A stretch of DNA of 64,000 nucleotides from Emticicia sp. 21SJ11W-3 (GTDB lineage Bacteria; Bacteroidota; Bacteroidia; Cytophagales; Spirosomataceae). Both the position numbers and the translations under genes were made by a program. The DNA is taken from NCBI RefSeq assembly GCF_024138715.1, contig NZ_CP092074.1, positions 1,240,001 through 1,304,000 on the forward strand, read 5' to 3'. Below, in pieces: positions 1-64,000 of this stretch (position 1 is its first letter; each line of letters starts with the position of its first letter). The notes under the pieces were generated by a model. The model did no database searches and was not told the origin of the DNA. It saw only the letters and a program-made list of their open reading frames with translations.

Positions 1-932
1 ATGAGACCCGAACCACTTTTGGGCTGGCTAAGCAGTTTCTCCGGGTGTTTAGCATTGGGTAGTAGTTTTCTGTAAGTCGGGGTAACGTCCATATTGCTCA
101 CGAGCACATCAAACATACGCAACTCTTCAGTATTATCTGTCTTTAACTTTAGTCCCATAGCCTTTTTATCTTTTACAAGAATTTCTTCTACTCGGCAGTT
201 AAAATGAAACTGCACGCCCAGGTCTTTCGCCAAAGCTACCAGGCTTTCTGTTATGCCATACATACCATTTTTTGGGAAAAAAGCCCCGATGTTATACTCC
301 AGATGCGGAATGATATTCATCGTTGCCGGTGTCTGGTATGGGTCAGACCCATTGTAGGTAGCGTAACGATTAAATAACTGAACGGCCTTGGATGTTGAAA
401 AAAACTGCACGTTGGCATCGTTCATGGTATTAAAAATGCCCATTTTGGGCAGATTCAGATAGCCTCTTAAAGCCTTTGCGGAGGTCCAGGTTGATAACTT
501 ATGGAGCGAGTCTTCAAGAAAAAGGCCGCTTAGCACTTCATACTTAAAGGCACTGTCTTTCAATGCCTTTGTTATTTTTGCTGCCGGTTCGCCCAATTGT
601 TTTTCGGCCTCCCTGGCAAATGCAGAAGTGTCGGCAGGTACATTAAGTCTGGTGCCGTCTTCCCAGAAATACCGGCATACTTCCGGAAGGCGGATATACT
701 CAAAATAATCGCCTGCCAATTTACCAGACAATTCAAATAACTCATCTACCAATTGAGGCATTGTAAATAAAGATGGCCCTGCATCAAACCTGTATGGGCC
801 TTGCTCAAAGCTGCTTAGCTTACCACCGGGGTAGTCATTGGCCTCAAAAACTTCTACATCATAACCTTTGTTTTTCAGCCTGATAGCCGTGGCTATACCC
901 CCGATACCGGCCCCAATAATACCTGCTTTCAT
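1..932 (-). CDS. Phytoene desaturase-family FAD oxidoreductase (CrtI/CrtD), 3' end cut by window edge
   Basis: I translated this by hand; the frame is open from an ATG at 930-932 down to base 1, so about 310 residues are visible and roughly 170-180 C-terminal residues of a normal ~490-residue desaturase lie outside. The N-terminus (MKAGIIGAGIGGIATAIRL) is a Rossmann FAD-binding motif. It is followed by a PGGKLSSF stretch and YRFDAGPSLFTMP, which are signatures of the carotenoid desaturase family, and later by a GAFFPKNGMYGI segment. The family oxidises C40 carotenoid precursors at the membrane. The FDAGPSLFTMP form resembles the CrtD-like (hydroxycarotenoid 3,4-desaturase) branch of Bacteroidota as much as CrtI proper, so the exact substrate is open. 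It is divergent from the regulator at 1146. Confidence 0.85.
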   Translation of the reverse strand, partial: MKAGIIGAGIGGIATAIRLKNKGYDVEVFEANDYPGGKLSSFEQGPYRFDAGPSLFTMPQLVDELFELSGKLAGDYFEYIRLPEVCRYFWEDGTRLNVPADTSAFAREAEKQLGEPAAKITKALKDSAFKYEVLSGLFLEDSLHKLSTWTSAKALRGYLNLPKMGIFNTMNDANVQFFSTSKAVQLFNRYATYNGSDPYQTPATMNIIPHLEYNIGAFFPKNGMYGITESLVALAKDLGVQFHFNCRVEEILVKDKKAMGLKLKTDNTEELRMFDVLVSNMDVTPTYRKLLPNAKHPEKLLSQPKSGSGL

Positions 933-1145
933 TGATAGAATCTGTCTTTTTAGGATAGTAAAAAAATAACAAATGTGCCGCCGGATTGTTTGAAAATGTA
1001 AGCTGATGGCAGGGTACGACACCAACTATTAATCCAACTTTACCATAATTTCATAAGGGCTTTTGCTATTTTTTCACTATTTTGCGGCGTAAAATTAAAC
1101 AATTCGGATAGACTAAGTTATATTGGTTACCCTAATAAATCTGTA

Positions 1146-2309
1146 ATGGCAAAATTGTTAATTGTTGATGATGAAAAGAGTATTCGTGATGCCCTGAGAG
1201 ACATTCTTGAATATGAGCAATACGAGGTAGACGAGGCCAAAGATGGAGAAGAAGGGTTGGCGATGGTGTTAAAAACACATTATGATGTAGCCCTATGCGA
1301 TATAAAGATGCCCAAGCTCAATGGCCTTGATATGCTGCTGAAAGCCAAAGAAGAAGGCGTAATAACACAGTTTGTTATGATTTCGGCATTTGGTAATGTT
1401 GAAAACGCCGTTGAGGCCACCAAACGCGGAGCTTATGATTTTATAACCAAACCACCTGATTTAAACCGGTTGCTGATTACGGTTAGGAACGCCATAGAAA
1501 AGAGCAAAGACGTAGAGGTGATAAAAACGCTGAAAAGACGAATTTATAAAATAAATGAGATAGTTGGGGAGTCTGACCTGATTAAACGTGTAAAAGATAC
1601 CATAGACCGCGTAGCCCCTACCGAAGCCCGTGTGTTAATTACCGGGCCCAACGGCTCTGGTAAAGAGATGGTTGCCAAACAGATTCACGAGAAGAGTAAT
1701 CGCCGGAATCAGTCTTTGGTAGAGGTAAACTGTGCGGCTATTCCATCTGAGCTGATTGAGAGCGAACTCTTCGGGCATGAAAAAGGCGCTTTTACATCGG
1801 CCATCAAACAAAGAATAGGCAAGTTTGAACAGGCAGATAACGGTACGCTTTTTCTGGACGAGATTGGAGACATGAGTCTTTCTGCACAAGCTAAAGTACT
1901 TAGGGCTTTACAGGAAAATAAGATTACCCGTGTTGGCGGAGAAAAGGAAATAAAGGTGAATGTAAGGGTAATAGCAGCTACCAATAAAGATTTAAAAAAG
2001 GAAATTGCTGAAGGGAATTTCAGGGAAGATTTATATCATCGGCTAAACGTGATTCCGATATACGTGCCTTCACTGGCTAACCGAAAAGAGGATATACCTT
2101 TACTGGCTGAGAAATTTTTACAGGATATTGCTGATGAGTACGGAGACTCAGTAAAGGGATTTGAGCCTGACGCAATGGAATATATGAAAAATCTGCCGTG
2201 GACAGGTAACGTGCGAGAGCTTAGAAACGTAATTGAACGGCTGGTGATTATGTGCGAAGCATCCATTACGCTCGATGATGTGAAATTATATGCCGGAATG
2301 GGTTATTGA
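1146..2309 (+). CDS. NtrC-family response regulator, REC plus AAA+ domain, without Fis-type DNA-binding domain
   Basis: This is a 387-residue protein. Residues 1-120 are a receiver domain with acidic residues at 8-9 and the phospho-acceptor Asp52 (CDIKMP). Residues about 138-370 are the sigma-54-interacting AAA+ domain: Walker A GPNGSGKE at 167-174, Walker B FLDEIGD at 236-242, and arginine-finger region REDLYHRLNV. The loop that normally reads GAFTGA and touches sigma-54 reads GAFTSA (214-219). The protein stops just after the AAA+ domain (LYAGMGY), where NtrC relatives continue with about 60-80 residues of Fis helix-turn-helix. It may therefore act without its own DNA-binding domain. lpd follows 59 bases downstream on the same strand. 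The ATG at 1146 is the only reasonable start. No cognate kinase is adjacent. Confidence 0.93.
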   Translation: MAKLLIVDDEKSIRDALRDILEYEQYEVDEAKDGEEGLAMVLKTHYDVALCDIKMPKLNGLDMLLKAKEEGVITQFVMISAFGNVENAVEATKRGAYDFITKPPDLNRLLITVRNAIEKSKDVEVIKTLKRRIYKINEIVGESDLIKRVKDTIDRVAPTEARVLITGPNGSGKEMVAKQIHEKSNRRNQSLVEVNCAAIPSELIESELFGHEKGAFTSAIKQRIGKFEQADNGTLFLDEIGDMSLSAQAKVLRALQENKITRVGGEKEIKVNVRVIAATNKDLKKEIAEGNFREDLYHRLNVIPIYVPSLANRKEDIPLLAEKFLQDIADEYGDSVKGFEPDAMEYMKNLPWTGNVRELRNVIERLVIMCEASITLDDVKLYAGMGY

Positions 2310-2368
2310 CCCGATGGCGAACGAAATGAGTCTGAAAAAATAAAAAAAAGTATAAAATTTATAATCAC

Positions 2369-3769
2369 ATGCAATACGATGTAACGGTAATCGGTTCGGG
2401 TCCCGGTGGATATGTAGCGGCTATCAGAGCGGCACAGTTAGGAATGAAAACCGCAATCATAGAAAAATATAGTGTTTTAGGTGGCACATGCCTTAATGTA
2501 GGTTGTATTCCATCAAAGGCATTGCTAGACTCGTCGGAGCATTTTTACAATGCCACGCATCATTTTGCCGAGCATGGAATACAAATACAGGCTCCGGTAG
2601 TTAACCTTGAACAAATGATGGCCCGTAAAAAAGGCGTTGTTGAGAAAATGAACGGCGGCATCAATTTTCTGATGAAGAAAAACAAAATTATGGTTTATAA
2701 TGGTTTTGGCTCTTTTGTTGATAAAAATACCATCAATATAAAAAAAGCAGACGGAACTGATGAAAAAATTACTTCGGGAAAGGTGATAATAGCTACGGGT
2801 TCTAAGCCTACTATTCTGCCTTTTATGAATTACGATAAAAAAAGAATTATTACCAGCACCGAGGCTTTGAACCTGACAGAAATACCTAAACACCTGATTG
2901 TGATTGGCGCGGGTGTAATTGGGGCAGAGTTAGGGTCTGTTTATGCACGTCTTGGAGCCAAAGTAACCTTTGTAGAGTTTGCGGATTCGATGATTCCTAC
3001 CATGGATAAAACAATGGGTAAAGAATTGCAGAAGTCTGTAAAAAAACTCGGTGCAGATTTTTATTTCAATACCAAGGTTACAAAAATTGAAAATCTGGGT
3101 GAAGAAGTTGCTGTAACTGCCGATGGAGCTGACGGAAAACCAGTTGAGATAAAAGGTGATTACTGTTTGGTTTGTATTGGCAGAAGAGCCTATATAGACG
3201 GATTGAATCTGGAGGCAGCCGGTGTTATTACCGACCGCGGCAAAGTTGTAGTTGATGAACACACACTTGAAACAAACGTGAAAGGCATTTATGCCATCGG
3301 AGACGTAATAAGAGGGGCCATGCTGGCTCATAAAGCCGAAGAGGAAGGTGTTTTGGTGGCCGAAACCATTAATGGCCAAAAACCACATATTAACTATAAC
3401 CTGATACCGGGTGTGGTTTATACCTGGCCTGAGGTTGCCTCGGTAGGTCAGACAGAGGAAGAACTCAAATCTAAAGGGGTTAGCTACAAGGTTGGCCAGT
3501 TTCCTTTCAAGGCTTTGGGCCGCGCTACTGCCAGTGGTGATACCGACGGGCTGGTTAAAATTCTGGCTAACAAAGAAACAGACGAAGTATTAGGCGTACA
3601 TATTATAGGTGCAAGAGCCGCAGATATGATTGCGGAAGCAGTAACGGCTATGGAGTTCAGAGCCAGTGCCGAAGACATTGCCCGTATATCTCATGCACAC
3701 CCTACTTACATGGAAGCCGTTAAAGAAGCAGCTCTGGCCGCTACTGAAAACAGAGCTATTCACGTTTAA
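2369..3769 (+). CDS. lpdA: Dihydrolipoyl dehydrogenase
   Basis: This is the E3 subunit of 2-oxoacid dehydrogenase and glycine-cleavage complexes; it reoxidises dihydrolipoamide with NAD+ in the cytoplasm. The 466-residue length is standard. The order is: FAD-binding GSGPGGYVAA at the N-terminus; redox disulfide GGTCLNVGCIPSKALL with Cys41 and Cys46; a second Rossmann motif IGAGVIGAELGSVYARLG near residue 180 for NAD; AIGDV near 310 for FAD; and the dimerisation domain ending in the active-site HAHPTYMEAVKEA. It follows the NtrC-type regulator by 59 bases and is terminated by a hairpin at about 3789-3825. No E1 or E2 genes are adjacent. Confidence 0.97.
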   Translation: MQYDVTVIGSGPGGYVAAIRAAQLGMKTAIIEKYSVLGGTCLNVGCIPSKALLDSSEHFYNATHHFAEHGIQIQAPVVNLEQMMARKKGVVEKMNGGINFLMKKNKIMVYNGFGSFVDKNTINIKKADGTDEKITSGKVIIATGSKPTILPFMNYDKKRIITSTEALNLTEIPKHLIVIGAGVIGAELGSVYARLGAKVTFVEFADSMIPTMDKTMGKELQKSVKKLGADFYFNTKVTKIENLGEEVAVTADGADGKPVEIKGDYCLVCIGRRAYIDGLNLEAAGVITDRGKVVVDEHTLETNVKGIYAIGDVIRGAMLAHKAEEEGVLVAETINGQKPHINYNLIPGVVYTWPEVASVGQTEEELKSKGVSYKVGQFPFKALGRATASGDTDGLVKILANKETDEVLGVHIIGARAADMIAEAVTAMEFRASAEDIARISHAHPTYMEAVKEAALAATENRAIHV

Positions 3770-3788
3770 CAAAAGCCATTTATCAGCA

Positions 3789-3825
3789 AAAGGCCCTTTG
3801 TAAGTATTTACTTAGGGCTTTTTTT
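3789..3825 (+). terminator. Rho-independent terminator after lpdA
   Basis: A GCCCT/AGGGC stem encloses a second short complementary pair (TAAGT/ACTTA) and is followed by a run of seven T residues, starting about 20 bases after the lpdA stop. Confidence 0.75.
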
Positions 3826-3872
3826 CATTTTAACCTGGCAAGTATCCTGAACACTACCAAGCCTTAATGTAC

Positions 3873-4559
3873 CTACTCTTTGGTTTTGAAGTATTCAACC
3901 ATTCCAAAAATAAGAATACACCTTGATAGCATCACAATGGCTCTCGGAATAAAACTTAGCCAGGGCAGGGGCTCCACATACGTATTATAAAACACCAGTA
4001 TATTGGCAAAAGCCATTAAAACAACACACCAGCTTATCCAGAACTTATTTGTTCCGCCTATGGGTAGAAATGATGCCAACGTGGCCGTGTAAGCATATAT
4101 GGCCGTATAAATTAAAAGCAGAATTTCTTCAAAAAAGGGTAGGGATGGATGCAATGAAATGATATAAAATAAAATGGGTACCAGGGCATAAACCGGTATA
4201 ACCCTCAACAACTTATAAGATTCGTCCTTTGTCTTGATTTCTGCGCCCATATTTTTAAAAATCTGTGTCCAGAGTATCAGTATACCCGCATGTATTACAA
4301 GGTTGAAAATTCTTAACCCATCAGGATAAATGATTACACATAGAGAAATAAAAACCGGAAGAATAAGCGTAGCAATGAATTGCCTGTCTATCGTTGTCGG
4401 AAGCGGCCTTCTCAAATTATAGTACCAGGCAACCAATACAATGGCTGCAATCAAGCGGAGGGTAGCAGTCCAAAAAACTTCCTCATCTGCCGGAAGCTTA
4501 TTGAAAAATAATTCAGATATCAGTAAAAGGAATGTAGCAGTCAGGTATCGGATGTTCAT
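3873..4559 (-). CDS. Multi-spanning membrane protein, possibly YhhN (lysoplasmalogenase)-like
   Basis: This is a 228-residue, very hydrophobic protein with about seven to eight predicted membrane helices and few charged residues between them. I do not see a decisive catalytic motif. The size, helix number and the C-terminal pattern (WISWCVVLMAFANILVFYN ... a final helix ending in IFGMVEYFK) recall the YhhN/TMEM86 lysoplasmalogenase family, which cleaves the vinyl ether bond of lysoplasmalogens, but this is a weak resemblance. It is a single gene on the minus strand, convergent with lpdA and 51 bases downstream of the dehydratase gene, so it may be read from that gene's promoter. Confidence 0.7.
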   Translation of the reverse strand: MNIRYLTATFLLLISELFFNKLPADEEVFWTATLRLIAAIVLVAWYYNLRRPLPTTIDRQFIATLILPVFISLCVIIYPDGLRIFNLVIHAGILILWTQIFKNMGAEIKTKDESYKLLRVIPVYALVPILFYIISLHPSLPFFEEILLLIYTAIYAYTATLASFLPIGGTNKFWISWCVVLMAFANILVFYNTYVEPLPWLSFIPRAIVMLSRCILIFGMVEYFKTKE

Positions 4560-4610
4560 AGATGTTAAAGTAAGAGCCCATACCTGAATATGGGCTCCGG
4601 ATGCGACAGA

Positions 4611-6338
4611 CTAATGCGATTCTCTTTTTACTTCATGACCTGAAAAGCCGGTCAGGAAGTTTAAATCGGCACCTTTGTCAGCTTGTGTTACTGTGTTAAC
4701 GTAAAGTTGCACATAGCCGCGGTCATAGCCCAGGTCAATTGGTTTCCAGTTCCTGCGTCTTTCTGCCAGCTCTTCGTCTGGCACATGAAGCCAGATTTTG
4801 CGCGCCTCTACATCAATTTCAATTAAATCGCCGTTTTGCACCAGCCCTAAAGTGCCACCAACGGCAGATTCTGGCGAAGCATGAAGAAATACTGTTCCAT
4901 AGGCTGTTCCGCTCATACGTGCATCTGAAATACGCACCATGTCGGTAATGCCTTTTTCGAGCAGTTTCCTGGGTAATTGCATATTGCCCACCTCTGGCAT
5001 GCCTGGGTAGCCCTTTGGGCCAACGTTTTTAAGAACCATTACACTGGTTTCATCTATCTCCAGATCCGGGTCGTCTATGCGTGCATGATAATCTTCTATG
5101 GTTTCAAAAACAACGGCTTTGCCAGTATGTTTCATCAGGTGTGGCGATGCAGCAGACGGTTTAATAACCGCCCCGTTTTCGCACAGGTTACCTTTTACAA
5201 CAGCAATGCCGCCCTCTCGTAAGATGGGTTTATCGGCCGTTGCTATTACGTCCTCATTCCATATTTTGGCACCTTTTGAGTTTTCAACCAGGCTTTTACC
5301 ATTTACTGTAATGGCATTTTTATGCAAAAAGCCCGACATCTCCTTAATAACTGCCGGTAGCCCGCCTGCATAATAGAAATCTTCCATCAGATACTTGCCT
5401 GATGGCATCAGATTTAACAGAAACGGCATTTTACTTCCTATGCTGTCAAAATCATCAAGCGTAATATCTACGTTAGTTCTGCCGGCAATGGCCAGTAAGT
5501 GTAGCACCAGGTTAGTTGAGCCCCCCACTGCTGCATTCATCATAATAGCATTTTCGAAGGCTTCGCGGGTAAGCACTGAAGAAATCGCCATGTTTTCGCG
5601 TACCATCTCAACAATTCTCATGCCCGACATGTGTGCCAGCACTTTTTTGCGGGAATCGGCCGCAGGGATAGCCGATGCGCCCGGAAGTGTAAGACCCAGG
5701 GACTCAACCATAACGGCCATTGTAGAGGCTGTACCCATCGTAGAACAGTGTCCTATGCTTCGGCTCATGCAGGCTTCTGCTTCTTCAAATTCTTCGGGTG
5801 TCATTTTGCCCGTTTTAACATCATCCGCAAATCGCCATACATCAGTGCCTGAGCCTATGGCTTTACCTTGAAAACGGCCACTTAGCATGGGGCCTCCCGG
5901 CACCACAATAGTGGGCAGGTCAACACTGGCGGCGCCCATCACCAGCGAAGGTGTGGTTTTGTCGCAGCCGGTTAATAACACCACCGCATCAAACGGATTC
6001 GCTCTAATGCTCTCCTCTACAGTCATGGCAGCAAGATTACGGTATAGCATGGCGGTGGGGCGGATGATAGTTTCGCCCAGCGACATCACCGGAAATTCGA
6101 GCGGAAACCCACCGGCTTCGTAAATGCCGTTTTTTACAGATTGCGCAATATCACGTAAATGGCCGTTGCATGGTGTTACTTCAGACCATGTGTTGCAGAT
6201 TCCGATAACAGGTTTTCCTTTGAACTGATGCGCCGGATAGCCCTGGTTTTTAATCCAACTACGATAGATAAATCCATCTTTCCCATCTTTGCCGAACCAA
6301 TCCTGGCTGCGTAGTTTTGTCGTATTTTCAGTGGTCAT
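4611..6338 (-). CDS. IlvD/Edd-family dehydratase, pentonate/hexonate (L-arabinonate type) rather than branched-chain
   Basis: This is a 575-residue member of the iron-sulfur IlvD/Edd dehydratases, which remove water from sugar acids or dihydroxy acids. The three cluster cysteines are visible: Cys48 (GICNTWSE), Cys125 (TGCDKTTP) and Cys198 (HCSTMGTAST). The catalytic Ser lies in ARMSGTAYGT near residue 480. The NTWSEVTPCNGHLRDIA and EFPVMSLGE segments and the length match sugar-acid dehydratases (L-arabinonate, D-xylonate, L-fuconate-like substrates) better than the amino-acid enzyme ilvD. No sugar-acid pathway gene is adjacent, so the physiological substrate cannot be read from context. The start is the ATG at 6338. 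It is divergent from the DUF937/OmpA-like gene. Confidence 0.9.
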   Translation of the reverse strand: MTTENTTKLRSQDWFGKDGKDGFIYRSWIKNQGYPAHQFKGKPVIGICNTWSEVTPCNGHLRDIAQSVKNGIYEAGGFPLEFPVMSLGETIIRPTAMLYRNLAAMTVEESIRANPFDAVVLLTGCDKTTPSLVMGAASVDLPTIVVPGGPMLSGRFQGKAIGSGTDVWRFADDVKTGKMTPEEFEEAEACMSRSIGHCSTMGTASTMAVMVESLGLTLPGASAIPAADSRKKVLAHMSGMRIVEMVRENMAISSVLTREAFENAIMMNAAVGGSTNLVLHLLAIAGRTNVDITLDDFDSIGSKMPFLLNLMPSGKYLMEDFYYAGGLPAVIKEMSGFLHKNAITVNGKSLVENSKGAKIWNEDVIATADKPILREGGIAVVKGNLCENGAVIKPSAASPHLMKHTGKAVVFETIEDYHARIDDPDLEIDETSVMVLKNVGPKGYPGMPEVGNMQLPRKLLEKGITDMVRISDARMSGTAYGTVFLHASPESAVGGTLGLVQNGDLIEIDVEARKIWLHVPDEELAERRRNWKPIDLGYDRGYVQLYVNTVTQADKGADLNFLTGFSGHEVKRESH

Positions 6339-6381
6339 AATTTATGTTAGAGAAAAAGGCAAAAAATTTATCAATAATCTT

Positions 6382-6389
6382 TATTTTTG
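6382..6389 (+). promoter_or_regulatory. Putative -7 box (TATTTTTG) for the 6458 gene
   Basis: The sequence fits the Bacteroidota -7 consensus TAnnTTTG and lies about 70 bases before the start codon. No clear -33 TTTG is at the usual distance, so it is a candidate only. Confidence 0.35.
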
Positions 6390-6457
6390 CGTTGTTTTGC
6401 AACCAATTTTAAGAAATTTGTTGGAATTAATTGTGATAGACTCAAAATTTATAAAAT

Positions 6458-7729
6458 ATGAACCTATTTGATACATTGAGCGAGGCATTGACAGATGATG
6501 TGGTATCAAAACTTGCCAAGTTAACAGATGAAGACCCGGCCAAAACCAAAAAAGCAATTGATGGTATTCTTTGTACGCTTATTGCCGGGCTTGTAAGAAG
6601 AACAGGAAGTACCATGAGCGTGAATATGCTCTATAATCAGATTCAGAAAGGGAACCAGGGCGGAAGACTGATTGGTGATGTTTTGTCTTATCTTAATAAA
6701 AAAGAAGACCTTGATGCCATATTGAAAATCGGCGACAGCCAGGTGAGTCAGATTTTCCCGGCCTATAAAAGTCCGCTGGTTAGTTTGATTGGTATCTATG
6801 CAGGCATTAAGAAAAACTCATCAAGCACCTACGCCAGTCTTATTACGCCAATGCTGATTGACGCCGTAAGCGTTGAAATAGCCAATAATAAAATGGATGT
6901 GGATGCCTTAACGGCTTATCTGGCAGAACACCACGAACCACTATTCAAAAAGGCTCCTGAAGAACTCATGGAGAAGATGATTCCGCAGCTGGGTTTACAA
7001 GAGCTGCTTTCTCCTAAATTCCCGCTTCCAAAGCGTGTAGTAACAGCTAAGCCTACGCCTCAGAAATCAAAAACCGGGGCGCCTGCTACGCCGCAGCCGG
7101 TTGAGCCAGTTGAAGAAGAAATAAGTAGTAGTTCGTCGTTTCCTATTAAAGGACTCCTTATTTTTCTTGTACTTGTAGCGGCAGCAGCCGGCGGATACTA
7201 CTGGTATGAAAATTACTACAAACCATCTCAGGCCAGTGCCGTTCAGGAAGAAACCACCGTGGTGGATGATTCTCTGAGCACCGGCATTGATACCACGCGT
7301 GCGGCTTTAGTAGATTCTGTAGCAACCAAAGATACTACTGCCACCCAGGTAGCACCTGCTGAAACAAATGCCGGTGGCAGCCTTACCAAAGAAATTGATC
7401 CTTACCTGGCCGATGCCACCAAACCAACCGGGCAGGTGTTTACGCTTAAAGACATCACTTTTGTAAAAGGCTCTTATGCATTAGATGATAAATCTGAGGC
7501 CTCAATTAAAGAGCTGATTGCCTTGTTCAATAAATACCCTAAACTTCAGATAAGACTGCAAGGCCACGCAACCGACGCCGTTGGGGTAGATAACAAAACA
7601 ATGGCCGTTAAGAGAGCCTATGCAATAAAACGTAAATTGTTGTCTGCAGGGGTTAACGATACCCGCATTGATGCCATTGGTATAACAGGCCAGGGAGACC
7701 TGGCAGAAGTGAAAATTGTATCTAAATAA
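6458..7729 (+). CDS. DUF937 domain protein with single membrane helix and OmpA-like C-terminal domain
   Basis: This is a 423-residue protein. Residues 1 to about 190 form a helical DUF937 domain. A Pro-rich linker (about 200-225) is followed by one membrane helix (about 230-250, rich in L, V, A, G) and an acidic, Thr/Ser-rich spacer. The last ~100 residues are OmpA/MotB-like (ITFVKGSYALDDKSEASIKEL ... LQIRLQGHATD ... KRAYAIKRKLLSAGV). OmpA-like domains bind peptidoglycan, which suggests an inner-membrane protein with a cytoplasmic DUF937 head and a periplasmic wall-binding tail. The family's function is unknown. It is convergent with ffh and shares a bidirectional terminator with it. Confidence 0.88.
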   Translation: MNLFDTLSEALTDDVVSKLAKLTDEDPAKTKKAIDGILCTLIAGLVRRTGSTMSVNMLYNQIQKGNQGGRLIGDVLSYLNKKEDLDAILKIGDSQVSQIFPAYKSPLVSLIGIYAGIKKNSSSTYASLITPMLIDAVSVEIANNKMDVDALTAYLAEHHEPLFKKAPEELMEKMIPQLGLQELLSPKFPLPKRVVTAKPTPQKSKTGAPATPQPVEPVEEEISSSSSFPIKGLLIFLVLVAAAAGGYYWYENYYKPSQASAVQEETTVVDDSLSTGIDTTRAALVDSVATKDTTATQVAPAETNAGGSLTKEIDPYLADATKPTGQVFTLKDITFVKGSYALDDKSEASIKELIALFNKYPKLQIRLQGHATDAVGVDNKTMAVKRAYAIKRKLLSAGVNDTRIDAIGITGQGDLAEVKIVSK

Positions 7730-7751
7730 GAAGAAATACACATTGCATATC

Positions 7752-7788
7752 AACAAAAAAAGCACCTGTTCGACGGGTGCTTTTTTTG
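7752..7788. terminator. Bidirectional terminator between the OmpA-like gene and ffh
   Basis: An 8-bp stem (GCACCTGT/ACGGGTGC, one G-U pair, TCG loop) is flanked by an A-run on the left and a T-run on the right, so it can work on both strands for the two convergent genes. Confidence 0.9.
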
Positions 7789-7807
7789 TTATCTTGCTTA
7801 ATAGGGT

Positions 7808-9124
7808 TTATTTAAGTGCCTTTAGTTTGCCTCCTGTCTGCATCTGATTCACTTTCTTCATCATGGTGCGCATCTGGTCAAACTGTTTCAGCAGATTATT
7901 TACCTGTATAATTTGCGTACCACTACCGGTAGCAATTCTTTTCTTACGGCTGCCGTCAATAATATCAGGTTTTTCACGCTCTTTTGGTGTCATTGAGCGG
8001 ATAATAGCCTCTATTGGTTTAAACGAGTCATTGCTGATGTCAAGGTCTTTTATCTGTGAGCCCACCCCCGGAATCATGCCCATTAAGTCTTTAATGTTAC
8101 CCATTTTCTTGATTTGCTCCAGCTGCGTCAGAAAGTCGTTCAGGTCAAACTTATTCTCACGCATTTTTTTGTTGAGGCGCTTGGCTTCGTCTTCGTCAAA
8201 TGCCTGCTGTGCTTTTTCTACCAACGATATCACGTCGCCCATGCCTAAAATACGGCTGGCCATACGTTCGGGGTAGAAAATGTCTAACGCCTCCATTTTT
8301 TCACCCGTCGAAATAAACTTGATAGGTTTATTAACGACGGTTTTAATTGACAAGGCCGCACCACCACGGGCATCACCATCTAATTTGGTAAGTACCACAC
8401 CATCAAAATCAAGGCGGTCGTTAAAGGTTTTGGCCGTATTAACGGCATCCTGCCCGGTCATTGAGTCAACCACAAAGAGAATTTCACTTGGGTTTATGGC
8501 CTTTTTAATGTTTTCTACTTCCTGCATCATCGCCTCATCAACTGCCAAACGACCGGCGGTATCGACAATGACTATATTTTTGCCGTTGCTTTTGGCGTAG
8601 GCTAAAGCATTTTTAGCAATTTCAACTGCATTTTTGCTTTCTGGCTCGGCATAAACATCAACTCCTATCTGTTCGCCTAATACCTGAAGCTGTTTAATAG
8701 CCGCAGGACGGTAGATGTCGCAGGCTACCAATAATATCTGGCGTCCTTGTTTCTTTAAGTAATTGGCAAACTTGCCTGAAAAAGTAGTTTTACCAGACCC
8801 CTGTAAACCGGCAATTAATATTACAGCCGGAGACCCCTTCAGGTTCACGCTCTGTGCCTGGCCACCCATCAGGTCGGTTAATTCTTCCTGTATAATTTTT
8901 ACAAATAACTGACCCGGCTCAACGGCTATCATTACTTTCCGGTCAATTGCTTTTTCACGAACGCGGTCGGTTACGTCTTTTGCTACTTTATAGTTTACGT
9001 CGGCATCCATTAGTGCACGGCGTACTTCTTTTATAGTGGCTGCAATGTTTATATCAGAAATCCTACCTTGCCCTTTCAGGGTTTTGACAGCCTTATTTAG
9101 TTTATCACTTAAATTTTCAAACAT
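7808..9124 (-). CDS. ffh: Signal recognition particle GTPase Ffh
   Basis: This protein binds SRP RNA and signal peptides of nascent membrane proteins and targets ribosomes to FtsY. The 438-residue protein has the N-domain helical bundle, then the G-domain with P-loop GLQGSGKTT, DTAGRL, and TKLDGDARGGAAL. The methionine-rich M-domain carries a long MGNIKDLMGMIPG segment and ends in NQMQTGGKLKALK. Length and order are normal. It is a single gene on the minus strand with a consensus -7 box about 70 bases upstream. Confidence 0.97.
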   Translation of the reverse strand: MFENLSDKLNKAVKTLKGQGRISDINIAATIKEVRRALMDADVNYKVAKDVTDRVREKAIDRKVMIAVEPGQLFVKIIQEELTDLMGGQAQSVNLKGSPAVILIAGLQGSGKTTFSGKFANYLKKQGRQILLVACDIYRPAAIKQLQVLGEQIGVDVYAEPESKNAVEIAKNALAYAKSNGKNIVIVDTAGRLAVDEAMMQEVENIKKAINPSEILFVVDSMTGQDAVNTAKTFNDRLDFDGVVLTKLDGDARGGAALSIKTVVNKPIKFISTGEKMEALDIFYPERMASRILGMGDVISLVEKAQQAFDEDEAKRLNKKMRENKFDLNDFLTQLEQIKKMGNIKDLMGMIPGVGSQIKDLDISNDSFKPIEAIIRSMTPKEREKPDIIDGSRKKRIATGSGTQIIQVNNLLKQFDQMRTMMKKVNQMQTGGKLKALK

Positions 9125-9489
9125 TTTCCAGAGCGTTAATGATTATTCCTTTGCGCATAGCTCATACCAAAGGGACATAGTTTGTAATAATTTGCAAAGT
9201 TAAGATTTTAGCAATCAACTTGTCTATAATTAAATAAAGAAATAAACCCCGGAAAGTGATTTTTTAAGCGATGTAAATTGAGAAGCCTGCCAACGGGTAT
9301 AATTATTTAGCCGTTTAATAACAATTGTTGTAAGTTTTAATTGTCGAAATCGTTATTTATTTGTGCTTCGTGTAGGGTATATGGTTTAATGCCATACGGC
9401 TGGCACAAGTTTTTAACATTGTATACAGGGCCCGGGCCTTGCGTATTAATATTACCTCAGTGCATAGTAAGAATAATAAATTATTTGTC
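9125..9489. other. Intergenic region between ffh and the hydrolase
   Basis: This is about 365 AT-rich bases between divergently read genes. The minus strand has the motif TAACTTTG at 9195-9202, a good -7 box for ffh. On the plus strand, no ATG-started gene is supportable before 9490. I see no RNA gene fold here. Confidence 0.5.
9195..9202 (-). promoter_or_regulatory. -7 box (TAACTTTG) of the ffh promoter
   Basis: On the minus strand the bases read TAACTTTGC, an exact match to TAnnTTTG, about 70 bases before the ffh ATG. A matching -33 box is not obvious. Confidence 0.5.
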
Positions 9490-10416
9490 ATGAAAATCTT
9501 AAGCTTTTTATTTTGCTTAACAGCCATTGCTTTGATGAATGGCTTCAGGGGTTCTCAGCACAATGTAATCATAAAACGAGACCAGGTGTCTCTATATACC
9601 GAACATTTCGGAGAAAAGGAGAATCCGGCAGTTTTATTATTAGCCGGGGCCACAGCTTCTATGTTATATTGGGATGAAGAGTTTTGTCAGAAACTGGCCG
9701 ACAAGGGTTTTTATGTTATCAGATATGATAACCGGGACGTAGGGAAATCTACCTACTATAAACCCGGAAAGGCTTTATATACTATTGTAGATTTTGCTGA
9801 TGATGCCATTAGTATTTTAAATAAGTACGGTATTAAAAAGGCACATCTGGTTGGTATGTCTTTAGGTGGCTCAGTTTCGCAGATAGCTGCATTAAAATAT
9901 CCTGAGCGTGTGGCCTCACTTACGCTCATGTCAACCGGTCCCTGGGGTGATTCTGACCCGGCGGTGCCAGAAATGGACAAAAAACTACACGATTTTGAAG
10001 CTAAAGCCGTATCTGTAAACTGGTCTGACGAAAATTCAGTAACTGCGTATATGTTAGAGGCAGCTGCCTTAATGAGCGGTAGAAAATCTTTAGATAAAGA
10101 CCGGATAGAACAAAGAATAAGAGCTGAACACAAACGTGCTAATTTTTATGTAAGTATGTTTAATCATGCAAGCATAGGTGGAGGAGAAGAGTTTTATAAC
10201 AGACTGGGCGAGATACACGTGCCAACTTTGTTGATTCATGGAACAGATGACCGTATATGGCATTTTGGTCATACCAAAGTAATGCTTGAAAAAATTAAAG
10301 GTTCTAAACTGATAAAACTTCAAGGAACTGGCCATGAACTGCATTATGATGATTGGGACACCATCATCAACGGTATTGAGCAGCACGCTTCAAGTAAAGC
10401 CGCAAAACTGATGTAA
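9490..10416 (+). CDS. Secreted alpha/beta-hydrolase
   Basis: I chose the ATG at 9490 because it gives a typical signal peptide (MKILSFLFCLTAIALMNGF); the frame is open further upstream only through a TTG at 9439. The mature part has the alpha/beta-hydrolase fold: oxyanion strand AVLLLAGATASMLYW, RYDNRDVGKST, nucleophile elbow GMSLGGS, an acid in HGTDDRIWHFGH, and the catalytic His in GTGHELHYDDW. The length (308 residues) is typical. Such enzymes hydrolyse esters or small metabolites; the substrate cannot be inferred. There is no operon partner. Confidence 0.9.
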   Translation: MKILSFLFCLTAIALMNGFRGSQHNVIIKRDQVSLYTEHFGEKENPAVLLLAGATASMLYWDEEFCQKLADKGFYVIRYDNRDVGKSTYYKPGKALYTIVDFADDAISILNKYGIKKAHLVGMSLGGSVSQIAALKYPERVASLTLMSTGPWGDSDPAVPEMDKKLHDFEAKAVSVNWSDENSVTAYMLEAAALMSGRKSLDKDRIEQRIRAEHKRANFYVSMFNHASIGGGEEFYNRLGEIHVPTLLIHGTDDRIWHFGHTKVMLEKIKGSKLIKLQGTGHELHYDDWDTIINGIEQHASSKAAKLM

Positions 10417-10468
10417 CACAATTGTGGTTTCAAGGGCAGTATTCATACGTTTTAGCTTGCTTTATGAT

Positions 10469-10476
10469 TATATTTG
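10469..10476 (+). promoter_or_regulatory. -7 box (TATATTTG) in front of the P-loop protein
   Basis: This is an exact TAnnTTTG match 22 bases before the ATG at 10498. Its position argues against the upstream TTG at 10474, which would lie inside the promoter. Confidence 0.55.
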
Positions 10477-10497
10477 CGGCTCAAAAAATTTGATGCT

Positions 10498-11049
10498 ATG
10501 AAACTTCATTTAATGGGGGCTTCGGGCAGTGGTGTAACCACTCTTGGCAAAGCGCTGGCTGAAACCCTTGATATACCCTATTTCGACAGTGACGAATACT
10601 TCTGGGAAAAAACAACACCTCCTTTTATTTCAAAGCGACAACCCGATGTGCGGAATGCAATGATTCTTTCGGATGTTAACAACCATAAAAGTTGGGTACT
10701 CGGAGGGTCATTACTAAAATGGAATATTGAAGTCGATTTTGATTTAATAGTTTTTTTATACATTCCGAACGAAATCAGAATGGCTCGTCTGAAAAAGCGG
10801 GAATACGCACGTTATGGAGATGTTATTTCTGCCGATGAAGACCGTAAGAGGCAATACCTTGAATTTATGGCCTGGGCAGCCGGCTACGACGATAACAGCA
10901 CGCAAGGCCGAAATCTGGCATCGCACGAAAGTTGGTTGAAAACGCAAACTTGCCCGGTATTTGAGTTAAGAGGAGACCTGACAGTTAGCGAAAGGCTCAA
11001 TGCTGTAATCAATAAAATAGCAGAGCTGAATCTAAAGCTTATTTGTTAA
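10498..11049 (+). CDS. P-loop kinase-like protein with altered Walker A motif
   Basis: This is a 183-residue protein of the adenylate/shikimate-kinase-like P-loop fold. The N-terminal motif reads GASGSGVTTLGKAL at residues 7-20: the usual Walker A lysine (GxxGxGK-S/T) is replaced by Val13. The core YFDSDEYFW looks like a nucleotide-kinase substrate site. DLIVFLYIPNEIRMARLKKRE, ending in an arginine-rich lid, is typical of such kinases. The substrate is unknown. The start is ATG 10498, supported by the -7 box just upstream. The 3' end overlaps the convergent HxlR gene by 11 bases. Confidence 0.85.
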   Translation: MKLHLMGASGSGVTTLGKALAETLDIPYFDSDEYFWEKTTPPFISKRQPDVRNAMILSDVNNHKSWVLGGSLLKWNIEVDFDLIVFLYIPNEIRMARLKKREYARYGDVISADEDRKRQYLEFMAWAAGYDDNSTQGRNLASHESWLKTQTCPVFELRGDLTVSERLNAVINKIAELNLKLIC

Positions 11050-11407
11050 AAATACGCTTGCGGTGTTCTGCCCCCCAATAGGCTATCGCGCCTATTACTT
11101 CCTGCAGTGTGGCACCGTAATCAGTTAGTTCATATTCAACGGTTACTGGTTTGGTATCATGTACTGCTCTTTTCACCAGATCGTTCTCTTCAAGATCTTT
11201 TAGCTCTTTCGAAAGCATTTTTGCACCTATTCCGTTTACGTCACGCAGCAGTTCCATAAAGCGTTTTTTGCCGAAACTCAGAGAGCCAATAATCAAAATT
11301 TTCCATTTCCCACTCAATATATCCATTGCATCCTGCACGGCCATCATGTGGCTGCTGCATTGGGCATGGTCTTTCTCTGCAGGCATTTTAAAGGTTTTAT
11401 TGTTCAT
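11039..11407 (-). CDS. HxlR-family winged-helix transcriptional regulator
   Basis: This 122-residue protein has the HxlR pattern: an early Cys (AQCSSHM), then DILSGKWKILIIGSLSFGKKRFMELLRDV as the helix-turn-helix, LSKELKDLEENDLVKR, and a wing (TVEYELTDYGATLQEV). HxlR proteins are redox- or electrophile-responsive dimers that often control a divergently transcribed oxidoreductase or DoxX gene. Here a DoxX-family gene is divergent, with 136 bases between them that hold two dyads of the TTCC/GGAA type, which are plausible operators. Confidence 0.93.
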   Translation of the reverse strand: MNNKTFKMPAEKDHAQCSSHMMAVQDAMDILSGKWKILIIGSLSFGKKRFMELLRDVNGIGAKMLSKELKDLEENDLVKRAVHDTKPVTVEYELTDYGATLQEVIGAIAYWGAEHRKRIFNK

Positions 11408-11427
11408 ATTTTTTATTCAATCAAGAT

Positions 11428-11459
11428 AGTTTCCTAAAGGAAACTACTTCCAAAAGGAA
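11428..11459. promoter_or_regulatory. Two tandem TTCC/GGAA dyads, candidate HxlR operators
   Basis: The first dyad (11428-11445) has perfect 8-bp arms AGTTTCCT/AGGAAACT separated by AA. The second (11448-11459) is TTCC-AAAA-GGAA. Their centres are about 17 bases apart, between the divergent HxlR and DoxX genes. Position and symmetry suggest binding by the HxlR dimer. Confidence 0.6.
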
Positions 11460-11543
11460 ATTTACTGTTTAACGTAAACTAATTTGTTTAGGTTCTTGTA
11501 TTACTCTAAATACTAATTTAATCACTCATAAACTAATACTTAA

Positions 11544-11894
11544 ATGTCGAACAAAACAAAGAAAATTCTGTCTATTATTTTTCTTGCTATTCCGTCTTTA
11601 TTGCTTCTAATGAGCGGCGTTATGAAAATATCCGGTGCTGAGCAAGTTGTCACTGGCTTAACCAAAGGGGGCTTTGGTCCCTATATTACGGCATTTGGCG
11701 TGGCCGAAATCATCTTTGTAATTTTGCTATGGATACCTAAGACCTACAAAGTTGGCTTTTATTTTATTCTTTCGTATCTGGGTGGAGCCGCTGCAGTTGA
11801 GCTGGCAGGGGGCCAAAACCCAATAGCATTTGGGCTTATTGCTCTTGCCTGGATAGGATTCTATTTTAAAAGCGAAGAAAATTTTATTGTCTAG
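11544..11894 (+). CDS. DoxX-family membrane protein
   Basis: This is a 116-residue protein with four predicted membrane helices: SIIFLAIPSLLLLMSGVMKI, the helix around YITAFGVAEIIFVILLWIP, FYFILSYLGGAAAVEL, and IAFGLIALAWIGFYF. This is the DoxX/DoxX-like pattern. Members sit in the inner membrane and are often linked to redox stress. Regulation by the divergent HxlR gene is inferred from layout and the operator-like dyads. Confidence 0.85.
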   Translation: MSNKTKKILSIIFLAIPSLLLLMSGVMKISGAEQVVTGLTKGGFGPYITAFGVAEIIFVILLWIPKTYKVGFYFILSYLGGAAAVELAGGQNPIAFGLIALAWIGFYFKSEENFIV

Positions 11895-11911
11895 CCTGCT
11901 TTGCTGATCAT

Positions 11912-11945
11912 TAAAAAAGCCATGTTTCCGCAACGGAAACATGGC
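11912..11945 (-). terminator. Terminator of the susC-susD operon
   Basis: A perfect 12-bp stem (GCCATGTTTCCG and its complement, 3-base loop) at 11919-11945 is followed, on the minus strand, by six T residues. It therefore terminates the SusD transcript and insulates the DoxX gene. Confidence 0.88.
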
Positions 11946-11972
11946 CCAGAAATAAAAATAGGTAAGTAAGTA

Positions 11973-13658
11973 TCAATAACTTGGGTTTTGTTTCAGGTAA
12001 CCTGGTATATTAGAGGCACCGTCAATAGCAGTTTGCGGAATCGGGAAGATTCTTTTCTGCACGTTATTGTTGGTTTTTTCTGTCCAGGTTCCTTCATACT
12101 TTCCAAAACGAATCATATCTGAGCGTCTCAGCATTTCCCAATAGAACTCAAAGCCGCGCTCACGGTACAACAAGTCTAACGACATAGAAGTTAAAGCCGG
12201 AGGAGGAGTAGACGCAGTTCTTGAAGCTCTTACGGTGTTTACATCTGCCAATGCGCTGGCGGCGTCTCCGCTTTTGCGAAGTTTGGCTTCTGCACGCATC
12301 AGATATACATCTGCCAGACGAAGAATCACAAGGTCGGCATCACCAAAGTTTCTACCACTGGTTGATTTCTTGCTGAACTCATATTTTTCAACTCTATAAC
12401 CTGTGTTGTAGTTGCTGCCTTCTACAGTAAAGTCAATTTTCTCTGTAAATTCAACCGGTTGGGTTGGTCTGTTACGGGTATCATAGAACAACTTGCCAAC
12501 TTTATAGTTTCCGTTAGAACATCTTACAAATACACCGTTCTTTCTGATTAACCCATACTGCTGTCCGCGCAAAATACCACGGTCTATATTAAAGCTCTCA
12601 GCTGTTACGCAAGAGTCAGCCGGATTTGTATAAATAGAGATATTTTGTTTGTAGAAACGTGGGTCAACCTTAGGGTCTTGCGGAGCATAGGCATTTACCC
12701 ATGTACGGTAGTAGTCTGAGGTAATACCAGGGCCGTCAGTACCATTAGCTGCCGGATAAGCCGGAAGCGGGAACTGGTCGCCTGACAACGAGAAATACGC
12801 CATACGGTTATGTCCGTTCAATTCAGCCCTCTGGTCAACCGCAAAAATCAATTCTTTGTTATCGTGGTTGTTCGAATTGAAAAGCGAGAAGTAATCGTTT
12901 GATAGCTGGTATTGGCCAGAAGAGATAATTTTATCACAATACTCAATTACTTTGTCCATGTCTTCAGACTTGAAAGTAAAGTTAGTAGAGTAGATGTCTC
13001 TGTAAACGGCTGAGTTAAGATACAAGCGAGCCAATAAGCCCCAAACGGCACCTTTGGTTAAACGGCCTGGGCCTACGGTTGTTTCAAGGTTTGGTTCAAC
13101 TGCCAATAGTTCGCTTTTGATGTATTCTACAGCCTCGTTACCTCTGATAATTTTAGAAGTTTCTCCGATATCGTCTTTTACAAATACCAGACCAAACAAA
13201 TCTAGGGTAAGCATTGAGTAATAGGCTCTCATACCTCTGGCCTCAGCCAAAAATGTTTTGGTTGAAGCGTCTTTCAGCGTTGGCAATGTGTTAATAGCCG
13301 TAATGGCTCTCGACATACCCTGTACAATAATGTTCCAGGTATTTCTGATGTTCGGGTCGGTGCTTACATAGTTATGCGCGTGCATGTTCAGATAGATACC
13401 GTTGTCGCCCCAGTCGGTGCCACCACGATAAGGCAAGATAGCCTCGTCAGTCGAAATCTCCTGTAATGTAAAGTAGTTGGTATGTAAGAAAAGGTCCGGA
13501 AGGCGTGCATATACCGGGGCAATAATACCCTCTGCGGCAGCTTTGTCTGAAAGGTTTGAACTCAGTGTTTCATCTAAAACAATTTCTTTCAGGTCTGTAC
13601 AACTGTTCAATACCAACAAACCGGCCAGTGCCAATGTTGAATATATTTTCTTTTTCAT
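11973..13658 (-). CDS. SusD/RagB-family nutrient-binding outer-membrane lipoprotein
   Basis: This is a 561-residue surface lipoprotein that works as the lid of a SusC-type TonB-dependent transporter and binds the oligosaccharide or peptide substrate. The N-terminus has a lipoprotein signal ending in VLNSC, with Cys20 as lipidation site. TPR-like helices follow (SRAITAINTLPTLKDASTKTF ... EARGMRAYYSMLTLDLFG). The C-terminal RagB/SusD domain is recognisable from VILRLADVYLMRAEAKLRKSG, AASALADVNTVRAR-like residues, and LLYRERGFEFYWEMLRRSDMIRFGKYE. It is 12 bases downstream of the SusC gene, in the same operon. No glycoside hydrolase, sensor or sigma/anti-sigma gene is beside it, so the substrate is unknown. 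Confidence 0.96.
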   Translation of the reverse strand: MKKKIYSTLALAGLLVLNSCTDLKEIVLDETLSSNLSDKAAAEGIIAPVYARLPDLFLHTNYFTLQEISTDEAILPYRGGTDWGDNGIYLNMHAHNYVSTDPNIRNTWNIIVQGMSRAITAINTLPTLKDASTKTFLAEARGMRAYYSMLTLDLFGLVFVKDDIGETSKIIRGNEAVEYIKSELLAVEPNLETTVGPGRLTKGAVWGLLARLYLNSAVYRDIYSTNFTFKSEDMDKVIEYCDKIISSGQYQLSNDYFSLFNSNNHDNKELIFAVDQRAELNGHNRMAYFSLSGDQFPLPAYPAANGTDGPGITSDYYRTWVNAYAPQDPKVDPRFYKQNISIYTNPADSCVTAESFNIDRGILRGQQYGLIRKNGVFVRCSNGNYKVGKLFYDTRNRPTQPVEFTEKIDFTVEGSNYNTGYRVEKYEFSKKSTSGRNFGDADLVILRLADVYLMRAEAKLRKSGDAASALADVNTVRASRTASTPPPALTSMSLDLLYRERGFEFYWEMLRRSDMIRFGKYEGTWTEKTNNNVQKRIFPIPQTAIDGASNIPGYLKQNPSY

Positions 13659-13670
13659 GAGTTTTAAATT

Positions 13671-16600
13671 TTAAAATGAAACATTCAGACCAAATACTAC
13701 AGATCTGGCTTTAGGATAACTTAAGTAATCGATACCGTAAGAAGAAATACCGGCAATGGTTCTGTCTGTATTTACTTCGGGGTCATAACCGTTATATTTG
13801 GTTATCACAAAAAGATTCTGGCCGGTTACTGACAATCTCAAACCAGATACCCACTTGCCAAGGCCAATGGTTTTGGTATTGACATTATAGCCTAACGACA
13901 AGTTGTTCAATCTGAAGAATGCGCCGTCTTTCAGGAATCTTGTTGACACCGAAGCCGCATTATTAATTGATTCATTGGCATCTTTCGTTGCATCTGGTGT
14001 TGTGTTTAAGCTCTTAGATAATCTTAACTTATAGAAGTTAGCATTAGCAGTATTATCATAAATTTTGTTACCAGACACACCGTTAAAGTTAGCAACCAGA
14101 TCAAAACCTTTGTAAGCTACACTTGCATTGAAGTTAAACTGTTTGGTTGGCAGGGCACTACCCGCTGTAATACGGTCTTTATCGGTAATAATACCGTCTC
14201 CGTTTACGTCTCTGTATTTACTGATACCTTTTTCGTCAAAACCTATGAAATCTAGCATATAGAATGCACCGATAGGCTGGCCGCTTACATAACCATTGAT
14301 AGTTGCCGAAGTAAGACCAGAACCAGATGCTGAACCCGATTGGATAACCGAATACGGTGAGTTTTTAACTTTGTTATCAATGAAGGTGATGTTGCCACCT
14401 ACATCTACTTTCAGGCCACTTGGTGCGGTGTAACGGTAGTTCAGGTCAATTTCAAGACCTTTGTTCGTGATGGTCATGTCTTGCACGTTGGTCCAGAATG
14501 TACCCGCCGGCTGTACAGGGTCAGAAGGGATAACCTCTAACAGAATATTGTTGGATATTTTGTTGAAGTAGTCAACAGAACCCGTCAAAGCGCCATTGAA
14601 GAAACCGAAATCAAGACCTAAGTCAGTTTGGGTTGAAACCTCCCACTGAATGTTCGGGTTAGCCAGGCGGGTATATGAAGTACCGGCCGGATAAACGGTT
14701 GTGCCGTATAACGGATAACTGGTTGATGCAGAAATCTGCGAAGTAAACAAAGCCTGGGTAATTTTTGAAGGTATCTCCTGATTACCTGTCTGGCCCCAAC
14801 CTGCTCTCAATTTCAATTCACCGATATTAGCTTCTTTCATGAAATCTTCTTCAGAAAGTCTCCAACCTAGTGAGAAAGACGGGAACACCCCGTATTTATT
14901 ATTTGAACCGAATTTAGAAGAACCATCCACACGCACAGTTGCAGTAGCCAGATATTTATCTTTGTACTGGTAGTTAACACGCGAGAAGAAAGACTGCAAC
15001 TCATTAACCAGCGCATAGCCAGTTGGCTTGTTGTTAGCTAGTGTCAGCTCTTGGCCTAAACCAGGATTGTAAATAGGCTCAATATCAGTAATCGGGAATT
15101 TGTTGATACTGCTTGTGCGGCCTTGTACGAATATCTTCTGATATGAATGACCAGCCAGAGCCGTCAGATTATGTGCATTTTTATTAAGCGTATAGGTAAT
15201 GTAGTTTTCTATCAGTTTGTTACGGTTATAAGTGTAGATAGTTTCCAATCTTCCGTCTCTTTGTGGTTCTGCGTTAGGCAATGATTGCAAATCACGAACA
15301 GAGTTAGAGTTATCGATACCGAAGTTCAGCTTATAAACCAGGTCTTTTGTGATTTTGAAAGATGGAGAGATGTTACCAATTACACGGTTAATGGTAGTTA
15401 CGTCTTTATCCAGTTTCAACGTAATAAGCGGGTTGGTTACGTTAGGATAATTTCTTGGCTGACCATTATCGTTATACGCCGGGTAAGTAGGGTTCATTGA
15501 AATAGCTCCACCAATCAAACCGTCAATTGGCGGTCTGGTATTAGCTGTATAGGTGGCGTTCATGTTTACATCAATTGTCAGGCGGTCGTCCAGAAACTTC
15601 TGTGTTACATTCATACGGCCGGTATAGCGGTTCAAAGAGTTGTTTTTCAGGATACCTTCCTGATTCTGAATACCAAACGAACCGTAATAAGTCAATTTAT
15701 CGGCACCACCACCTATTGATATATTGTGGTTTTGCGTAATGGCAGTTCTGGTAACTTCTTTTTGCCAGTCTGTATTGCCACCCAGGTCTTCAAGCTGGCC
15801 GCCAATGGCTGTTACCTGCTTTTTAAACTCATCTGCTGAATACACAGGCAAGGCTCTGGCAATTTTTGAAACACCAAGACTTGCCGAGTAATTGAAGGTA
15901 GAGAAACCAGCTTTACCTTTTTTGGTTGTAATTAACACAACCCCATTGGCACCACGAGAACCGTAGATAGCCGTGGCAGAGGCATCTTTTAATACGTCAA
16001 TTGACTCAATATCCTGCGGATTCAGGAAGTTCAAAGGGTTGGTTGCACCACCGGTGCTTGAGTTGTCAAGCGCCATACCGTCAAGGATAAATAGTGGCGT
16101 ACTACCGGTACGAACCCCTCCGGGACCACGAATGGTGATTCCCTGAATTCCACCCGGCTCACCGCTGGCAGAAGTAACGTTTACACCCGCAACTTTACCT
16201 TGCAATAATTGTTCAGGCGAGTTAATGATACCTTTGTTGAACTCGGCGCTTTTGATAGATTTTACCGAACCGGTCATATCTTTTTTGGTTGAGCTACCAT
16301 AACCGATAACCACTACCTGTGCCAGGTCGGCGGCCTCTGACTTCATCTGCACATCAATGGTAGTTCTGTTGCCAACTGTTATTTCCTGTTTGGTGTAACC
16401 AATAAAACCAATTACCAGTACCGACTTTTCGTCTGCAACGGTTATTGAGTAATTACCTTCAATATCGGTGCTTACACCTTTTTGGGTGCCTTTCAGAGTA
16501 ACACTGGCGCCAACCAGCGGTTCGCCCGTTGTGGCATCAGTCACACGGCCTTTTACAGTAATCTGTACAATTTTTCCATCAATCGGGCTGGTTCCATGTG

Positions 16601-16721
16601 CATTTTTTGCACTGGCAAATAATGGTGTTTGTCCGTAAACGCTGGGCAAACACGCAGTAGCAAACAAAAATACTCCCAGCATCAGTTTTAACAGCGGGGG
16701 AGAGGCAGAAAGGTGTTTCAT
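13671..16721 (-). CDS. SusC/RagA-family TonB-linked outer-membrane transporter
   Basis: This is a 1016-residue protein. A signal peptide (to about residue 30, ending VYG-Q) is followed by a carboxypeptidase-like regulatory domain (VKGRVTDATTGEPLVGASVTLKGT ... VVIGYG at about 50-140). Next come the plug domain (GVNVTSASGEPGGIQGITIRGPGG, LFILDGM, ESIDVLKDASATAIYGSRGANGVVLITTKKGK) and a long beta-barrel ending in VVFGLNVSF. It imports large nutrients with energy from TonB-ExbBD, together with the SusD lipoprotein downstream. There is no N-terminal STN/FecR-interacting domain, so trans-envelope sigma signalling is not indicated. A paired operator-like repeat lies about 250 bases upstream. Confidence 0.97.
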   Translation of the reverse strand: MKHLSASPPLLKLMLGVFLFATACLPSVYGQTPLFASAKNAHGTSPIDGKIVQITVKGRVTDATTGEPLVGASVTLKGTQKGVSTDIEGNYSITVADEKSVLVIGFIGYTKQEITVGNRTTIDVQMKSEAADLAQVVVIGYGSSTKKDMTGSVKSIKSAEFNKGIINSPEQLLQGKVAGVNVTSASGEPGGIQGITIRGPGGVRTGSTPLFILDGMALDNSSTGGATNPLNFLNPQDIESIDVLKDASATAIYGSRGANGVVLITTKKGKAGFSTFNYSASLGVSKIARALPVYSADEFKKQVTAIGGQLEDLGGNTDWQKEVTRTAITQNHNISIGGGADKLTYYGSFGIQNQEGILKNNSLNRYTGRMNVTQKFLDDRLTIDVNMNATYTANTRPPIDGLIGGAISMNPTYPAYNDNGQPRNYPNVTNPLITLKLDKDVTTINRVIGNISPSFKITKDLVYKLNFGIDNSNSVRDLQSLPNAEPQRDGRLETIYTYNRNKLIENYITYTLNKNAHNLTALAGHSYQKIFVQGRTSSINKFPITDIEPIYNPGLGQELTLANNKPTGYALVNELQSFFSRVNYQYKDKYLATATVRVDGSSKFGSNNKYGVFPSFSLGWRLSEEDFMKEANIGELKLRAGWGQTGNQEIPSKITQALFTSQISASTSYPLYGTTVYPAGTSYTRLANPNIQWEVSTQTDLGLDFGFFNGALTGSVDYFNKISNNILLEVIPSDPVQPAGTFWTNVQDMTITNKGLEIDLNYRYTAPSGLKVDVGGNITFIDNKVKNSPYSVIQSGSASGSGLTSATINGYVSGQPIGAFYMLDFIGFDEKGISKYRDVNGDGIITDKDRITAGSALPTKQFNFNASVAYKGFDLVANFNGVSGNKIYDNTANANFYKLRLSKSLNTTPDATKDANESINNAASVSTRFLKDGAFFRLNNLSLGYNVNTKTIGLGKWVSGLRLSVTGQNLFVITKYNGYDPEVNTDRTIAGISSYGIDYLSYPKARSVVFGLNVSF

Positions 16722-16966
16722 AATCGGATGTTTAATTAAACAATTTGATGTTTTACAATTTACTTACAAATGGTGAGGTGTTCCATAAACAATAATGCAT
16801 AGTGTAAGCGCCGACAGGTAAGTAAGAACTTCTGGTGCAATCTGCCTGCAGAAAATACTTTACAACATAGGGTTATGAATCTTCAGGTCAATGGTGTTAA
16901 TTAGAATTTTCTTCAAATTTGTTGCATTATAACAATAAAAAATATTGCTTTTTTTGAATGTCCTAA

Positions 16967-17004
16967 TGCAAACGTTTTAAATCGTTCTGCAAACGTTTTA
17001 AATC
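16967..17004. promoter_or_regulatory. Two direct repeats TGCAAACGTTTTAAATC, LacI-family operator-like
   Basis: Identical 17-base copies start at 16967 and 16988, exactly 21 bases (two helical turns) apart. The core GCAAACGTTT has the central CG and the half-site of LacI/PurR-type operators. They lie about 250-280 bases upstream of the susC start, so a LacI-family or similar regulator may control the operon. Confidence 0.6.
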
Positions 17005-17261
17005 TTTTGAGCGATTGACCCGAATTTTTGAAACAGTTTAAGGTCGGAGGTGATGCATGATCAGTTGATGAAATCTCCTGCACGTTAGTTTGTAAGAATT
17101 TAGTTTTATTAATTTTCAAGGCGCAAAAGTAGGGCTTTATTATTCCCGAAGTATTATCGGCATGTTAAGCTATTGTTAAGTAGTAGTAATTTCGGGCTTG
17201 CCGGGCGTAATACAATATTGCCTCCGATTTCAGCAGTGGCAGTTTATACTACTTAAAATGC

Positions 17262-17303
17262 AAAGCCGGGACATGAGTATTTTTTTCCTCATGTCCCGGC
17301 TTT
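17262..17303. terminator. Strong 16-bp hairpin of unclear owner
   Basis: Arms 17262-17277 and 17288-17303 (AAAGCCGGGACATGAG and its exact complement) enclose a T-rich 10-base loop. It resembles a terminator but no known gene ends next to it, and only short T runs follow on either strand. It could end a small RNA or separate the susC leader from the small ORF at 17374. Confidence 0.5.
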
Positions 17304-17373
17304 ATAATTATCAGTTCTTGTATGGCATGGATTTTTAGCTGGATAGGTATATCCATGAAACTAAAAAATTAAT

Positions 17374-17571
17374 ATGTCACACATCTTCATTTTGTTGATT
17401 CAGATTCCTTATGTGATTCTGGCTATATTCTGTGGTATAAGTGTCGTTACTTCTAACTGGAACGAGTACTTTGCTGCCAGGAACAAAACTACCAAAACCG
17501 TGTTTATGGTATTTGAAAACGTTGAAACAGAGGCAGAACAGAGCACCGAATTGGTTCGTGTAGCTGCCTGA
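17374..17571 (+). CDS. Small membrane protein, 65 residues, unknown
   Basis: The ATG at 17374 opens a 65-codon frame: residues 3-25 form one hydrophobic helix (IFILLIQIPYVILAIFCGISVV), followed by a polar, charged tail with VFENVETEAEQSTE. No homologue is recognised. It ends at 17571, exactly one base before the last base of the convergent PBP1A gene. Support comes from the ATG, the plausible one-helix topology and the fit between neighbours; there is no recognisable promoter. Confidence 0.4.
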   Translation: MSHIFILLIQIPYVILAIFCGISVVTSNWNEYFAARNKTTKTVFMVFENVETEAEQSTELVRVAA

Positions 17572-19893
17572 TTACAACTGGTCATCGTCGGCTGGTTTGG
17601 CCGTCGGAGGAGTGTATTTCTGAGTTGAATCTATGTGATACCCTTCTCCGGCGGTGTAAACACAATCGCCTGAAACAGAGACTGTTGATGGTTTTACAAA
17701 AGACCCTCTTTTATACTCCAGCGATTTGTCGGCATATACCTTCTGAAAGAACATCCCCCATGTAGGCAATGAAACCCTCGACCCCTGTCCCAATGCAATA
17801 GACCGGAAGTGAATAGAGGGTTCGTCTCCGCCCGTCCATCCACCGGCTACCAGCGTAGGTGTTATACCCATAAACCAGCCGTCAGAGTAATTAGAGGTAG
17901 TACCTGTTTTAGCCGCTACTTCATTGCCATCCAGTAGCCCATATCTTGAAAGCCCGCCATAAGCTGTACCGCCCGGCTGAGTAGCCCCACGCATAAGATG
18001 AATCATCTTGTAGGCTGTTTCCTGGCTGATAACCTCCTTGCTGTCTGAATAATACTCTTTTATTACTTCACCGTTTTTGTCTTCAATACGCGTTACAAAT
18101 ATGGGCTCGGTATATTTACCTCCGTTTGCAAAGACACTGTAGCCGGCCATCATTTCGTATAAAGACACACTACTGATACCCAGGCATAGCGCAGGCACTT
18201 CATCAAGCTTACTTTTTATGCCCAGCTTGTGCGCATACTTTATTACATTAGCGGGTTTGAACTGGTTAATGAGGTAAGCACTTACCGAGTTGACCGACTG
18301 CCCCAATGCCTCTCTTAACGTGAGCGATTGGTAACTGTATTTGCCATCTGAGTTTTTGGGTGTCCAGCTGCCTCCGGGCACTGGTATAGTAACTGGTTGG
18401 TCAATTACACGTTCGCAGGTAGAAAAGCCGTTGTCAATGGCCGTTACATATACAAATGGCTTGAAGGTAGACCCCGGCTGGCGTTTGCCCTGAAACACGT
18501 GGTCATACTTAAAGTATTTGTAGTTAATACCGCCTACCCAGGCTTTAATATGGCCATTTCGGGGGTCCATGGCCAGAAAACTTGAATGCAGTAAAAATTT
18601 GTAGTATCTGATAGAGTCCATTGATGACATCACGGTATCTCTTTCTCCGCTCCACGAAAACACACGCATTTTGGTAGGGCGGTTCATTTCTTTCCAGACC
18701 TTATCCATGTCGTCGCTATATTGCTCTTTCAGTTCTCTGAAACGCGGTGTGGTTTTAGCAACATTCTGAACAAAGTTTGGTATTTCTTTATAATTACCTT
18801 CTGGCCCCATTACCCAGGGGTTGCGGCCTTTCCAGTGCTCATAGAATTTCTTCTGCTGCTCTTTCATGTTCTCTTTCAGGGCTTCCTCAGCATAAAACTG
18901 CATTCTTGAGTCAATGGTCGTATAAATCTTGAAACCCTTGGTTTCAATGTCTTCCATATCATAGCCTTCGTTGCCCAGCTCAACTTTCAGCCAGTCTTTC
19001 AAAAACTTTCTGAAATAAGGCGCAGGGCCTGTATTGTGGCTTTCTGGCTGATAATTAAGTGTAATAGGGGTTTGTTTTAATGTTTCGGCCGTGGCTGGCG
19101 ATAGCTTGTCATACTTCACCATCTGGTCGAAAACAATATTCCGGCGGTTTTTTGAAGCCAGTGGGTGGAATTTCGGGTTAAATCGGGAAGGATTCTGAAT
19201 CATGCCAACCAATACGGCGGCTTCTTCCAAATTCAACTCGCTTGGTTCTTTCTTGAAATAGGTTTTTGAGGCAGACTTAATACCGAATGCACCACTACTA
19301 AACTCAATGGTGTTCAGGTATTTTTCCATTATTTCCTGCTTGGTATAACGACGTTCAAGTTTAATGGCGGTTATCCATTCTTTGGTTTTAATAATAAGCT
19401 GTTTAAAACCGGGTATGCTGTACAAAGGGCCTTTGTAGTAATCAATCTCACGCAGTTTAAAAAGGTTTTTAGCCAATTGTTGCGATATAGTACTACCACC
19501 GCCTTTTTGCTGGCCTGTAAATAAACCCGTTACCACGCGCAAAGTACTGCGGGCATCAATACCCGAATGCACTGTAAAACGGGCATCTTCGGTAGCTACT
19601 AGTGCATTAATAATATTAGGAGATAACTCGCTGAACTCTATGGGGCTTCGGTTTTCGTGAAAGAATTTGCCAATCACTTTACCGTCAGAAGATATAATTT
19701 CTGAGGCTACTTCACTTTTAGGATTGTCGATTTCTTCAAGGCTGGGCATTTTGCCAAACAGCCAGAATAAATTGAAGCTGACGGCTATCAGATAAATAAT
19801 AAAAGCAACACCAGCCAATCCGGTGAATTTCCAGATGTTAGCAATAATTTTTTTATATCTGCCTTTTTCTAATTCCGGTAATGTGAACTTCAT
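17572..19893 (-). CDS. mrcA: Penicillin-binding protein 1A, bifunctional transglycosylase/transpeptidase
   Basis: This is a 773-residue class A PBP that polymerises glycan strands and cross-links peptides in the periplasm. It has a cytoplasmic N-terminus and one membrane helix (about 22-45). The GT51 domain has EDARFTVHSGID, GGSTISQQLAKNLF and KQEIMEKYLNTIEFSSGAFGI. The transpeptidase domain has SxxK in PGSTFKPF, SxN in QSVNS and KTGTTSNYSDGWFMG. It has an identifiable promoter 15-50 bases upstream. Length and motif order are normal. Confidence 0.96.
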   Translation of the reverse strand: MKFTLPELEKGRYKKIIANIWKFTGLAGVAFIIYLIAVSFNLFWLFGKMPSLEEIDNPKSEVASEIISSDGKVIGKFFHENRSPIEFSELSPNIINALVATEDARFTVHSGIDARSTLRVVTGLFTGQQKGGGSTISQQLAKNLFKLREIDYYKGPLYSIPGFKQLIIKTKEWITAIKLERRYTKQEIMEKYLNTIEFSSGAFGIKSASKTYFKKEPSELNLEEAAVLVGMIQNPSRFNPKFHPLASKNRRNIVFDQMVKYDKLSPATAETLKQTPITLNYQPESHNTGPAPYFRKFLKDWLKVELGNEGYDMEDIETKGFKIYTTIDSRMQFYAEEALKENMKEQQKKFYEHWKGRNPWVMGPEGNYKEIPNFVQNVAKTTPRFRELKEQYSDDMDKVWKEMNRPTKMRVFSWSGERDTVMSSMDSIRYYKFLLHSSFLAMDPRNGHIKAWVGGINYKYFKYDHVFQGKRQPGSTFKPFVYVTAIDNGFSTCERVIDQPVTIPVPGGSWTPKNSDGKYSYQSLTLREALGQSVNSVSAYLINQFKPANVIKYAHKLGIKSKLDEVPALCLGISSVSLYEMMAGYSVFANGGKYTEPIFVTRIEDKNGEVIKEYYSDSKEVISQETAYKMIHLMRGATQPGGTAYGGLSRYGLLDGNEVAAKTGTTSNYSDGWFMGITPTLVAGGWTGGDEPSIHFRSIALGQGSRVSLPTWGMFFQKVYADKSLEYKRGSFVKPSTVSVSGDCVYTAGEGYHIDSTQKYTPPTAKPADDDQL

Positions 19894-19913
19894 TTTGGTG
19901 TGTTATATGAAAG

Positions 19914-19945
19914 CAAACGTAAACAATTTTATGAACTGATGCAAA
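19914..19945 (-). promoter_or_regulatory. Promoter of the PBP1A gene
   Basis: On the minus strand a -33 TTTG (19942-19945) is followed after 20 bases by the -7 box TACGTTTG (19914-19921). This matches the Bacteroidota housekeeping promoter and would start transcription a few bases before the ATG at 19893. Confidence 0.7.
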
Positions 19946-20167
19946 AGGTTAAAGCCTTAAAATATAGGTAAGGGGCTAATATTTCTAAGCATTTACGTGC
20001 CTATTATACGAAGGAAAGCCTTCAATTATTGTGTAAAGAACCAACAGTGGATTATTAAAGTCGGGAGGGTACATCTGTTGTTTTCTTTGGTCGGATTCAG
20101 TTGATTTATTTAACCTGCCCGCCATTTTTTGTAATTGAAACGGCGGGCCGGTTAAGTTTTTGCACGA

Positions 20168-21466
20168 TTATTTAACTGTGCTTTTATCAATTCTGGTCGG
20201 GGTATCGGTGCCTGCAATTATACTTTGCGAACTTAAAGCAATGGCTCTGATAGTTGCCAATATGTTTTGTATATCAAGCGATTCTACTTCATCATTAACC
20301 GAATGGTAAAGTTTGTCTGAGTCAATCTGGTCGGTTGAAATAGTATGCGCCGGTACGCCCAGACGAGCCAGTGTGGCATTATCTGAACGATAGAAAAGAT
20401 TTTGCTGTGGATACGGGTCCGGGTTGAATGTAAAGGCAGTGCCTTTCAGGTTTTTTTGCAGAATAGCACCAAAGTCTGAGCGTTCAAAACCTGTAATAAA
20501 GGCAGAGTTAATACCCCATTTAGAGGCTTTACCAATCATTTCAATATTAAACATAGCCACTACTTTGTCGGGATTCAGTTGCTCCGAGAAGTATTTTGAG
20601 CCAAAACCACCAATTTCTTCAGCAGTAAAAGCTGCAAAAACAATGGTACGCTCATTGTTTTTCAATTTCTTAAAGTAATTGGCCAAGGCAATAACTGCTG
20701 TTGTACCCGAGGCATCATCGTCTGCGCCATTAGCAATAGAGTCTCCTTCAACAGATTTTATAATACCCAGGTGGTCATAATGGCCAGAGAAAACAACCAT
20801 TTCATCAGGTTTGCTTTTGCCTGGTATTAATCCTACCACGTTAGCCATTTTAATGGCTTCTTTGCGTTGCTTTATTTTTACCGAGTAGCTGTCTGCCGAA
20901 CTGAAGCCAACCACAAACAGGATATTCCCTGCAATTTTCGGATAAGGTTTAGCCAGCAAACGTGTACGGCCAAAGAAACGCTTCAAGCCTGCCAGTTTGC
21001 CTTCATGCACTGCATCAACCAATACTATTTTACTGGTTGAATCATTCATAAACTGGTTGGGTGTAAAAGTATCTTCTTTCCCTACAATTACCACAGGTAT
21101 GTTAGAGGTCCAGTTTACTTCTTCTTTATCTGACATAAAGATATATTTATCTTTCGTTAGCACCTGCCCGTTAATAATTACCTCTGCTTTCTCAAAGCCA
21201 TCTATTTTTGTAATCGGAAACTCCTGCCTGTAGCCTGATAGCCCGTTTAATGGTTTCAAACCTGCTTTTTTAAATTCTTCAGCAATAAATGCAGTGGCTT
21301 TTTCAATTTGCTGTGGGTGAAGCGAGCTTCTACCCATCATATCATCTGCCGCCAGCGTGCTGATAATCCTCTTTACTTCAGTTTCTTTAATGAGTTTGTT
21401 TACTTTCTGTGCCATAGCAGCATGGCCAAAAGCAAAAAGCAGTAGGGTTAGTCTGATAAACTTCAT
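20168..21466 (-). CDS. Secreted M28-family metallopeptidase
   Basis: This is a 432-residue protein with a signal peptide (MKFIRLTLLLFAFGHAAMAQ). An N-terminal part contains an inserted PA-like segment. The M28 catalytic domain shows the zinc-ligand series: His and Asp of SGHYDHLG, Asp of NGADDDASGTT, Glu-Glu of FTAEEIGGFGSKYF, Asp of RSDNATLARLGVPAH, and a late His (LYHSVNDEVESL). These enzymes are co-catalytic dizinc aminopeptidases in the periplasm or outside the cell. It is the last gene of a probable minus-strand operon, 22 bases after the GT2 gene. Confidence 0.93.
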   Translation of the reverse strand: MKFIRLTLLLFAFGHAAMAQKVNKLIKETEVKRIISTLAADDMMGRSSLHPQQIEKATAFIAEEFKKAGLKPLNGLSGYRQEFPITKIDGFEKAEVIINGQVLTKDKYIFMSDKEEVNWTSNIPVVIVGKEDTFTPNQFMNDSTSKIVLVDAVHEGKLAGLKRFFGRTRLLAKPYPKIAGNILFVVGFSSADSYSVKIKQRKEAIKMANVVGLIPGKSKPDEMVVFSGHYDHLGIIKSVEGDSIANGADDDASGTTAVIALANYFKKLKNNERTIVFAAFTAEEIGGFGSKYFSEQLNPDKVVAMFNIEMIGKASKWGINSAFITGFERSDFGAILQKNLKGTAFTFNPDPYPQQNLFYRSDNATLARLGVPAHTISTDQIDSDKLYHSVNDEVESLDIQNILATIRAIALSSQSIIAGTDTPTRIDKSTVK

Positions 21467-21488
21467 ATAGTTTGTTGGTTTTAAGAGT

Positions 21489-22454
21489 TTATTCTCCGGT
21501 TATTTCTTCTATCAGGTATTCGTCTTTTTTGAAGGTCTGTTTTACAAATAATTCGCCAAGAAAACCAGCCAGAAACAATTGAGAACCTATAATAATAGCC
21601 ACCAATGCCAGAAAAAACATGGGGTTATCTGTTACGTTACGGTAGCGCAGCCCCTGGCTGATGTTATACAGTTTTTCGGCAATGAGGTACATTGCCATAA
21701 GCGAGCCGACAATGAACGACAACACACCCATAGTACCAAAAAAGTGCATGGGCCTGCGACCGAATTTATTAACGAAAGCAACGGTCAGAAGGTCGAGAAA
21801 GCCGAAAATGAAGCGCTCGAGACCAAATTTGGTGCTGCCGTATTTACGGGCCTGATGCTGCACTACCTTTTCACCTATTTTTCTGAAACCGTTCCATTTA
21901 GCTATAATAGGTATGTTGCGGTGCATTTCGCCGTAGATGGTAATGTTTTTTACCACTCTTGCCTGATACGCCTTTAGGCCGCAATTGAAGTCATGCAAAT
22001 GAACACCAGATACCCAGCGCGACACCGCATTGAAAAGCTTGGTGGGCAATGTTTTAGTTAGTGGGTCGAAGCGTTTTTTCTTCCAGCCCGATACCAGATC
22101 ATAGCCTTCTTCGGTTATCATTCTGTATAATTCCGGAATTTCGTCAGGGCTGTCTTGCAGGTCGGCATCCATGGTTATTACAACATTACCACGCGACTGC
22201 ACAAAAGCAGTTTGAAGCGCAGCAGTTTTGCCATAGTTTCTTACAAATCTGAATCCTCTTACAAAAGGGTTCCTGGCTGCAAGGCGCTTGATTACCGTCC
22301 ATGACCCGTCGTTACTGCCATCATCAACAAAAAGAATTTCGTAGCTATAGTTGTTATCCTGCATTACCCGCACTATCCAGTCGTGTAGCTCCGGAAGCGA
22401 TTCTGCTTCATTGTATAATGGAATAACTAATGATATTTGAATTTTCGGGTTCAT
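21489..22454 (-). CDS. GT2 glycosyltransferase, DPM1/GtrB-like, with C-terminal membrane helices
   Basis: The start is ATG 22454; an upstream TTG at 22463 is less likely. The 321-residue protein has a GT-A domain (SLVIPLYNEAESLPEL, FVDDGSNDGSW, and the metal-binding DAD of VITMDADLQDSPDEI) and two C-terminal membrane helices (about 235-260 and 275-300). Relatives transfer a sugar to a polyprenyl phosphate at the cytoplasmic face of the inner membrane for envelope glycan or lipid A modification. It is flanked closely by trmN6 (13 bases) and the M28 gene (22 bases). Confidence 0.92.
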   Translation of the reverse strand: MNPKIQISLVIPLYNEAESLPELHDWIVRVMQDNNYSYEILFVDDGSNDGSWTVIKRLAARNPFVRGFRFVRNYGKTAALQTAFVQSRGNVVITMDADLQDSPDEIPELYRMITEEGYDLVSGWKKKRFDPLTKTLPTKLFNAVSRWVSGVHLHDFNCGLKAYQARVVKNITIYGEMHRNIPIIAKWNGFRKIGEKVVQHQARKYGSTKFGLERFIFGFLDLLTVAFVNKFGRRPMHFFGTMGVLSFIVGSLMAMYLIAEKLYNISQGLRYRNVTDNPMFFLALVAIIIGSQLFLAGFLGELFVKQTFKKDEYLIEEITGE

Positions 22455-22467
22455 TAAGGGCAAAGTT

Positions 22468-23250
22468 CTAAAAAATAGTGTAATAATCGCTCAACAGGTT
22501 ACGGAATTTCTCCGAGTAAGCACCTGTTTCTTTTTCATGAATCACCAGGGTTTCTTCTGCATAAGCGGCTTCGGGTGTTTTGCCGAACGTCATGATATGC
22601 CTGAAAACCTGCTTTTGAGGATTATGTTGAATCAATAATCTTTTTGACAAATATAAGGCTTTTTTCTGAGCAACTTCTGCTAGTTGCCGGGCTTCAAAAG
22701 GAGGTAGCAGCACTATAAACCGGCCATCGGGTTTTAATAATTGTATAACTGCGTCAGTTAACTCTTCCAATGTAAGCGTGGTTGCATGCAACGCTTTGCT
22801 GGTTGGCTCGTCCGGCGATTGTAGGGAATTCTGATAAAAAGGTGGGTTGGAAATGATTAAATCGTACCTCGCGCGTTCAGAATCCTGATTTTGTTTGCTG
22901 AAATTCTGAATAGATTGATGTTGAAGCCAGACTTTATGCGCAAATTTGCTTTCAGTAATATTTCTGTTTGCCTGTTTGTAGGCGGCTTCATCTATTTCAA
23001 CGGCATCAATTTTCGCCTCGGTTCTTTGGGCAAGCATTAATGATAATAGACCTGTTCCTGCACCTATATCCAGAATCCTTTGTGCATTTTCTTTTTCAGC
23101 ATAGGCACCCAGTATGCAGGCATCGGTGCATACTTTCATGGCGCACTGATCCTGATGAATGATGAATTGCTTGAACTGAAAATAAGACTTTGGCACCCTA
23201 TACTGGTTTAAAGGGTGCGAAGATAATGTTTTTTGCGTAATTAAGGCCAT
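22468..23250 (-). CDS. trmN6: tRNA1(Val) (adenine37-N6)-methyltransferase
   Basis: The start is ATG 23250 (260 residues); the TTG at 23259 is the only in-frame extension. The pattern FQFKQFIIHQDQCAMKVCTDACILGAYA is the hallmark of the TrmN6/YfiC family. SAM-binding ILDIGAGTGLLSLMLAQR and the N6-adenine methyltransferase motif NPPFY follow. It methylates A37 of tRNA1-Val. It is the first gene of a minus-strand cluster with the GT2 and M28 genes, divergent from aspS. A TACATTTG -7 box is present at 23284-23291. Confidence 0.92.
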   Translation of the reverse strand: MALITQKTLSSHPLNQYRVPKSYFQFKQFIIHQDQCAMKVCTDACILGAYAEKENAQRILDIGAGTGLLSLMLAQRTEAKIDAVEIDEAAYKQANRNITESKFAHKVWLQHQSIQNFSKQNQDSERARYDLIISNPPFYQNSLQSPDEPTSKALHATTLTLEELTDAVIQLLKPDGRFIVLLPPFEARQLAEVAQKKALYLSKRLLIQHNPQKQVFRHIMTFGKTPEAAYAEETLVIHEKETGAYSEKFRNLLSDYYTIF

Positions 23251-23283
23251 CAAAATCAAGAATCAATTGTACTGCATGGCTAA

Positions 23284-23291
23284 CAAATGTA
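23284..23291 (-). promoter_or_regulatory. -7 box (TACATTTG) upstream of trmN6
   Basis: This is an exact TAnnTTTG match on the minus strand, 33 bases before the ATG. The -33 element is not clear. Confidence 0.4.
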
Positions 23292-23348
23292 CTAAATATG
23301 AAATTTGGTATTTTTAACAAAGCCTTCATGGCTTTTCTTTAAAATTCG

Positions 23349-23356
23349 TACTTTTG
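23349..23356 (+). promoter_or_regulatory. -7 box (TACTTTTG) upstream of aspS
   Basis: This is an exact TAnnTTTG match 34 bases before the aspS ATG; no clear -33 box is visible. Confidence 0.45.
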
Positions 23357-23389
23357 CAAAAAAATTGCTAAACATAAACGTTAGACCTA

Positions 23390-25141
23390 ATGTTAAGAAC
23401 GCATACCTGCGGAGAACTAAGAATCTCAGATGTTAATCAGACAGTAACCTTATGCGGCTGGGTACAAGTTGTTCGTGATAAAGGAGGCATTATTTATATT
23501 GACCTTCGCGACCGTTACGGCATCACACAATTGATTCTGAACGAAAATAGCAGCGATGCAAACGTAATTGCCCTGGCTCGTACATTAAGCCGTGAATTTG
23601 TGATTCAGGCAACGGGCGAGGTAATTGAACGTGTATCTAAAAATGATAAAATAGCAACTGGCGATGTTGAAATAAAAGTTGAAACACTAGAGATACTTAA
23701 TCCTGCCAAGTTGCCTCCTTTTATGATTCAGGACGAAACAGATGGGGGGGACGACATCCGTATGAAATACCGGTATCTGGACTTACGCCGGAATGTGGTT
23801 CGCCAGAATTTGCAGTTACGTCATAAAATGGCACAGCAAACCCGTAATTACCTGGACGGACAGGAATTTATTGAGGTTGAAACCCCTGTATTGATTAAAT
23901 CTACACCTGAAGGCGCCCGAGACTTTGTGGTGCCTAGCCGGATGAATCCGGGTGAGTTTTATGCCCTTCCGCAATCGCCGCAAACATTCAAGCAATTATT
24001 GATGGTTTCTGGTTTTGACCGCTACTACCAGATTGTCAAATGTTTCCGCGACGAAGACCTGCGTGCCGACCGCCAGCCAGAGTTTACACAGATTGACTGC
24101 GAAATGTCTTTTGTGAAGCAGGAAGATATTCTGCAGATGTTTGAAGGGCTGATTCGTCACCTTTTCAAAACGGTGAAAAATATTGATATGCCTGAGGTGC
24201 CTCGTATGACGTATGCCGATGCCATGCGTTTGTATGGCTCTGACAAACCCGATACGCGTTTCGGAATGCAGTTTGTAGAGCTGAATGATGTAGCCAAAGG
24301 AAAAGACTTTGTAGTTTTTGATTCGGCAGAACTGGTGGTTGGTATCAATGCTTCAGGTTGTGCAGAATACACCCGTAAGCAATTGGATGAAATTACTGAA
24401 TGGGTAAAACGTCCGCAGGTAGGTGCGAAAGGATTGGCGTATTTCAGATACAATGCTGACGGTACCCTGAAATCATCGTTTGATAAATTCTTTGATGAGG
24501 CCGCTTTAAAGCAGATTGTTGAGAAGTTTGATGCCAAGCCTGGAGACCTGATTCTGATTCTTGCCGGTGATGCAGCTAAAACCCGCAAGCAATTAAACGA
24601 ACTGCGACTTGAAATGGGTAGCCGTTTAGGTTTGCGCAAACCTGACGAGTTTAAAGCGTTATGGGTGCTTGACTTCCCATTGTTGGAATACGGAGAAGAA
24701 GAAGAACGCTGGTTTGCCATGCACCATCCGTTTACAAGCCCTAAACCTGAAGACATACCATTGTTAGATACTAACGACCTGGGCAATGTAAGAGCCAACG
24801 CTTACGACATGGTAATTAATGGTACAGAAGTAGGAGGCGGCTCGGTACGTATCTTCCAGAGACCATTGCAACAGAAAATGTTTGGTATACTGGGCTTTAG
24901 TGAAGAAGAGGCCAAGAAACAATTTGGCTTCCTGATGGATGCCTTTGAATACGGTGCACCTCCGCATGCTGGTATTGCCTTTGGGTTTGACCGCCTGTGT
25001 TCTATCTTTGGTGGTGCCGATTCCATCCGAGATTTCATAGCCTTCCCTAAAAACAATTCAGGCCGCGATATGATGATTGATTCACCATCAACTATCGACC
25101 AGAAACAAATGGATGAGTTGAAGATTAAGACAGTTTTGTAA
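23390..25141 (+). CDS. aspS: Aspartyl-tRNA synthetase
   Basis: This is a 583-residue class II synthetase that charges tRNA-Asp. The N-terminal OB-fold anticodon domain ([28 protein letters not shown]) is followed by motif 1, by motif 2 ([23 protein letters not shown]), by the bacterial GAD insertion (about 280-415), and by motif 3 ([15 protein letters not shown]). The length fits bacterial AspRS. It is monocistronic, with a strong hairpin just after the stop. Confidence 0.97.
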
Positions 25142-25166
25142 TTGAAACTGATTGATATACAAAGAG

Positions 25167-25191
25167 AAAGCCTCGTTCAGAACGAGGCTTT
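25167..25191. terminator. Bidirectional terminator between aspS and the mla operon
   Basis: A perfect 11-bp stem (AAAGCCTCGTT and its complement, CAG loop) lies between the convergent ends of aspS and the MlaD-like gene. Confidence 0.88.
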
Positions 25192-25219
25192 CTTGGTTTT
25201 ATGACTTACTTATCATTAA

Positions 25220-26254
25220 TCATTTCTTCGCATTAGCAGTACTATCCGCTTTTCTTTTGGCTTCTTCTTTGGCCTGGTTTCTGAAATATCTTCTGAACAG
25301 GAAGTTATGCTTCAATGCTTCCAGATTCTGGTCTAACTTGGCACTGCTGCTTTCCAGATTACTGATGGTTTCTCTGATATTATTAGCAGCTTTTTCGTCG
25401 TGCAACAATACACCAACCGGGCTTTTAGGATTATTAAGCAGTGTATTGCTGGTTTGTTCAAGATTATTCACCAATTGCTTGGCAGATACCGTAGTTTCCT
25501 TCAAGGTTTGTGAGGTGCTTTCAAGAGAGGCTACAGTTTTCTTGATGTTGGGATACATTTCTTTGTCTGTAGCAATAGAGTTAATAAAATTGCCATCAGC
25601 ATTTAATTTGTCGGTTAGCTTGGCTAAACCGTTAGCACCTCTTTTCAGGTCTCGGGTGGCAGATTCAACAGTGGCCACGCTTTTGTTAAGGTTGGCATAT
25701 AAAGCCTCATCTTTCATTAGCTTACCTATTGAACCCTGCCCGGCACGTATATCTGCAATAATGCTTTTCAGGTCATCAGTAATTGACAGAATATTTTTGT
25801 TGTTTGCCTGCAAAGTAGTGAGCATTTCCTGTTGAGTAACGTCTGGCTCTACTTTAAATTTGAAGCCGTCTTCTATCATTTTGGCTTGTGGAGACCCACC
25901 CGAAATCAGAATAATCGGGTTGCCTATCAGCCCGTCTGAACTAACTCTGACGGTTGCATCCTGTTTTATAAAGGGCTGTGAAGTATCTTCTATACTAAAC
26001 AATACCTTTACTTTAGAGTCAGGCGTGAAAAGTATCTCTCTTACGGTTCCTACTTTTACACCTGCAAACCATACATTATTACCTTTTGTAAGACCATTAA
26101 CACTCTCAAAAGTGGCCTCGGCATCAATTCGGGTAATAAAAGATTTTCTCATGGTGCCAAGTGTAAGAATACCTGCAGCCAGAATAATAATTCCTATTAA
26201 AATAAATAAACCAACTTTGGCAGCTATTTTTTGTGACGATTGCGGGTTTGCCAT
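25220..26254 (-). CDS. mlaD: MlaD-like MCE-domain lipid-transport protein
   Basis: This is a 344-residue protein: an N-terminal membrane helix (about 12-32), one MCE domain (about 40-120: ATFESVNGLTKGNNVWFAGVKVGTVREILF), then a long helical, coiled-coil-rich region with repeated SVATVESATRDLK / TVASLESTSQTLKE patterns. It anchors in the inner membrane and binds phospholipid in the periplasm as part of an Mla/MCE ABC system with the two genes upstream. The C-terminus is Lys/Ala-rich. The family call is firm; the E. coli-like direction of lipid transport is not shown. Confidence 0.92.
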   Translation of the reverse strand: MANPQSSQKIAAKVGLFILIGIIILAAGILTLGTMRKSFITRIDAEATFESVNGLTKGNNVWFAGVKVGTVREILFTPDSKVKVLFSIEDTSQPFIKQDATVRVSSDGLIGNPIILISGGSPQAKMIEDGFKFKVEPDVTQQEMLTTLQANNKNILSITDDLKSIIADIRAGQGSIGKLMKDEALYANLNKSVATVESATRDLKRGANGLAKLTDKLNADGNFINSIATDKEMYPNIKKTVASLESTSQTLKETTVSAKQLVNNLEQTSNTLLNNPKSPVGVLLHDEKAANNIRETISNLESSSAKLDQNLEALKHNFLFRRYFRNQAKEEAKRKADSTANAKK

Positions 26255-26257
26255 ACA

Positions 26258-27013
26258 CTATCTCTTTTTATTTTCTATAAAATTATAATCGTGAAAATTC
26301 TTAATCCGGGGGTCCGGATGTTTAAAAACTTCATCGAATGTCCCCTGGAACTTAAAGTTACCATCAAATAAAACGGCCAGTCTGTCGCCTGTGTCTTTGG
26401 CACAGGTAAGGTCGTGGGTAATGATGATAGAACTGGTATTATAACTCTCTTTTACTTCATTAATTAACTGATTGATTTCAATACAGGTAATAGGGTCTAA
26501 ACCGGCTGTGGGCTCATCGTACAGCATAATTTTTGGATTCATGATAAGCGTACGGGCAATACCTATGCGCTTTTTTTGTCCGCCAGATAACTCAGAAGGC
26601 ATCTGATGAATAGCTTGCAGCAGACCAACCGAATCTAGAACCTTATGAACGGCCTTGTCAATTTCGGCCCGCGTCATATTTCTGACGTTTCTTACCAGCG
26701 GAAACTCCAGGTTCTCTTGTACCGTCATACTATCGTACAAGGCGCTGTTCTGAAACGAAAAACCTATTTTGAGGCGTAACTCATTCAATTCTTTTTTTGT
26801 CAGGTGGGTTACCTCCCTGCCAAGTACTTTAACACTTCCTTTGTCAGCAGTTAAAAGCCCGGCAATGATTTTTATCAGTACCGATTTTCCACTGCCCGAC
26901 TTGCCCAGCACCACCATGTTTTCGCCCTCATACACATCAAGGCTGGCGTCTTCCAGCACCTCCCTGTCGCCAAATGCCTTATATAAATGTGCTATTTCAA
27001 TTACTTTGTTCAT
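26258..27013 (-). CDS. mlaF: MlaF-like ABC transporter ATPase
   Basis: This is a 251-residue ATPase: Walker A GKSGSGKS, Q-loop FSFQNSALYDSMTVQENLEFPL, signature LSGGQKKRIGIARTL, Walker B IMLYDEPTAGLD, and switch His in IITHDL. The ALYDSMTVxEN motif is characteristic of the Mla/Ttg2 group. It lies between the permease (111 bases upstream) and the MCE protein (3 bases downstream), so it powers lipid movement by that complex. Confidence 0.94.
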   Translation of the reverse strand: MNKVIEIAHLYKAFGDREVLEDASLDVYEGENMVVLGKSGSGKSVLIKIIAGLLTADKGSVKVLGREVTHLTKKELNELRLKIGFSFQNSALYDSMTVQENLEFPLVRNVRNMTRAEIDKAVHKVLDSVGLLQAIHQMPSELSGGQKKRIGIARTLIMNPKIMLYDEPTAGLDPITCIEINQLINEVKESYNTSSIIITHDLTCAKDTGDRLAVLFDGNFKFQGTFDEVFKHPDPRIKNFHDYNFIENKKR

Positions 27014-27124
27014 ATATCACTTATGGAGTGAATGGGTGAATGAGTGATTCTCAATTGTGCAAATAATTGACATCAGCTATTGAAACCGGGGTTTAATGGC
27101 TAATTCGCTCAATCACAAAATAAA

Positions 27125-27910
27125 TTACCTAAACCAGTTAGTTACCTGTACAATAAATACTTCTTCAATAAATATCAGGAACATAGACGTAACAACCGAA
27201 GCATTGGCTGCTTTGCCTACGCCCAGTGTACCATTACTGGCGTTGTAGCCTTTATAACACCCCACTATGCCTATTGTAAACCCGTAGGATACTGCTTTAA
27301 TAATGGCTGTCCATAAATCAAGGAAAATAATGCTGTTAAATGCTTGTTCAAAAAACGCGGGAAGACTGGTTTCTTCGTTGGTAGCTACATTCAAAAATAC
27401 GCCTGTCATAGCCATTATGGCACAATAGAATGATAAAATCGGAATCGTAACAGTGGTGGCCAGTACCCGGGTAACCACAAGGAATTTAATAGGATTAACC
27501 GCTGAAACCTCCATGGCATCTACCTGCTCGGTTACTTTCATAGAACCCAATTCGGCACCTATACTAGAGCCCACCTTACCTGCACAAATAAGCGATGTTA
27601 CCAATGGTGCAAGCGCTCTTATGATGGCGATAGTTACCAGCGATGGCAGCCACGATGTAGCCCCGAAACTTTCAAGAGACGGCCTTGATTGTTTGGTAAA
27701 TACAAAGCCTGTTACAAAGCCTGTAAGCGAGATCAGTAAAAGTGAACTATTACCGATACGATAGCATTGATTGATGAATTCTTTGAACTCGAAATTTCCA
27801 CTTAGCGCTTCTTTAAAGAACAGAATTATAAAATCGGCTCCATCTTTAAATCCAATAAGCCAATTATCAATTTTTTCGGAGATTAAGTTTTGTCTAGATC
27901 GTAAACCCAT
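27125..27910 (-). CDS. mlaE: MlaE-like ABC permease
   Basis: This is a 261-residue integral membrane protein with about five to six helices and the MlaE motifs (TGFVTGFVFTKQSRPSLESFGA, LICAGKVGSSIGAELGSMKVTEQVDAMEV, and ASVVTSMFLIFIEEVFIVQV at the C-terminus). It is the first gene of the mlaE-mlaF-mlaD operon. A TAACTTTG -7-like box lies at 27943-27950, about 33 bases upstream on the minus strand. Confidence 0.94.
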   Translation of the reverse strand: MGLRSRQNLISEKIDNWLIGFKDGADFIILFFKEALSGNFEFKEFINQCYRIGNSSLLLISLTGFVTGFVFTKQSRPSLESFGATSWLPSLVTIAIIRALAPLVTSLICAGKVGSSIGAELGSMKVTEQVDAMEVSAVNPIKFLVVTRVLATTVTIPILSFYCAIMAMTGVFLNVATNEETSLPAFFEQAFNSIIFLDLWTAIIKAVSYGFTIGIVGCYKGYNASNGTLGVGKAANASVVTSMFLIFIEEVFIVQVTNWFR

Positions 27911-27942
27911 ATTTTATTGCGTTTGCGGAAATTTTGGCGCCT

Positions 27943-27950
27943 CAAAGTTA
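27943..27950 (-). promoter_or_regulatory. -7 box (TAACTTTG) upstream of mlaE
   Basis: This is an exact TAnnTTTG match on the minus strand near the start of the operon; the -33 box is not clear. Confidence 0.4.
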
Positions 27951-28120
27951 TTAAAGTATATTGTTAAATTAATAAACCAATCCAGTTTTTACGGAATTTA
28001 TATACGTATGTGGAAAAAAATGCTCATTTTGAGTAATATAGTAATTCAAATCTATAGATTTAATAGGTAAAATTTTAAGCATTTGCGTAAAATTTCTTTA
28101 AGTTCTGCAAGTATTTTTAT

Positions 28121-28128
28121 TATTTTTG
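28121..28128 (+). promoter_or_regulatory. -7 box (TATTTTTG) upstream of the molybdenum hydroxylase operon
   Basis: This is a TAnnTTTG match 35 bases before the ATG at 28163, in an AT-rich stretch where chance matches are easier. Confidence 0.35.
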
Positions 28129-28162
28129 ATTAAAATATTGACTATCAATTAAATAAACTACG

Positions 28163-28624
28163 ATGGCAAATTACAACCTTAACATTAACGGGCGACAGTT
28201 TAATTTAGACGTTGCCCCCGACACTCCTTTGCTATGGGTTCTGCGAGACCACCTGGGTTTGCTCGGTACAAAGTATGGCTGCGGAATGGCTATGTGTGGC
28301 GCTTGCACTGTTCACATAAACGGAGAGGCAACCCGTGCCTGTATTTTGCCGGTTTCGTCTGTGAGCGCTTCAAAAATCACTACCATTGAAGGCTTATCAG
28401 AAAAGGGCGACCACCCCGTGCAAGCGGCCTGGAATGAAATAGACGTACCCCAATGTGGCTACTGCCAGGCCGGGCAGATGATGACCGCCGCTGCATTTTT
28501 GAAAAGCAATCCTAAACCTACTTTAGAAGAGATTGAAACTGCTATGTCAAACAATATATGCCGTTGTGGTACTTACCACCGTATCAGAGAAGCTGTTCAA
28601 CTTGCCTCAACCAAAATGAAATAA
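28163..28624 (+). CDS. [2Fe-2S] subunit of a molybdenum hydroxylase (IorA type)
   Basis: This is a 153-residue small subunit of the xanthine oxidase family. The plant-ferredoxin cluster ligands are Cys40, 45, 48 and 60 (YGCGMAMCGACTVH ... RAC). The second cluster ligands are Cys98, 101, 133 and 135 (PQCGYCQAGQMM ... NICRCGTYHRIREA). It passes electrons from the molybdenum site to an external acceptor. The large subunit begins 1 base after its stop. The two-subunit layout without a FAD subunit is that of isoquinoline 1-oxidoreductase and related aldehyde oxidoreductases. Confidence 0.95.
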   Translation: MANYNLNINGRQFNLDVAPDTPLLWVLRDHLGLLGTKYGCGMAMCGACTVHINGEATRACILPVSSVSASKITTIEGLSEKGDHPVQAAWNEIDVPQCGYCQAGQMMTAAAFLKSNPKPTLEEIETAMSNNICRCGTYHRIREAVQLASTKMK

Positions 28625-28625
28625 C

Positions 28626-30776
28626 ATGGATAACACAATGAATAATAGTCGTAGAGATTTCCTGAAATCAGCTGCTATGGCCGGTGGTGGTTTCATGTTA
28701 AGTTTCAGTTGGTTTGGTAAGGAGGTTTTTGCCTCTGAAACCGCAACAACCGCTGTTGCTGCCGATTTTGCCCCTAATGCTTTTCTTTCTATACACCCTG
28801 ACGGAATCGTAACCATCATGTCTCCCAACCCTGAAATAGGGCAGGGCATAAAAACGGCATTCCCAATTATTGTAGCAGAAGAATTAGATGTTGACTGGGC
28901 CAAAGTAAAGGTTTTACAAGCGCCGCTGGACACCAAAAAATTTGAGCGCCAGGTAGCAGGTGGCAGTGGGTCTATTCCACATTCATGGCAGAGACTCCGG
29001 AAAGCCGGAGCAACCGCCCGCCAGATGCTGGTTGAAGCAGGAGCCAAACGCTGGAACGTACCAGCCGCTGAGTGCAAAACCGAAAAAGGTTATGTAATAC
29101 ATACGTCTTCAAATAAAAGATTAAGCTATGGCGAACTGGCCACCGAGGCAGCACAGATTACACCACCAGCTGATGTAAAACTGAAAGACATTAAAGATTT
29201 TAGCCTGATAGGCTCAACTATAAAAGGTGTTGATAATCAGGATATTTTAACAGGAAAGCCACTTTTTGGTATTGATTTTTACCGCGAAGGCATGCTGTTT
29301 TCAATGATTCAGCGGCCACCAGCTTTTGGTTTGAAGTTAAAATCTTTTGATGCCTCTGCCGCCAAAGCCATGCCCGGCATTGTAGATGTGGTTTCTTTCA
29401 AAAATAAGGTTGCAGTTGTAGGTAAGTCTACCTGGGAAGTAAAAAAAGCCAGAGAAGCCCTGAAAATAGAATGGGAGAAAGAGGGCAACCTTGAAAGCAC
29501 CGAAGACCATAACCGAATTTTCAAGGAACTTCTTGATTCGCCTAAGGCAGATGTAAGACGTAAAGAAGGGAATGTAGAAGAGGCTTTTAAAAATGCCGCT
29601 AAAATTGTGGAGTCTGAGTACCAATGTCCATTTCTGCCGCATAATCCGATGGAGCCTATGAACTTCTTTGCGCATGTAAAACCGGATGGTGTAGAGTTAG
29701 TAGGCCCTACGCAAACGCCGCAGGCAGCTCAGACACAAACTGCCAAATTATTGAATATCGCCCCTGAAAAGGTAACAGTAGAGCTTACCCGAATGGGAGG
29801 AGGCTTTGGCCGCCGTTTGGGTACCGACTACGTGCTGGAAGCCGTTGAGGTGTCTAATCTGGTAAAAGCTCCGGTAAAGGTAATCTGGACGCGCGAAGAC
29901 GACATGACAGGCGGAAGCTATCGCCCTGCTGTTCGTTACCGTTTCCGTGCCGCGCTCGATAAACAAGGTAATATGATAGCTTATTCGCTTCGTGGCGTAG
30001 GTATCAATGCAGGTAACAGCACCCGTGAAAACAACTTTCCGTCGGGCGCTGTGCCGAATCTGTTGATAGATTCAGTAGACCACAAATCGCCGATTACAAC
30101 CGGCCCCTGGAGAGCGCCAATTACTAACTTTCTGGCGTTTGCCGAGCAGTCATTTATAGATGAAGTAGCCATTGCTGCAGGCAAAGATGCAGTGCAGTTC
30201 AGACTAGACCTCCTTGAAAAAGCCAGAAATTCGCCAACCGGGCCTGTTCGTTATGATATTGACCGTATGAAGACCGTTATAGAAATGGCAGCAGAAAAAT
30301 CAGGCTGGTTTAAAAAACGGAAGGGAATCAGCCTGGGCTTTAGTGTTTACTTCTCTCATGCGTCTTATGTAGCACAGGTAGCAGAAGTAGTGGTAAAGAA
30401 AGGCAAACCGGTTTTACAAAAAATTTATGCAGTGGTTGACTGCGGCATTGTTGTAAATCAAAGCGGTGCCAGAAACCAGGTAATAGGGGGCATTGTAGAC
30501 GGTATGGGTCATGCCATGTATGGTAACCTTACTTTTAAAGAGGGTACACCTGCGCAAAGCAACTTCAATACTTTCCGCCTGATAAAAATGAACGAGATAC
30601 CTGCGGTTGAGGTGCATTTTGTTAATAACGGTATAGACCCGACCGGGTTGGGTGAACCTGCATTACCGCCGACAGGTGGCTCAATTGCCAACGCAATTTA
30701 TAAAGCCACAGGCAAACGCCTGAAAAGCCAGCCGTTTTTAGAGCAGGAAGAAAGCCTACTGGGAAATATTTCTTAA
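28626..30776 (+). CDS. Molybdopterin-binding subunit of a molybdenum hydroxylase (IorB type), Tat-exported
   Basis: This is a 716-residue large subunit. The N-terminus has a twin-arginine signal (NNSRRDFLKSAAMAGGGFML), so the folded complex, with the small subunit in tow, probably works in the periplasm. MPT-binding segments typical of the family include NPEIGQGIKTAFPIIVAEEL, TRMGGGFGRRLGTDY, the GPWRAP stretch, and the catalytic-Glu region GLGEPALPPTGGSIANAIYKATGKR. Substrates of the family are N-heterocycles or aldehydes; this one is not identifiable. Maturation and cofactor genes are not adjacent. An alternative ATG lies at 28638. Confidence 0.94.
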   Translation: MDNTMNNSRRDFLKSAAMAGGGFMLSFSWFGKEVFASETATTAVAADFAPNAFLSIHPDGIVTIMSPNPEIGQGIKTAFPIIVAEELDVDWAKVKVLQAPLDTKKFERQVAGGSGSIPHSWQRLRKAGATARQMLVEAGAKRWNVPAAECKTEKGYVIHTSSNKRLSYGELATEAAQITPPADVKLKDIKDFSLIGSTIKGVDNQDILTGKPLFGIDFYREGMLFSMIQRPPAFGLKLKSFDASAAKAMPGIVDVVSFKNKVAVVGKSTWEVKKAREALKIEWEKEGNLESTEDHNRIFKELLDSPKADVRRKEGNVEEAFKNAAKIVESEYQCPFLPHNPMEPMNFFAHVKPDGVELVGPTQTPQAAQTQTAKLLNIAPEKVTVELTRMGGGFGRRLGTDYVLEAVEVSNLVKAPVKVIWTREDDMTGGSYRPAVRYRFRAALDKQGNMIAYSLRGVGINAGNSTRENNFPSGAVPNLLIDSVDHKSPITTGPWRAPITNFLAFAEQSFIDEVAIAAGKDAVQFRLDLLEKARNSPTGPVRYDIDRMKTVIEMAAEKSGWFKKRKGISLGFSVYFSHASYVAQVAEVVVKKGKPVLQKIYAVVDCGIVVNQSGARNQVIGGIVDGMGHAMYGNLTFKEGTPAQSNFNTFRLIKMNEIPAVEVHFVNNGIDPTGLGEPALPPTGGSIANAIYKATGKRLKSQPFLEQEESLLGNIS

Positions 30777-31148
30777 TAAGCTATCTGATAATTGTCTGCT
30801 GAGCCATTCCGGGAGGGGTGGCTCATTTTATTTTCACCTTATTTCTTGAATTTTCTGTTCTATTATTTACATTTGCTCAAAAAAAACTTCTCACTTGTTT
30901 AAAGACCTGAAATACCACCTGGCACGGCTCGCTTATCTTAGAAGCGCCTGCTCATTTGTTCCTGACACGAGCAAGGGTCTTTATTTATTGTCTCTCTGAA
31001 CATCAGTTTCTAATCATTGTTTCCATGTTGGTTTAAATACCCATGTCCTTACCATGCGTGGTGTGGCCTGATTATTTATACGTACATGAAAATGAATGCA
31101 TAGTTGTTTCATTAATAAATTTCATCATCACTTTATTTAGCACCTGTC
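30777..31148. other. Intergenic region after the molybdenum hydroxylase operon
   Basis: Near the start there is a terminator hairpin (30801-30824). Beyond it I see no ORF of note, no clear RNA fold and no consensus -7 box for the gene at 31149. Confidence 0.5.
30801..30835 (+). terminator. Terminator of the molybdenum hydroxylase operon
   Basis: A 10-bp stem (GAGCCATTCC/GGGGTGGCTC with two G-U pairs, GGGA loop) is followed by ATTTTATTTT, 25 bases after the stop. Confidence 0.75.
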
Positions 31149-32213
31149 ATGAAAAATGTTCTTGTAATAGGTATGGGAAAGGTGGGGTCTTTAGTAGGAG
31201 TGTTACTCGCTAAACGCTTTACCGTAATGGGTATGGATAAACGATACCCCGATTTTGAGTTACCCTTTGAAGTTATTCTTGGTGACGTAACCGACGTTAA
31301 TTTTTTAGAAAAAACAATTCCGAGTTTTGAGGCAGTAGTCTCTGCCATGCCTTATAACCTAAATTTGCCTATAGCCGAAACCGCACATAAGTATGGGGTG
31401 CATTATTTTGATTTAACTGAAGATGTACCCACCACGGCAGCTATCAGAGAAATGGCTAAGACCGCCAAAGCTGTAATGGCTCCGCAATGTGGTCTGGCGC
31501 CAGGTTTAATTGGTATTATAGGTGCAGATTTAGCCAGCAGGTTTACCAGATTACGTGATATTGAACTGCGTGTGGGCGCATTACCGCGCTATCCTAATGG
31601 CTTGTTGGGTTACTCGTTTACGTGGTCGCCAGCCGGTGTAATAAATGAGTATATTAATGATGCAGAGGTTATACATAACGGCACACGCAAAATGGTGCCA
31701 TCGTTGGATGGTGTAGAACATATTCAGATTGAAGGCCAGGAGTTTGAGGCCTTCAGCACATCTGGCGGTTTAGGTACCATGTGCGAAACCTACGCAGGAA
31801 TGGTAGATACCCTCAACTACAAAACTATCAGGTATCCGGGCCATGCGCGTCTCATGAAGTTTCTATTGTATGAACTCATTCTGAAAGATAAACGTGCATT
31901 GGTAGAGCAGATTCTGACAGAAGCTAAACCTGCCGTGCAGGAAGACGTAGTGTATGTTTATGCCGTGGTAGAAGGCTGGAAGGGAGAAGAACTGGCCCGG
32001 GAAGAGTTTTATGAGGCGTATCTGCCGATTGAGATTGACGGAAAGCATTGGAGGGCAATATCCTGGACAACGGCCGCATCAGTAGCGGCAGTGGTGGAGA
32101 TGGTTGCCGATGGCAAGTTGCCTCAGGAGGGCTTTATTAAACAGGAAGATATCCGATTGGGTGAGTATCTGACAACCACTAACGGTCAATTTTTTAAAAA
32201 GGAGAATAACTAA
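31149..32213 (+). CDS. Saccharopine dehydrogenase-family protein
   Basis: This is a 354-residue protein: Rossmann motif VIGMGKVGSLVGVLLAKR at the N-terminus, GDVTD and VVSAMPYNLNLPIAETAHKYGVHYFDLTED, then the Sacchrp_dh catalytic region (PQCGLAPGLIGIIGADL). It acts on saccharopine or a related lysine derivative with NAD(P)H. The downstream DUF1338 gene starts inside its stop codon (TAATG), which suggests tight co-translation and a joint lysine-catabolic role. It is slightly shorter than fungal saccharopine reductases. Confidence 0.9.
   Translation: MKNVLVIGMGKVGSLVGVLLAKRFTVMGMDKRYPDFELPFEVILGDVTDVNFLEKTIPSFEAVVSAMPYNLNLPIAETAHKYGVHYFDLTEDVPTTAAIREMAKTAKAVMAPQCGLAPGLIGIIGADLASRFTRLRDIELRVGALPRYPNGLLGYSFTWSPAGVINEYINDAEVIHNGTRKMVPSLDGVEHIQIEGQEFEAFSTSGGLGTMCETYAGMVDTLNYKTIRYPGHARLMKFLLYELILKDKRALVEQILTEAKPAVQEDVVYVYAVVEGWKGEELAREEFYEAYLPIEIDGKHWRAISWTTAASVAAVVEMVADGKLPQEGFIKQEDIRLGEYLTTTNGQFFKKENN
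32200..32204 (+). promoter_or_regulatory. Shine-Dalgarno AGGAG before the DUF1338 gene
   Basis: A clear AGGAG sits 8 bases before the ATG at 32213, inside the end of the upstream gene. Strong SD sites are uncommon in Bacteroidota, so it supports this start and the coupled translation. Confidence 0.5.
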
Positions 32214-33124
32214 TGGAAAATAGAACAGCAACTTTAACGTATGTGTTGGAAGGCCTGATGCGACGTTATCGCGAACGTGTACCTGATGTAGAGAAGGTAA
32301 CCAATGGTATGAATGCCGCGGGCATAATTGCCGATGCCAATGAAATAGAAAACGACCATATTGCTTTCAGAACTATGGGAGTGCCACAATTGGGGATAAA
32401 ATCTTTTGAGAAAATATTTATTCATTTGGGCTACCAGAAACGCGATTATTTCTATTTCGAAGGTAAAAAGCTGGATGCCTACTGGTTTTCTCCGCCAAGG
32501 CCGGAGTATCCCAGAATATTTGTAAGTGAGCTAAGAGTAAATGATTTACCTGAAAATATTCAGGATATTATCAGAAGCTATACTGATGAGGTGAAAGCAG
32601 ACCCGGTTGATAGCCTGAACCTGAACGACGGCGCGGCCATAGATGCTTTTTTGCACCAGCCTTTATGGCGCATACCAACCTGGCAAGATTATTCAACACT
32701 GCTGAAAGCCAGTGAATATGCGGCATGGGTAATCTATAATCGTTATTACCTGAATCACTACACCATTAGTGTACATAACCTGAAAGCAGGCTACAACACT
32801 ATTCAGGAGTTTAATGCTTTTCTAGAAAAAACCGGCGTGAAGCTGAATGATGCGGGCGGTAAAATAAAAATCAGTCCGGATGGAGGTTTATTGCAAAGCT
32901 CAACCGTAGCCGAAATCATTGATGCTACTTTTGAGGGCGGTGAGGTGCATCCTATTTCTGGCAGTTATGTAGAGTTTGCCGAGCGTAAAGTATTGCCGGA
33001 GTATCAGCATTTAGAACCCGCATCTATTACGCGTGAACACAGAAGAGAAGGTTTTGAAACCGGTAATGCCGATAAAATTTTTGAAAGTACTTTTACCAGC
33101 CAGACTGTGAAACGAAATAGCTAA
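32213..33124 (+). CDS. DUF1338 protein, 2-oxoadipate dioxygenase/decarboxylase (HglS) family
   Basis: This is a 303-residue protein. Characterised DUF1338 enzymes convert 2-oxoadipate to D-2-hydroxyglutarate and CO2 with Fe(II) in lysine breakdown. The expected metal and substrate residues are present: His49 and Arg53 in NDHIAFRT (His-x3-Arg), a second His at 182 or 188 (NHYTISVHNL), and Glu254 in GSYVEFAER. Start and stop overlap the saccharopine dehydrogenase gene (TAATG). The pair could carry saccharopine-derived 2-aminoadipate carbon to 2-hydroxyglutarate; the intervening dehydrogenase and aminotransferase are not in the window. Confidence 0.9.
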   Translation: MENRTATLTYVLEGLMRRYRERVPDVEKVTNGMNAAGIIADANEIENDHIAFRTMGVPQLGIKSFEKIFIHLGYQKRDYFYFEGKKLDAYWFSPPRPEYPRIFVSELRVNDLPENIQDIIRSYTDEVKADPVDSLNLNDGAAIDAFLHQPLWRIPTWQDYSTLLKASEYAAWVIYNRYYLNHYTISVHNLKAGYNTIQEFNAFLEKTGVKLNDAGGKIKISPDGGLLQSSTVAEIIDATFEGGEVHPISGSYVEFAERKVLPEYQHLEPASITREHRREGFETGNADKIFESTFTSQTVKRNS

Positions 33125-33164
33125 GCCGGAATGCCGAATGAGTGAAGCGCTTGACCCTTTACCT

Positions 33165-33207
33165 CCCTCCCTACAATGGGGTAACCCGCGTAGGGAGGGC
33201 TGGGGTT
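33165..33207. terminator. GGGAGGG hairpin between convergent genes
   Basis: Arms CCCTCCCTAC (33165-33174) and GTAGGGAGGG (33190-33199) enclose an internal GGG-TAA-CCC. On the plus strand they are followed by CTGGGGTTTTT. It works as a terminator for the DUF1338 gene. The GC-rich composition differs from its surroundings and may mark a dispersed palindromic repeat. Confidence 0.65.
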
Positions 33208-33208
33208 T

Positions 33209-34213
33209 TTAATATTCAGGCTCTGTTTTCAGTAAGGTCAACTTTCCTTTCTGCCAGGCTTTCAGGTCTTTTTTAAGATAAGGTCTGTTTCTTTTGGTAA
33301 GCCCCTCATCATCTAGTGCTTTTAAATCAGGTTTTCCGGCATTTACCCAGGCAGTAAACCAGAAATTGGCTGTGGCCGCAATAGCCTCTTTCATCTGGTT
33401 TTCTATCATACCTCCCAATGCCTGGTGGTATAGCTCAGCATACTCTTTGCTATAAACTGCCTGATTGAATTTGTTTCTTACTATTTTTCCGTTTTCATCT
33501 TTCTTAAAGATTTTATCAGCCGGAAAAGTCTTTCTTAATTCTCTGTCTTTTGCTAACAAAGTATCGGCCAGTTCATGCGAATGTTGGATGATACGCCAGG
33601 TTTCTTTGGTTATATCGTCAATGTATTTTGCCTGACCGATATTAAAACCATAGCCGGGGCCATAAGTCTCGGGTAGTTGCGCTTCCCAGAAAGAGTGGAT
33701 ACCCGTCTGATTGGTTAACTGCCCATTGTGGTTGCTTGATGTATGCAAAGGCATGTGGGCATCTGCCAGATAATGACCCAGGTCGGCGGCAAGAAAAAGA
33801 ACCTCGGTTTTTCTTTTGCCTTGCATTGATTTAGTAAGTTTATCGGTTACTTCCTGAATGTACCAGGGCAATATGCCACTTGACTGAAGCATTTTGCTAT
33901 CGTATCTGGCATAAGCCTCTTTGCTGGTTCTTGCAATGTCATCAATTGGCGTCTTGAAGTCTTCAATATCAATATAATGGCGCGGATTCTCAGTTTTATC
34001 ATTCAGGGTATATTTTCTTAAATCAGGTATGTTAGATTCCTCCGTAATAAAATCAAGGTGGTTGTAAAAGAAAACGCGGAGTTCATCAGGCAAAGCAAAA
34101 ACCGCCGATTTATTAATATGCTGATGCCCCCAGATTCCCCACGAAGATAATAACAATACCAGACCTAAACCTGCAGTAATGAGTGCTGTGCAGACAATGT
34201 TTCTCTTTTTCAT
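33209..34213 (-). CDS. Secreted zinc-dependent phospholipase C / S1-P1 nuclease-like hydrolase
   Basis: This is a 334-residue protein with an N-terminal signal or anchor helix (about 8-26), after which the mature protein begins near WGIWGHQHINKSAVFAL. That Trp-x-x-Trp-Gly-His pattern fits the trinuclear zinc fold. Further zinc ligands appear in HYIDIED, LGHYLADAHMPLHTSSNHNGQ and GIHSFWE. The last normally ends in Asp in S1/P1 nucleases, so this belongs to the phospholipase C-like side branch. It is coupled to the Ppx/GppA gene by a one-base TAATG overlap. Confidence 0.82.
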   Translation of the reverse strand: MKKRNIVCTALITAGLGLVLLLSSWGIWGHQHINKSAVFALPDELRVFFYNHLDFITEESNIPDLRKYTLNDKTENPRHYIDIEDFKTPIDDIARTSKEAYARYDSKMLQSSGILPWYIQEVTDKLTKSMQGKRKTEVLFLAADLGHYLADAHMPLHTSSNHNGQLTNQTGIHSFWEAQLPETYGPGYGFNIGQAKYIDDITKETWRIIQHSHELADTLLAKDRELRKTFPADKIFKKDENGKIVRNKFNQAVYSKEYAELYHQALGGMIENQMKEAIAATANFWFTAWVNAGKPDLKALDDEGLTKRNRPYLKKDLKAWQKGKLTLLKTEPEY

Positions 34214-35097
34214 TAGTTTTCTTCGTTCAATAATGTTTCATACACTAGTAACAGGATACCGTCTTTCAGGCCAAGGTCAGGAACAATGATTTCATCCGCT
34301 TCTGCCCATTTCATAACCGAAATATAGATGTCAGATGCTGGTACAATTACATCGGCACGGTCGGCATTGAGTTGTAACAGATTAATTCGTTCTTCAAGTG
34401 TAAACTGGTCAATATAATTACGTTTTCTTTCCAGTTCTTCCAGCGATGCCATGCCGTTAGGTTTGCTTTCAATCATGTTAAAAAGCTTGGAGATATTACC
34501 CCCGGTACCTACAGCTATTACCTTTTCATGCACGGGTATGGTTTCATTAACCCATGCTTTCATTTTTCGCCATACATCGGGGGCTTCCTTATGTTCGAGC
34601 AACCTAACCGAACCTATTTTGAAAGATTTTGCTGCTATTTTTGTTCTCCCTTTGTAGATATTCAGTTCGGTGCTTCCTCCCCCCACATCAATATGCAGGT
34701 AAGTTTTGTCGTTTTCAAGAACTGCAATAATCACATTGTTGATTAGCTCGGCCTCTTTTTCACCGTCAATGAGGTGAATCTCCATCCCCAGTTCATTTTT
34801 TATTCGCTCCACAATATTACTGCCATTCTCTGCTTCTCTCATGGCAGATGTGGCGCATATCATGTAAGCGTCTACCTCGTGTAGTTCCATCAATAACCGG
34901 TAGGCCATCAATAGTTTTTTTATTCTGGCTTCACTTTCGTACGATATTTTGCCTGTATTAAAAACATCCATACCCAGGCGCAGGGCAAATCGCACGTATT
35001 CTACTTTTTTGAAGCTTATTTTCTTTTTGTCATGCAGCACCGACGAAATTTGCATCCGGGCTGCGTTTGAACCAATATCAATAGCGGCAATTTTCAT
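34213..35097 (-). CDS. Ppx/GppA-family phosphatase
   Basis: This is a 294-residue ASKHA-fold protein: phosphate-1 motif IAAIDIGSNAARMQI, the YMICATSAMREAENG segment, phosphate-2 motif HIDVGGGSTELNIYKG and adenosine-side motif VIAVGTGGNISKLFN. The family hydrolyses polyphosphate or guanosine pentaphosphate. Only the two ASKHA domains are present; the C-terminal HD-like domains of E. coli Ppx are missing, as in short bacterial versions. The zinc hydrolase starts inside its stop codon. Confidence 0.92.
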   Translation of the reverse strand: MKIAAIDIGSNAARMQISSVLHDKKKISFKKVEYVRFALRLGMDVFNTGKISYESEARIKKLLMAYRLLMELHEVDAYMICATSAMREAENGSNIVERIKNELGMEIHLIDGEKEAELINNVIIAVLENDKTYLHIDVGGGSTELNIYKGRTKIAAKSFKIGSVRLLEHKEAPDVWRKMKAWVNETIPVHEKVIAVGTGGNISKLFNMIESKPNGMASLEELERKRNYIDQFTLEERINLLQLNADRADVIVPASDIYISVMKWAEADEIIVPDLGLKDGILLLVYETLLNEEN

Positions 35098-35145
35098 TAA
35101 ATCTTATTCAGTATTTAGAAGGATTTGCAAAAATACCTCTTTTTA

Positions 35146-35460
35146 TTAAAACTGCCCGTTTTTATTACCCAAAACCAACCAGACCTCCTCTTTATACCCG
35201 CGTCCGATAGGAATCTGCCTGCCTTTAATCTCTACATCAGTGGCTGTAAAGGCCTCAATTTTATTCATAGCCACCAGAAAAGACCTATGCACCCGCAGAA
35301 AATTTGCCTTTGGTAACTCTTCTTCAATTTCACTTAAAGCAAGTTTGGTTATAATCTCATGAGAAGCAGTTGTGATTCTAATGTATTCGCGCTGGCTTTC
35401 AATATAAAGAATCTCATCATAGTAAATCTTAATGTTTTTCTTGTTTACATTAAAATAGCG
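35146..35460 (-). pseudogene. LytTR DNA-binding domain cut off from its receiver by an in-frame stop
   Basis: Reading on in the same frame after the TAA at 35461-35463 gives 104 residues up to a stop at 35146-35148. The product is RYFNVNKKNIKIYYDEILYI, then ESQREYIRIT, LPKANFLRVHRSFLVAMNKI and IPIGRGYKEEVWLVL. This is a complete LytTR domain. There is no in-frame ATG, GTG or TTG near its beginning, so it cannot be made alone. Together with 35461-35859 it would form a normal 237-residue REC-LytTR regulator. The cause could be a nonsense mutation, a sequencing error or stop-codon readthrough. Confidence 0.85.
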
Positions 35461-35859
35461 TTATTTCTTTTCTTCCTGATGGACTGAAACCGGCGGTAAT
35501 AAGCCATTTGGGCTCATTTTATTTACTGCCTTCAGAAAACGGCTCAATTCAATGGGTTTTAGCAGGTAATCAAGTACATTATGTTCATAACCTTCAAGCG
35601 CGTATTCATGGTAGGCGGTTGTCAGAATAACTTTTGGCGGGCTATGCAAAGTTTTGATGAAGTCGATGCCCTTTAACCTCGGAAGGTTGATATCAAGGAA
35701 AATTAAATCTATTTTGTGCTTGCGCAGTATATCTGTGGCCAATATGGCATTGGGGCAAACGGCTATTAATTGCAAAAAGGGTACCTCGCTGATGTAGTCC
35801 TGCAGAATTTCGGCAGCCAGAGGCTCATCTTCTACTATAAGGCAGTTAAATTGTTGCAT
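35461..35859 (-). CDS. Receiver (REC) part of a LytTR response regulator, ended by an in-frame TAA
   Basis: This is a 132-residue frame with all receiver features: acidic residues Glu10-Asp11-Glu12, phospho-acceptor Asp56 (IFLDINLP), TTAYHEYALEGYEHNVLDYLLKPI with the conserved Thr/Lys, then a short linker ending VHQEEKK and TAA. The same frame continues into an intact LytTR domain, so the gene looks interrupted. It overlaps the sensor kinase gene upstream by 14 bases, a normal kinase-regulator operon. Confidence 0.9.
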   Translation of the reverse strand: MQQFNCLIVEDEPLAAEILQDYISEVPFLQLIAVCPNAILATDILRKHKIDLIFLDINLPRLKGIDFIKTLHSPPKVILTTAYHEYALEGYEHNVLDYLLKPIELSRFLKAVNKMSPNGLLPPVSVHQEEKK

Positions 35860-36904
35860 GACTGTTCAGATTTATTTCCAACACTATTTTAAAACTAGAA
35901 CGTAACCTGCTTATTGTAAGCCGGTGTTCAGGGTATAACAACTCCAGTTGTCTGCTTACATTAATCAGGCCTATTTTTTCATTATTTTCAACACTCACAT
36001 CTTCCGATTTGGAGTTTTCAACCTCATAAAAAAAATATCCATTTTTTAACTTTATATCAATATTAATAAATGAATCATGGATACTCTCGCCAACACCGTG
36101 CTTAAAGGCATTTTCTATAAAAGGTAATAAAATCAATGGGGCAATAGGTATGCTCAGGTTGTCTAGTGTTTTGCTGAAACCAATTTTCAACCTTTGGTTA
36201 TACCGTATTTTTTCCAGTTCAAGGTAATCTTCTATTATCTTCAGTTCTACCTCAACAGGCAAAAATGGTTTATTGGTTTCATATAGCATAAACCGTAATA
36301 ATTTCGATAATCGCAGTACAACTTCCGCCGTATCATCAGATTTTTTTCTGGCAAGGCCATAAATATTATTGAGTGTATTGAACAAAAAGTGAGGGTTTGT
36401 TTGTGCTTTCAGAAATCTGAGTTCGGTGGCCAGCCTTTCTTTGGCCAATTCCTGTGCCAGTTCTCGTGTTTTAATGTTCTGTCTTATTAGTTTAAATACA
36501 AGGGCAATGCCACAGGTAAAGCCCAGAAGAAAAAAAGCGTAAAAAAAACTGGCTGCCGATAAATAGCTTTCATTCTCCATTGAGTGGTGCAAAATATATT
36601 TCTGTACCCAATAGGTAAGTAACAGAAAACCAGGAATGGCAACCATAAAAGCAATTGCAGTAAGGCTTACGGTTTTTATTATTCCCCATCTTTTGCTAAG
36701 GAATTGCCCCGTAAAATACAGAATGCTATATACCAGTGGTATTTTGACTATGAGGTATATTGACTGGATGCCCAAGGCCAGAAAAAAAAGTCGGTAATAA
36801 CTTTCTTTGGGTTGATTGTAAGCCAGAGTCTCAAAATTGAGATAGGTCTTGAACAATAAATAACCAAGCCAGAAAGCAAAATGATATAAAACGCGGCTTT
36901 GCAT
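35846..36904 (-). CDS. LytS/YehU-type sensor histidine kinase
   Basis: The start is ATG 36904 (352 residues); an upstream TTG exists. Four membrane helices cover roughly residues 1-145. A coiled linker (RQNIKTRELAQELAKERLATEL) leads to the His_kinase domain with phospho-acceptor His in LKAQTNPHFLFNTLNNIYGLARK, then a compact HATPase with LILLPFIENAFKHGV and KIGLINVSRQLELLYPE. It has no separate sensor domain. Its partner regulator overlaps its 3' end and carries an internal stop. Confidence 0.92.
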   Translation of the reverse strand: MQSRVLYHFAFWLGYLLFKTYLNFETLAYNQPKESYYRLFFLALGIQSIYLIVKIPLVYSILYFTGQFLSKRWGIIKTVSLTAIAFMVAIPGFLLLTYWVQKYILHHSMENESYLSAASFFYAFFLLGFTCGIALVFKLIRQNIKTRELAQELAKERLATELRFLKAQTNPHFLFNTLNNIYGLARKKSDDTAEVVLRLSKLLRFMLYETNKPFLPVEVELKIIEDYLELEKIRYNQRLKIGFSKTLDNLSIPIAPLILLPFIENAFKHGVGESIHDSFINIDIKLKNGYFFYEVENSKSEDVSVENNEKIGLINVSRQLELLYPEHRLTISRLRSSFKIVLEINLNSHATI

Positions 36905-37235
36905 GAACCAGACTGGTAAGAGATAAAACAAAACCTAAATTTATAATAAAATATCGGATGCTGATGCTTTCGTCTGCCAACAACCATTTCAGACCCACAA
37001 GCGGCTGAAATCATTGTATCTGCGTTGCAAATGGCTTTGCATCAATACATGGCTGTTGTCTGTAAGTTGTAGCATACCCTGCATTACAAATTCAGATACA
37101 TTTATGGCGGCAAACGAAAAGCCAATAAAAAATGCCTTTCAAAGCGGTTTATGCAGGAGTCTTACCAAGTACAGGCTTACTGTAGTTCGAGACAAATTTT
37201 AAGAGTAATCAACAATATATTAATCAAATTAGATA
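36905..37235. other. Divergent intergenic region
   Basis: It lies between the LytS-type kinase and the secreted protein at 37236. A 62-codon frame at 37014-37202 is Cys- and Trp-rich with no family resemblance and is not supported. No clear promoter box or RNA was seen. Confidence 0.4.
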
Positions 37236-38012
37236 ATGAAACATCAAATACCAATTGTGCTGATTTTTGCATTAGCATTTAATTTTTCATCAATAGCGCA
37301 AGACACCGTTTGGGTAGACGCAAGCAAAGTAAAAACAAGTTATTTAAAAGAAGGCGCTCACCGCTATCTGGTTTATTTCAAAATGGGGAAGGATGCGGCA
37401 CGGTCAAGGCCCCAGTTCTGGACAAGAAGTATTACTTTCGGAAATTTTAAAGGCAATAATGCCATTATTGTAAAGCAAATCTGGGAAGACCGCGACAGCG
37501 TAGTACACACTGTTACTTCTGTATGCGATAAGAAAACCTTTGCGCCACTTTATCATCAAAGCTGGTGGAAGCAAAGAGGTAGCAGCGAGTTTGATTTTAT
37601 GGCAAAAACGGCCAGCATTAATAATGTGCCACTAACTGATGCAGACACAACGGCTAACCGAAAACTGCCCTGGATGGCTTTTCAGACAGCAATTAATCAA
37701 TATTCATTAAACTGGCATCTTGATCTGGAGGTATTCCCTTTGCTTGTCTATAAGTTAAAAACCACTTACATGATTCCGTTTTATGAACCCGGTTATCTCG
37801 CACCTAAGTTTGAGGCTTACACAATTACTGGTACTGCACAGCTTAACGGATATGATAACACAAAAGTAGATTGCTGGTTGCTAACGCATGAAGCGAAAGG
37901 TTATAAAGAGGTTTTCTGGATAAGTAAAAAAACGCATGAAGTACTTAAACTTGAAAACGAGATTGGAAAAGACCGCTGGCGATACAAAATAAAACTGGGG
38001 TTCAGTGTTTAA
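37236..38012 (+). CDS. Secreted protein of unknown function, DUF3108-like
   Basis: This is a 258-residue protein with a signal peptide (about 1-21, MKHQIPIVLIFALAFNFSSIAQ). The mature part is beta-rich, with IVKQIWEDRDSVVHTVTSVCDKKTF and a C-terminal VFWISKKTHEVLKLENEI ending in KIKLGFSV. The layout of strands ending in a 'converted to basal lipid-like' repeat recalls DUF3108/LolA-like outer-membrane-associated proteins, but no catalytic motif is visible. It is a single gene with a terminator hairpin 26 bases after its stop. Confidence 0.7.
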   Translation: MKHQIPIVLIFALAFNFSSIAQDTVWVDASKVKTSYLKEGAHRYLVYFKMGKDAARSRPQFWTRSITFGNFKGNNAIIVKQIWEDRDSVVHTVTSVCDKKTFAPLYHQSWWKQRGSSEFDFMAKTASINNVPLTDADTTANRKLPWMAFQTAINQYSLNWHLDLEVFPLLVYKLKTTYMIPFYEPGYLAPKFEAYTITGTAQLNGYDNTKVDCWLLTHEAKGYKEVFWISKKTHEVLKLENEIGKDRWRYKIKLGFSV

Positions 38013-38037
38013 ATGATGAGTCGGAATTAAAAAAATG

Positions 38038-38070
38038 CGGGTGCCTATTATTAATTCGGGCACCCGTATT
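38038..38070 (+). terminator. Terminator after the secreted DUF3108-like gene
   Basis: An 8-bp stem CGGGTGCC/GGCACCCG (38038-38045, 38059-38066) with an AT-rich 13-base loop is followed by TATTTGG. Confidence 0.65.
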
Positions 38071-38156
38071 TGGCATATTTATTATATCTATAAAAAACTG
38101 AATGTCAGGGTTATAGTAATGTAAATTTTATTTGATCTTTGTAGTAAAGCCTACTC

Positions 38157-39269
38157 TCATTTGGGGTTTCCGTATTTTTTCCAGAGTCTTTTTCCTAATT
38201 CAACAGAAGGTAATTCAACAAACTGATAGAGTCCGTAAGCAAGAATGGTAAAAATAAACAGCGCGGCCAACGGGCTGGCTACCAGATGAACCATAACAAA
38301 TTTAAAATGCCCAAGGTGTTTTAGTAAATCGAACAAATAAGGCTGGTGTATGAGGTATAAACTGTAGCTGCAAATACCAATACCTGCCAAAACACGAAAC
38401 AACGGTTTTAGAAAAAATGGATCTTCCTGTTTTTTATACAAAAACCACTCTAACAATGCCAGCCAGGCACATACCGACACCGCTATTGTAAAATAATGAG
38501 CAACCATAAAGTATTTGCAAACAGGAAGCAGCGCAAGAAAAACCAAAAGGTATAGAAGAGGCTGTTTCTTGAAAATCTTTTTGTTTTCCCAGTATAACTC
38601 AGCCGCCAGGGCGCCGGCACCCCATGTAAACCAAAGAACAGGCATAGAAAGTGCCATTGACAGCGGTATGCTGTCTTTCATGAACGTTTCTAGTATAAAC
38701 GTGCAGGCAAAATGAAGAAGCGTTAAACCAGCTACTGTGTTTCGGATACCAATTTTTTTTCTGAAGTACAAAAACAAAGGATAAGCCAGGTAAAGTTGAA
38801 CTTCTAGGGCCAGAGTCCAAAAAGACGGATTAATTGAGAAAAACGATGTGTCTGAGAGATTGTGAATCAACAATACATGTAAAAGTATGTCTTTAGGGGA
38901 GAAAGACATATTCCTGAAAACAATAAAGAATAGCAGCACTAACAGGTACGGAGGATATATGCGGAAAAACCGTCGTACATAAAATTGCTTTACATTAAAC
39001 CGGCCCTGACTGTTTAAAAAGCCTAAGTGAATGACAAATCCACTGATAACCAGAAATAACTCAACGCCTAGTTCTCCAAATGTAAAAGGCAAAAAGTTGA
39101 AAATTATATCTTTTGTTGACCGTAAATCAAGTATGCCACTATCTGTATAGTTTCTTATTTCGTATGGAGGAAAAATACTTAGTTGCGTGTGGTAAAAAAA
39201 TACCATCAATATGGCAATTCCGCGTATTACATCTAATTCAGGTATATAACGGTAGTTGTTTTTATTCAT
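38157..39269 (-). CDS. Acyltransferase family 3 (OafA/YrhL-like) membrane protein
   Basis: The start is ATG 39269 (370 residues). The N-terminus ELDVIRGIAILMVFFYHTQLS carries the family's catalytic His; FYVRRFFRIYPPYLLVLL carries the conserved Arg pair. About ten membrane helices follow, including SLYLIHQPYLFDLLKH. The family O-acetylates or O-acylates surface polysaccharides or lipids in the periplasm. No extra SGNH domain is present. There is no glycan cluster next to it, so the acceptor is unknown. Confidence 0.92.
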   Translation of the reverse strand: MNKNNYRYIPELDVIRGIAILMVFFYHTQLSIFPPYEIRNYTDSGILDLRSTKDIIFNFLPFTFGELGVELFLVISGFVIHLGFLNSQGRFNVKQFYVRRFFRIYPPYLLVLLFFIVFRNMSFSPKDILLHVLLIHNLSDTSFFSINPSFWTLALEVQLYLAYPLFLYFRKKIGIRNTVAGLTLLHFACTFILETFMKDSIPLSMALSMPVLWFTWGAGALAAELYWENKKIFKKQPLLYLLVFLALLPVCKYFMVAHYFTIAVSVCAWLALLEWFLYKKQEDPFFLKPLFRVLAGIGICSYSLYLIHQPYLFDLLKHLGHFKFVMVHLVASPLAALFIFTILAYGLYQFVELPSVELGKRLWKKYGNPK

Positions 39270-39784
39270 CGGGTAAGTTATAAGGCATGCAGCTTTGAGC
39301 TTCTGCAAAAGTTATTTACTTGCTTAGGATATATTTCTGGAATGAGTATGTATAAATACAACCAGATAAATAGGGTAAAAGGGTTTTAAAAAAAGTCATC
39401 AGGTCTAACTACAACCTATATATGTTTGCTTACGGCCAGTTGTTAACAAGCATGTATTAACGAACAAACATTTAGAATTAGCAAAAATAATCCGGTTTTT
39501 TCTTAAAAGTCACCACATGTATATTTAAGAGCAAGAACAATTGTAATATACAAGTAGAATGCGCCCGGGGTTTGAAGTTAGCAGCATCAAAATGATGTTT
39601 GGGCCGCTAATTAATTGTACAGGTAAAGTTTATCTTATAAGATGTAATTACTAAAGCACGTTTTTAAATTATTAATTGGGTTTATAGTGGGGTACTTTTT
39701 TTTAGCCACCGTCTTTATTTAAGCTGCATTTAATGCAAATTAAAACTGACGGTGGCTTTTAATATACTAAGATTCAAAAAAATA
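39270..39784. other. Long AT-rich intergenic region, possible small RNA
   Basis: The 515 bases hold no credible ORF. The plus strand carries a consensus -7-like box TATGTTTG at 39421-39428 and, 280 bases later, a 10-bp stem (39704-39713 / 39748-39757) followed by TTTT. This could delimit an unannotated plus-strand RNA. Confidence 0.4.
39704..39761 (+). terminator. Hairpin with T-tail, plus-strand terminator candidate
   Basis: The stem AGCCACCGTC/GACGGTGGCT has a 34-base loop that itself folds (GCATT/AATGC). The T-tail is on the plus side only, so it does not suit the symporter gene, which ends 24 bases to the right on the minus strand. Confidence 0.5.
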
Positions 39785-41407
39785 TTACCAGAAATACCAA
39801 TACAAGCCAATCAGGATAACGATTACGGCTACGGCGCCAAAAGCAAAAATCCCTTGTACTTTAAACATGCTGGCGTCAATTTCAAGTCCTTTACCTTCGT
39901 CTGGCAAGATAAAGCCCAGAATAAACATAACAGCCACGCAAATCAGGAACACAATACCCATGCGGTCAAGGAACGGAACGGTGGTCCAGTCAGCAAACGG
40001 CATCCAGTTGTTATGCAAAGACAGTGCAATTAAGAAACCACCTACAATGGCAAACAAAGCACCTGCTGAATTGGTACGTTTCCAGAAGAAACCCATCACA
40101 AATGAGGCGAAAATACCCGGCGATAACAGACCGGTCATTTCCTGAATAAACTGGAAACCACCTTTTTTGTCGATACCCATATAAGGCGACACTACAATGG
40201 CCAATATCATAGACACTACAATAGTTACGCGGCCAATCCATACCAGGTGTTTCTCAGATGCATTTTTACCGATATAATTTTTGAAAATATCAAGCGTAAA
40301 AATGGTAGAAATACTATTGGCTTTACCTGCTAAAGATGCTACAATGGCCGCTGTTAGCGCCGCAAATGAAAGACCTTTCAAGCCCATAGGCAGCAGGTTC
40401 AATAACACCGGATAGGCGTTGTCCTGATTGAGTGTGCCATCTGCACCCAGCATTTCCTTCTGAAACAAACCTTTCTGATATAACGTATATGCCGCAATAC
40501 CCGGTAAAGTTACAATGATGGGCATTAAAAGTTTCAGAAACGCTGCAAATAAAATACCTTCACGAGCGGTTTTCAAATCGGCTCCCAAAGCACGTTGCGT
40601 AATGTACTGGTTACATCCCCAGTAGTTCAGATTCACAATCCACATACCACCTATTAAAACTGTTAAGCCCGGTAGTGCCATATAATGCGGGTCTCCTTTA
40701 TGGAAAATCATGTGGAAGTGGTCTTCCGATTTCTCTGTCATTAGTTTTAATCCATTAGTAAGGCTTTCTAACCCGCCATATTCTGTAGAAACCAGCGTAA
40801 CAGCCAGATATGTTGTAGCTAAACCACCAATAATCAGGAAGAATACCTGAATTACATCTGTAAAGCCGATTACTTTCATACCTCCGATAGTAATTACAAT
40901 AGCAAAAATGGCCAGGCCAATCATACAAACCGTAAAATCAAGACCTGAAATACCCGATACAGCTAAAGCACCCAGATACAAAATAGAGGTAAGGTTTACA
41001 AGGATATACAAAGCCAGCCAGAATACGGCCATAATCAGACTCACCGTTGAGTTGTAACGCTGATTAAGAAACTGCGGCATGGTAAATATCTTGTTTTTCA
41101 GATAAATAGGCATAAAAACCACACCAACCACAATCAGCGTGGCAGCGGCCATCCATTCATAAGTTGAAATAGCCAGACCCATCGAAAAACCATTGCCCGA
41201 CATACCAATCATTTGTTCAGCAGAAATGTTAGAGGCAATCAGTGAGGCACCGATAGCCCACCAGGTAAGAGACCCTTCAGCAAGGAAAAAATCTTTTGTT
41301 GAGGCTTCTTTAGATTTTTTTCGCTGATAAATCCAATAGCCATAGCCCGATACCAGGATAAAGTAAAAGAGAAATACGACGTAATCGAGGGTTTGTAATT
41401 TTTGCAT
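39785..41407 (-). CDS. Sodium:solute symporter (SSS/SLC5 family), sugar-type
   Basis: This is a 540-residue integral membrane protein with 14 or so helices. The Na+/solute symporter features include FFLAEGSLTWWAIGASLIASNISAEQMIGMSG near the N-terminus, MPQFLNQRYNSTVS, NYWGCNQYITQRALGA and AALTAAIVASLAGKANSISTIFTLDIFKNYI. These segments resemble the Vibrio Na+/galactose transporter and mammalian SGLT types more than proline or pantothenate transporters. It takes up a solute with sodium. It is a single gene without catabolic neighbours. Confidence 0.93.
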   Translation of the reverse strand: MQKLQTLDYVVFLFYFILVSGYGYWIYQRKKSKEASTKDFFLAEGSLTWWAIGASLIASNISAEQMIGMSGNGFSMGLAISTYEWMAAATLIVVGVVFMPIYLKNKIFTMPQFLNQRYNSTVSLIMAVFWLALYILVNLTSILYLGALAVSGISGLDFTVCMIGLAIFAIVITIGGMKVIGFTDVIQVFFLIIGGLATTYLAVTLVSTEYGGLESLTNGLKLMTEKSEDHFHMIFHKGDPHYMALPGLTVLIGGMWIVNLNYWGCNQYITQRALGADLKTAREGILFAAFLKLLMPIIVTLPGIAAYTLYQKGLFQKEMLGADGTLNQDNAYPVLLNLLPMGLKGLSFAALTAAIVASLAGKANSISTIFTLDIFKNYIGKNASEKHLVWIGRVTIVVSMILAIVVSPYMGIDKKGGFQFIQEMTGLLSPGIFASFVMGFFWKRTNSAGALFAIVGGFLIALSLHNNWMPFADWTTVPFLDRMGIVFLICVAVMFILGFILPDEGKGLEIDASMFKVQGIFAFGAVAVIVILIGLYWYFW

Positions 41408-41628
41408 AGCGCTTTAGAAAAAAAGAGAATAGAATTTTTTAGATTTAGATAAGTTTCATGTACGGAGCAAATTAAGGTAGAAAATTTTCCTTTTCAAAGG
41501 GTAGCGTTTGTTTTTAAAAGATTTTTTAGATTTTACATAATTTTTTCTATGAATGCCCAATTGCCCTCCAATTATTATTTTGTCAATACCTTGTCTTTTA
41601 CGTAATTTTACAAAAAAACTCTTCGGTT

Positions 41629-42882
41629 TTGAGCAGAAATACAATCAGGCTATTGATTATTCTTGGCACACTTTCTATTACTGGAATTATTGCAGTGCAG
41701 GCGTATTGGGTAAAGAAGGCATTTGATTTGAAGGAACAGCAGTTCAGGCAAACTGTTATGATTTCTTTGCGGAATGTAACCAATAAAATATCGTCACTTT
41801 ATAAGCTATCTGTTATTGAAAACCCCGTTACCCAGCTTTCGTCTGATTATTATGTTGCCAATTTAAGGGCGCCGCTTAATGCAGATGTGCTGGAGCATTA
41901 CCTGAAAGATGAGTTTAAGAAGCAAAATCTGTTAACAGATTTTGAGTATGGTATTTATAATTGCGATACCGACAATATAGTTTATGGTGCTTATATCAAC
42001 TCAGATTTTGAAGAGAGTGCCCATGCTCAAAAGAATCTTCCGAAGACAGACAAATACCTCAATTATTTTGGGGTTAGATTCCCCGGTAAAACCAGTTACC
42101 TGGCCAGCAGGCTTGATATCTGGCTCATTTCGTCACTTATTACGCTTATTGTTACCTTGTTTTTCGGGTATGCCATGTTTATCATCCTAAAGCAAAAACG
42201 GCTGAGTGAGGTACAGCGTGATTTTATTAATAATATGACGCACGAGTTTCAGACGCCCATCTCTACCATCAGGGTAGCTACAGATGTTTTAAGCCAGCCG
42301 AAAATATTAGACCAGCCCGAGCGTTTAAGAAAATATGTAAGTATAATCAGGCAAGAAAACAACAGGCTTAAAAATCAGGTTGAATCTGTACTGAATACTG
42401 CCAGAATGGATAAAGGAAGGCTGCAACTGGATATTCAGCTACAGGAATTGCACAGCCTCATTGATGATGTAACAGAAGGTGTGAAAGCAGAACTGGAAGA
42501 TTCACTGAAACTGGAGCTGCATGCAACCAGAACCAGTATTTATGCAGATAGGGTGCAGCTGATAAGTCTGATCAGGAACCTACTTGAAAACGCTATTAAG
42601 TATTCAGATAAAGTACCGGATATTACAGTAAGAACCGAAAATACTGACGAAGGTCTGGTTCTTTCCATAATTGATAAGGGCATAGGCATAAGCAGCGAAA
42701 ATATCAATAAAATTTTTAATAAGTTTTACCGGGTTCCTACCGGTAACACACACAATGTAAAAGGCTTTGGGTTGGGGCTTAGCTATGTAAGACAAATTGT
42801 AAGAGCGCACAAATGGGAGATTAAAGTTGAAAGCAAGCTTGGCGAGGGAAGTACATTTACAGTTATAATGAACCAGGAATAA
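41629..42882 (+). CDS. Membrane sensor histidine kinase (HisKA/HATPase)
   Basis: The start is a TTG at 41629; no in-frame ATG occurs until residue 44, and family members begin with the same MSRxTIRL-x-ILGTxSIxGIIxVQ segment, so the rare start is credible. Two membrane helices (about 7-27 and 163-187) flank a ~135-residue periplasmic domain. HisKA has His205 in THEFQTPISTIRVATDVL; HATPase has LIRNLLENAIKYS, IIDKGIGISSENINKIFNKFYR and GFGLGLSYVRQIV. It is 35 bases before its OmpR-type regulator. Confidence 0.93.
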   Translation: MSRNTIRLLIILGTLSITGIIAVQAYWVKKAFDLKEQQFRQTVMISLRNVTNKISSLYKLSVIENPVTQLSSDYYVANLRAPLNADVLEHYLKDEFKKQNLLTDFEYGIYNCDTDNIVYGAYINSDFEESAHAQKNLPKTDKYLNYFGVRFPGKTSYLASRLDIWLISSLITLIVTLFFGYAMFIILKQKRLSEVQRDFINNMTHEFQTPISTIRVATDVLSQPKILDQPERLRKYVSIIRQENNRLKNQVESVLNTARMDKGRLQLDIQLQELHSLIDDVTEGVKAELEDSLKLELHATRTSIYADRVQLISLIRNLLENAIKYSDKVPDITVRTENTDEGLVLSIIDKGIGISSENINKIFNKFYRVPTGNTHNVKGFGLGLSYVRQIVRAHKWEIKVESKLGEGSTFTVIMNQE

Positions 42883-42917
42883 AAACCGTTTACCCAAAAG
42901 ACTTATAAAGCCAGATT

Positions 42918-43601
42918 ATGCCCAAAATATTATATGTGGAAGATGACCCCAACCTGGGGTATGTTACAAAAGACAGCCTGGAAATGGAGGGATATGAAGT
43001 AAGCCATTTTCAGGATGGTAAGGAGGCCTGGAAAAGTTTTACCAAAGAGAGATATGACCTTTGCCTGCTTGATGTAATGCTACCCGAACTGGACGGTTTT
43101 AGTCTGGCCGAGAAAATCAGAAAGCAGAACCTGCAGATTCCGGTAATTTTTCTGACGGCCAAAGGTATGCAGGAAGACCGCATTGCAGGCCTTAAAGTAG
43201 GTGGTGACGATTACATAACCAAGCCTTTCAGCATAGAGGAGCTTAGTTTACGGATTAAGGTTTTTCTGAAGCGGAAAGATATTTCGAAGGTAGATTTTGA
43301 AGGCCAGGGCGTCTGGAAACTGGGTAATTATGATTTCAATTATCAGCAACTTTCTCTTAAATCAGAACAAAAGACTGAGCAACTGACTAACCGTGAAGCA
43401 GAGGTGCTGAGGTATTTATGTGAAAGAAAAAATCAGGTTATTAAACGTGAAGATATTCTGACGGCCATTTGGGGTCGAGACGATTATTTTTTAGGCCGAA
43501 GTCTGGATGTTTTCATAACCAGGCTCAGAAAAATGCTGATAGATGAGCCTGCCGTAAAAATAGAAAATGTACATGGCATAGGGTTTAAATTTACCTGCTA
43601 A
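42918..43601 (+). CDS. OmpR-family response regulator
   Basis: This is a 227-residue regulator. The receiver has Glu8-Asp9-Asp10 and phospho-acceptor Asp52 (LLDVMLPELDG), FLTAKGMQEDRIAGLKVGGDDYITKPF; the winged-helix effector has LTNREAEVLRYLCERKNQVIKREDILTAIWG and SLDVFITRLRKML ... GIGFKFTC. It is paired with the kinase immediately upstream. Confidence 0.96.
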   Translation: MPKILYVEDDPNLGYVTKDSLEMEGYEVSHFQDGKEAWKSFTKERYDLCLLDVMLPELDGFSLAEKIRKQNLQIPVIFLTAKGMQEDRIAGLKVGGDDYITKPFSIEELSLRIKVFLKRKDISKVDFEGQGVWKLGNYDFNYQQLSLKSEQKTEQLTNREAEVLRYLCERKNQVIKREDILTAIWGRDDYFLGRSLDVFITRLRKMLIDEPAVKIENVHGIGFKFTC

Positions 43602-43607
43602 AATAAA

Positions 43608-43641
43608 GCCTCCGGTAAGTTTTTATACTTTTTCCGGAGGC
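43608..43641. terminator. Bidirectional terminator between the OmpR-type gene and glnS
   Basis: An 8-bp stem GCCTCCGG/CCGGAGGC has an AT-rich 18-base loop. On the minus strand it is followed by CTTTATTTTA, suitable for glnS. Confidence 0.75.
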
Positions 43642-43678
43642 CTGATTAATATGTAAACAAAAACACTATTGTTGGTTT

Positions 43679-45346
43679 TTATTTGCCGCTTTCTTTAGCC
43701 CAGGTGTCTTTCAGGCTAACGGTGCGGTTAAAAATGAGTTTGTTTTCTGTTGCGTCTTTATCAAGACAAAAATACCCTTTTCTGAGAAACTGATAATTTT
43801 TGCCCGTTACAGCCTCTTTAAGCGACGGTTCAAGGTATGCATTTATTACTTCAAGAGAATCGGTATTGATATACTCTTTAAAATCGCCTTCTTCACTGCC
43901 GGGGTCTTCAACTTTAAACAGTCGGTCATAAAGCCTTACTTCTGCCTTGGTTGCATCAGCTGCAGAAACCCAATGGATGGTTCCTTTTACCGAAATGCCG
44001 GAGGTATCCTGGCCGCTCCTGGAGTTCTCTATATATGCGCATCTCAGTTCAGTAATCTCACCGTTTTCGTCTTTTAGCACTTCATCGCAGCGGATAATAT
44101 AGGCGCTTTTCAGACGTACCATCTGGCCAGGTGCCAAACGGAAATATTTTTTCGGCGGATTCTCCATGAAATCGTCTTTTTCAATAAGAATCTCCCTGCT
44201 GAACGGCATAGTACGTGTGCCACCTTCAGGGTCTTCGGGGTTATTTTCAGTGGTCAGTATTTCAGTCTTTCCTTCAGGGTAATTAGTAATTACCACTTTC
44301 ACAGGGTCAAGCACTGCCATTACACGGGTAGCCGATTTGTTGAGTTGTTCTCTGATACAAAATTCAAGCAGCCCTACACTTATCAGGTTATCTCTTTTGG
44401 CTACGCCTATTCTGTCGCAAAAATCACGGATGGCCTCAGGTGTATAACCTCTCCTGCGCAAACCTGAAATAGTAGGCATACGGGGGTCGTCCCATCCGGT
44501 TACGTGGCCTTCATTTACCAATTGCAACAATTTCCGCTTACTCATTACTGTGTAGGTAAGGTTCAAACGTGCAAATTCATATTGTCTGGAAGGGAAAATC
44601 TCCAGGTTTTCAATGCACCAGTCGTAAAGCTCACGGTGAGGTACAAACTCAAGCGTACAAATAGAATGCGTAATACCTTCAATTGAGTCAGACTGCCCAT
44701 GTGCAAAGTCGTACATAGGGTAAATACACCATTTATCGCCGGTACGATGGTGTTTTGCAAATTTTATACGGTAAATAATGGGGTCACGCATGAGCATATT
44801 CGGAGCCGCCATATCAATTTTAGCTCTCAGCACACGTGTACCTTCTGCAAATGCTCCGTTTTTCATTTGCTCAAACAAGGTCATGTTTTCTTCAATGCTG
44901 CGGTTTCTGAAGGGGCTGTTAATGCCCGGTTCAACAGGCGTGCCTTTCATGGCTGCCATTTCTTCAGAGGTGCTGTCATCTACATAGGCAAGACCCTTAT
45001 TGATCAATTTTTTGGCAAACTCATAGAGCTGCTCAAAGTAGTCTGACGCATAGAACTCGTTGGCCCAGTTGAAACCCAGCCACTGCACATCATTTTTTAT
45101 AGACTCTACATATTCTGTATCTTCGGTAACCGGGTTGGTGTCGTCAAAACGCAGGTTGGTTTGCCCGCCATATTTAAGGGCTACGCCAAAATTCAGACAA
45201 ATAGATTTTGCATGGCCAATGTGCAGGTAGCCATTTGGTTCAGGAGGAAAACGGGTCAGAACTCTTCCATTATATTTACCTGTTTCGAGGTCATTTTCAA
45301 TAATTTGCTCGATAAAATTTAAAGATTTCTCAGTCGCGTCTGCCAT
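43679..45346 (-). CDS. glnS: Glutaminyl-tRNA synthetase
   Basis: This is a 555-residue class I synthetase charging tRNA-Gln. The catalytic domain has [23 protein letters not shown] (HIGH motif), [27 protein letters not shown], a CP domain, and the KMSKS-equivalent [11 protein letters not shown]. Two C-terminal beta-barrels follow ([26 protein letters not shown] ... [12 protein letters not shown]). The N-terminal domain of some GlnRS proteins is absent, as is normal in bacteria. Its presence implies direct Gln-tRNA charging. Confidence 0.97.
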
Positions 45347-45586
45347 AAATTAACGGTGGTGTTGTTGCTATGCTTGCGAATTTAGCATTTTTTTACGGTA
45401 ATGAATTTGAGTTGCGCATCTTATTAATTAATTTATTTATTTTATTTTAGAAAAAATTAGAATACTCATATTTTATTAGTATCAATTTATCTTACTGTTT
45501 TTTAAGGATAATTTTTACGTTAATTACGTTACTTAAATTCTGCAGGTGAGGGTATATTTAGCACCGCAATTACAAATTTTAATTTT

Positions 45587-45952
45587 ATGAGTTTCAAAAA
45601 AGCAATTAACAATTTTCTTAGTAGTAAATACCTGGCTTTTGCTGTAACCCTTCTGATATTGGTTTTGTGTTCTTTGCCCAGTAAAAATATTGAGATGCCC
45701 GGCAATATGAGCGACAAAACAGCGCATTTTCTTGCATTTGGCGCCTGGGCATTTTGTTGGCAGGCCGCCTTTGGAAAATATGGGCAGACCCTGCTCTATG
45801 GAGTGCTTCTGGGTGTGCTTATTGAGTTTTGGCAGGCCTCATTGCCTGAATCTTTTCATAGAAGTTGTGATTTTAAAGATGGTCTTGCCGACAGCATTGG
45901 TGTGGTGATAGGTCTTGCACTCTGGAAGTTAAAAACACTTCTGAAGCTATAA
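45587..45952 (+). CDS. VanZ-family membrane protein
   Basis: This is a 121-residue protein with three to four helices and the VanZ pattern: LPSKNIEMPGNMSDKTAHFLAFGAWAFCWQ, YGVLLGVLIEFWQ, CDFKDGLADSIGVVIGLALW. The name comes from low-level teicoplanin resistance, but most family members have no proven role. It lies alone, divergent from glnS. Confidence 0.85.
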   Translation: MSFKKAINNFLSSKYLAFAVTLLILVLCSLPSKNIEMPGNMSDKTAHFLAFGAWAFCWQAAFGKYGQTLLYGVLLGVLIEFWQASLPESFHRSCDFKDGLADSIGVVIGLALWKLKTLLKL

Positions 45953-46266
45953 AGTAAAACAATACTATAAAACAACAAATGTGTGGCTATAATTGCCCAA
46001 TTTTTACTGTAAAAAGAGGTTTTTGCCCTTTTGGAATATTTTTTTGCCTGTTTTTGAGATTGAACCCTTAACTCTTAAGCAGTACAATAATAATTGGAAT
46101 AAGCGTGCTGGTATATATATTTCAGCCTTGGATACACCCAATGTTGTAAATGAAATAACCCGGCAACTTGTGCAGATGCTTGAGAGTCTGGTGCCTGAAA
46201 ATATCCAAAATATCCAATGACAAAAGAGAGGCAGCCGGAAGTAACTCATCCAAACAATTGTTTTTT

Positions 46267-46725
46267 ATGGAAACAGAAAAAATTGCCAGAGAATTGAATT
46301 ATCTGATTATTCATAACCTTGATGCGCAGGAGGCTTACATAGAAGCAGCGGGCAGTGCAGCATCAAAAGACCTGCGCGATGCCATGCTCAGTGAAGCTGA
46401 AAAAAGAGGCAGCTTTGCCAGAGAATTACAGCGGGAAGTAAAAGCCTTAGGAGAAGAAGTTGCCGAAGATGTAAGCCTGGCAGCCATGTGGAAAAATGTA
46501 ATGCAGGGAATAAGGGGGTGGTTCAGAAAACCCACCGACGTTAAGTTGGTTGAGGAATGCCGACAAGGTGACGATGAAACAATTATTGCATACGATACCG
46601 TGCTTCAGTTGGGCGAAAAATTCATGCCTTCTTCCATTTATAACATTATAATAAAGCAGAGAAAAGAAATAGGCCTGACATACCAGGCCTTAATAAAATA
46701 TCACGAGCAGCAATTGGCCCATTAA
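46267..46725 (+). CDS. DUF2383 (PA2169-type) four-helix-bundle protein
   Basis: The start is ATG 46267 (152 residues). The sequence is helical and ferritin-like in pattern: LNYLIIHNLDAQEAYIEAA, DAMLSEAEKRGSFARELQREVKALG, LVEECRQGDDETIIAYDTVL and YNIIIKQRKEIGLTYQALIKYHEQQL. The family is stress-associated with no settled function. Its stop abuts the stop of the convergent penicillin acylase gene with no spacer, so no terminator separates them. Confidence 0.88.
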   Translation: METEKIARELNYLIIHNLDAQEAYIEAAGSAASKDLRDAMLSEAEKRGSFARELQREVKALGEEVAEDVSLAAMWKNVMQGIRGWFRKPTDVKLVEECRQGDDETIIAYDTVLQLGEKFMPSSIYNIIIKQRKEIGLTYQALIKYHEQQLAH

Positions 46726-49137
46726 TCAGGGTTTAAAAAGTATTTTTCCTGTTTGTACTTTCTCAATGGCAGTTCTATTCATTAGCTCGGGGCGGGCTTC
46801 TCCGTTTACGTACATTTTTGCCTGGTCGCTGTAATGTTTGCTCATTATATTGCCAGACTGGCCGGTGGGCAATATGCTGGTGCCTTTATCAGGATACCCA
46901 AAATCAATAATACGGCGCAGTGCAGGGCCATAGCTAATGTCATATACACCGGTAGAATCCATCTGAAAATCAAGATTATTGATGGTTTCGCGGCCTCCGG
47001 GTGCCGGAAACGGCCCTACATTAAAGAATTTTCCTACAACCGGTAAAATACCCAGCGGATGCTTGTGCGTAAGGGTATGCACTTTTTCCCATTGCCATTT
47101 TTCTATATCTCCACCCAATTGTTTTTCCAGACTGGCTGCCGCATCATTGATAGATTTGGTAAGTATCTGTCTACGGGTTTCACGTTCAGGAGTATTTACG
47201 TTGTCCCACCACGGAGAATCTTCTTTTTTTATCATGGCAATCATGTTTCTTTTGAAATTGACATTGTGTTCAAAAGAAGCAAACACTTCCTGGCCTAGTT
47301 CATCCTTTACTGTATTTACCAGCATGTAATAAATGAATCGGTAGAAGATGGTCGGTTCAACGTTATTCAATTGATGAGCGCCATCCCACGGAATCAGTTT
47401 CTCAATTGACTTTTTTGCTAAAGGAGATAAATTTTCGGCAAATATGATAGGTATAATGTCTTTCAGTAAGCTTTTATAACTGGTTGATGTTACATCATTA
47501 ATTACTTTTCTTACCTCTTCGGGTGTCCAGTCTTTTTTGTCTGTAAACAACAATTGCTCAATGCGTTTTGCGCGGTTTCCCGGCACATAATAACCGGGTA
47601 CTGGCCCCGTACCCATATCTGCAGGTTGGTTATTGGCTGTGTATAAAACCCCACGTGCTGGATTCAGAATCTGTGGATTCTGCGAAAAATCAAGCCAGCC
47701 CAATGGGTCATCCTTACCTGTAGTACCGTCCAGAATAAGCATCGGGTTAACGTGTGCAGGTCTTCTGGGTAGTTTCCCTGCGGCCCACCATGCAATATTA
47801 CCGGCGGTATCTGCCCACATAAAATTTAATCCCGGTGCAGCCAGAGTACTTACCGCTTTAGATGCTTCGCCCGCATTCCGGGCATGAGCCAGGTCGTAGA
47901 AATTCTGCAATAAATGGCTTGGAAACTGGTTAAACACCCACCATAGAGCAATCGGGTCTTTTTCTTTTGCCATTTTATCAAAACTATCATTCATCAGCGT
48001 TCCGTGGCGCGAACGCTTAATGGTAATCTTTATGTCTTGTACCCCTTTTACTTTAATGCTTTCCTGATAAGTATTCAGGTTTTCCCAATGGTCTTTGTAC
48101 CAAACCTGATTCGGGTTTTGAGGGTTAAGCCTTTCTCTGAAAAAATCTACATCATCGTTTTCAAACATGGTAAGGCCCCAGCCGCCGTTTTGGTTATGCC
48201 CTAAAGCTGCAAATGGTGTACCAGCCAGAAAATTACCATAGAAATGAAAGCCGGGGCATTCGAGGTGTGCTTCGTACCACACCGATGGCTGCGCAAAGGC
48301 TATGTGTGTATCGTTTGATAAAATGGGTTTCCCCGATTTTGTCTTTGAACCGCTTATGACCCAGCCATTGGAACCATGATAAGGCGGAAAAGGGGCAGTT
48401 GTTTCAATTGTAGCCAGTTGGTTGGCTATGCTGGCCAGGGTTTGAGCTACTTTAGCGGCAGAGTCTTTTTGCTGAACAGGTATTACAGGTTCTCCTTTTG
48501 GCCATTGCGACCAAACATCGTTCAGGTATGTGTCACCAAATTTATTGTGAATATACGTAGCAATTGCCTCTGCCCTGAATGCCTCAGCAAACGTAAAACC
48601 CATATAGCCTGAAATAATGTAGCAGTCTTCTAACGTAAAAGGCGTATTAGAGATGCCTGCCAAAGTAAATTCAAGAGGCGCTTTACCTTGAGCCATATAC
48701 TGGTTAATGCCTTTAACGTAGGCCTCGGCAGCTTTTACAAATGGGGCATCGGGGTTTTTTCTTACCAGCGAGTCTATTGTCCATTGGGCATGCTTCCGCA
48801 AGCCAAGTGTACGGAAGAACTTATCTGATGCCACGGCTTTCTCGCCGAACAATTCAGCCAGCCGGCCATCAGCCAGCCTCCTGATGAGTTCCATCTGAAA
48901 CAGCCTGTCTTGTGCATGAACGTAGCCAAAAGCATAAAACAGGTCTTCTTCGTTTTGTGCATAAATGTGCGGCACACCGTAATTATCATAAATTACCTCA
49001 ACTTTGTCTTTGAGGCCTTTTAATTGTAGTTCGGTATTCAGATTAGGTTTAAAAGTTGATAACCATATATAAATGCCTACACCTGCTACTACAATAATAA
49101 TTAGCAGGGCAACGAGTATTTTCTTGAGTACTTTCAT
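46726..49137 (-). CDS. Penicillin acylase-family Ntn hydrolase
   Basis: This is an 803-residue preproprotein: an N-terminal membrane or signal helix (about 6-26), the alpha chain (VIYDNYGVPHIYAQNEEDLFYAFGYVHAQDRLFQMELIRR), a spacer, and the beta chain starting at the nucleophile Ser256 in HGSNGWVISG. Then come SGKPILSNDTHIAFAQPSVWYEAHL and the conserved GLNFMWADTAGNIAWW. The precursor self-cleaves before Ser. Natural substrates include N-acyl-homoserine lactones and other amides. A -7-like box TATTTTTG lies at 49181-49188 on the minus strand. Confidence 0.94.
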   Translation of the reverse strand: MKVLKKILVALLIIIVVAGVGIYIWLSTFKPNLNTELQLKGLKDKVEVIYDNYGVPHIYAQNEEDLFYAFGYVHAQDRLFQMELIRRLADGRLAELFGEKAVASDKFFRTLGLRKHAQWTIDSLVRKNPDAPFVKAAEAYVKGINQYMAQGKAPLEFTLAGISNTPFTLEDCYIISGYMGFTFAEAFRAEAIATYIHNKFGDTYLNDVWSQWPKGEPVIPVQQKDSAAKVAQTLASIANQLATIETTAPFPPYHGSNGWVISGSKTKSGKPILSNDTHIAFAQPSVWYEAHLECPGFHFYGNFLAGTPFAALGHNQNGGWGLTMFENDDVDFFRERLNPQNPNQVWYKDHWENLNTYQESIKVKGVQDIKITIKRSRHGTLMNDSFDKMAKEKDPIALWWVFNQFPSHLLQNFYDLAHARNAGEASKAVSTLAAPGLNFMWADTAGNIAWWAAGKLPRRPAHVNPMLILDGTTGKDDPLGWLDFSQNPQILNPARGVLYTANNQPADMGTGPVPGYYVPGNRAKRIEQLLFTDKKDWTPEEVRKVINDVTSTSYKSLLKDIIPIIFAENLSPLAKKSIEKLIPWDGAHQLNNVEPTIFYRFIYYMLVNTVKDELGQEVFASFEHNVNFKRNMIAMIKKEDSPWWDNVNTPERETRRQILTKSINDAAASLEKQLGGDIEKWQWEKVHTLTHKHPLGILPVVGKFFNVGPFPAPGGRETINNLDFQMDSTGVYDISYGPALRRIIDFGYPDKGTSILPTGQSGNIMSKHYSDQAKMYVNGEARPELMNRTAIEKVQTGKILFKP

Positions 49138-49680
49138 GTTTTTTAGGTTGACGACTGACCGGATGGTGTGTTAACAGAAACAAAAATATAGGAAGCAATT
49201 TAGAAAAAAACTTTTACATCTTTATTGACACCGGGTTCTGAATAAAAATAAGGCAGGCATTTAATAGGTAATTGAAGTAATAAAGAAAAAACAATACTTG
49301 TATTTAAACTGTTTTTGGGTAGATGAGAATGAAAAAAAACTGAATTTTATGGCAAAGTTCCGAACAATTAGATACATTTGGCTTGAAACCTAAATTGCAG
49401 ATGAAGACTGATTCCCTGTTTGGCTGCACAACAAAAAGCCATTCGGCAATATTGATAGAATGGCTTCAAGTGTGTTTCAAATAATAGAACCTTAAATTTT
49501 TTAGTCAAAGCAAGGTAATTTTGGACCTTTGGGGATGATGCAAAGTTCAGATAAATACATCGAATAGGAAATACTGTCCAGACAGTATATTGAGTACTCT
49601 GAATGCTGTATATCTGTGTTAAATAATAATAAGTTAAGTGATTTGCTGTATCCGCTAAAGAGTGTATTGCGTTTAGACAG
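49138..49680. other. Divergent regulatory region between penicillin acylase and the TPR kinase
   Basis: The 543 bases include a minus-strand -7 box (49181-49188) for the acylase and a perfect 8+2+8 dyad at 49571-49588, described separately. A 109-codon minus-strand frame over 49368-49697 runs into the kinase start and has no family resemblance. Confidence 0.5.
49571..49588. promoter_or_regulatory. Perfect dyad ATACTGTC-CA-GACAGTAT, operator candidate
   Basis: Exact 8-bp arms with a 2-base centre lie about 93 bases upstream of the TPR histidine kinase ATG, where a dimeric regulator could bind. Confidence 0.55.
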
Positions 49681-51606
49681 ATGAAGAAACTCCTCATATT
49701 AACCTTCTTGTGCCTTTTTTTGGGTTTTGCTGCTCAATCTAAAAGCAGAACCGACAGCTTGCGTGCGGTATTAGCTGGGTTATCGGTACAAAAAAAGAGT
49801 TTTAAGCTCGATACCTCCCTTATTAACCTTTATTGTCAGTTAGGTAAAGAATTTACCAAGGTAAAAGATGATTCGGCCCTTTTTTATCTCAATAAAGCGC
49901 TTGCCATAGCCCAGAGAATTGGTGATAAAGAACTTTTATTGAAAACCTACATTCAAACGGCAACCCATTATGGTATCCAGTTCGGGCACATAAAGGCGCT
50001 GGAGTACTGGTATAAGGCGCTGGCTTTGGCAGAAGAGTTAAAAGATACCAAGAGAAGCATTTTTATACTGGGAAGAATTGCGGTGAGTTTTTCGAGCATG
50101 CACGATTATAAAACTTCAATAGAATACTACAAAAAAAAAGCAGAATTAAGCAAAGCAGTAAATGACCAGCAAGAGTATGTGATGAGCCTGATGAATATCG
50201 GCAATATCAACTTTGATATGGCTGATTACAAAACAGCATTGAAATATTACCAGTTATGCGAGCAGTTAAATAAAAGTATAAAAAGTAAGAAAATTGAGTC
50301 GTCAGTCATTATAAATATTGCAATGACACGCGTGAAATTCAAACAATACCAAGAGGCTCTGGCCGGATTTAAAGCCAGCCTGGAAGTAGACGAAGGCTAT
50401 GATGATAAAGTTGCCTTTGTTAACAACGAAATAGCTAAGGTGTATCTCTTGCTAAACAGACCCAAAGAGTCCCTGAAATACGCAACAATTGCACAAAATA
50501 ATGTTAAGCATGTTTATGCAAAAATGAATATGGATGTTTCCAGAACGCTCTCTGAAATCTACGAGAAAATAGGGAACGACGTGCTTGCCTACAAGTATTA
50601 TAAAGATTACGTTAATGTAAGATTGAGCGAAGATTCAACTAAAAATTCGCAGCTAATGCGTCTTGTTCAATTAGATTATGAAACCGAAAAGAACAACCAG
50701 AAGTTGGCTCAATTGAATTTAAGGATGCAGGAAAGAGAGAACCGGACCAGGCTTATGAGTATTGGTTTAGGCGCCTTATTGGTTTTGATTCTTGTTGGGT
50801 TGGGTTACTCGCGCTCTTTGGCTCAAAAAAATAAACTGATTGAGGCTCAAAAGGCCGCAATTCAGAAATTGAATGAATCGCTGGAAGTGAAAGTTGAAGA
50901 ACGCACCAGAGAATTGACAGTAGCCAATGAAGGGCTTAAACAAAAGAACAAAGAAATAAGAGAGGCCCTTTTAAAAGGCCAGACAATGGAGCGGGAAAGG
51001 GTGGCTTCTGAGCTACATGATAACATAGGAGGCACCTTAACCGCACTTAAATGGCGTTTTGAGGCCTTGGATAAAGATAATCTTTCTGAAAAAGAACAGG
51101 TAATTTATGATGGCATACTAAAAAACATGCACCGGGCTTATGGCGAGGTCCGGCTCATTTCTCATAATATGCTACCCGCCGAGTTTGAAGAAAAAGGCCT
51201 TGTAGGGGCACTTGAAAAATTTATTGCAGACTTAAATACTGGGGCTGCCAAAACAAATTTCAGGCTTAATGTATCTCAATTACAAAAGCCTATCAGGCAG
51301 GAAGTAGCCCTTGAAATTTACATTTGTTGCTTTGAGATTATCAATAATGTGATTAAGCATGCCAATGCAACAGAGGTAGAACTTGAAATAGCTGAGAAAC
51401 AAAATGGTAATCTGGAGGTAATGATACTAGACAACGGTAAAGGATTTGACCCTGCCTTAATTGGTAACGGCAAAGGTCTGAAAAATATCATGAACCGGGC
51501 AGAAAAAGTAAACGGTAGTCTGATAATAGATAGTAAACTAAATGTTGGTTCACAGTTCTGTATCAGTATACCTGAGTTGTTCTGGGAAGAAATACTGGCT
51601 GTCTGA
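49681..51606 (+). CDS. Tetratricopeptide sensor histidine kinase (HisKA_3/NarX type)
   Basis: This is a 641-residue protein: signal peptide (1-20), a periplasmic array of about six TPR-like repeats (45-330: KALEYWYKALALAEEL, KTSIEYYKKKAELSKA, KTALKYYQLCEQLNKS, QEALAGFKASLEVDEG), one membrane helix (357-378), a coiled coil, then HisKA_3 with His446 in ERVASELHDNIGGTLTALKW and HATPase (CCFEIINNVIKHANAT, ILDNGKGFDP, GKGLKNIMNRAEKV). It is the expected partner for a LuxR-type regulator; one lies at 54804-55457. It converges on the HopA1-like gene with only two bases between the stops. Confidence 0.94.
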   Translation: MKKLLILTFLCLFLGFAAQSKSRTDSLRAVLAGLSVQKKSFKLDTSLINLYCQLGKEFTKVKDDSALFYLNKALAIAQRIGDKELLLKTYIQTATHYGIQFGHIKALEYWYKALALAEELKDTKRSIFILGRIAVSFSSMHDYKTSIEYYKKKAELSKAVNDQQEYVMSLMNIGNINFDMADYKTALKYYQLCEQLNKSIKSKKIESSVIINIAMTRVKFKQYQEALAGFKASLEVDEGYDDKVAFVNNEIAKVYLLLNRPKESLKYATIAQNNVKHVYAKMNMDVSRTLSEIYEKIGNDVLAYKYYKDYVNVRLSEDSTKNSQLMRLVQLDYETEKNNQKLAQLNLRMQERENRTRLMSIGLGALLVLILVGLGYSRSLAQKNKLIEAQKAAIQKLNESLEVKVEERTRELTVANEGLKQKNKEIREALLKGQTMERERVASELHDNIGGTLTALKWRFEALDKDNLSEKEQVIYDGILKNMHRAYGEVRLISHNMLPAEFEEKGLVGALEKFIADLNTGAAKTNFRLNVSQLQKPIRQEVALEIYICCFEIINNVIKHANATEVELEIAEKQNGNLEVMILDNGKGFDPALIGNGKGLKNIMNRAEKVNGSLIIDSKLNVGSQFCISIPELFWEEILAV

Positions 51607-51608
51607 TA

Positions 51609-53213
51609 CTAGAATTTAACCTGATTGATTATTTTCAGCAAAGTATCTTTTGCATAGAAACCTTCAAGTTTAATCAGGTCGGTCAGGTTGCCTTCGGCTA
51701 TAGCCAGCAAAATAAGCCCGATAGCTGAGTACCCCTTGTTTATTACCGGCTGCGGCCCGTCATTATCGATTTTTGTATAGCTGTCTGTCTCATTAAGGGT
51801 ATTTACAATTTCGTTAACCAGTAAATGGTTATGTATTTGTTTCTTTTTTAATCGCTTAGGTAATTTAAAATCCAGGCACTTGTTGATTTCTTCAATAAAT
51901 TGGTAATTATCTGAAACCCCCGGCATAGTGGCTGAAATATCTTTCAGCACTGTTTTACAAAGAAACCTGAACAAGTATTCATTCGGGAAATAAGAATATA
52001 ACTTAGCCAGAAAATAGATGATACCTAACCTGCCTTCATTAAAACTATCATCAGTCAGCCTGTATTCAAAACTGCTTGTTTCGTCTTCAATCAGGCTTAA
52101 CCAATAACAATGGGTTTTACCTTTCTGGTTTATTACCAGTGCCTGCCTGCATATCAGCCTTCCTATATGAAGTGCCCAGTTAAGGTAATTGTTTTCTGAT
52201 AGCGGGTTATACCTTTTGCTTCCATTGAAAGCCTTACTTAAAATGGAGAAATCGTACGGATACTTGCTCTGCGGATTCCTGAAAAAGTCGTCTAAATTAA
52301 AGCCCATCTCAAGTAATCTCTTTTTTACAAAACCAGAAAGTCTTTGCTTGCTTATGTTTGCCGTTCTGGTCTGGTAATATTCAATGTAAATTTCAGCCAG
52401 AATATCGGCTCTATACTTACCGAAACTGCTATTTTTTATAGGCGGTTCTTCTCCGAAAGTTATACCTCGCAACACTGTTTTCTTTGTAAAAGGCAGTGTT
52501 GCTGAGCCAAACAAATCGGCATATTGTGGTGCGGTTGCTATTTTCTTTACAATATAAAAAACTATCAAATAATGTTCGCGGGCTGTGTAAAGAACGGCGT
52601 TGTCTAAACGAGAGTTTTTTCTGATAGCAAATTTGTATTCAAAGGGTATCAGCCAATTGTTTAGCTCGTCATGCAGGTCTTTTGAGAATCTGGCAATGGT
52701 CTCAAAATCATAGTTGAAGTGAAAATAAATACGTGTTATAAATGAGCTGCCCAGGTATTTAATACCTCTGAAATAAAACCAGGCATTGTCCAGAATCTCA
52801 AGGCGTTTAATCCTTAAATCTACAATTTTATCCTGGTTAGGGAAGGGGGATGAAGAAACGAAGTCACCGGCAGAAACCAATTTGTACTGTTCTCCTTTGC
52901 ATAAATAAAATTTGCCATGCCGCTTTGCATGACGTACAGACTGTTCGTCCAGTGTCCAGTTTTTATCCCAGGTGTTCAGTTGCTCATCAGATTGATAAAA
53001 TTGTTTTGCCAGCCAATTAAAAGCTTCTTTGTTATCCTCATTCAGTTTCTCTTGTTCTGTAACATTAGCATACAGGCAATATATCTGGTCGCTGATGGCA
53101 TATTTTTTTCCAATTAGTTCCTCTTCTTTTCTGGCGAGCAGCATTTGGGGTTGAAAGGCGGAATCGACATTAACTAATATGGAGTCTATCTGTTTTCGGG
53201 TAGTAAGCGTCAT
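51609..53213 (-). CDS. HopA1-like domain protein with shortened LanC/LanM-cyclase-like C-terminus
   Basis: This is a 534-residue protein. Residues about 135-285 fit the T3SS-effector HopA1 family: RIYFHFNYDFETIARFSKDL, IPFEYKFAIR, RLDNAVLYT, LPFTKKTVLRGITFGEEPPI, SSFGKYRADILAE. In class V lanthipeptides and thioamitides this domain is the lyase that removes phosphate to give dehydro-amino acids. Residues about 340-420 (ALHIGRLICRQALVIN, YWLSLI, GRLGIIYFLAKLYSYF) and 493-520 (NKGYSAIGLILLAIAEGNL, LIKLEGF) resemble the first and last helices of LanC/LanM cyclase domains. The middle is missing, including the Cys-Cys-His zinc ligands. It is the last gene of the operon, 15 bases after the kinase gene. 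Confidence 0.75.
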   Translation of the reverse strand: MTLTTRKQIDSILVNVDSAFQPQMLLARKEEELIGKKYAISDQIYCLYANVTEQEKLNEDNKEAFNWLAKQFYQSDEQLNTWDKNWTLDEQSVRHAKRHGKFYLCKGEQYKLVSAGDFVSSSPFPNQDKIVDLRIKRLEILDNAWFYFRGIKYLGSSFITRIYFHFNYDFETIARFSKDLHDELNNWLIPFEYKFAIRKNSRLDNAVLYTAREHYLIVFYIVKKIATAPQYADLFGSATLPFTKKTVLRGITFGEEPPIKNSSFGKYRADILAEIYIEYYQTRTANISKQRLSGFVKKRLLEMGFNLDDFFRNPQSKYPYDFSILSKAFNGSKRYNPLSENNYLNWALHIGRLICRQALVINQKGKTHCYWLSLIEDETSSFEYRLTDDSFNEGRLGIIYFLAKLYSYFPNEYLFRFLCKTVLKDISATMPGVSDNYQFIEEINKCLDFKLPKRLKKKQIHNHLLVNEIVNTLNETDSYTKIDNDGPQPVINKGYSAIGLILLAIAEGNLTDLIKLEGFYAKDTLLKIINQVKF

Positions 53214-53228
53214 AGCAAGTTAGATAAA

Positions 53229-54356
53229 TTAGAATTCAAAAATTTCAAATCTGCATTCGCCTGAATCATATATCGCATCAATGTACTTTTCTGTATCAAT
53301 CATCAGCCTTTTTACTACTTCCAGACTAACCAGAAAATAATTGAAGTTGCCATCATAGTTTCGTAGCCTTTCAAGTTTTCTTAATGCCCAGAATTTCAGT
53401 ACTCTTGAGGTAAATTGATAATGTGCTGTTTCATTGAAACTGAATTTCTGGCAATAGGCGTTTAAATACTCAGCAAAAAAGAAGTAACGTTTCATCAGCG
53501 AAGCGCTTAATTCGTTGGTTGATGCCCCTCTTCTGAATGCCGGCTGATATAGAACTGACTCAAGAAAACAGGCGAAATCCCAGGCATGGTCTCCTTCAGA
53601 CACGTTTTCAAAATCTATAAATTTAGGCATACCGGTAGCGCCATCCTGCAAAAGATTTTCAACTTTCAGGTCGCCATGTATTAGGTATTCTTCCACTATT
53701 TGTTCTGAAAACTCCTCGAGTGCATCTGCAAAAGTTGCCTTGTTTAAAAAACTATGAAGAATGGCTCTGCTGGGTGAAATGAAGGCAAATGATGGAAAAA
53801 CAACTTCATCTAAAAACTGAGCACGCGTAGCGCCAAGTTGCAGCAGGTTTATAAAACTCCGGTAATAAGATAACCTGTTAAAGCAGTGGTTTTGCAGGAA
53901 AACCTTGGCCGGTGGATTCCCATTCAGACGCAAAGATTGATGCAATGCTGCCAGTGCGTCGGCGGTCTGGCGGGCATATTCCTGCAATTGGCATGAACTA
54001 TTCAGTACCTGATGGGGTTCAGGTAAATTTTGCAGATAGGGTAATAGCAGTATGTTGTATTGCGAATCGAATGAAAAATCCTTCAACTTAACCTGAAGCC
54101 CACCGAACGAGCTGTAAAAATGGTATTCGTTCAGAATAGGTAAGGTGCCGCTGTTGGTCAGAAACTTAGGTTGCTTAAAAACAAACGACTGCTTATTGAC
54201 GGTGCATTTGAGCAGGGTGTTACGAGGATTCCTGGCATCTATGTTTTCAATTAAGAGCAAGTCTCGCTCGCTAAAAATGTTACTCAATGCACTGAACCCA
54301 CTATGGGTATTTTGTTGCAACAAATAGCCGGTAAGATTATAGGCAGTGAGTAACAT
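53229..54356 (-). CDS. Aminoglycoside-phosphotransferase-like kinase, probable protein/peptide kinase of the HopA1 locus
   Basis: This is a 375-residue protein with the APH fold: a degenerate N-lobe with probable ATP-binding Lys61 (FVFKQPK) and Glu77 (LNEYHFY), hinge LLLPYL, catalytic loop LIHGDLKVENLL with Asp229 and Asn234, metal-binding FIDFENV with Asp248, and GDHAWDFACFLES. All catalytic residues are kept, so it should be active. APH-fold kinases paired with HopA1-like proteins phosphorylate Ser/Thr of a precursor peptide in class V lanthipeptide and thioamitide pathways. The spacing to both neighbours (29 and 15 bases) indicates one operon. Confidence 0.87.
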   Translation of the reverse strand: MLLTAYNLTGYLLQQNTHSGFSALSNIFSERDLLLIENIDARNPRNTLLKCTVNKQSFVFKQPKFLTNSGTLPILNEYHFYSSFGGLQVKLKDFSFDSQYNILLLPYLQNLPEPHQVLNSSCQLQEYARQTADALAALHQSLRLNGNPPAKVFLQNHCFNRLSYYRSFINLLQLGATRAQFLDEVVFPSFAFISPSRAILHSFLNKATFADALEEFSEQIVEEYLIHGDLKVENLLQDGATGMPKFIDFENVSEGDHAWDFACFLESVLYQPAFRRGASTNELSASLMKRYFFFAEYLNAYCQKFSFNETAHYQFTSRVLKFWALRKLERLRNYDGNFNYFLVSLEVVKRLMIDTEKYIDAIYDSGECRFEIFEF

Positions 54357-54385
54357 TTTTTAGTCATTCAAAAGTTTGTTAAAAA

Positions 54386-54775
54386 TTAATAAGTGTGCTC
54401 ATGGCTGAAGGTAGACAAGTACTCGCGAAACTCTTTTGCTTCTTTAATTGGCATTGTATGAAATTCATTATGCCTTTTTTTGATAGAGCAGGTTGCTTCT
54501 TCAAATACTTCAACGTAAAGTGCCGGAAATTTGCCAGTGGCATCTGCCTGCGGCTTTGTAAAATTTACCAGCGCATGGCTTTCCATAAAATACGTTTTTG
54601 CATTACCTGCCGAGTCGTTGATTTCAACAAGAGCCAGAGGGTTTTCCATACCCAGCGACTTTTTAAGGTTGTTGTTAGTAATAGGCCTTAATTGACCAAA
54701 CAAAGTAGTAACTCTGTTTTTGTCGACGCCTGCGGTTTGAAAAAAATGCGGGCCGGGGTTAATTGTTTTTGTCAT
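54386..54775 (-). CDS. 129-residue protein of unknown family, candidate substrate or partner of the kinase/HopA1 pair
   Basis: I do not recognise this protein. It has no signal peptide or membrane helix. The middle looks like a small beta-rich domain (PLALVEINDSAGNAKTYFM, FPALYVEVFEEATCSIKK) and the C-terminus is helical and ends in Ser, Thr, His and Tyr (REYLSTFSHEHTY). There is a single Cys (Cys96, in EEATCSIKKR) and 19 Ser/Thr. There is no Gly-Gly leader cleavage site. It starts 28 bases after the response regulator and ends 29 bases before the kinase gene. Possible roles are RiPP-like precursor, carrier protein or chaperone; the sequence does not decide. Confidence 0.8.
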   Translation of the reverse strand: MTKTINPGPHFFQTAGVDKNRVTTLFGQLRPITNNNLKKSLGMENPLALVEINDSAGNAKTYFMESHALVNFTKPQADATGKFPALYVEVFEEATCSIKKRHNEFHTMPIKEAKEFREYLSTFSHEHTY

Positions 54776-54803
54776 ACCAGTAAATGATAGGATGGTGAAA
54801 GGT

Positions 54804-55457
54804 TTATTTAACTAAACCATGCTTCATGGCATACTTCATTAAAGCCAGTGCAGAGCTTACGCCTAATTTTTTCATCAGGTTTCTCCGGTGTGTCTCAACC
54901 GTTGTCGGGCTGATAAAGATTTTTTCGGCAATTTCTGCATTGGTAAACTCTTGTATAATCAATTGCATGATTTCAATCTCCCGTGCTGTTAGCGGCACAT
55001 GCTCACCTATTTCGTCTTTCCCGCTGGCAGTAGCCTGGTTAGGTATCTCTGCCAGACGCATCACAACCGCATCACTGAAATACTTTTGCCCGTTTATTAC
55101 TCTTTTCAAAGCGGCTTCAAGCTCTTTTTTTTCAATGCTTTTTACTATGTAGCCATCAATACCTGCAACAAGCGCTTCTTTAATAACGGTGGCATCTTCA
55201 GACATCGTAAGCAATATGGTTTTTACATGCGGGTATTCTTTCCGTATCCGGATAGTCGTTTCTATACCCCCCATAACAGGCATTTGCAAGTCGCTCAGTA
55301 CCATGTCTATTTCATGCGTACCCATATAAGCTAATGCTTCCTGTCCGTTTTTTACGGTTGCTACTACTTCAAAGTCTGGCATTCTGTTAATGAGCATACC
55401 CAGGCTTTCTGCTACAATAGTGTGGTCGTCAGCAATTAAGATTTTGATTTTCTGCAT
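54804..55457 (-). CDS. NarL/LuxR-family response regulator heading the kinase/HopA1 operon
   Basis: This is a 217-residue regulator: receiver with Asp10-Asp11 and phospho-acceptor Asp56 (VLSDLQMPVMGG), TMSEDATVIKEALVAGIDGYIVKS, then a LuxR helix-turn-helix LTAREIEIMQLIIQEFTNAEIAEKIFISPTTVETHRRNLMKKLGV. It is the first gene of the four-gene minus-strand operon. The TPR kinase at 49681 is the natural partner, since NarX-type kinases pair with this class. A TAAATTTG -7-like box at 55626-55633 would give a leader of about 160 bases. Confidence 0.94.
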   Translation of the reverse strand: MQKIKILIADDHTIVAESLGMLINRMPDFEVVATVKNGQEALAYMGTHEIDMVLSDLQMPVMGGIETTIRIRKEYPHVKTILLTMSEDATVIKEALVAGIDGYIVKSIEKKELEAALKRVINGQKYFSDAVVMRLAEIPNQATASGKDEIGEHVPLTAREIEIMQLIIQEFTNAEIAEKIFISPTTVETHRRNLMKKLGVSSALALMKYAMKHGLVK

Positions 55458-55976
55458 TTTGGATCTGTGTGATAAGTAGTTCGTTTTTTGTAAAGCCTCC
55501 TTTTATATTCCGGATTCTTGTTACAAACTGCTAAATGTCTTAAAACTTATCATTTTTACCAAACCAATCATGTGCTAATCTTTAGCTGACGCTTTTATAT
55601 GCCTGTTTTTGTTATGCTCATGGTGCAAATTTATATAACAGATGCTATGCAGGCCTACGGGATAAATACGGTTTTATTACCGTATTTTTCTCGACTTAAA
55701 AAAGGTATTTCCACTATATGCTGGCATATACCTTTACTATAACTTGCATGCAATTAATGAGCGGACGGTAGTGTTTATGGAAATTACTGAAATCTTTACA
55801 CACTGAACGTAAATCCTATATTGTAGCCGGAAGAAGGCTATTACAGGCCATTCATGGTATCCTTCAATTGCATTTCAATTCTGCTGATTCAATTATAAAT
55901 TCTTGGAAACTTCTCTATTCAGAGTCGCGGCGGGTGTCAAAGTGCCACCAGGCAGTATTTTAACCTTTTATTTGGT
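55458..55976. other. Divergent region between two LuxR-type regulator systems
   Basis: The 519 bases hold several symmetric elements: a hairpin AAATACGG/CCGTATTT (55664-55687), a dyad TATATGC-TG-GCATATA (55715-55730) and a perfect palindrome TTGCATGCAA (55744-55753). A 47-codon plus-strand ATG frame (55599-55742) overlaps the first two. A minus-strand -7-like box (55626-55633) is also present. Confidence 0.5.
55715..55730. promoter_or_regulatory. Dyad TATATGC-TG-GCATATA, regulator-binding candidate
   Basis: Exact 7-bp arms around a 2-base centre sit upstream of the kinase/HopA1 operon and of the divergent pseudokinase operon. NarL-type dimers bind such dyads. Confidence 0.45.
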
Positions 55977-56768
55977 ATGGTTCATCAAACTTTGTGTGTT
56001 GTCTGGCTTTTTATTGGGTATATGGTTTTTCATAACATTCTTATAGTCAGTCTTTTGGTGTCGCAGAACAAGGCTGCATTCCGGATATCTGAGCAGGAAT
56101 ATTTTAAAACAATGCTCAGCAATGAAATCCAGGGGGCTCAACTTGCGCTTCAGAAGACCAAATTTATTCGGATCGGATTTCAACTGGTCGATAACCTTGG
56201 CCAGTTATTGACGGTAGTAAAAATTAACCTGGCAGTAATGGAAGAGAGTTTTATGTACCGCAATCAAATCGAATTCGCCGAAAACATGTCTCAGGCCAAT
56301 GAATTGGTAAATACTATGCTAAGTGAGATAAGAACATTGAACAGCGATATTGAAGAACACCTGATAAAGAAATTTGATTTTATTGCCAACTTATCAGAAG
56401 CATTAAGAACCAGACATACTGAAAGCGAAACAACCGCCGAACTAATTATTGAAGGCAAATGCTATTGCTTAGGGTATAACCGGGAAATTATCCTTTTCAG
56501 CATTATTCAGGATATATTTCTGACGGCTCGTCAATGTAGCGAAACAAAAAAAGTTGAGGTTAAACTAAGTTATTTTTTTGATAACTTTACTTTGTGTCTA
56601 ACGTTTGATGCTGCCAATGATTACGCAACTGCAGATACCGGTATTTATGCCCTGCGAGCAACCTTGATTAATTTTGAATTTGGCGTAAAAACCGATAGTG
56701 AATATAGAACCCAATATTGTTTTAGAACCACAATTGTTAATGATAGTATTAATACTACTGATTTATGA
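55977..56768 (+). CDS. Degenerate histidine kinase-like protein lacking the phospho-acceptor His
   Basis: This is a 263-residue protein: one N-terminal membrane helix (about 7-29), a coiled linker, and a dimerisation region clearly related to HisKA_3 (RIGFQLVDNLGQLLTVVKINLAVMEE). The usual ELHDN is QLVDN, so Val71 stands where the phosphorylated His should be. The ATPase part is also eroded: the N-box reads IIQDIFLTARQC instead of ELLNNAIKH and the DNG motif reads DAAND. It probably cannot autophosphorylate. Its stop overlaps the start of the next response regulator gene (ATGA), so the two are made together. Confidence 0.82.
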   Translation: MVHQTLCVVWLFIGYMVFHNILIVSLLVSQNKAAFRISEQEYFKTMLSNEIQGAQLALQKTKFIRIGFQLVDNLGQLLTVVKINLAVMEESFMYRNQIEFAENMSQANELVNTMLSEIRTLNSDIEEHLIKKFDFIANLSEALRTRHTESETTAELIIEGKCYCLGYNREIILFSIIQDIFLTARQCSETKKVEVKLSYFFDNFTLCLTFDAANDYATADTGIYALRATLINFEFGVKTDSEYRTQYCFRTTIVNDSINTTDL

Positions 56769-57409
56769 TAAAAGTTGCCATTGCTGATGACCACCAGCTT
56801 GTGGCCAAGGCTATTTCGGGGCTTATACAGAAGATTGACCCTTATGATGTGATTTTTGAAGTTGAAAACGGTAAAGAGCTTGTGCGGTACTTTAATCTGG
56901 GTATGGTGCCAGACATTGTGCTGCTTGATATCAATATGCCTGAAATGGACGGTTATGAAACGGCTTTATGGTTGAAAACCAATTATCCTGATGTTAAAGT
57001 GCTGGCGCTTTCTATGTATGACAAAGAAGAGTCAATCGTTACGATGCTTCGTAATGGCGCCAAAGGATATTTGTTGAAGGGATGCAGACCTTCTGAGCTA
57101 AAAGATGCGCTTGATGCAATTATGACCAAGGGGTTTTATTATACCGAGTACTTGACAGACAGGCTGGTTAAAAGCCTGAATTCTGAAAAAAGTAAAAACC
57201 CGGCTGAACAACTGGGGCTTAATAGCCGAGAACTACAATTTATTGAATATGCCTGCAGTGAACTTACATATAATGAAATTGCCGACCTGATGTGCGTAAG
57301 CCCTAGAACGGTGGATGGTTATCGCGAGCAGGTGTTTATGAAATTGGGTGTAAAAAGCAGGGTAGGGGTAGTGCTGGAAGCAATAAAATCGGGTATTATT
57401 AAAATTTGA
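56765..57409 (+). CDS. NarL/LuxR-family response regulator, partner of the degenerate kinase
   Basis: This is a 214-residue regulator with intact receiver (Asp8-Asp9, phospho-acceptor Asp55 in LLDINMPEMDG, LALSMYDKEESIVTMLRNGAKGYLLKG) and LuxR effector (LNSRELQFIEYACSELTYNEIADLMCVSPRTVDGYREQVFMKLGV). The receiver keeps all phosphorylation residues although the co-encoded kinase has lost its His, so phosphate would have to come from another kinase or a small phosphodonor. It overlaps the upstream gene by four bases. Confidence 0.94.
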   Translation: MIKVAIADDHQLVAKAISGLIQKIDPYDVIFEVENGKELVRYFNLGMVPDIVLLDINMPEMDGYETALWLKTNYPDVKVLALSMYDKEESIVTMLRNGAKGYLLKGCRPSELKDALDAIMTKGFYYTEYLTDRLVKSLNSEKSKNPAEQLGLNSRELQFIEYACSELTYNEIADLMCVSPRTVDGYREQVFMKLGVKSRVGVVLEAIKSGIIKI

Positions 57410-57450
57410 GGGGTTTTGTTAAGTGTGCCTTAATCTTCAAAATTATTTCG

Positions 57451-57481
57451 TTTGTATTTCAAGGTTCATTTGCTATCTTTG
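57451..57481 (+). promoter_or_regulatory. Canonical Bacteroidota promoter of the alpha-E gene
   Basis: The -33 box TTTG (57451-57454), a 19-base spacer and the -7 box TATCTTTG (57474-57481) match the phylum consensus. It fixes the downstream start at ATG 57511 rather than the in-frame ATG at 57406 (open frame, 35 codons longer), which would put the promoter inside the gene. Confidence 0.8.
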
Positions 57482-57510
57482 GTTGTCATCAAAAAAAACC
57501 AAAGATTATT

Positions 57511-58473
57511 ATGCTGAGCCGAGTTGCCAATTCTATTTATTGGATTAATCGCTATATAGAACGAGCAGAGAATTACTCTCGTTTTGTGAGTGTAAACCTG
57601 AACCTAGCGCTGGATGCCCCCGGGATTTTGACCGAACAATGGGAACCCCTTTTAATTGCTACTGCTGATAATGACAATTTTTTTGAGTTCTACAGCAGGG
57701 CGAACAGGAATAATGTGATTGATTTCATGACATTCGACAAACGCAACCCGAACTCCGTTTATAGTTGTTTGGCTGCCGCCAGAGAAAATGCCCGTACTAT
57801 AAGAGAGAGTATAACCAAGGAAATGTGGGAGCATATTAACATTTTCTATCTCAAAATTAAAGAAACGCAATCGGCCAAGAACTGGGATGTTGAACAACTT
57901 CAACAGTTTTTTACTGAGATAAAAGATGGCTGCCAGCTTTTCTGGGGCATTGTAGACTCAACCGTTACCAGAAATGAAGCCTATCATTTTGGCCGCATGG
58001 GGCGTTTTCTTGAACGTGCCGATAAAACCTCAAGGTTTCTGGATGTGAGGTACTTTACTTTACTACCGGATGATGAGGCCTTCGGTTCACCGCAGGAATT
58101 GCTTATATGGACATCCGTGCTGAAATCTGTAGGGGCATTTAATATGTACCGGCAGGAACACCGCGTCATTAATCCGTCTCATATTGTCGGGTTTCTGATT
58201 CTCGATAAAAATTTCCCCCGGTCAATGTTCTATTGTATCAGGCAGGCGGAATTGTCTTTATATGAAATTTCAGGGCATAAAATTACTGAAGGGTACTCTA
58301 ACCCGGCAGAAAAACAATTAAGCAAGCTACGCCACGAAATTGAGTTTACAGAGGTAGAAGATATTTTTAACAAGGCCTTACACCCTTATTTAGACGAGTT
58401 TCAAATCAGAAACAATAATGTGGCCCAGGCTATTTTTGATACTTATTTTGGTTTAAAACCAGTTGAACAGTAA
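57511..58473 (+). CDS. Alpha-E domain protein (DUF403)
   Basis: The start is ATG 57511 (320 residues), set by the promoter and by the family start MLSRVANSIYWINRYIERAENYSRFV. The protein is all-helical, with AARENARTIRESITKEMWEHIN, FGRMGRFLERADKTSRFLDVRY and FLILDKNFPRSMFYCIRQAE, which are typical of alpha-E. Members occur with a circularly permuted ATP-grasp enzyme, a transglutaminase-like protease and Anbu in a predicted peptide-tagging or peptide-synthesis system. Here Anbu is next and the transglutaminase is nearby, but no ATP-grasp gene is in the window. Confidence 0.92.
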   Translation: MLSRVANSIYWINRYIERAENYSRFVSVNLNLALDAPGILTEQWEPLLIATADNDNFFEFYSRANRNNVIDFMTFDKRNPNSVYSCLAAARENARTIRESITKEMWEHINIFYLKIKETQSAKNWDVEQLQQFFTEIKDGCQLFWGIVDSTVTRNEAYHFGRMGRFLERADKTSRFLDVRYFTLLPDDEAFGSPQELLIWTSVLKSVGAFNMYRQEHRVINPSHIVGFLILDKNFPRSMFYCIRQAELSLYEISGHKITEGYSNPAEKQLSKLRHEIEFTEVEDIFNKALHPYLDEFQIRNNNVAQAIFDTYFGLKPVEQ

Positions 58474-58514
58474 AATTAATTAAGTAAGATAGCCATTGGT
58501 ATGGCAGCATTTTT

Positions 58515-58522
58515 TACATTTG
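58515..58522 (+). promoter_or_regulatory. -7 box (TACATTTG) upstream of the Anbu gene
   Basis: This is an exact TAnnTTTG match, with TTG at 58496-58498 (16-base spacing, shorter than ideal). It would give a leader of about 70 bases before ATG 58598. Confidence 0.4.
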
Positions 58523-58597
58523 CAGTTGTTTATTAATAAGTTTTGAATGCTGCTTTCATTGTTTTAACCGCGGCGGCGACCCGCCTAATGTATCGAT

Positions 58598-59332
58598 ATG
58601 ACTTTTTGTCTGGGAGTAAAAGTGGCCAAGGGGCTTGTTGCAATAGCTGATACGCGCATCACATCAGGTAGCGAGGTGTCAACGAATAAAAAAGTGTTTA
58701 TCCATCAGTCTAAAAACCATTCTATGTTTATTATGACTGCCGGATTGCGTTCGGTGCGAGACAAGGCCATTACTTATTTTAAAGAAGTGCTTGAGCATCA
58801 AGACCACCGGTTCGATAAAATGTATAAGGCTGTTAATGCTTTCGGAGAACAGGTAAAAAGGGTAGCCAGCGAAGATAAATCTTCATTAAAAGAGGCGGGT
58901 CTTGCATTTAATCTGTCAGCCCTGATTGGCGGGCAGCTTGAAAATGATGATGAACACAAGTTATACATGCTTTACCCTGAAGGCAACTGGGTTGAGGTAA
59001 CCGAGGGTTCTCCGTTTATTATAATCGGGCAGTCTAATTATGGTAAGCCCATTCTGTATCGGAACCTGAAATATACCACCTCATTGCAAGAAGTTTTAAA
59101 GCTTGGGTTTCTTGCTTTTGACTCCACGCGCGTTAGCGCCAATGATGTGGATTTTCCGATTGATGTAATCCTATGCGAAAAAAACAGCTTTAATATAGTA
59201 GAGCAAAGATACGAGAAACAAGACCTGGAGCAGATATCGTATCAGTGGAATGCTCTGCTGAATGCCTCGGTTCAGAAACTCTCAACCGATTGGATGGAAC
59301 CTATCTTTAGCAAGTCGCTGGAAGAAATTTAA
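58598..59332 (+). CDS. Anbu, proteasome-related beta-subunit-like peptidase
   Basis: This is a 244-residue Ntn hydrolase of the Anbu family. Thr2 follows the initiator Met directly (MTFCLGVKVAKGLVAIADTRITSG), so removal of Met exposes the nucleophile without a propeptide. ADTRIT (Asp), KKVF (Lys) and TAGLRSVRD match proteasome beta-type catalytic geometry. Anbu proteins form open helical or ring oligomers of unknown substrate. It lies 124 bases after the alpha-E gene, with its own -7 box, and ends at a very long inverted repeat shared with glmM. Confidence 0.93.
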   Translation: MTFCLGVKVAKGLVAIADTRITSGSEVSTNKKVFIHQSKNHSMFIMTAGLRSVRDKAITYFKEVLEHQDHRFDKMYKAVNAFGEQVKRVASEDKSSLKEAGLAFNLSALIGGQLENDDEHKLYMLYPEGNWVEVTEGSPFIIIGQSNYGKPILYRNLKYTTSLQEVLKLGFLAFDSTRVSANDVDFPIDVILCEKNSFNIVEQRYEKQDLEQISYQWNALLNASVQKLSTDWMEPIFSKSLEEI

Positions 59333-59342
59333 TATTTGCCAA

Positions 59343-59400
59343 AGCCATAAAACAAAAAGCGATTAAAGTGGAAACCTTAATCGCTTTTTGTTTTATGGCT
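59343..59400. terminator. Perfect 24-bp inverted repeat, bidirectional terminator
   Basis: The arms 59343-59366 and 59377-59400 are exact complements around a 10-base loop (AGTGGAAACC). The GC core (AGCGATTAA) sits inside A/T runs, so either strand gives a stem with a U-rich tail. It separates convergent Anbu and glmM. Confidence 0.9.
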
Positions 59401-59403
59401 GCT

Positions 59404-60810
59404 TTATTTTTCTGCAATAAGTTCTTTTATATCTCTGATAATCTTATCTGCCAGATTCGAGGCTGTAGTTTCAAATTCAGACTCAGCATAAATGCGGATA
59501 ATGGGTTCAGTATTTGATTTACGCAGGTGTACCCATTCTTTTTCGAAGTTTATTTTTACGCCGTCTTCGGTATTAATAGGATATTTTTCATAACGGGATT
59601 TGATGTTTTCAAGCACTTCGTCCACATTTATGTCCTGAGTAAGTTCAATTTTCTTTTTGGCTATATGGTAATTAGAGTATGTTTTTCTTAAAAAACCAAT
59701 GGGCTTACCAAATTTGGCCAGATGGCTTAAAAACAAAGCGATTCCTACCAGGGCATCTCTGCCATAGTGTAACTCAGGGAAAATAATCCCGCCATTGCCT
59801 TCGCCACCTATTATTGCGCCTGTTTCTTTCATTTTGGCAACCACGTTTACTTCTCCCACTGCGGCAGAGGCATAAGCACCGCCTGCTTTAAGGGTTACAT
59901 CTTTTAATGCAAGTGAAGACGACAGGTTTGAAACAGTATTTAAGCTATTACTGGCTTTGTTGGCAGCCAGAACGTAGTCTGCTACTGCCACCAGTGTGTA
60001 TTCTTCTCCAAAGGGCTCGCCATCTTCACAAATAAAGGCCAGGCGGTCAACATCGGGGTCTACAACAATGCCTAAATCATAGTTGCCTTTTCTGGTTTCA
60101 GCAGAGATTTCTCTCAGGTTTTCAGGTAGAGGCTCAGGGTTGTGTGCAAACAAACCCGTTGGCTCACAATTGATTAACTTTATTTTTGTTACACCCAGCG
60201 CTTCAAGCAGTTGGGGTACAACAGTGCCCCCGGTTGAGTTAACCGCATCTACAGTGATACTGAAATCGGCGTTTGCTATGGCTTCTTTGTCAACCAGTGG
60301 CAGGGCCAGAATCAACTCAATATGCTTTTTTACGTAAGAATCATCAAAGGTTATTTTACCCAGGTGTTTTACATCTGCAAATTCAAAATCCTCGGCATCT
60401 ACAATGGCAAGCAGTTCGGCGCCGTCGCCGGCCGAAATAAATTCTCCTTTTTCATTGAGTAGTTTAAGTGCATTCCACTGAATCGGGTTATGGCTGGCAG
60501 TAAGTATAATACCTCCCAGGGCCTGCTCAATAGAAACCGCAATTTCAACAGTAGGTGTAGTTGAAAGGCCCAAATCAACCACATGAAAACCCATGCCAAC
60601 CAATGTTGAGCTGACCAGATCTGAAACCATTTTACCTGACAGTCGGGCGTCGCGGCCTAAAACAACTTTAGGTTCAGCACCCGGATTCTTCTTTTTAAGC
60701 CAGGTACCGTATGCGGCAGCAAACTTTACAATGTCAAGGGGGGTTAAGGCATCACCACTTTTACCGCCGATAGTTCCACGGATGCCGGAAATAGATTTAA
60801 TGAGCGTCAC
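59404..60810 (-). CDS. glmM: Phosphoglucosamine mutase
   Basis: This is a 468-residue alpha-D-phosphohexomutase. Active-site Ser106 is in ILTASHNPIQWNALK, the metal loop is DPDVDRLAF, the sugar loop is GGEGNGGI, and the phosphate-binding loop RKSNTEPIIRIYAE is near the C-terminus. It makes glucosamine-1-phosphate for peptidoglycan and lipopolysaccharide precursors. Translation starts at a GTG (60808-60810); the next residues TLIKSISGIRGTIGG are the conserved family start and no ATG lies near, so the GTG is firm. The annotation as GlmM rather than another hexomutase rests on overall pattern. Confidence 0.9.
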   Translation of the reverse strand: MTLIKSISGIRGTIGGKSGDALTPLDIVKFAAAYGTWLKKKNPGAEPKVVLGRDARLSGKMVSDLVSSTLVGMGFHVVDLGLSTTPTVEIAVSIEQALGGIILTASHNPIQWNALKLLNEKGEFISAGDGAELLAIVDAEDFEFADVKHLGKITFDDSYVKKHIELILALPLVDKEAIANADFSITVDAVNSTGGTVVPQLLEALGVTKIKLINCEPTGLFAHNPEPLPENLREISAETRKGNYDLGIVVDPDVDRLAFICEDGEPFGEEYTLVAVADYVLAANKASNSLNTVSNLSSSLALKDVTLKAGGAYASAAVGEVNVVAKMKETGAIIGGEGNGGIIFPELHYGRDALVGIALFLSHLAKFGKPIGFLRKTYSNYHIAKKKIELTQDINVDEVLENIKSRYEKYPINTEDGVKINFEKEWVHLRKSNTEPIIRIYAESEFETTASNLADKIIRDIKELIAEK

Positions 60811-60967
60811 TTTAATTGAGATTTGGGATTTTTCTTAATTAGGTATAAACACAAAAGATAAAACAAAAAACAATCCATAGTTGTCTTAATATCGGCAAAG
60901 ATATAAAAAAACTAATGCTTTTGTATCTGGTTTTGCTTGCAAGAGATAAAATAATCAATCGGTGGCT

Positions 60968-61807
60968 TTAAATACGCCTGATATTTACGTTTGCATCCAG
61001 GTGTGATTTGGCGTTTCCTCTAAAACCGCCGGTAATTGGATTTATGAGTTCAGGCTGGGCAGATGAGGCCAGAGTAATGTAATGGTCGTCTATTATTTTT
61101 CCTTCGGTGGGGTCAAAACCTCTCCAGCCTGCACCCGGAAGATACACCTCTACCCACGCATGCAGTTCATGTTGCTGTAGTTGGCTGCCATAGCAATATC
61201 CACTGGCAAAGCGGGCAGCAATACCTAAAGATTTGCAGCAGGCTATCATCAGTACGGCGTAGTCACGGCAGGTGCCTTTTCGGTTAAGCAGGGTTTTTTC
61301 GGCAGGGTTTGCCGGTCCTTGAATGCGTTTCTCGTATACAAAACTGGTTTTTATGTACTTTGAAATTCTCGTCAGAAAGTCAGTGGTTTTCCAGTTGGCT
61401 TCTGCTGCAATTTGCCTCGAAAACTGATGTATAAGCGTTGTAACGCCACTCATGTTCAGGTAAGGGTGTAACAGAGACGCTTCTTTTTCGGGATAATGAA
61501 AGGGGAGTTTTTCTGCACTGAAAGGAAAATAAAGAAAATGAAAAGGGTTAGTTGGCGCAGAATCAATTTCAAATGATGCCTTAAAGGTGAGTTCTTCACA
61601 AGAAGAATTGATGTAGGCAATGTATTGCGCATTGCCTTCCACATCAATATTCTTATATAAGATATTTGCTACGGGATTAATTATAAGTTCAAAACTGCTT
61701 ACCTCCTGATGAGGAGACGTCTTTGGCGACAAATAAATATAATGGGGCGTCAGAAAAACAGGTTGCGAATATTTATAATGTAAGGTATGTTCAACGCTTA
61801 AAATCAT
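60968..61807 (-). CDS. Transglutaminase-like cysteine protease of the alpha-E/Anbu gene set
   Basis: This is a 279-residue protein: a beta-rich bacterial transglutaminase N-terminal domain (MILSVEHTLHYKYSQPVFLTPHYIYLSPKT) and the transglutaminase-like core with Cys180 (RKGTCRDYAVLMIACC), His216 (HELHAWVEVYLPG) and Asp232 (WRGFDPTEG). It has no signal peptide, so it is cytoplasmic. This family commonly accompanies alpha-E, the ATP-grasp enzyme and Anbu; here it lies 1.6 kb from Anbu on the other strand, with glmM between them. Confidence 0.93.
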   Translation of the reverse strand: MILSVEHTLHYKYSQPVFLTPHYIYLSPKTSPHQEVSSFELIINPVANILYKNIDVEGNAQYIAYINSSCEELTFKASFEIDSAPTNPFHFLYFPFSAEKLPFHYPEKEASLLHPYLNMSGVTTLIHQFSRQIAAEANWKTTDFLTRISKYIKTSFVYEKRIQGPANPAEKTLLNRKGTCRDYAVLMIACCKSLGIAARFASGYCYGSQLQQHELHAWVEVYLPGAGWRGFDPTEGKIIDDHYITLASSAQPELINPITGGFRGNAKSHLDANVNIRRI

Positions 61808-61851
61808 AAATTGTTTGTTAAGTACATGTACCTATTGGTCTGAACAATTAT

Positions 61852-63036
61852 TTATTCTTCATCAGTTCCGCTCATTCCTGATAAAAAATGTCCGTTGCTG
61901 ATTACGACCTGATGAGAAAAATCAAGGTTTCCAACCGGCAAAATTTCTATGTTGCCTTCTTGTAAACCTCCTAATTTAACAGGTATTTTTCTGAAAACTG
62001 CCTCTTTGTCGTTTTGTTTTTCGAGAATCATAATAAAATTACCATCGGGCTCTCTTAACACGGCACTTTCGGGTAATGTTCTGGCATTTCTGGTGCCGGT
62101 TAATACCCTGGCGTTAATAAACATGCCCGGTATAAGCCTTTGCTCCTGTTGTTCATTGTTCAGGTGCACATGCACATTTATTGCTTTTGAGTCTGTTTCA
62201 AAGGTCTGGCCTACCAAAAAAACGGTTCCTTCAACTTTATCGCCCAGTCGCGTGTCATCAATCAATACTTTTTGCCCTTTCTGTATCTTAAAAGCATCTT
62301 TTTCAAGAATTTTCAGCTCAACGTGTAAATGCTCTTTGCTGATAATCTCAAACAGTACATCATTCGGGGCTACAGATTTGCCGGTATTGATATTTGTGGC
62401 TTTAATGTATCCGCTAATAGGGGCAATAACATTTAATGTTGCAGATATATCGCCTTTTTTAAGTGCAGCAATATTAGTGCCTAATACCCGAAGCTTGGCC
62501 TCAAGCGATTTCACAAGCGCCTGGTTACCTTTAAAGTCTGACTCTGCCTGCTGCAATTTCTTTTTTACGCCAATGTCTTCAGCATTCAGGCTTTGCTGGC
62601 GCTCCAGTTCTTTTTCAAGAAAACCGGTATGAGCTGCTGCCTGAAAGTAATCCTGCTGCATCTGAATAAATTCAATAGATTCAATTGTAGCCAGTACAGT
62701 ACCCTTGGTAACAAATCTGCCTGGAAGCGCATTATTAGAAGAGATATTTTTTACAAATCCATTAATGGGCAGGCTGATAGAGGCCATGTTTTCTGGTGGC
62801 ACATCGGCCACCCCATTGGCTTTAATTTCTTCATTCAGAGGCATCTCTTTAAAGTTCCCCATGCCCAAATGCAGGTTTTTGAATTGTTCAGCCGATACCC
62901 TTATAAGCCCGGTGGGGGCATTGGTTTGTGCCGAATCGGCAGTAGAGGTATTTGCCTTTTTATTTGCATCAGTGTTCTTTGTGCAGGCCTGTAGGCATGC
63001 AAGGCCTATCAGTGACAGAAAAAAATATGTTTTCAT
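61852..63036 (-). CDS. RND efflux periplasmic adaptor (MFP/CusB-CzcB-like lipoprotein)
   Basis: This is a 394-residue lipoprotein (lipobox LIGLACLQAC, Cys18) with a linker, biotinyl-lipoyl-like halves (GFVKNISSNNALPGRFVTKGTVLATIES and VIAPISGYIKATNINTGKSVAPNDVLFEI) around an alpha-hairpin (about 125-185), then a beta-barrel and a membrane-proximal domain. It joins an inner-membrane RND pump to a TolC-type channel. The CzcB/CusB-like sequence suggests metal efflux, but no His/Met-rich metal site is evident. It lies 12 bases downstream of the TolC-type gene in the same operon. Confidence 0.93.
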   Translation of the reverse strand: MKTYFFLSLIGLACLQACTKNTDANKKANTSTADSAQTNAPTGLIRVSAEQFKNLHLGMGNFKEMPLNEEIKANGVADVPPENMASISLPINGFVKNISSNNALPGRFVTKGTVLATIESIEFIQMQQDYFQAAAHTGFLEKELERQQSLNAEDIGVKKKLQQAESDFKGNQALVKSLEAKLRVLGTNIAALKKGDISATLNVIAPISGYIKATNINTGKSVAPNDVLFEIISKEHLHVELKILEKDAFKIQKGQKVLIDDTRLGDKVEGTVFLVGQTFETDSKAINVHVHLNNEQQEQRLIPGMFINARVLTGTRNARTLPESAVLREPDGNFIMILEKQNDKEAVFRKIPVKLGGLQEGNIEILPVGNLDFSHQVVISNGHFLSGMSGTDEE

Positions 63037-63048
63037 TGTATGTGCCGT

Positions 63049-64000
63049 TTAGTCTATACCCAGTAGTGTTTCTATCTGAATGATAGTGTGATTAAAATTT
63101 AGAACTGTTAGAAGGTAGTCGTCTTTAATTTGCCATGCCTGCTGATTGTTTTGCACCAGCTCAACATAATCAATTTCTCCGCTCTGATAGCTTCTCATGG
63201 CATTTTTCATGAGCACGTTGGCCTGTGGTAAAGCGTATTTTTCATAATAGGCAAGCGAACTGCGGTGTTTCTCATAATTGAGCCTTAAAACATGAAGCTG
63301 GCCTGTTATCTGGTTTTCGGCCTGCCGCAGATGCGATTCCGCTATTTTTTCGTTCACCTGTGCCGCTTCTATTCTTGCTTTCTGCGCTTTGGTGAAAATC
63401 GGTATGCCTATACCGCCGGACACCACCATCTGGTTAAGCTGATGCTCAATACTCTGATTGATGATTCCCAAACGAAAGTCAGGTTTTAATCGCTGTTTTT
63501 CAAGGTTAGTCTGCATTTTGCTTACCTCGGTTTGTTGTTCCACAACTGCCAATAGAGGGTTACTCAAGCTGTTGAAAGACCGGCTGATTACGGTGGTATC
63601 TCTCTTCAGAGGCAAAGAAAAATCAAGCGAAAAATCATCCTTGCTGTTCAATACTATTTTAAAAGCCTGATAAGCAGCCGATTCGTCTTTGTCCAGTATC
63701 CTTAGCCGGTTATTGATGTCCTGTAGCCTTACCTCTGCGCTTATTTTTTCAAGGGCATTGCTTTCGCCGGCTTTATACCGGGCCTGGGCCATTTGCATGG
63801 CGCTACGGTATACGCTATCCTGCTGGGTAAGCGCCTGTCTTAATTGCTGATAATAATACAACTGATAGTATAGCTGTTTCAGAGAACCTACAATTTCAGA
63901 TTTGCGCAGAATCTGGTTTTTCTGGCTGGCAACTACATGGCTTTGCTGCAAATCTGCCTGTGCCTGATACAATTTCGGATGTGCAAATTGTTGCACCAGG
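63049..64000 (-). CDS. TolC-family outer-membrane efflux protein (CusC/CzcC-like), 5' part beyond window
   Basis: The frame is open to the right edge, so the N-terminal part, including the signal peptide, lies outside; about 317 residues are visible. The helical pattern fits TolC proteins: QLYYQLYYYQQLRQALTQQDSVYRSAMQMAQARYKAGESNALEKISAEVRLQDI, and a second repeat ending in LKLMKNAMRSYQSGEIDYVELVQNNQQAW-type sequence. It forms the exit duct of the RND pump with the adaptor downstream. The pump gene (CzcA/CusA type) is expected just upstream, outside the window. Confidence 0.92.
   Translation of the reverse strand, partial: LVQQFAHPKLYQAQADLQQSHVVASQKNQILRKSEIVGSLKQLYYQLYYYQQLRQALTQQDSVYRSAMQMAQARYKAGESNALEKISAEVRLQDINNRLRILDKDESAAYQAFKIVLNSKDDFSLDFSLPLKRDTTVISRSFNSLSNPLLAVVEQQTEVSKMQTNLEKQRLKPDFRLGIINQSIEHQLNQMVVSGGIGIPIFTKAQKARIEAAQVNEKIAESHLRQAENQITGQLHVLRLNYEKHRSSLAYYEKYALPQANVLMKNAMRSYQSGEIDYVELVQNNQQAWQIKDDYLLTVLNFNHTIIQIETLLGID

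Follow-up and report, generated by a model that had tools for sequence, protein, structure and literature searches.

A two-component locus of Emticicia sp. 21SJ11W-3 places enzymes resembling those of class V lanthipeptide biosynthesis between a response regulator and a histidine kinase, which raises the question of what such enzymes would modify and where their product would act. The original prediction was of a Bacteroidota class V-type kinase/lyase pair that modifies a protein or peptide on a two-component signal, with a product that may stay in the cell and may serve signalling. The locus was analysed within a window of 64,000 nt (NZ_CP092074.1, 1,240,001 to 1,304,000, forward strand), to which all positions below refer.

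Organization of the locus

The operon lies on the minus strand and starts with the gene for a LuxR/NarL-type response regulator (54804..55457; Pfam Response_reg, E = 1e-27, and GerE, E = 5e-19), followed, with intergenic gaps of 28, 29 and 15 bases, by those for a small protein of 129 residues (54386..54775), an APH-fold kinase (53229..54356) and a HopA1-like protein (51609..53213). On the plus strand, the gene for a TPR histidine kinase (49681..51606), the proposed receptor, converges on the operon at a gap of 2 bases, so that open reading frames, strands and gaps are all as originally described. The gene arrangement supports the suggestion that the operon may be self-regulated. According to Pfam and hydropathy, this histidine kinase has a signal-peptide-like segment (residues 1-20), a TPR region, one transmembrane segment (residues ~356-376) and HisKA_3/HATPase domains.

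The ORF list, Pfam profiles and hydropathy revealed no exporter, protease or signal peptide in the operon, in line with the prediction that transporter and protease are missing from it. The nearest recognised export-type gene, for an HlyD/CusB adaptor (61852-63036), is 6.4 kb away and does not belong to the exchanged block described below; apart from it, no transporter, immunity or decarboxylase genes were found among the neighbouring genes in the window, which were searched with profiles, while the neighbours in other loci were inspected by eye. Against a defence library, the kinase, the lyase and the small protein gave no match, the regulator gave weak matches and the histidine kinase a TPR match.

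Kinase, lyase and a remnant of LanC

The predicted APH fold and catalytic residues of the kinase were borne out: the protein matches APH (E = 1.7e-9), and K61, E77, D229, N234 and D248 are invariant in 19/19 aligned sequences, as expected of the class V kinase LanK. The LxmK model NF038156 matches weakly (E = 7.6e-4, its cut-off being far higher). The HopA1 profile likewise gave a significant hit to the adjacent protein (PF17914; E = 2.7e-14; score 53.8 bits, cut-off 22.7), at residues 159-310 (52284..52739, minus strand) and not at the predicted 135-285. Among solved structures, LxmY, the class V lanthipeptide lyase, comes closest to this protein, whether sequence or model is compared. Residues R161, K194, R202 and Y209 align with the R, K, R and Y of LxmY; across 23 loci, the first two are present in 23/23 and each of the others in 21/23. 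The protein thus has the composition of a HopA1-type LanY and is a putative phospho-Ser/Thr lyase.

The claim that the locus has no LanC was partly wrong. The C-terminal part of the lyase is a shortened LanC, a hollow remnant (residues ~342-510; 51684..52190, minus strand) that keeps the first and last hairpin and has lost the middle with both zinc motifs; residues 331-429 match the LanM model TIGR03897 (E = 2e-7), far below its cut-off. The zinc ligands, Cys and Cys-His (WC.G, CHG), occur in 0/23 fused remnants, in contrast to 6/6 of the checked LanC ORFs from the type B loci compared below. Few remnants have decayed as far as that of the window, in which no catalytic site can be named. Kinase, lyase and remnant form a single protein in two loci (L038 and L045), and the fused lyases are monophyletic in the best tree, not firmly (72/95).

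The small protein and its tail

Neither Pfam nor NCBIfam profiles match the 129-residue protein. A search of the genome at E<=1 yielded no paralogue, and hydropathy showed no hydrophobic segment at its N terminus. It ends in S121-T-F-S-H-E-H-T-Y129 (54389..54415, minus strand), where T122-x-x-H125 and S124-x-x-H127 form the proposed site of dehydration and bridging and supply the Thr-x-x-His acceptor pattern of the noursin family. The tail is free of Cys, the protein's sole Cys lying 34 residues from the end, and so departs from the class V precursor, whose core combines Ser/Thr with Cys; since His stands in the place of Cys, ordinary lanthionine is not expected here.

In the related loci, a variable small protein (106-193 residues) occupies the equivalent place, preceding the kinase throughout. 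The last 25 residues of all 28 distinct small proteins contain either His (21) or Cys (7), never both, and 25/28 tails carry Ser/Thr 3-4 residues upstream of the His or Cys, a wider pattern that was formulated after the later-found tails were known. Ser/Thr at position -3 of His was found in 15/21 tails, against 4.4 expected from shuffles (0/20000 shuffles equally high), and in 16/28 distinct tails against 0/27 control tails; this strict T-x-x-H spacing is present in just 1/7 of the later-found loci. Tail type follows the presence of the modifying enzymes over the 28 distinct and 27 control tails, and two loci with a kinase and a LanC-less lyase (L053 and L061) do not have such a tail. Two groups of cassette small proteins match each other weakly (E = 2.8e-4, probability 41%). 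A structure model of the small protein of one group (L057) was discarded (pLDDT 38). Taken as a variable precursor-like gene product with a likely modification site in its C-terminal tail, the 129-residue protein is probably the substrate of the enzyme pair.

Distribution and exchange as a block

Counting the window, 30 loci were found in 29 of the 222 genomes of the family (Spirosomaceae) that were searched, 22 relatives having been reached through HopA1 and 7 more through the histidine kinase, so the gene order is not confined to one genome; the window's HopA1-like protein, used as query, matched 34/222. In a class-wide profile search, 4/394 other genomes matched, three with separate HopA1 and LanC genes and one LanM-like, and none had this architecture; among viral contigs, the HopA1-like protein had no relative. 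The Pfam HopA1 profile was dropped for phylum-wide counting as too insensitive (1/296 genomes, namely the window's own). Left out of the counts were near copies (L060, L064), partial loci (L063, L129), a locus with HopA1 in two frames and a His tail that is likewise uncounted (L157), and loci having HopA1 without LanC together with either a histidine kinase between small protein and kinase (L053, L061) or one extra gene (L165, L174). A locus with HopA1 and APH fragments nearby (L141) was placed among the controls, and in L055 the APH and HopA1 frames, absent from the gene calls, were revealed by tblastn.

In 23/23 loci with this architecture, a convergent homologue of the histidine kinase adjoins the HopA1 gene. 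Within the genus it is the regulator that stays constant, with 63-66% identity to its counterparts in the equivalent position of 5 genomes, while the small protein, the kinase, the lyase and the histidine kinase are swapped as a block at one chromosomal site: in one pair of loci, the regulator is 95% and the flank 96% identical, the remaining cassette genes 22-35%. The proposed precursor, modifier and receptor are exchanged jointly between constant regulator and flanks, as in ComQXPA. Covariation with the modifying enzymes is stronger for the sensor half of the histidine kinase than for its catalytic half, which also covaries with HopA1 over all 28 loci (0.27, p = 5e-4); divergence of the proposed receptor's sensor with the modifier, and not with the regulator, was thus observed in a small sample. 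Relatives of the histidine kinase exist without the cassette, as do loci of regulator, small protein and histidine kinase that have no modifying enzymes.

Proposed function and alternative explanations

We give a probability of about 0.5 to the reading that the locus is a pherotype-like peptide-signalling cassette, similar to comQXPA, whose signal is the dehydrated, probably His- or Cys-bridged tail. Judging by homology, the kinase would phosphorylate Ser/Thr in the tail and the lyase would eliminate the phosphate to leave dehydroalanine or dehydrobutyrine. The residue so formed would then probably be joined to a His close by, or to Cys in a quarter of the loci, in a small histidinobutyrine-type ring (for the window, T122-H125 or S124-H127), to whose closure the zinc-less LanC remnant may contribute. 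Work on noursin has found that imidazole does not add to Dhb unaided, and since the remnant has no nameable catalytic site, the ring may not form. Enzymes with genes at other sites would probably liberate the modified tail as a short peptide, and the adjacent histidine kinase would sense it through its periplasmic TPR region and signal to the LuxR-type regulator; replacement of small protein, kinase, lyase and receptor as a block would then alter specificity while the regulator stays. A narrower proposal is offered tentatively: in Spirosomaceae, ribosomal peptides dehydrated by kinase and lyase and bridged through His (histidinobutyrine type) would serve as strain-specific pheromones. Their precursor would be exchanged in one pherotype cassette with the class V-type enzymes and the TPR receptor kinase, and the decayed LanC would have been re-used for His addition or replaced in it.

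Signalling as the purpose appears likely, as originally suggested, and so does modification of a co-encoded substrate by the kinase/lyase pair. The evidence points rather to a peptide signal that the adjacent histidine kinase senses, and the idea that the product stays in the cell is therefore probably incomplete, though the operon has no exporter. The strongest competitor, which we consider rather unlikely, is a purely intracellular role: the dehydrated, perhaps bridged tail would belong to a small regulatory protein of the cytoplasm that has its target there (e.g., the regulator or the kinase domain), and no export would be involved. The operon's content of neither exporter, protease nor signal peptide agrees with this, the small proteins exceed the usual precursor size, and the enzyme-less loci suggest that the small protein may take part in regulation in its own right; however, hhalign detected no homology between the small proteins of the two kinds of loci (probability under 1%), exchange of the block follows the pattern of a recognition locus, and it is the extracytoplasmic sensor half that covaries more with the enzymes.

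An ordinary, antibiotic-like class V-type cluster under two-component control, as for nisin or mersacidin, would account for an enzyme pair shared with cacaoidin and lexapeptide and for related loci of the same family with intact LanC and Cys-rich precursors. It is improbable given that Cys is missing from 21/28 tails and the zinc motifs from all fused remnants, that the window's neighbours lack the accompanying genes noted above, and that the cluster-like loci carry relatives of this histidine kinase in 0/12 and of the regulator in 1/12 cases. Binding of copper or zinc by the tail, sensed by the histidine kinase, with the enzymes merely activating the protein, is quite improbable: His and Cys both bind metals, and copper binding by noursin depends on its His bridge, but the proposal explains neither the Ser/Thr spacing nor why kinase and lyase are required. 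Least probable is OspF-like, irreversible phosphate removal from the two-component proteins themselves, the small protein being incidental, since, despite a lyase fold common to HopA1 and OspF/SpvC and the enzymes' location in a two-component locus, beta-elimination, by established chemistry, does not take phospho-His/Asp and the tail follows enzyme presence.

Peptide pheromone systems with co-varying modifier and receptor are known from Gram-positive bacteria (ComQXPA), and a literature search found none in this group. Searches lying mostly outside subscription journals returned no on-topic paper on class V lanthipeptides in Bacteroidota or on Spirosoma or Dyadobacter with lanthipeptides or pheromones, and His-dehydroamino-acid bridges for noursin-type class III enzymes only. 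The locus is a swappable cassette that probably produces both a chemically modified signal peptide and the receptor belonging to it, a private language unexpected in Spirosomaceae. If so, a Gram-negative phylum would have kin-specific signalling built on RiPP chemistry, a lanthipeptide-like quorum-sensing language of Bacteroidota; the cassette would add a second enzyme lineage for His-dehydroamino-acid bridges, and would provide natural pairs, with the same regulator and different cassettes, for direct tests of recognition specificity.

Comparison with known systems

The cassette shares with the class V systems LxmKY and CaoKY (LanK + LanY) an APH kinase and a HopA1-like lyase encoded by separate, adjacent genes, but it is found in Bacteroidota, its lyase is fused to a LanC remnant, its proposed precursor is a protein of 106-193 residues with a tail that is Cys-free in 21/28, and its operon contains no decarboxylase, reductase or second APH protein. 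The type B loci of Bacteroidota (APH-HopA1-LanC; e.g., L033, L042 and L075) have a related kinase and lyase in equal order, yet they encode a separate LanC with zinc motifs and, where found, Cys-rich precursors, and have no histidine kinase of this family.

With the class III noursin synthetase NorKC (LanKC-Hbt), the cassette has in common the Thr-x-x-His site, which is the spacing of noursin's histidinobutyrine bridge, and an unusual cyclase domain. NorKC is a single three-domain enzyme of Streptomyces, whereas the window has separate genes; LanKC-Hbt has the domain order lyase-kinase-cyclase, from which the fusion in L038 and L045 differs. Noursin is a small peptide that also contains labionin, its cluster includes an S9 peptidase and a transporter, and its His-bridge chemistry is proven, while that of the cassette is proposed.

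The arrangement of modifying enzyme, precursor, histidine kinase and response regulator, with polymorphic precursor, modifier and receptor, is that of ComQXPA in Bacillus, where the precursor likewise has no signal peptide and ComA, of the LuxR/NarL type, is constant. ComQXPA differs in using an isoprenyl transferase as modifier, in having all genes on one strand and in being Gram-positive, and we claim homology for the two-component proteins alone.

Distribution and types of loci

The minus-strand operon of the window comprises genes for a LuxR regulator (54804-55457), a small protein (129 aa; 54386-54775), an APH kinase (53229-54356) and a HopA1-like lyase (51609-53213), and a TPR histidine kinase (HK; 49681-51606, plus strand) converges on it. 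The core of the original prediction, that kinase and lyase form a possible class V lanthipeptide-like modification system under two-component control, withstands both conditions set to refute it: the HopA1 match is significant and the gene order recurs in many genomes. With the window protein as the query, relatives were found in 34 of 222 genomes of the family Spirosomaceae/Spirosomataceae (Bacteroidota), and the 34 fetched neighbourhoods divide into 22 of the window architecture, 9 of a second architecture (type B: APH, HopA1, a separate LanC and, where found, a Cys-rich precursor) and 3 other or partial ones. With the window included, a convergent HK homologue adjoins the HopA1 gene in 23/23 window-type loci, and a regulator homologue lies at most five genes away in 14/23; among the type B loci, the counts are 0/12 and one of 12, respectively. 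An HK-based search added 7 window-type loci.

The type B loci (L033, L039-L042, L054, L055, L062 and L065 in the family; L073-L075 outside it) are apparently ordinary lanthionine makers, with a class V-type dehydratase and a true LanC in Bacteroidota. Their precursors are long and Cys-rich where found, and some loci, judged by eye, adjoin a protease-like gene; in L075, a 106-aa precursor (5486-5806, plus strand) with four tandem copies like DDCCWIAVATTSC directly precedes the APH, HopA1 and LanC genes. A further variant (L165, 7923-10667, minus strand; L174, 3819-6259, plus strand) has a HopA1-like protein without the LanC part, an extra protein of 149-207 aa and a small protein containing [ST]QRPCPVTW.

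Compared with the intact LanC of related loci, the C-terminal part of the window-type lyase retains, in most relatives, the two outer hairpins, GxxGIxxFL (first) and GLAGxGYxFLR (last), while the region between them, zinc sites included, is missing; the last hairpin is also gone in L032, and the L128 lyase has a longer LanC-like part. The WC.G and CHG motifs, present in 6/6 separate LanC ORFs examined from type B loci, occur in 0/23 fused lyases of window-type loci, and the zinc motifs are likewise absent from those of the 7 later-found loci. In L038 (6903-9833, plus strand) and L045 (7032-9956, plus strand), kinase, lyase and LanC remnant are naturally fused in one protein of 974-976 aa.

The tail of the small protein

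The small protein (106-193 aa), located between regulator and kinase, is highly variable, most groups giving no match to each other. Of a first set of 21, 15 have a Ser/Thr three residues ahead of a His (-3) within the last 30 residues, compared with 4.4 ± 1.8 in shuffled tails (0/20,000 shuffles as high), a pattern noticed before it was counted, and 11 have one at -5, compared with 4.0 ± 1.7; spacings of 1, 2, 4, 6, 7 and 8 were at chance level in this set. The -3 pattern occurs in 26/437 other proteins of the same loci and in 1/81 internal stretches of the same small proteins. Its strict form is found in only 1/7 later loci, where the last 20 residues contain His in 3 and Cys in 4. Across the last 25 residues of 28 distinct small proteins, 21 have His only, 7 Cys only, and none both or neither, and 25/28 match [ST]-x(2,3)-[HC]; this wider pattern was formulated with the tails already in view and the proteins counted are not independent of one another, and its p values (2.8e-11; 3.5e-5 for the 7 later loci) are to be read accordingly. 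In the lyase tree, Cys tails (TVSRPPC, TVSTPPC) are sister to His tails (SISKPPH, SSVPPH, SLPPH) on supported branches, which on these sequences is a nucleophile swapped in one frame.

Loci without the enzymes served as controls. Of 63 HK relatives examined at 60 further loci, 29 (those at L130, L136, L138, L139, L142, L144 and L146 among them) converge on a regulator and a small protein with no enzymes between; of the 27 distinct small proteins, 12 have His or Cys in the tail, 1 matches [ST]-x(2,3)-[HC] and 13 carry a C-terminal MNPTGPPKP-like motif, perhaps an unmodified signal. In four of these loci (L135, L149, L150 and L167), the small protein combines a lipoprotein-type signal peptide with a CG-G-CPG-like motif.

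The i, i+3 spacing of the tails is that of noursin, a class III lanthipeptide whose synthetase makes a Dhb8-His11 bridge required for copper binding (PMC10206099). From tail make-up, spacing and this precedent, we infer a His (or Cys) ring.

Block exchange and the proposed receptor

When one chromosomal site is compared across six genomes of the window's genus, identity amounts to 79-98% for the flanking genes included and 63-95% for the regulators, but small protein (22-32%), APH (20-29%) and HopA1 (24-28%) are near shuffled-sequence level, except in L050/L125 (32, 49 and 66%, respectively). The clearest pair, L051 and L128, has flank 96%, regulator 95%, small protein 22%, APH 25% (shuffled baseline, 22.7%), HopA1 26% and HK 35%. 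L124 is an empty version of the site: its regulator, which shares 89-90% identity with the L050 and L125 regulators, faces a histidine kinase across 3 bases, and small protein, kinase and lyase are absent.

The HK has a signal-peptide-like start followed by TPRs, a transmembrane segment (~356-376) and a HisKA_3/HATPase end, an arrangement that should place the TPRs in the periplasm. The closest relative of the HK within the same genome reaches 98 bits, HKs beside other cassettes 182-456 and a second kinase at L050 751; relatives scoring 230-720 bits, however, also lie apart from known cassettes. At 17 loci, pairwise identity of the sensor half tracks that of APH (rho 0.47) and of HopA1 (rho 0.48), each with a Mantel p of 5e-4, and weakly that of the regulator (0.20, p 0.05), the last correlation disappearing with APH or HopA1 held constant (0.03-0.04); the catalytic half gives 0.16 (p 0.15) and 0.20 (p 0.03) with APH and HopA1. 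At 16 divergent loci, the sensor values are 0.31 (p 0.013) and 0.42 (p 0.0015), the catalytic ones 0.04 and 0.15 (not significant); at all 28, they are 0.30 and 0.38, and 0.13 and 0.27 (p 5e-4 for 0.27). Such covariation is expected if the sensor reads the enzymes' product.

Surroundings in the window

The operon has no exporter or maturation protease. Profile searches identified seven neighbours (VanZ-like, penicillin amidase, Alpha-E, proteasome-like, phosphomutase, transglutaminase-like and HlyD/CusB adaptor), none part of the exchanged block and several kept as flanks within the genus. The penicillin amidase family protein (46726-49137, minus strand; PF01804, 3.8e-220) stays beside the exchanged cassette in three same-genus genomes, at 79-82% identity. 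The adaptor (61852-63036, minus strand) and an outer-membrane-factor-like frame, seen by eye upstream of it at the window end (together 61852-63999, minus strand), probably form an efflux pump that has nothing to do with the cassette. Beside the operon lie a further LuxR regulator and a second, short HisKA_3 protein (55977-57409, plus strand), which have no counterpart in five same-genus stretches compared.

Proposed working and classification

The cassette most likely works in these steps: (i) Ser/Thr in the tail would be phosphorylated and the phosphate then eliminated, as strong homology suggests; (ii) His or Cys would close the ring; (iii) the TPR sensor would read the modified product, to which covariation and block exchange point; and (iv) the LuxR regulator would give the output, its own operon putatively among the targets. 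The kinase/lyase pair is filed as a class V-type dehydratase (LanK/LanY); the locus is not filed as a class V lanthipeptide cluster, because it was checked for both a Cys core and a zinc LanC and showed neither. The nearest working model is ComQXPA of Bacillus, in which comQ, comX and comP are polymorphic, resulting in pherotypes (PMC4408185; PMC4008528): the cassette, in the signalling role that we infer here, would work alike but is not a member of that system.
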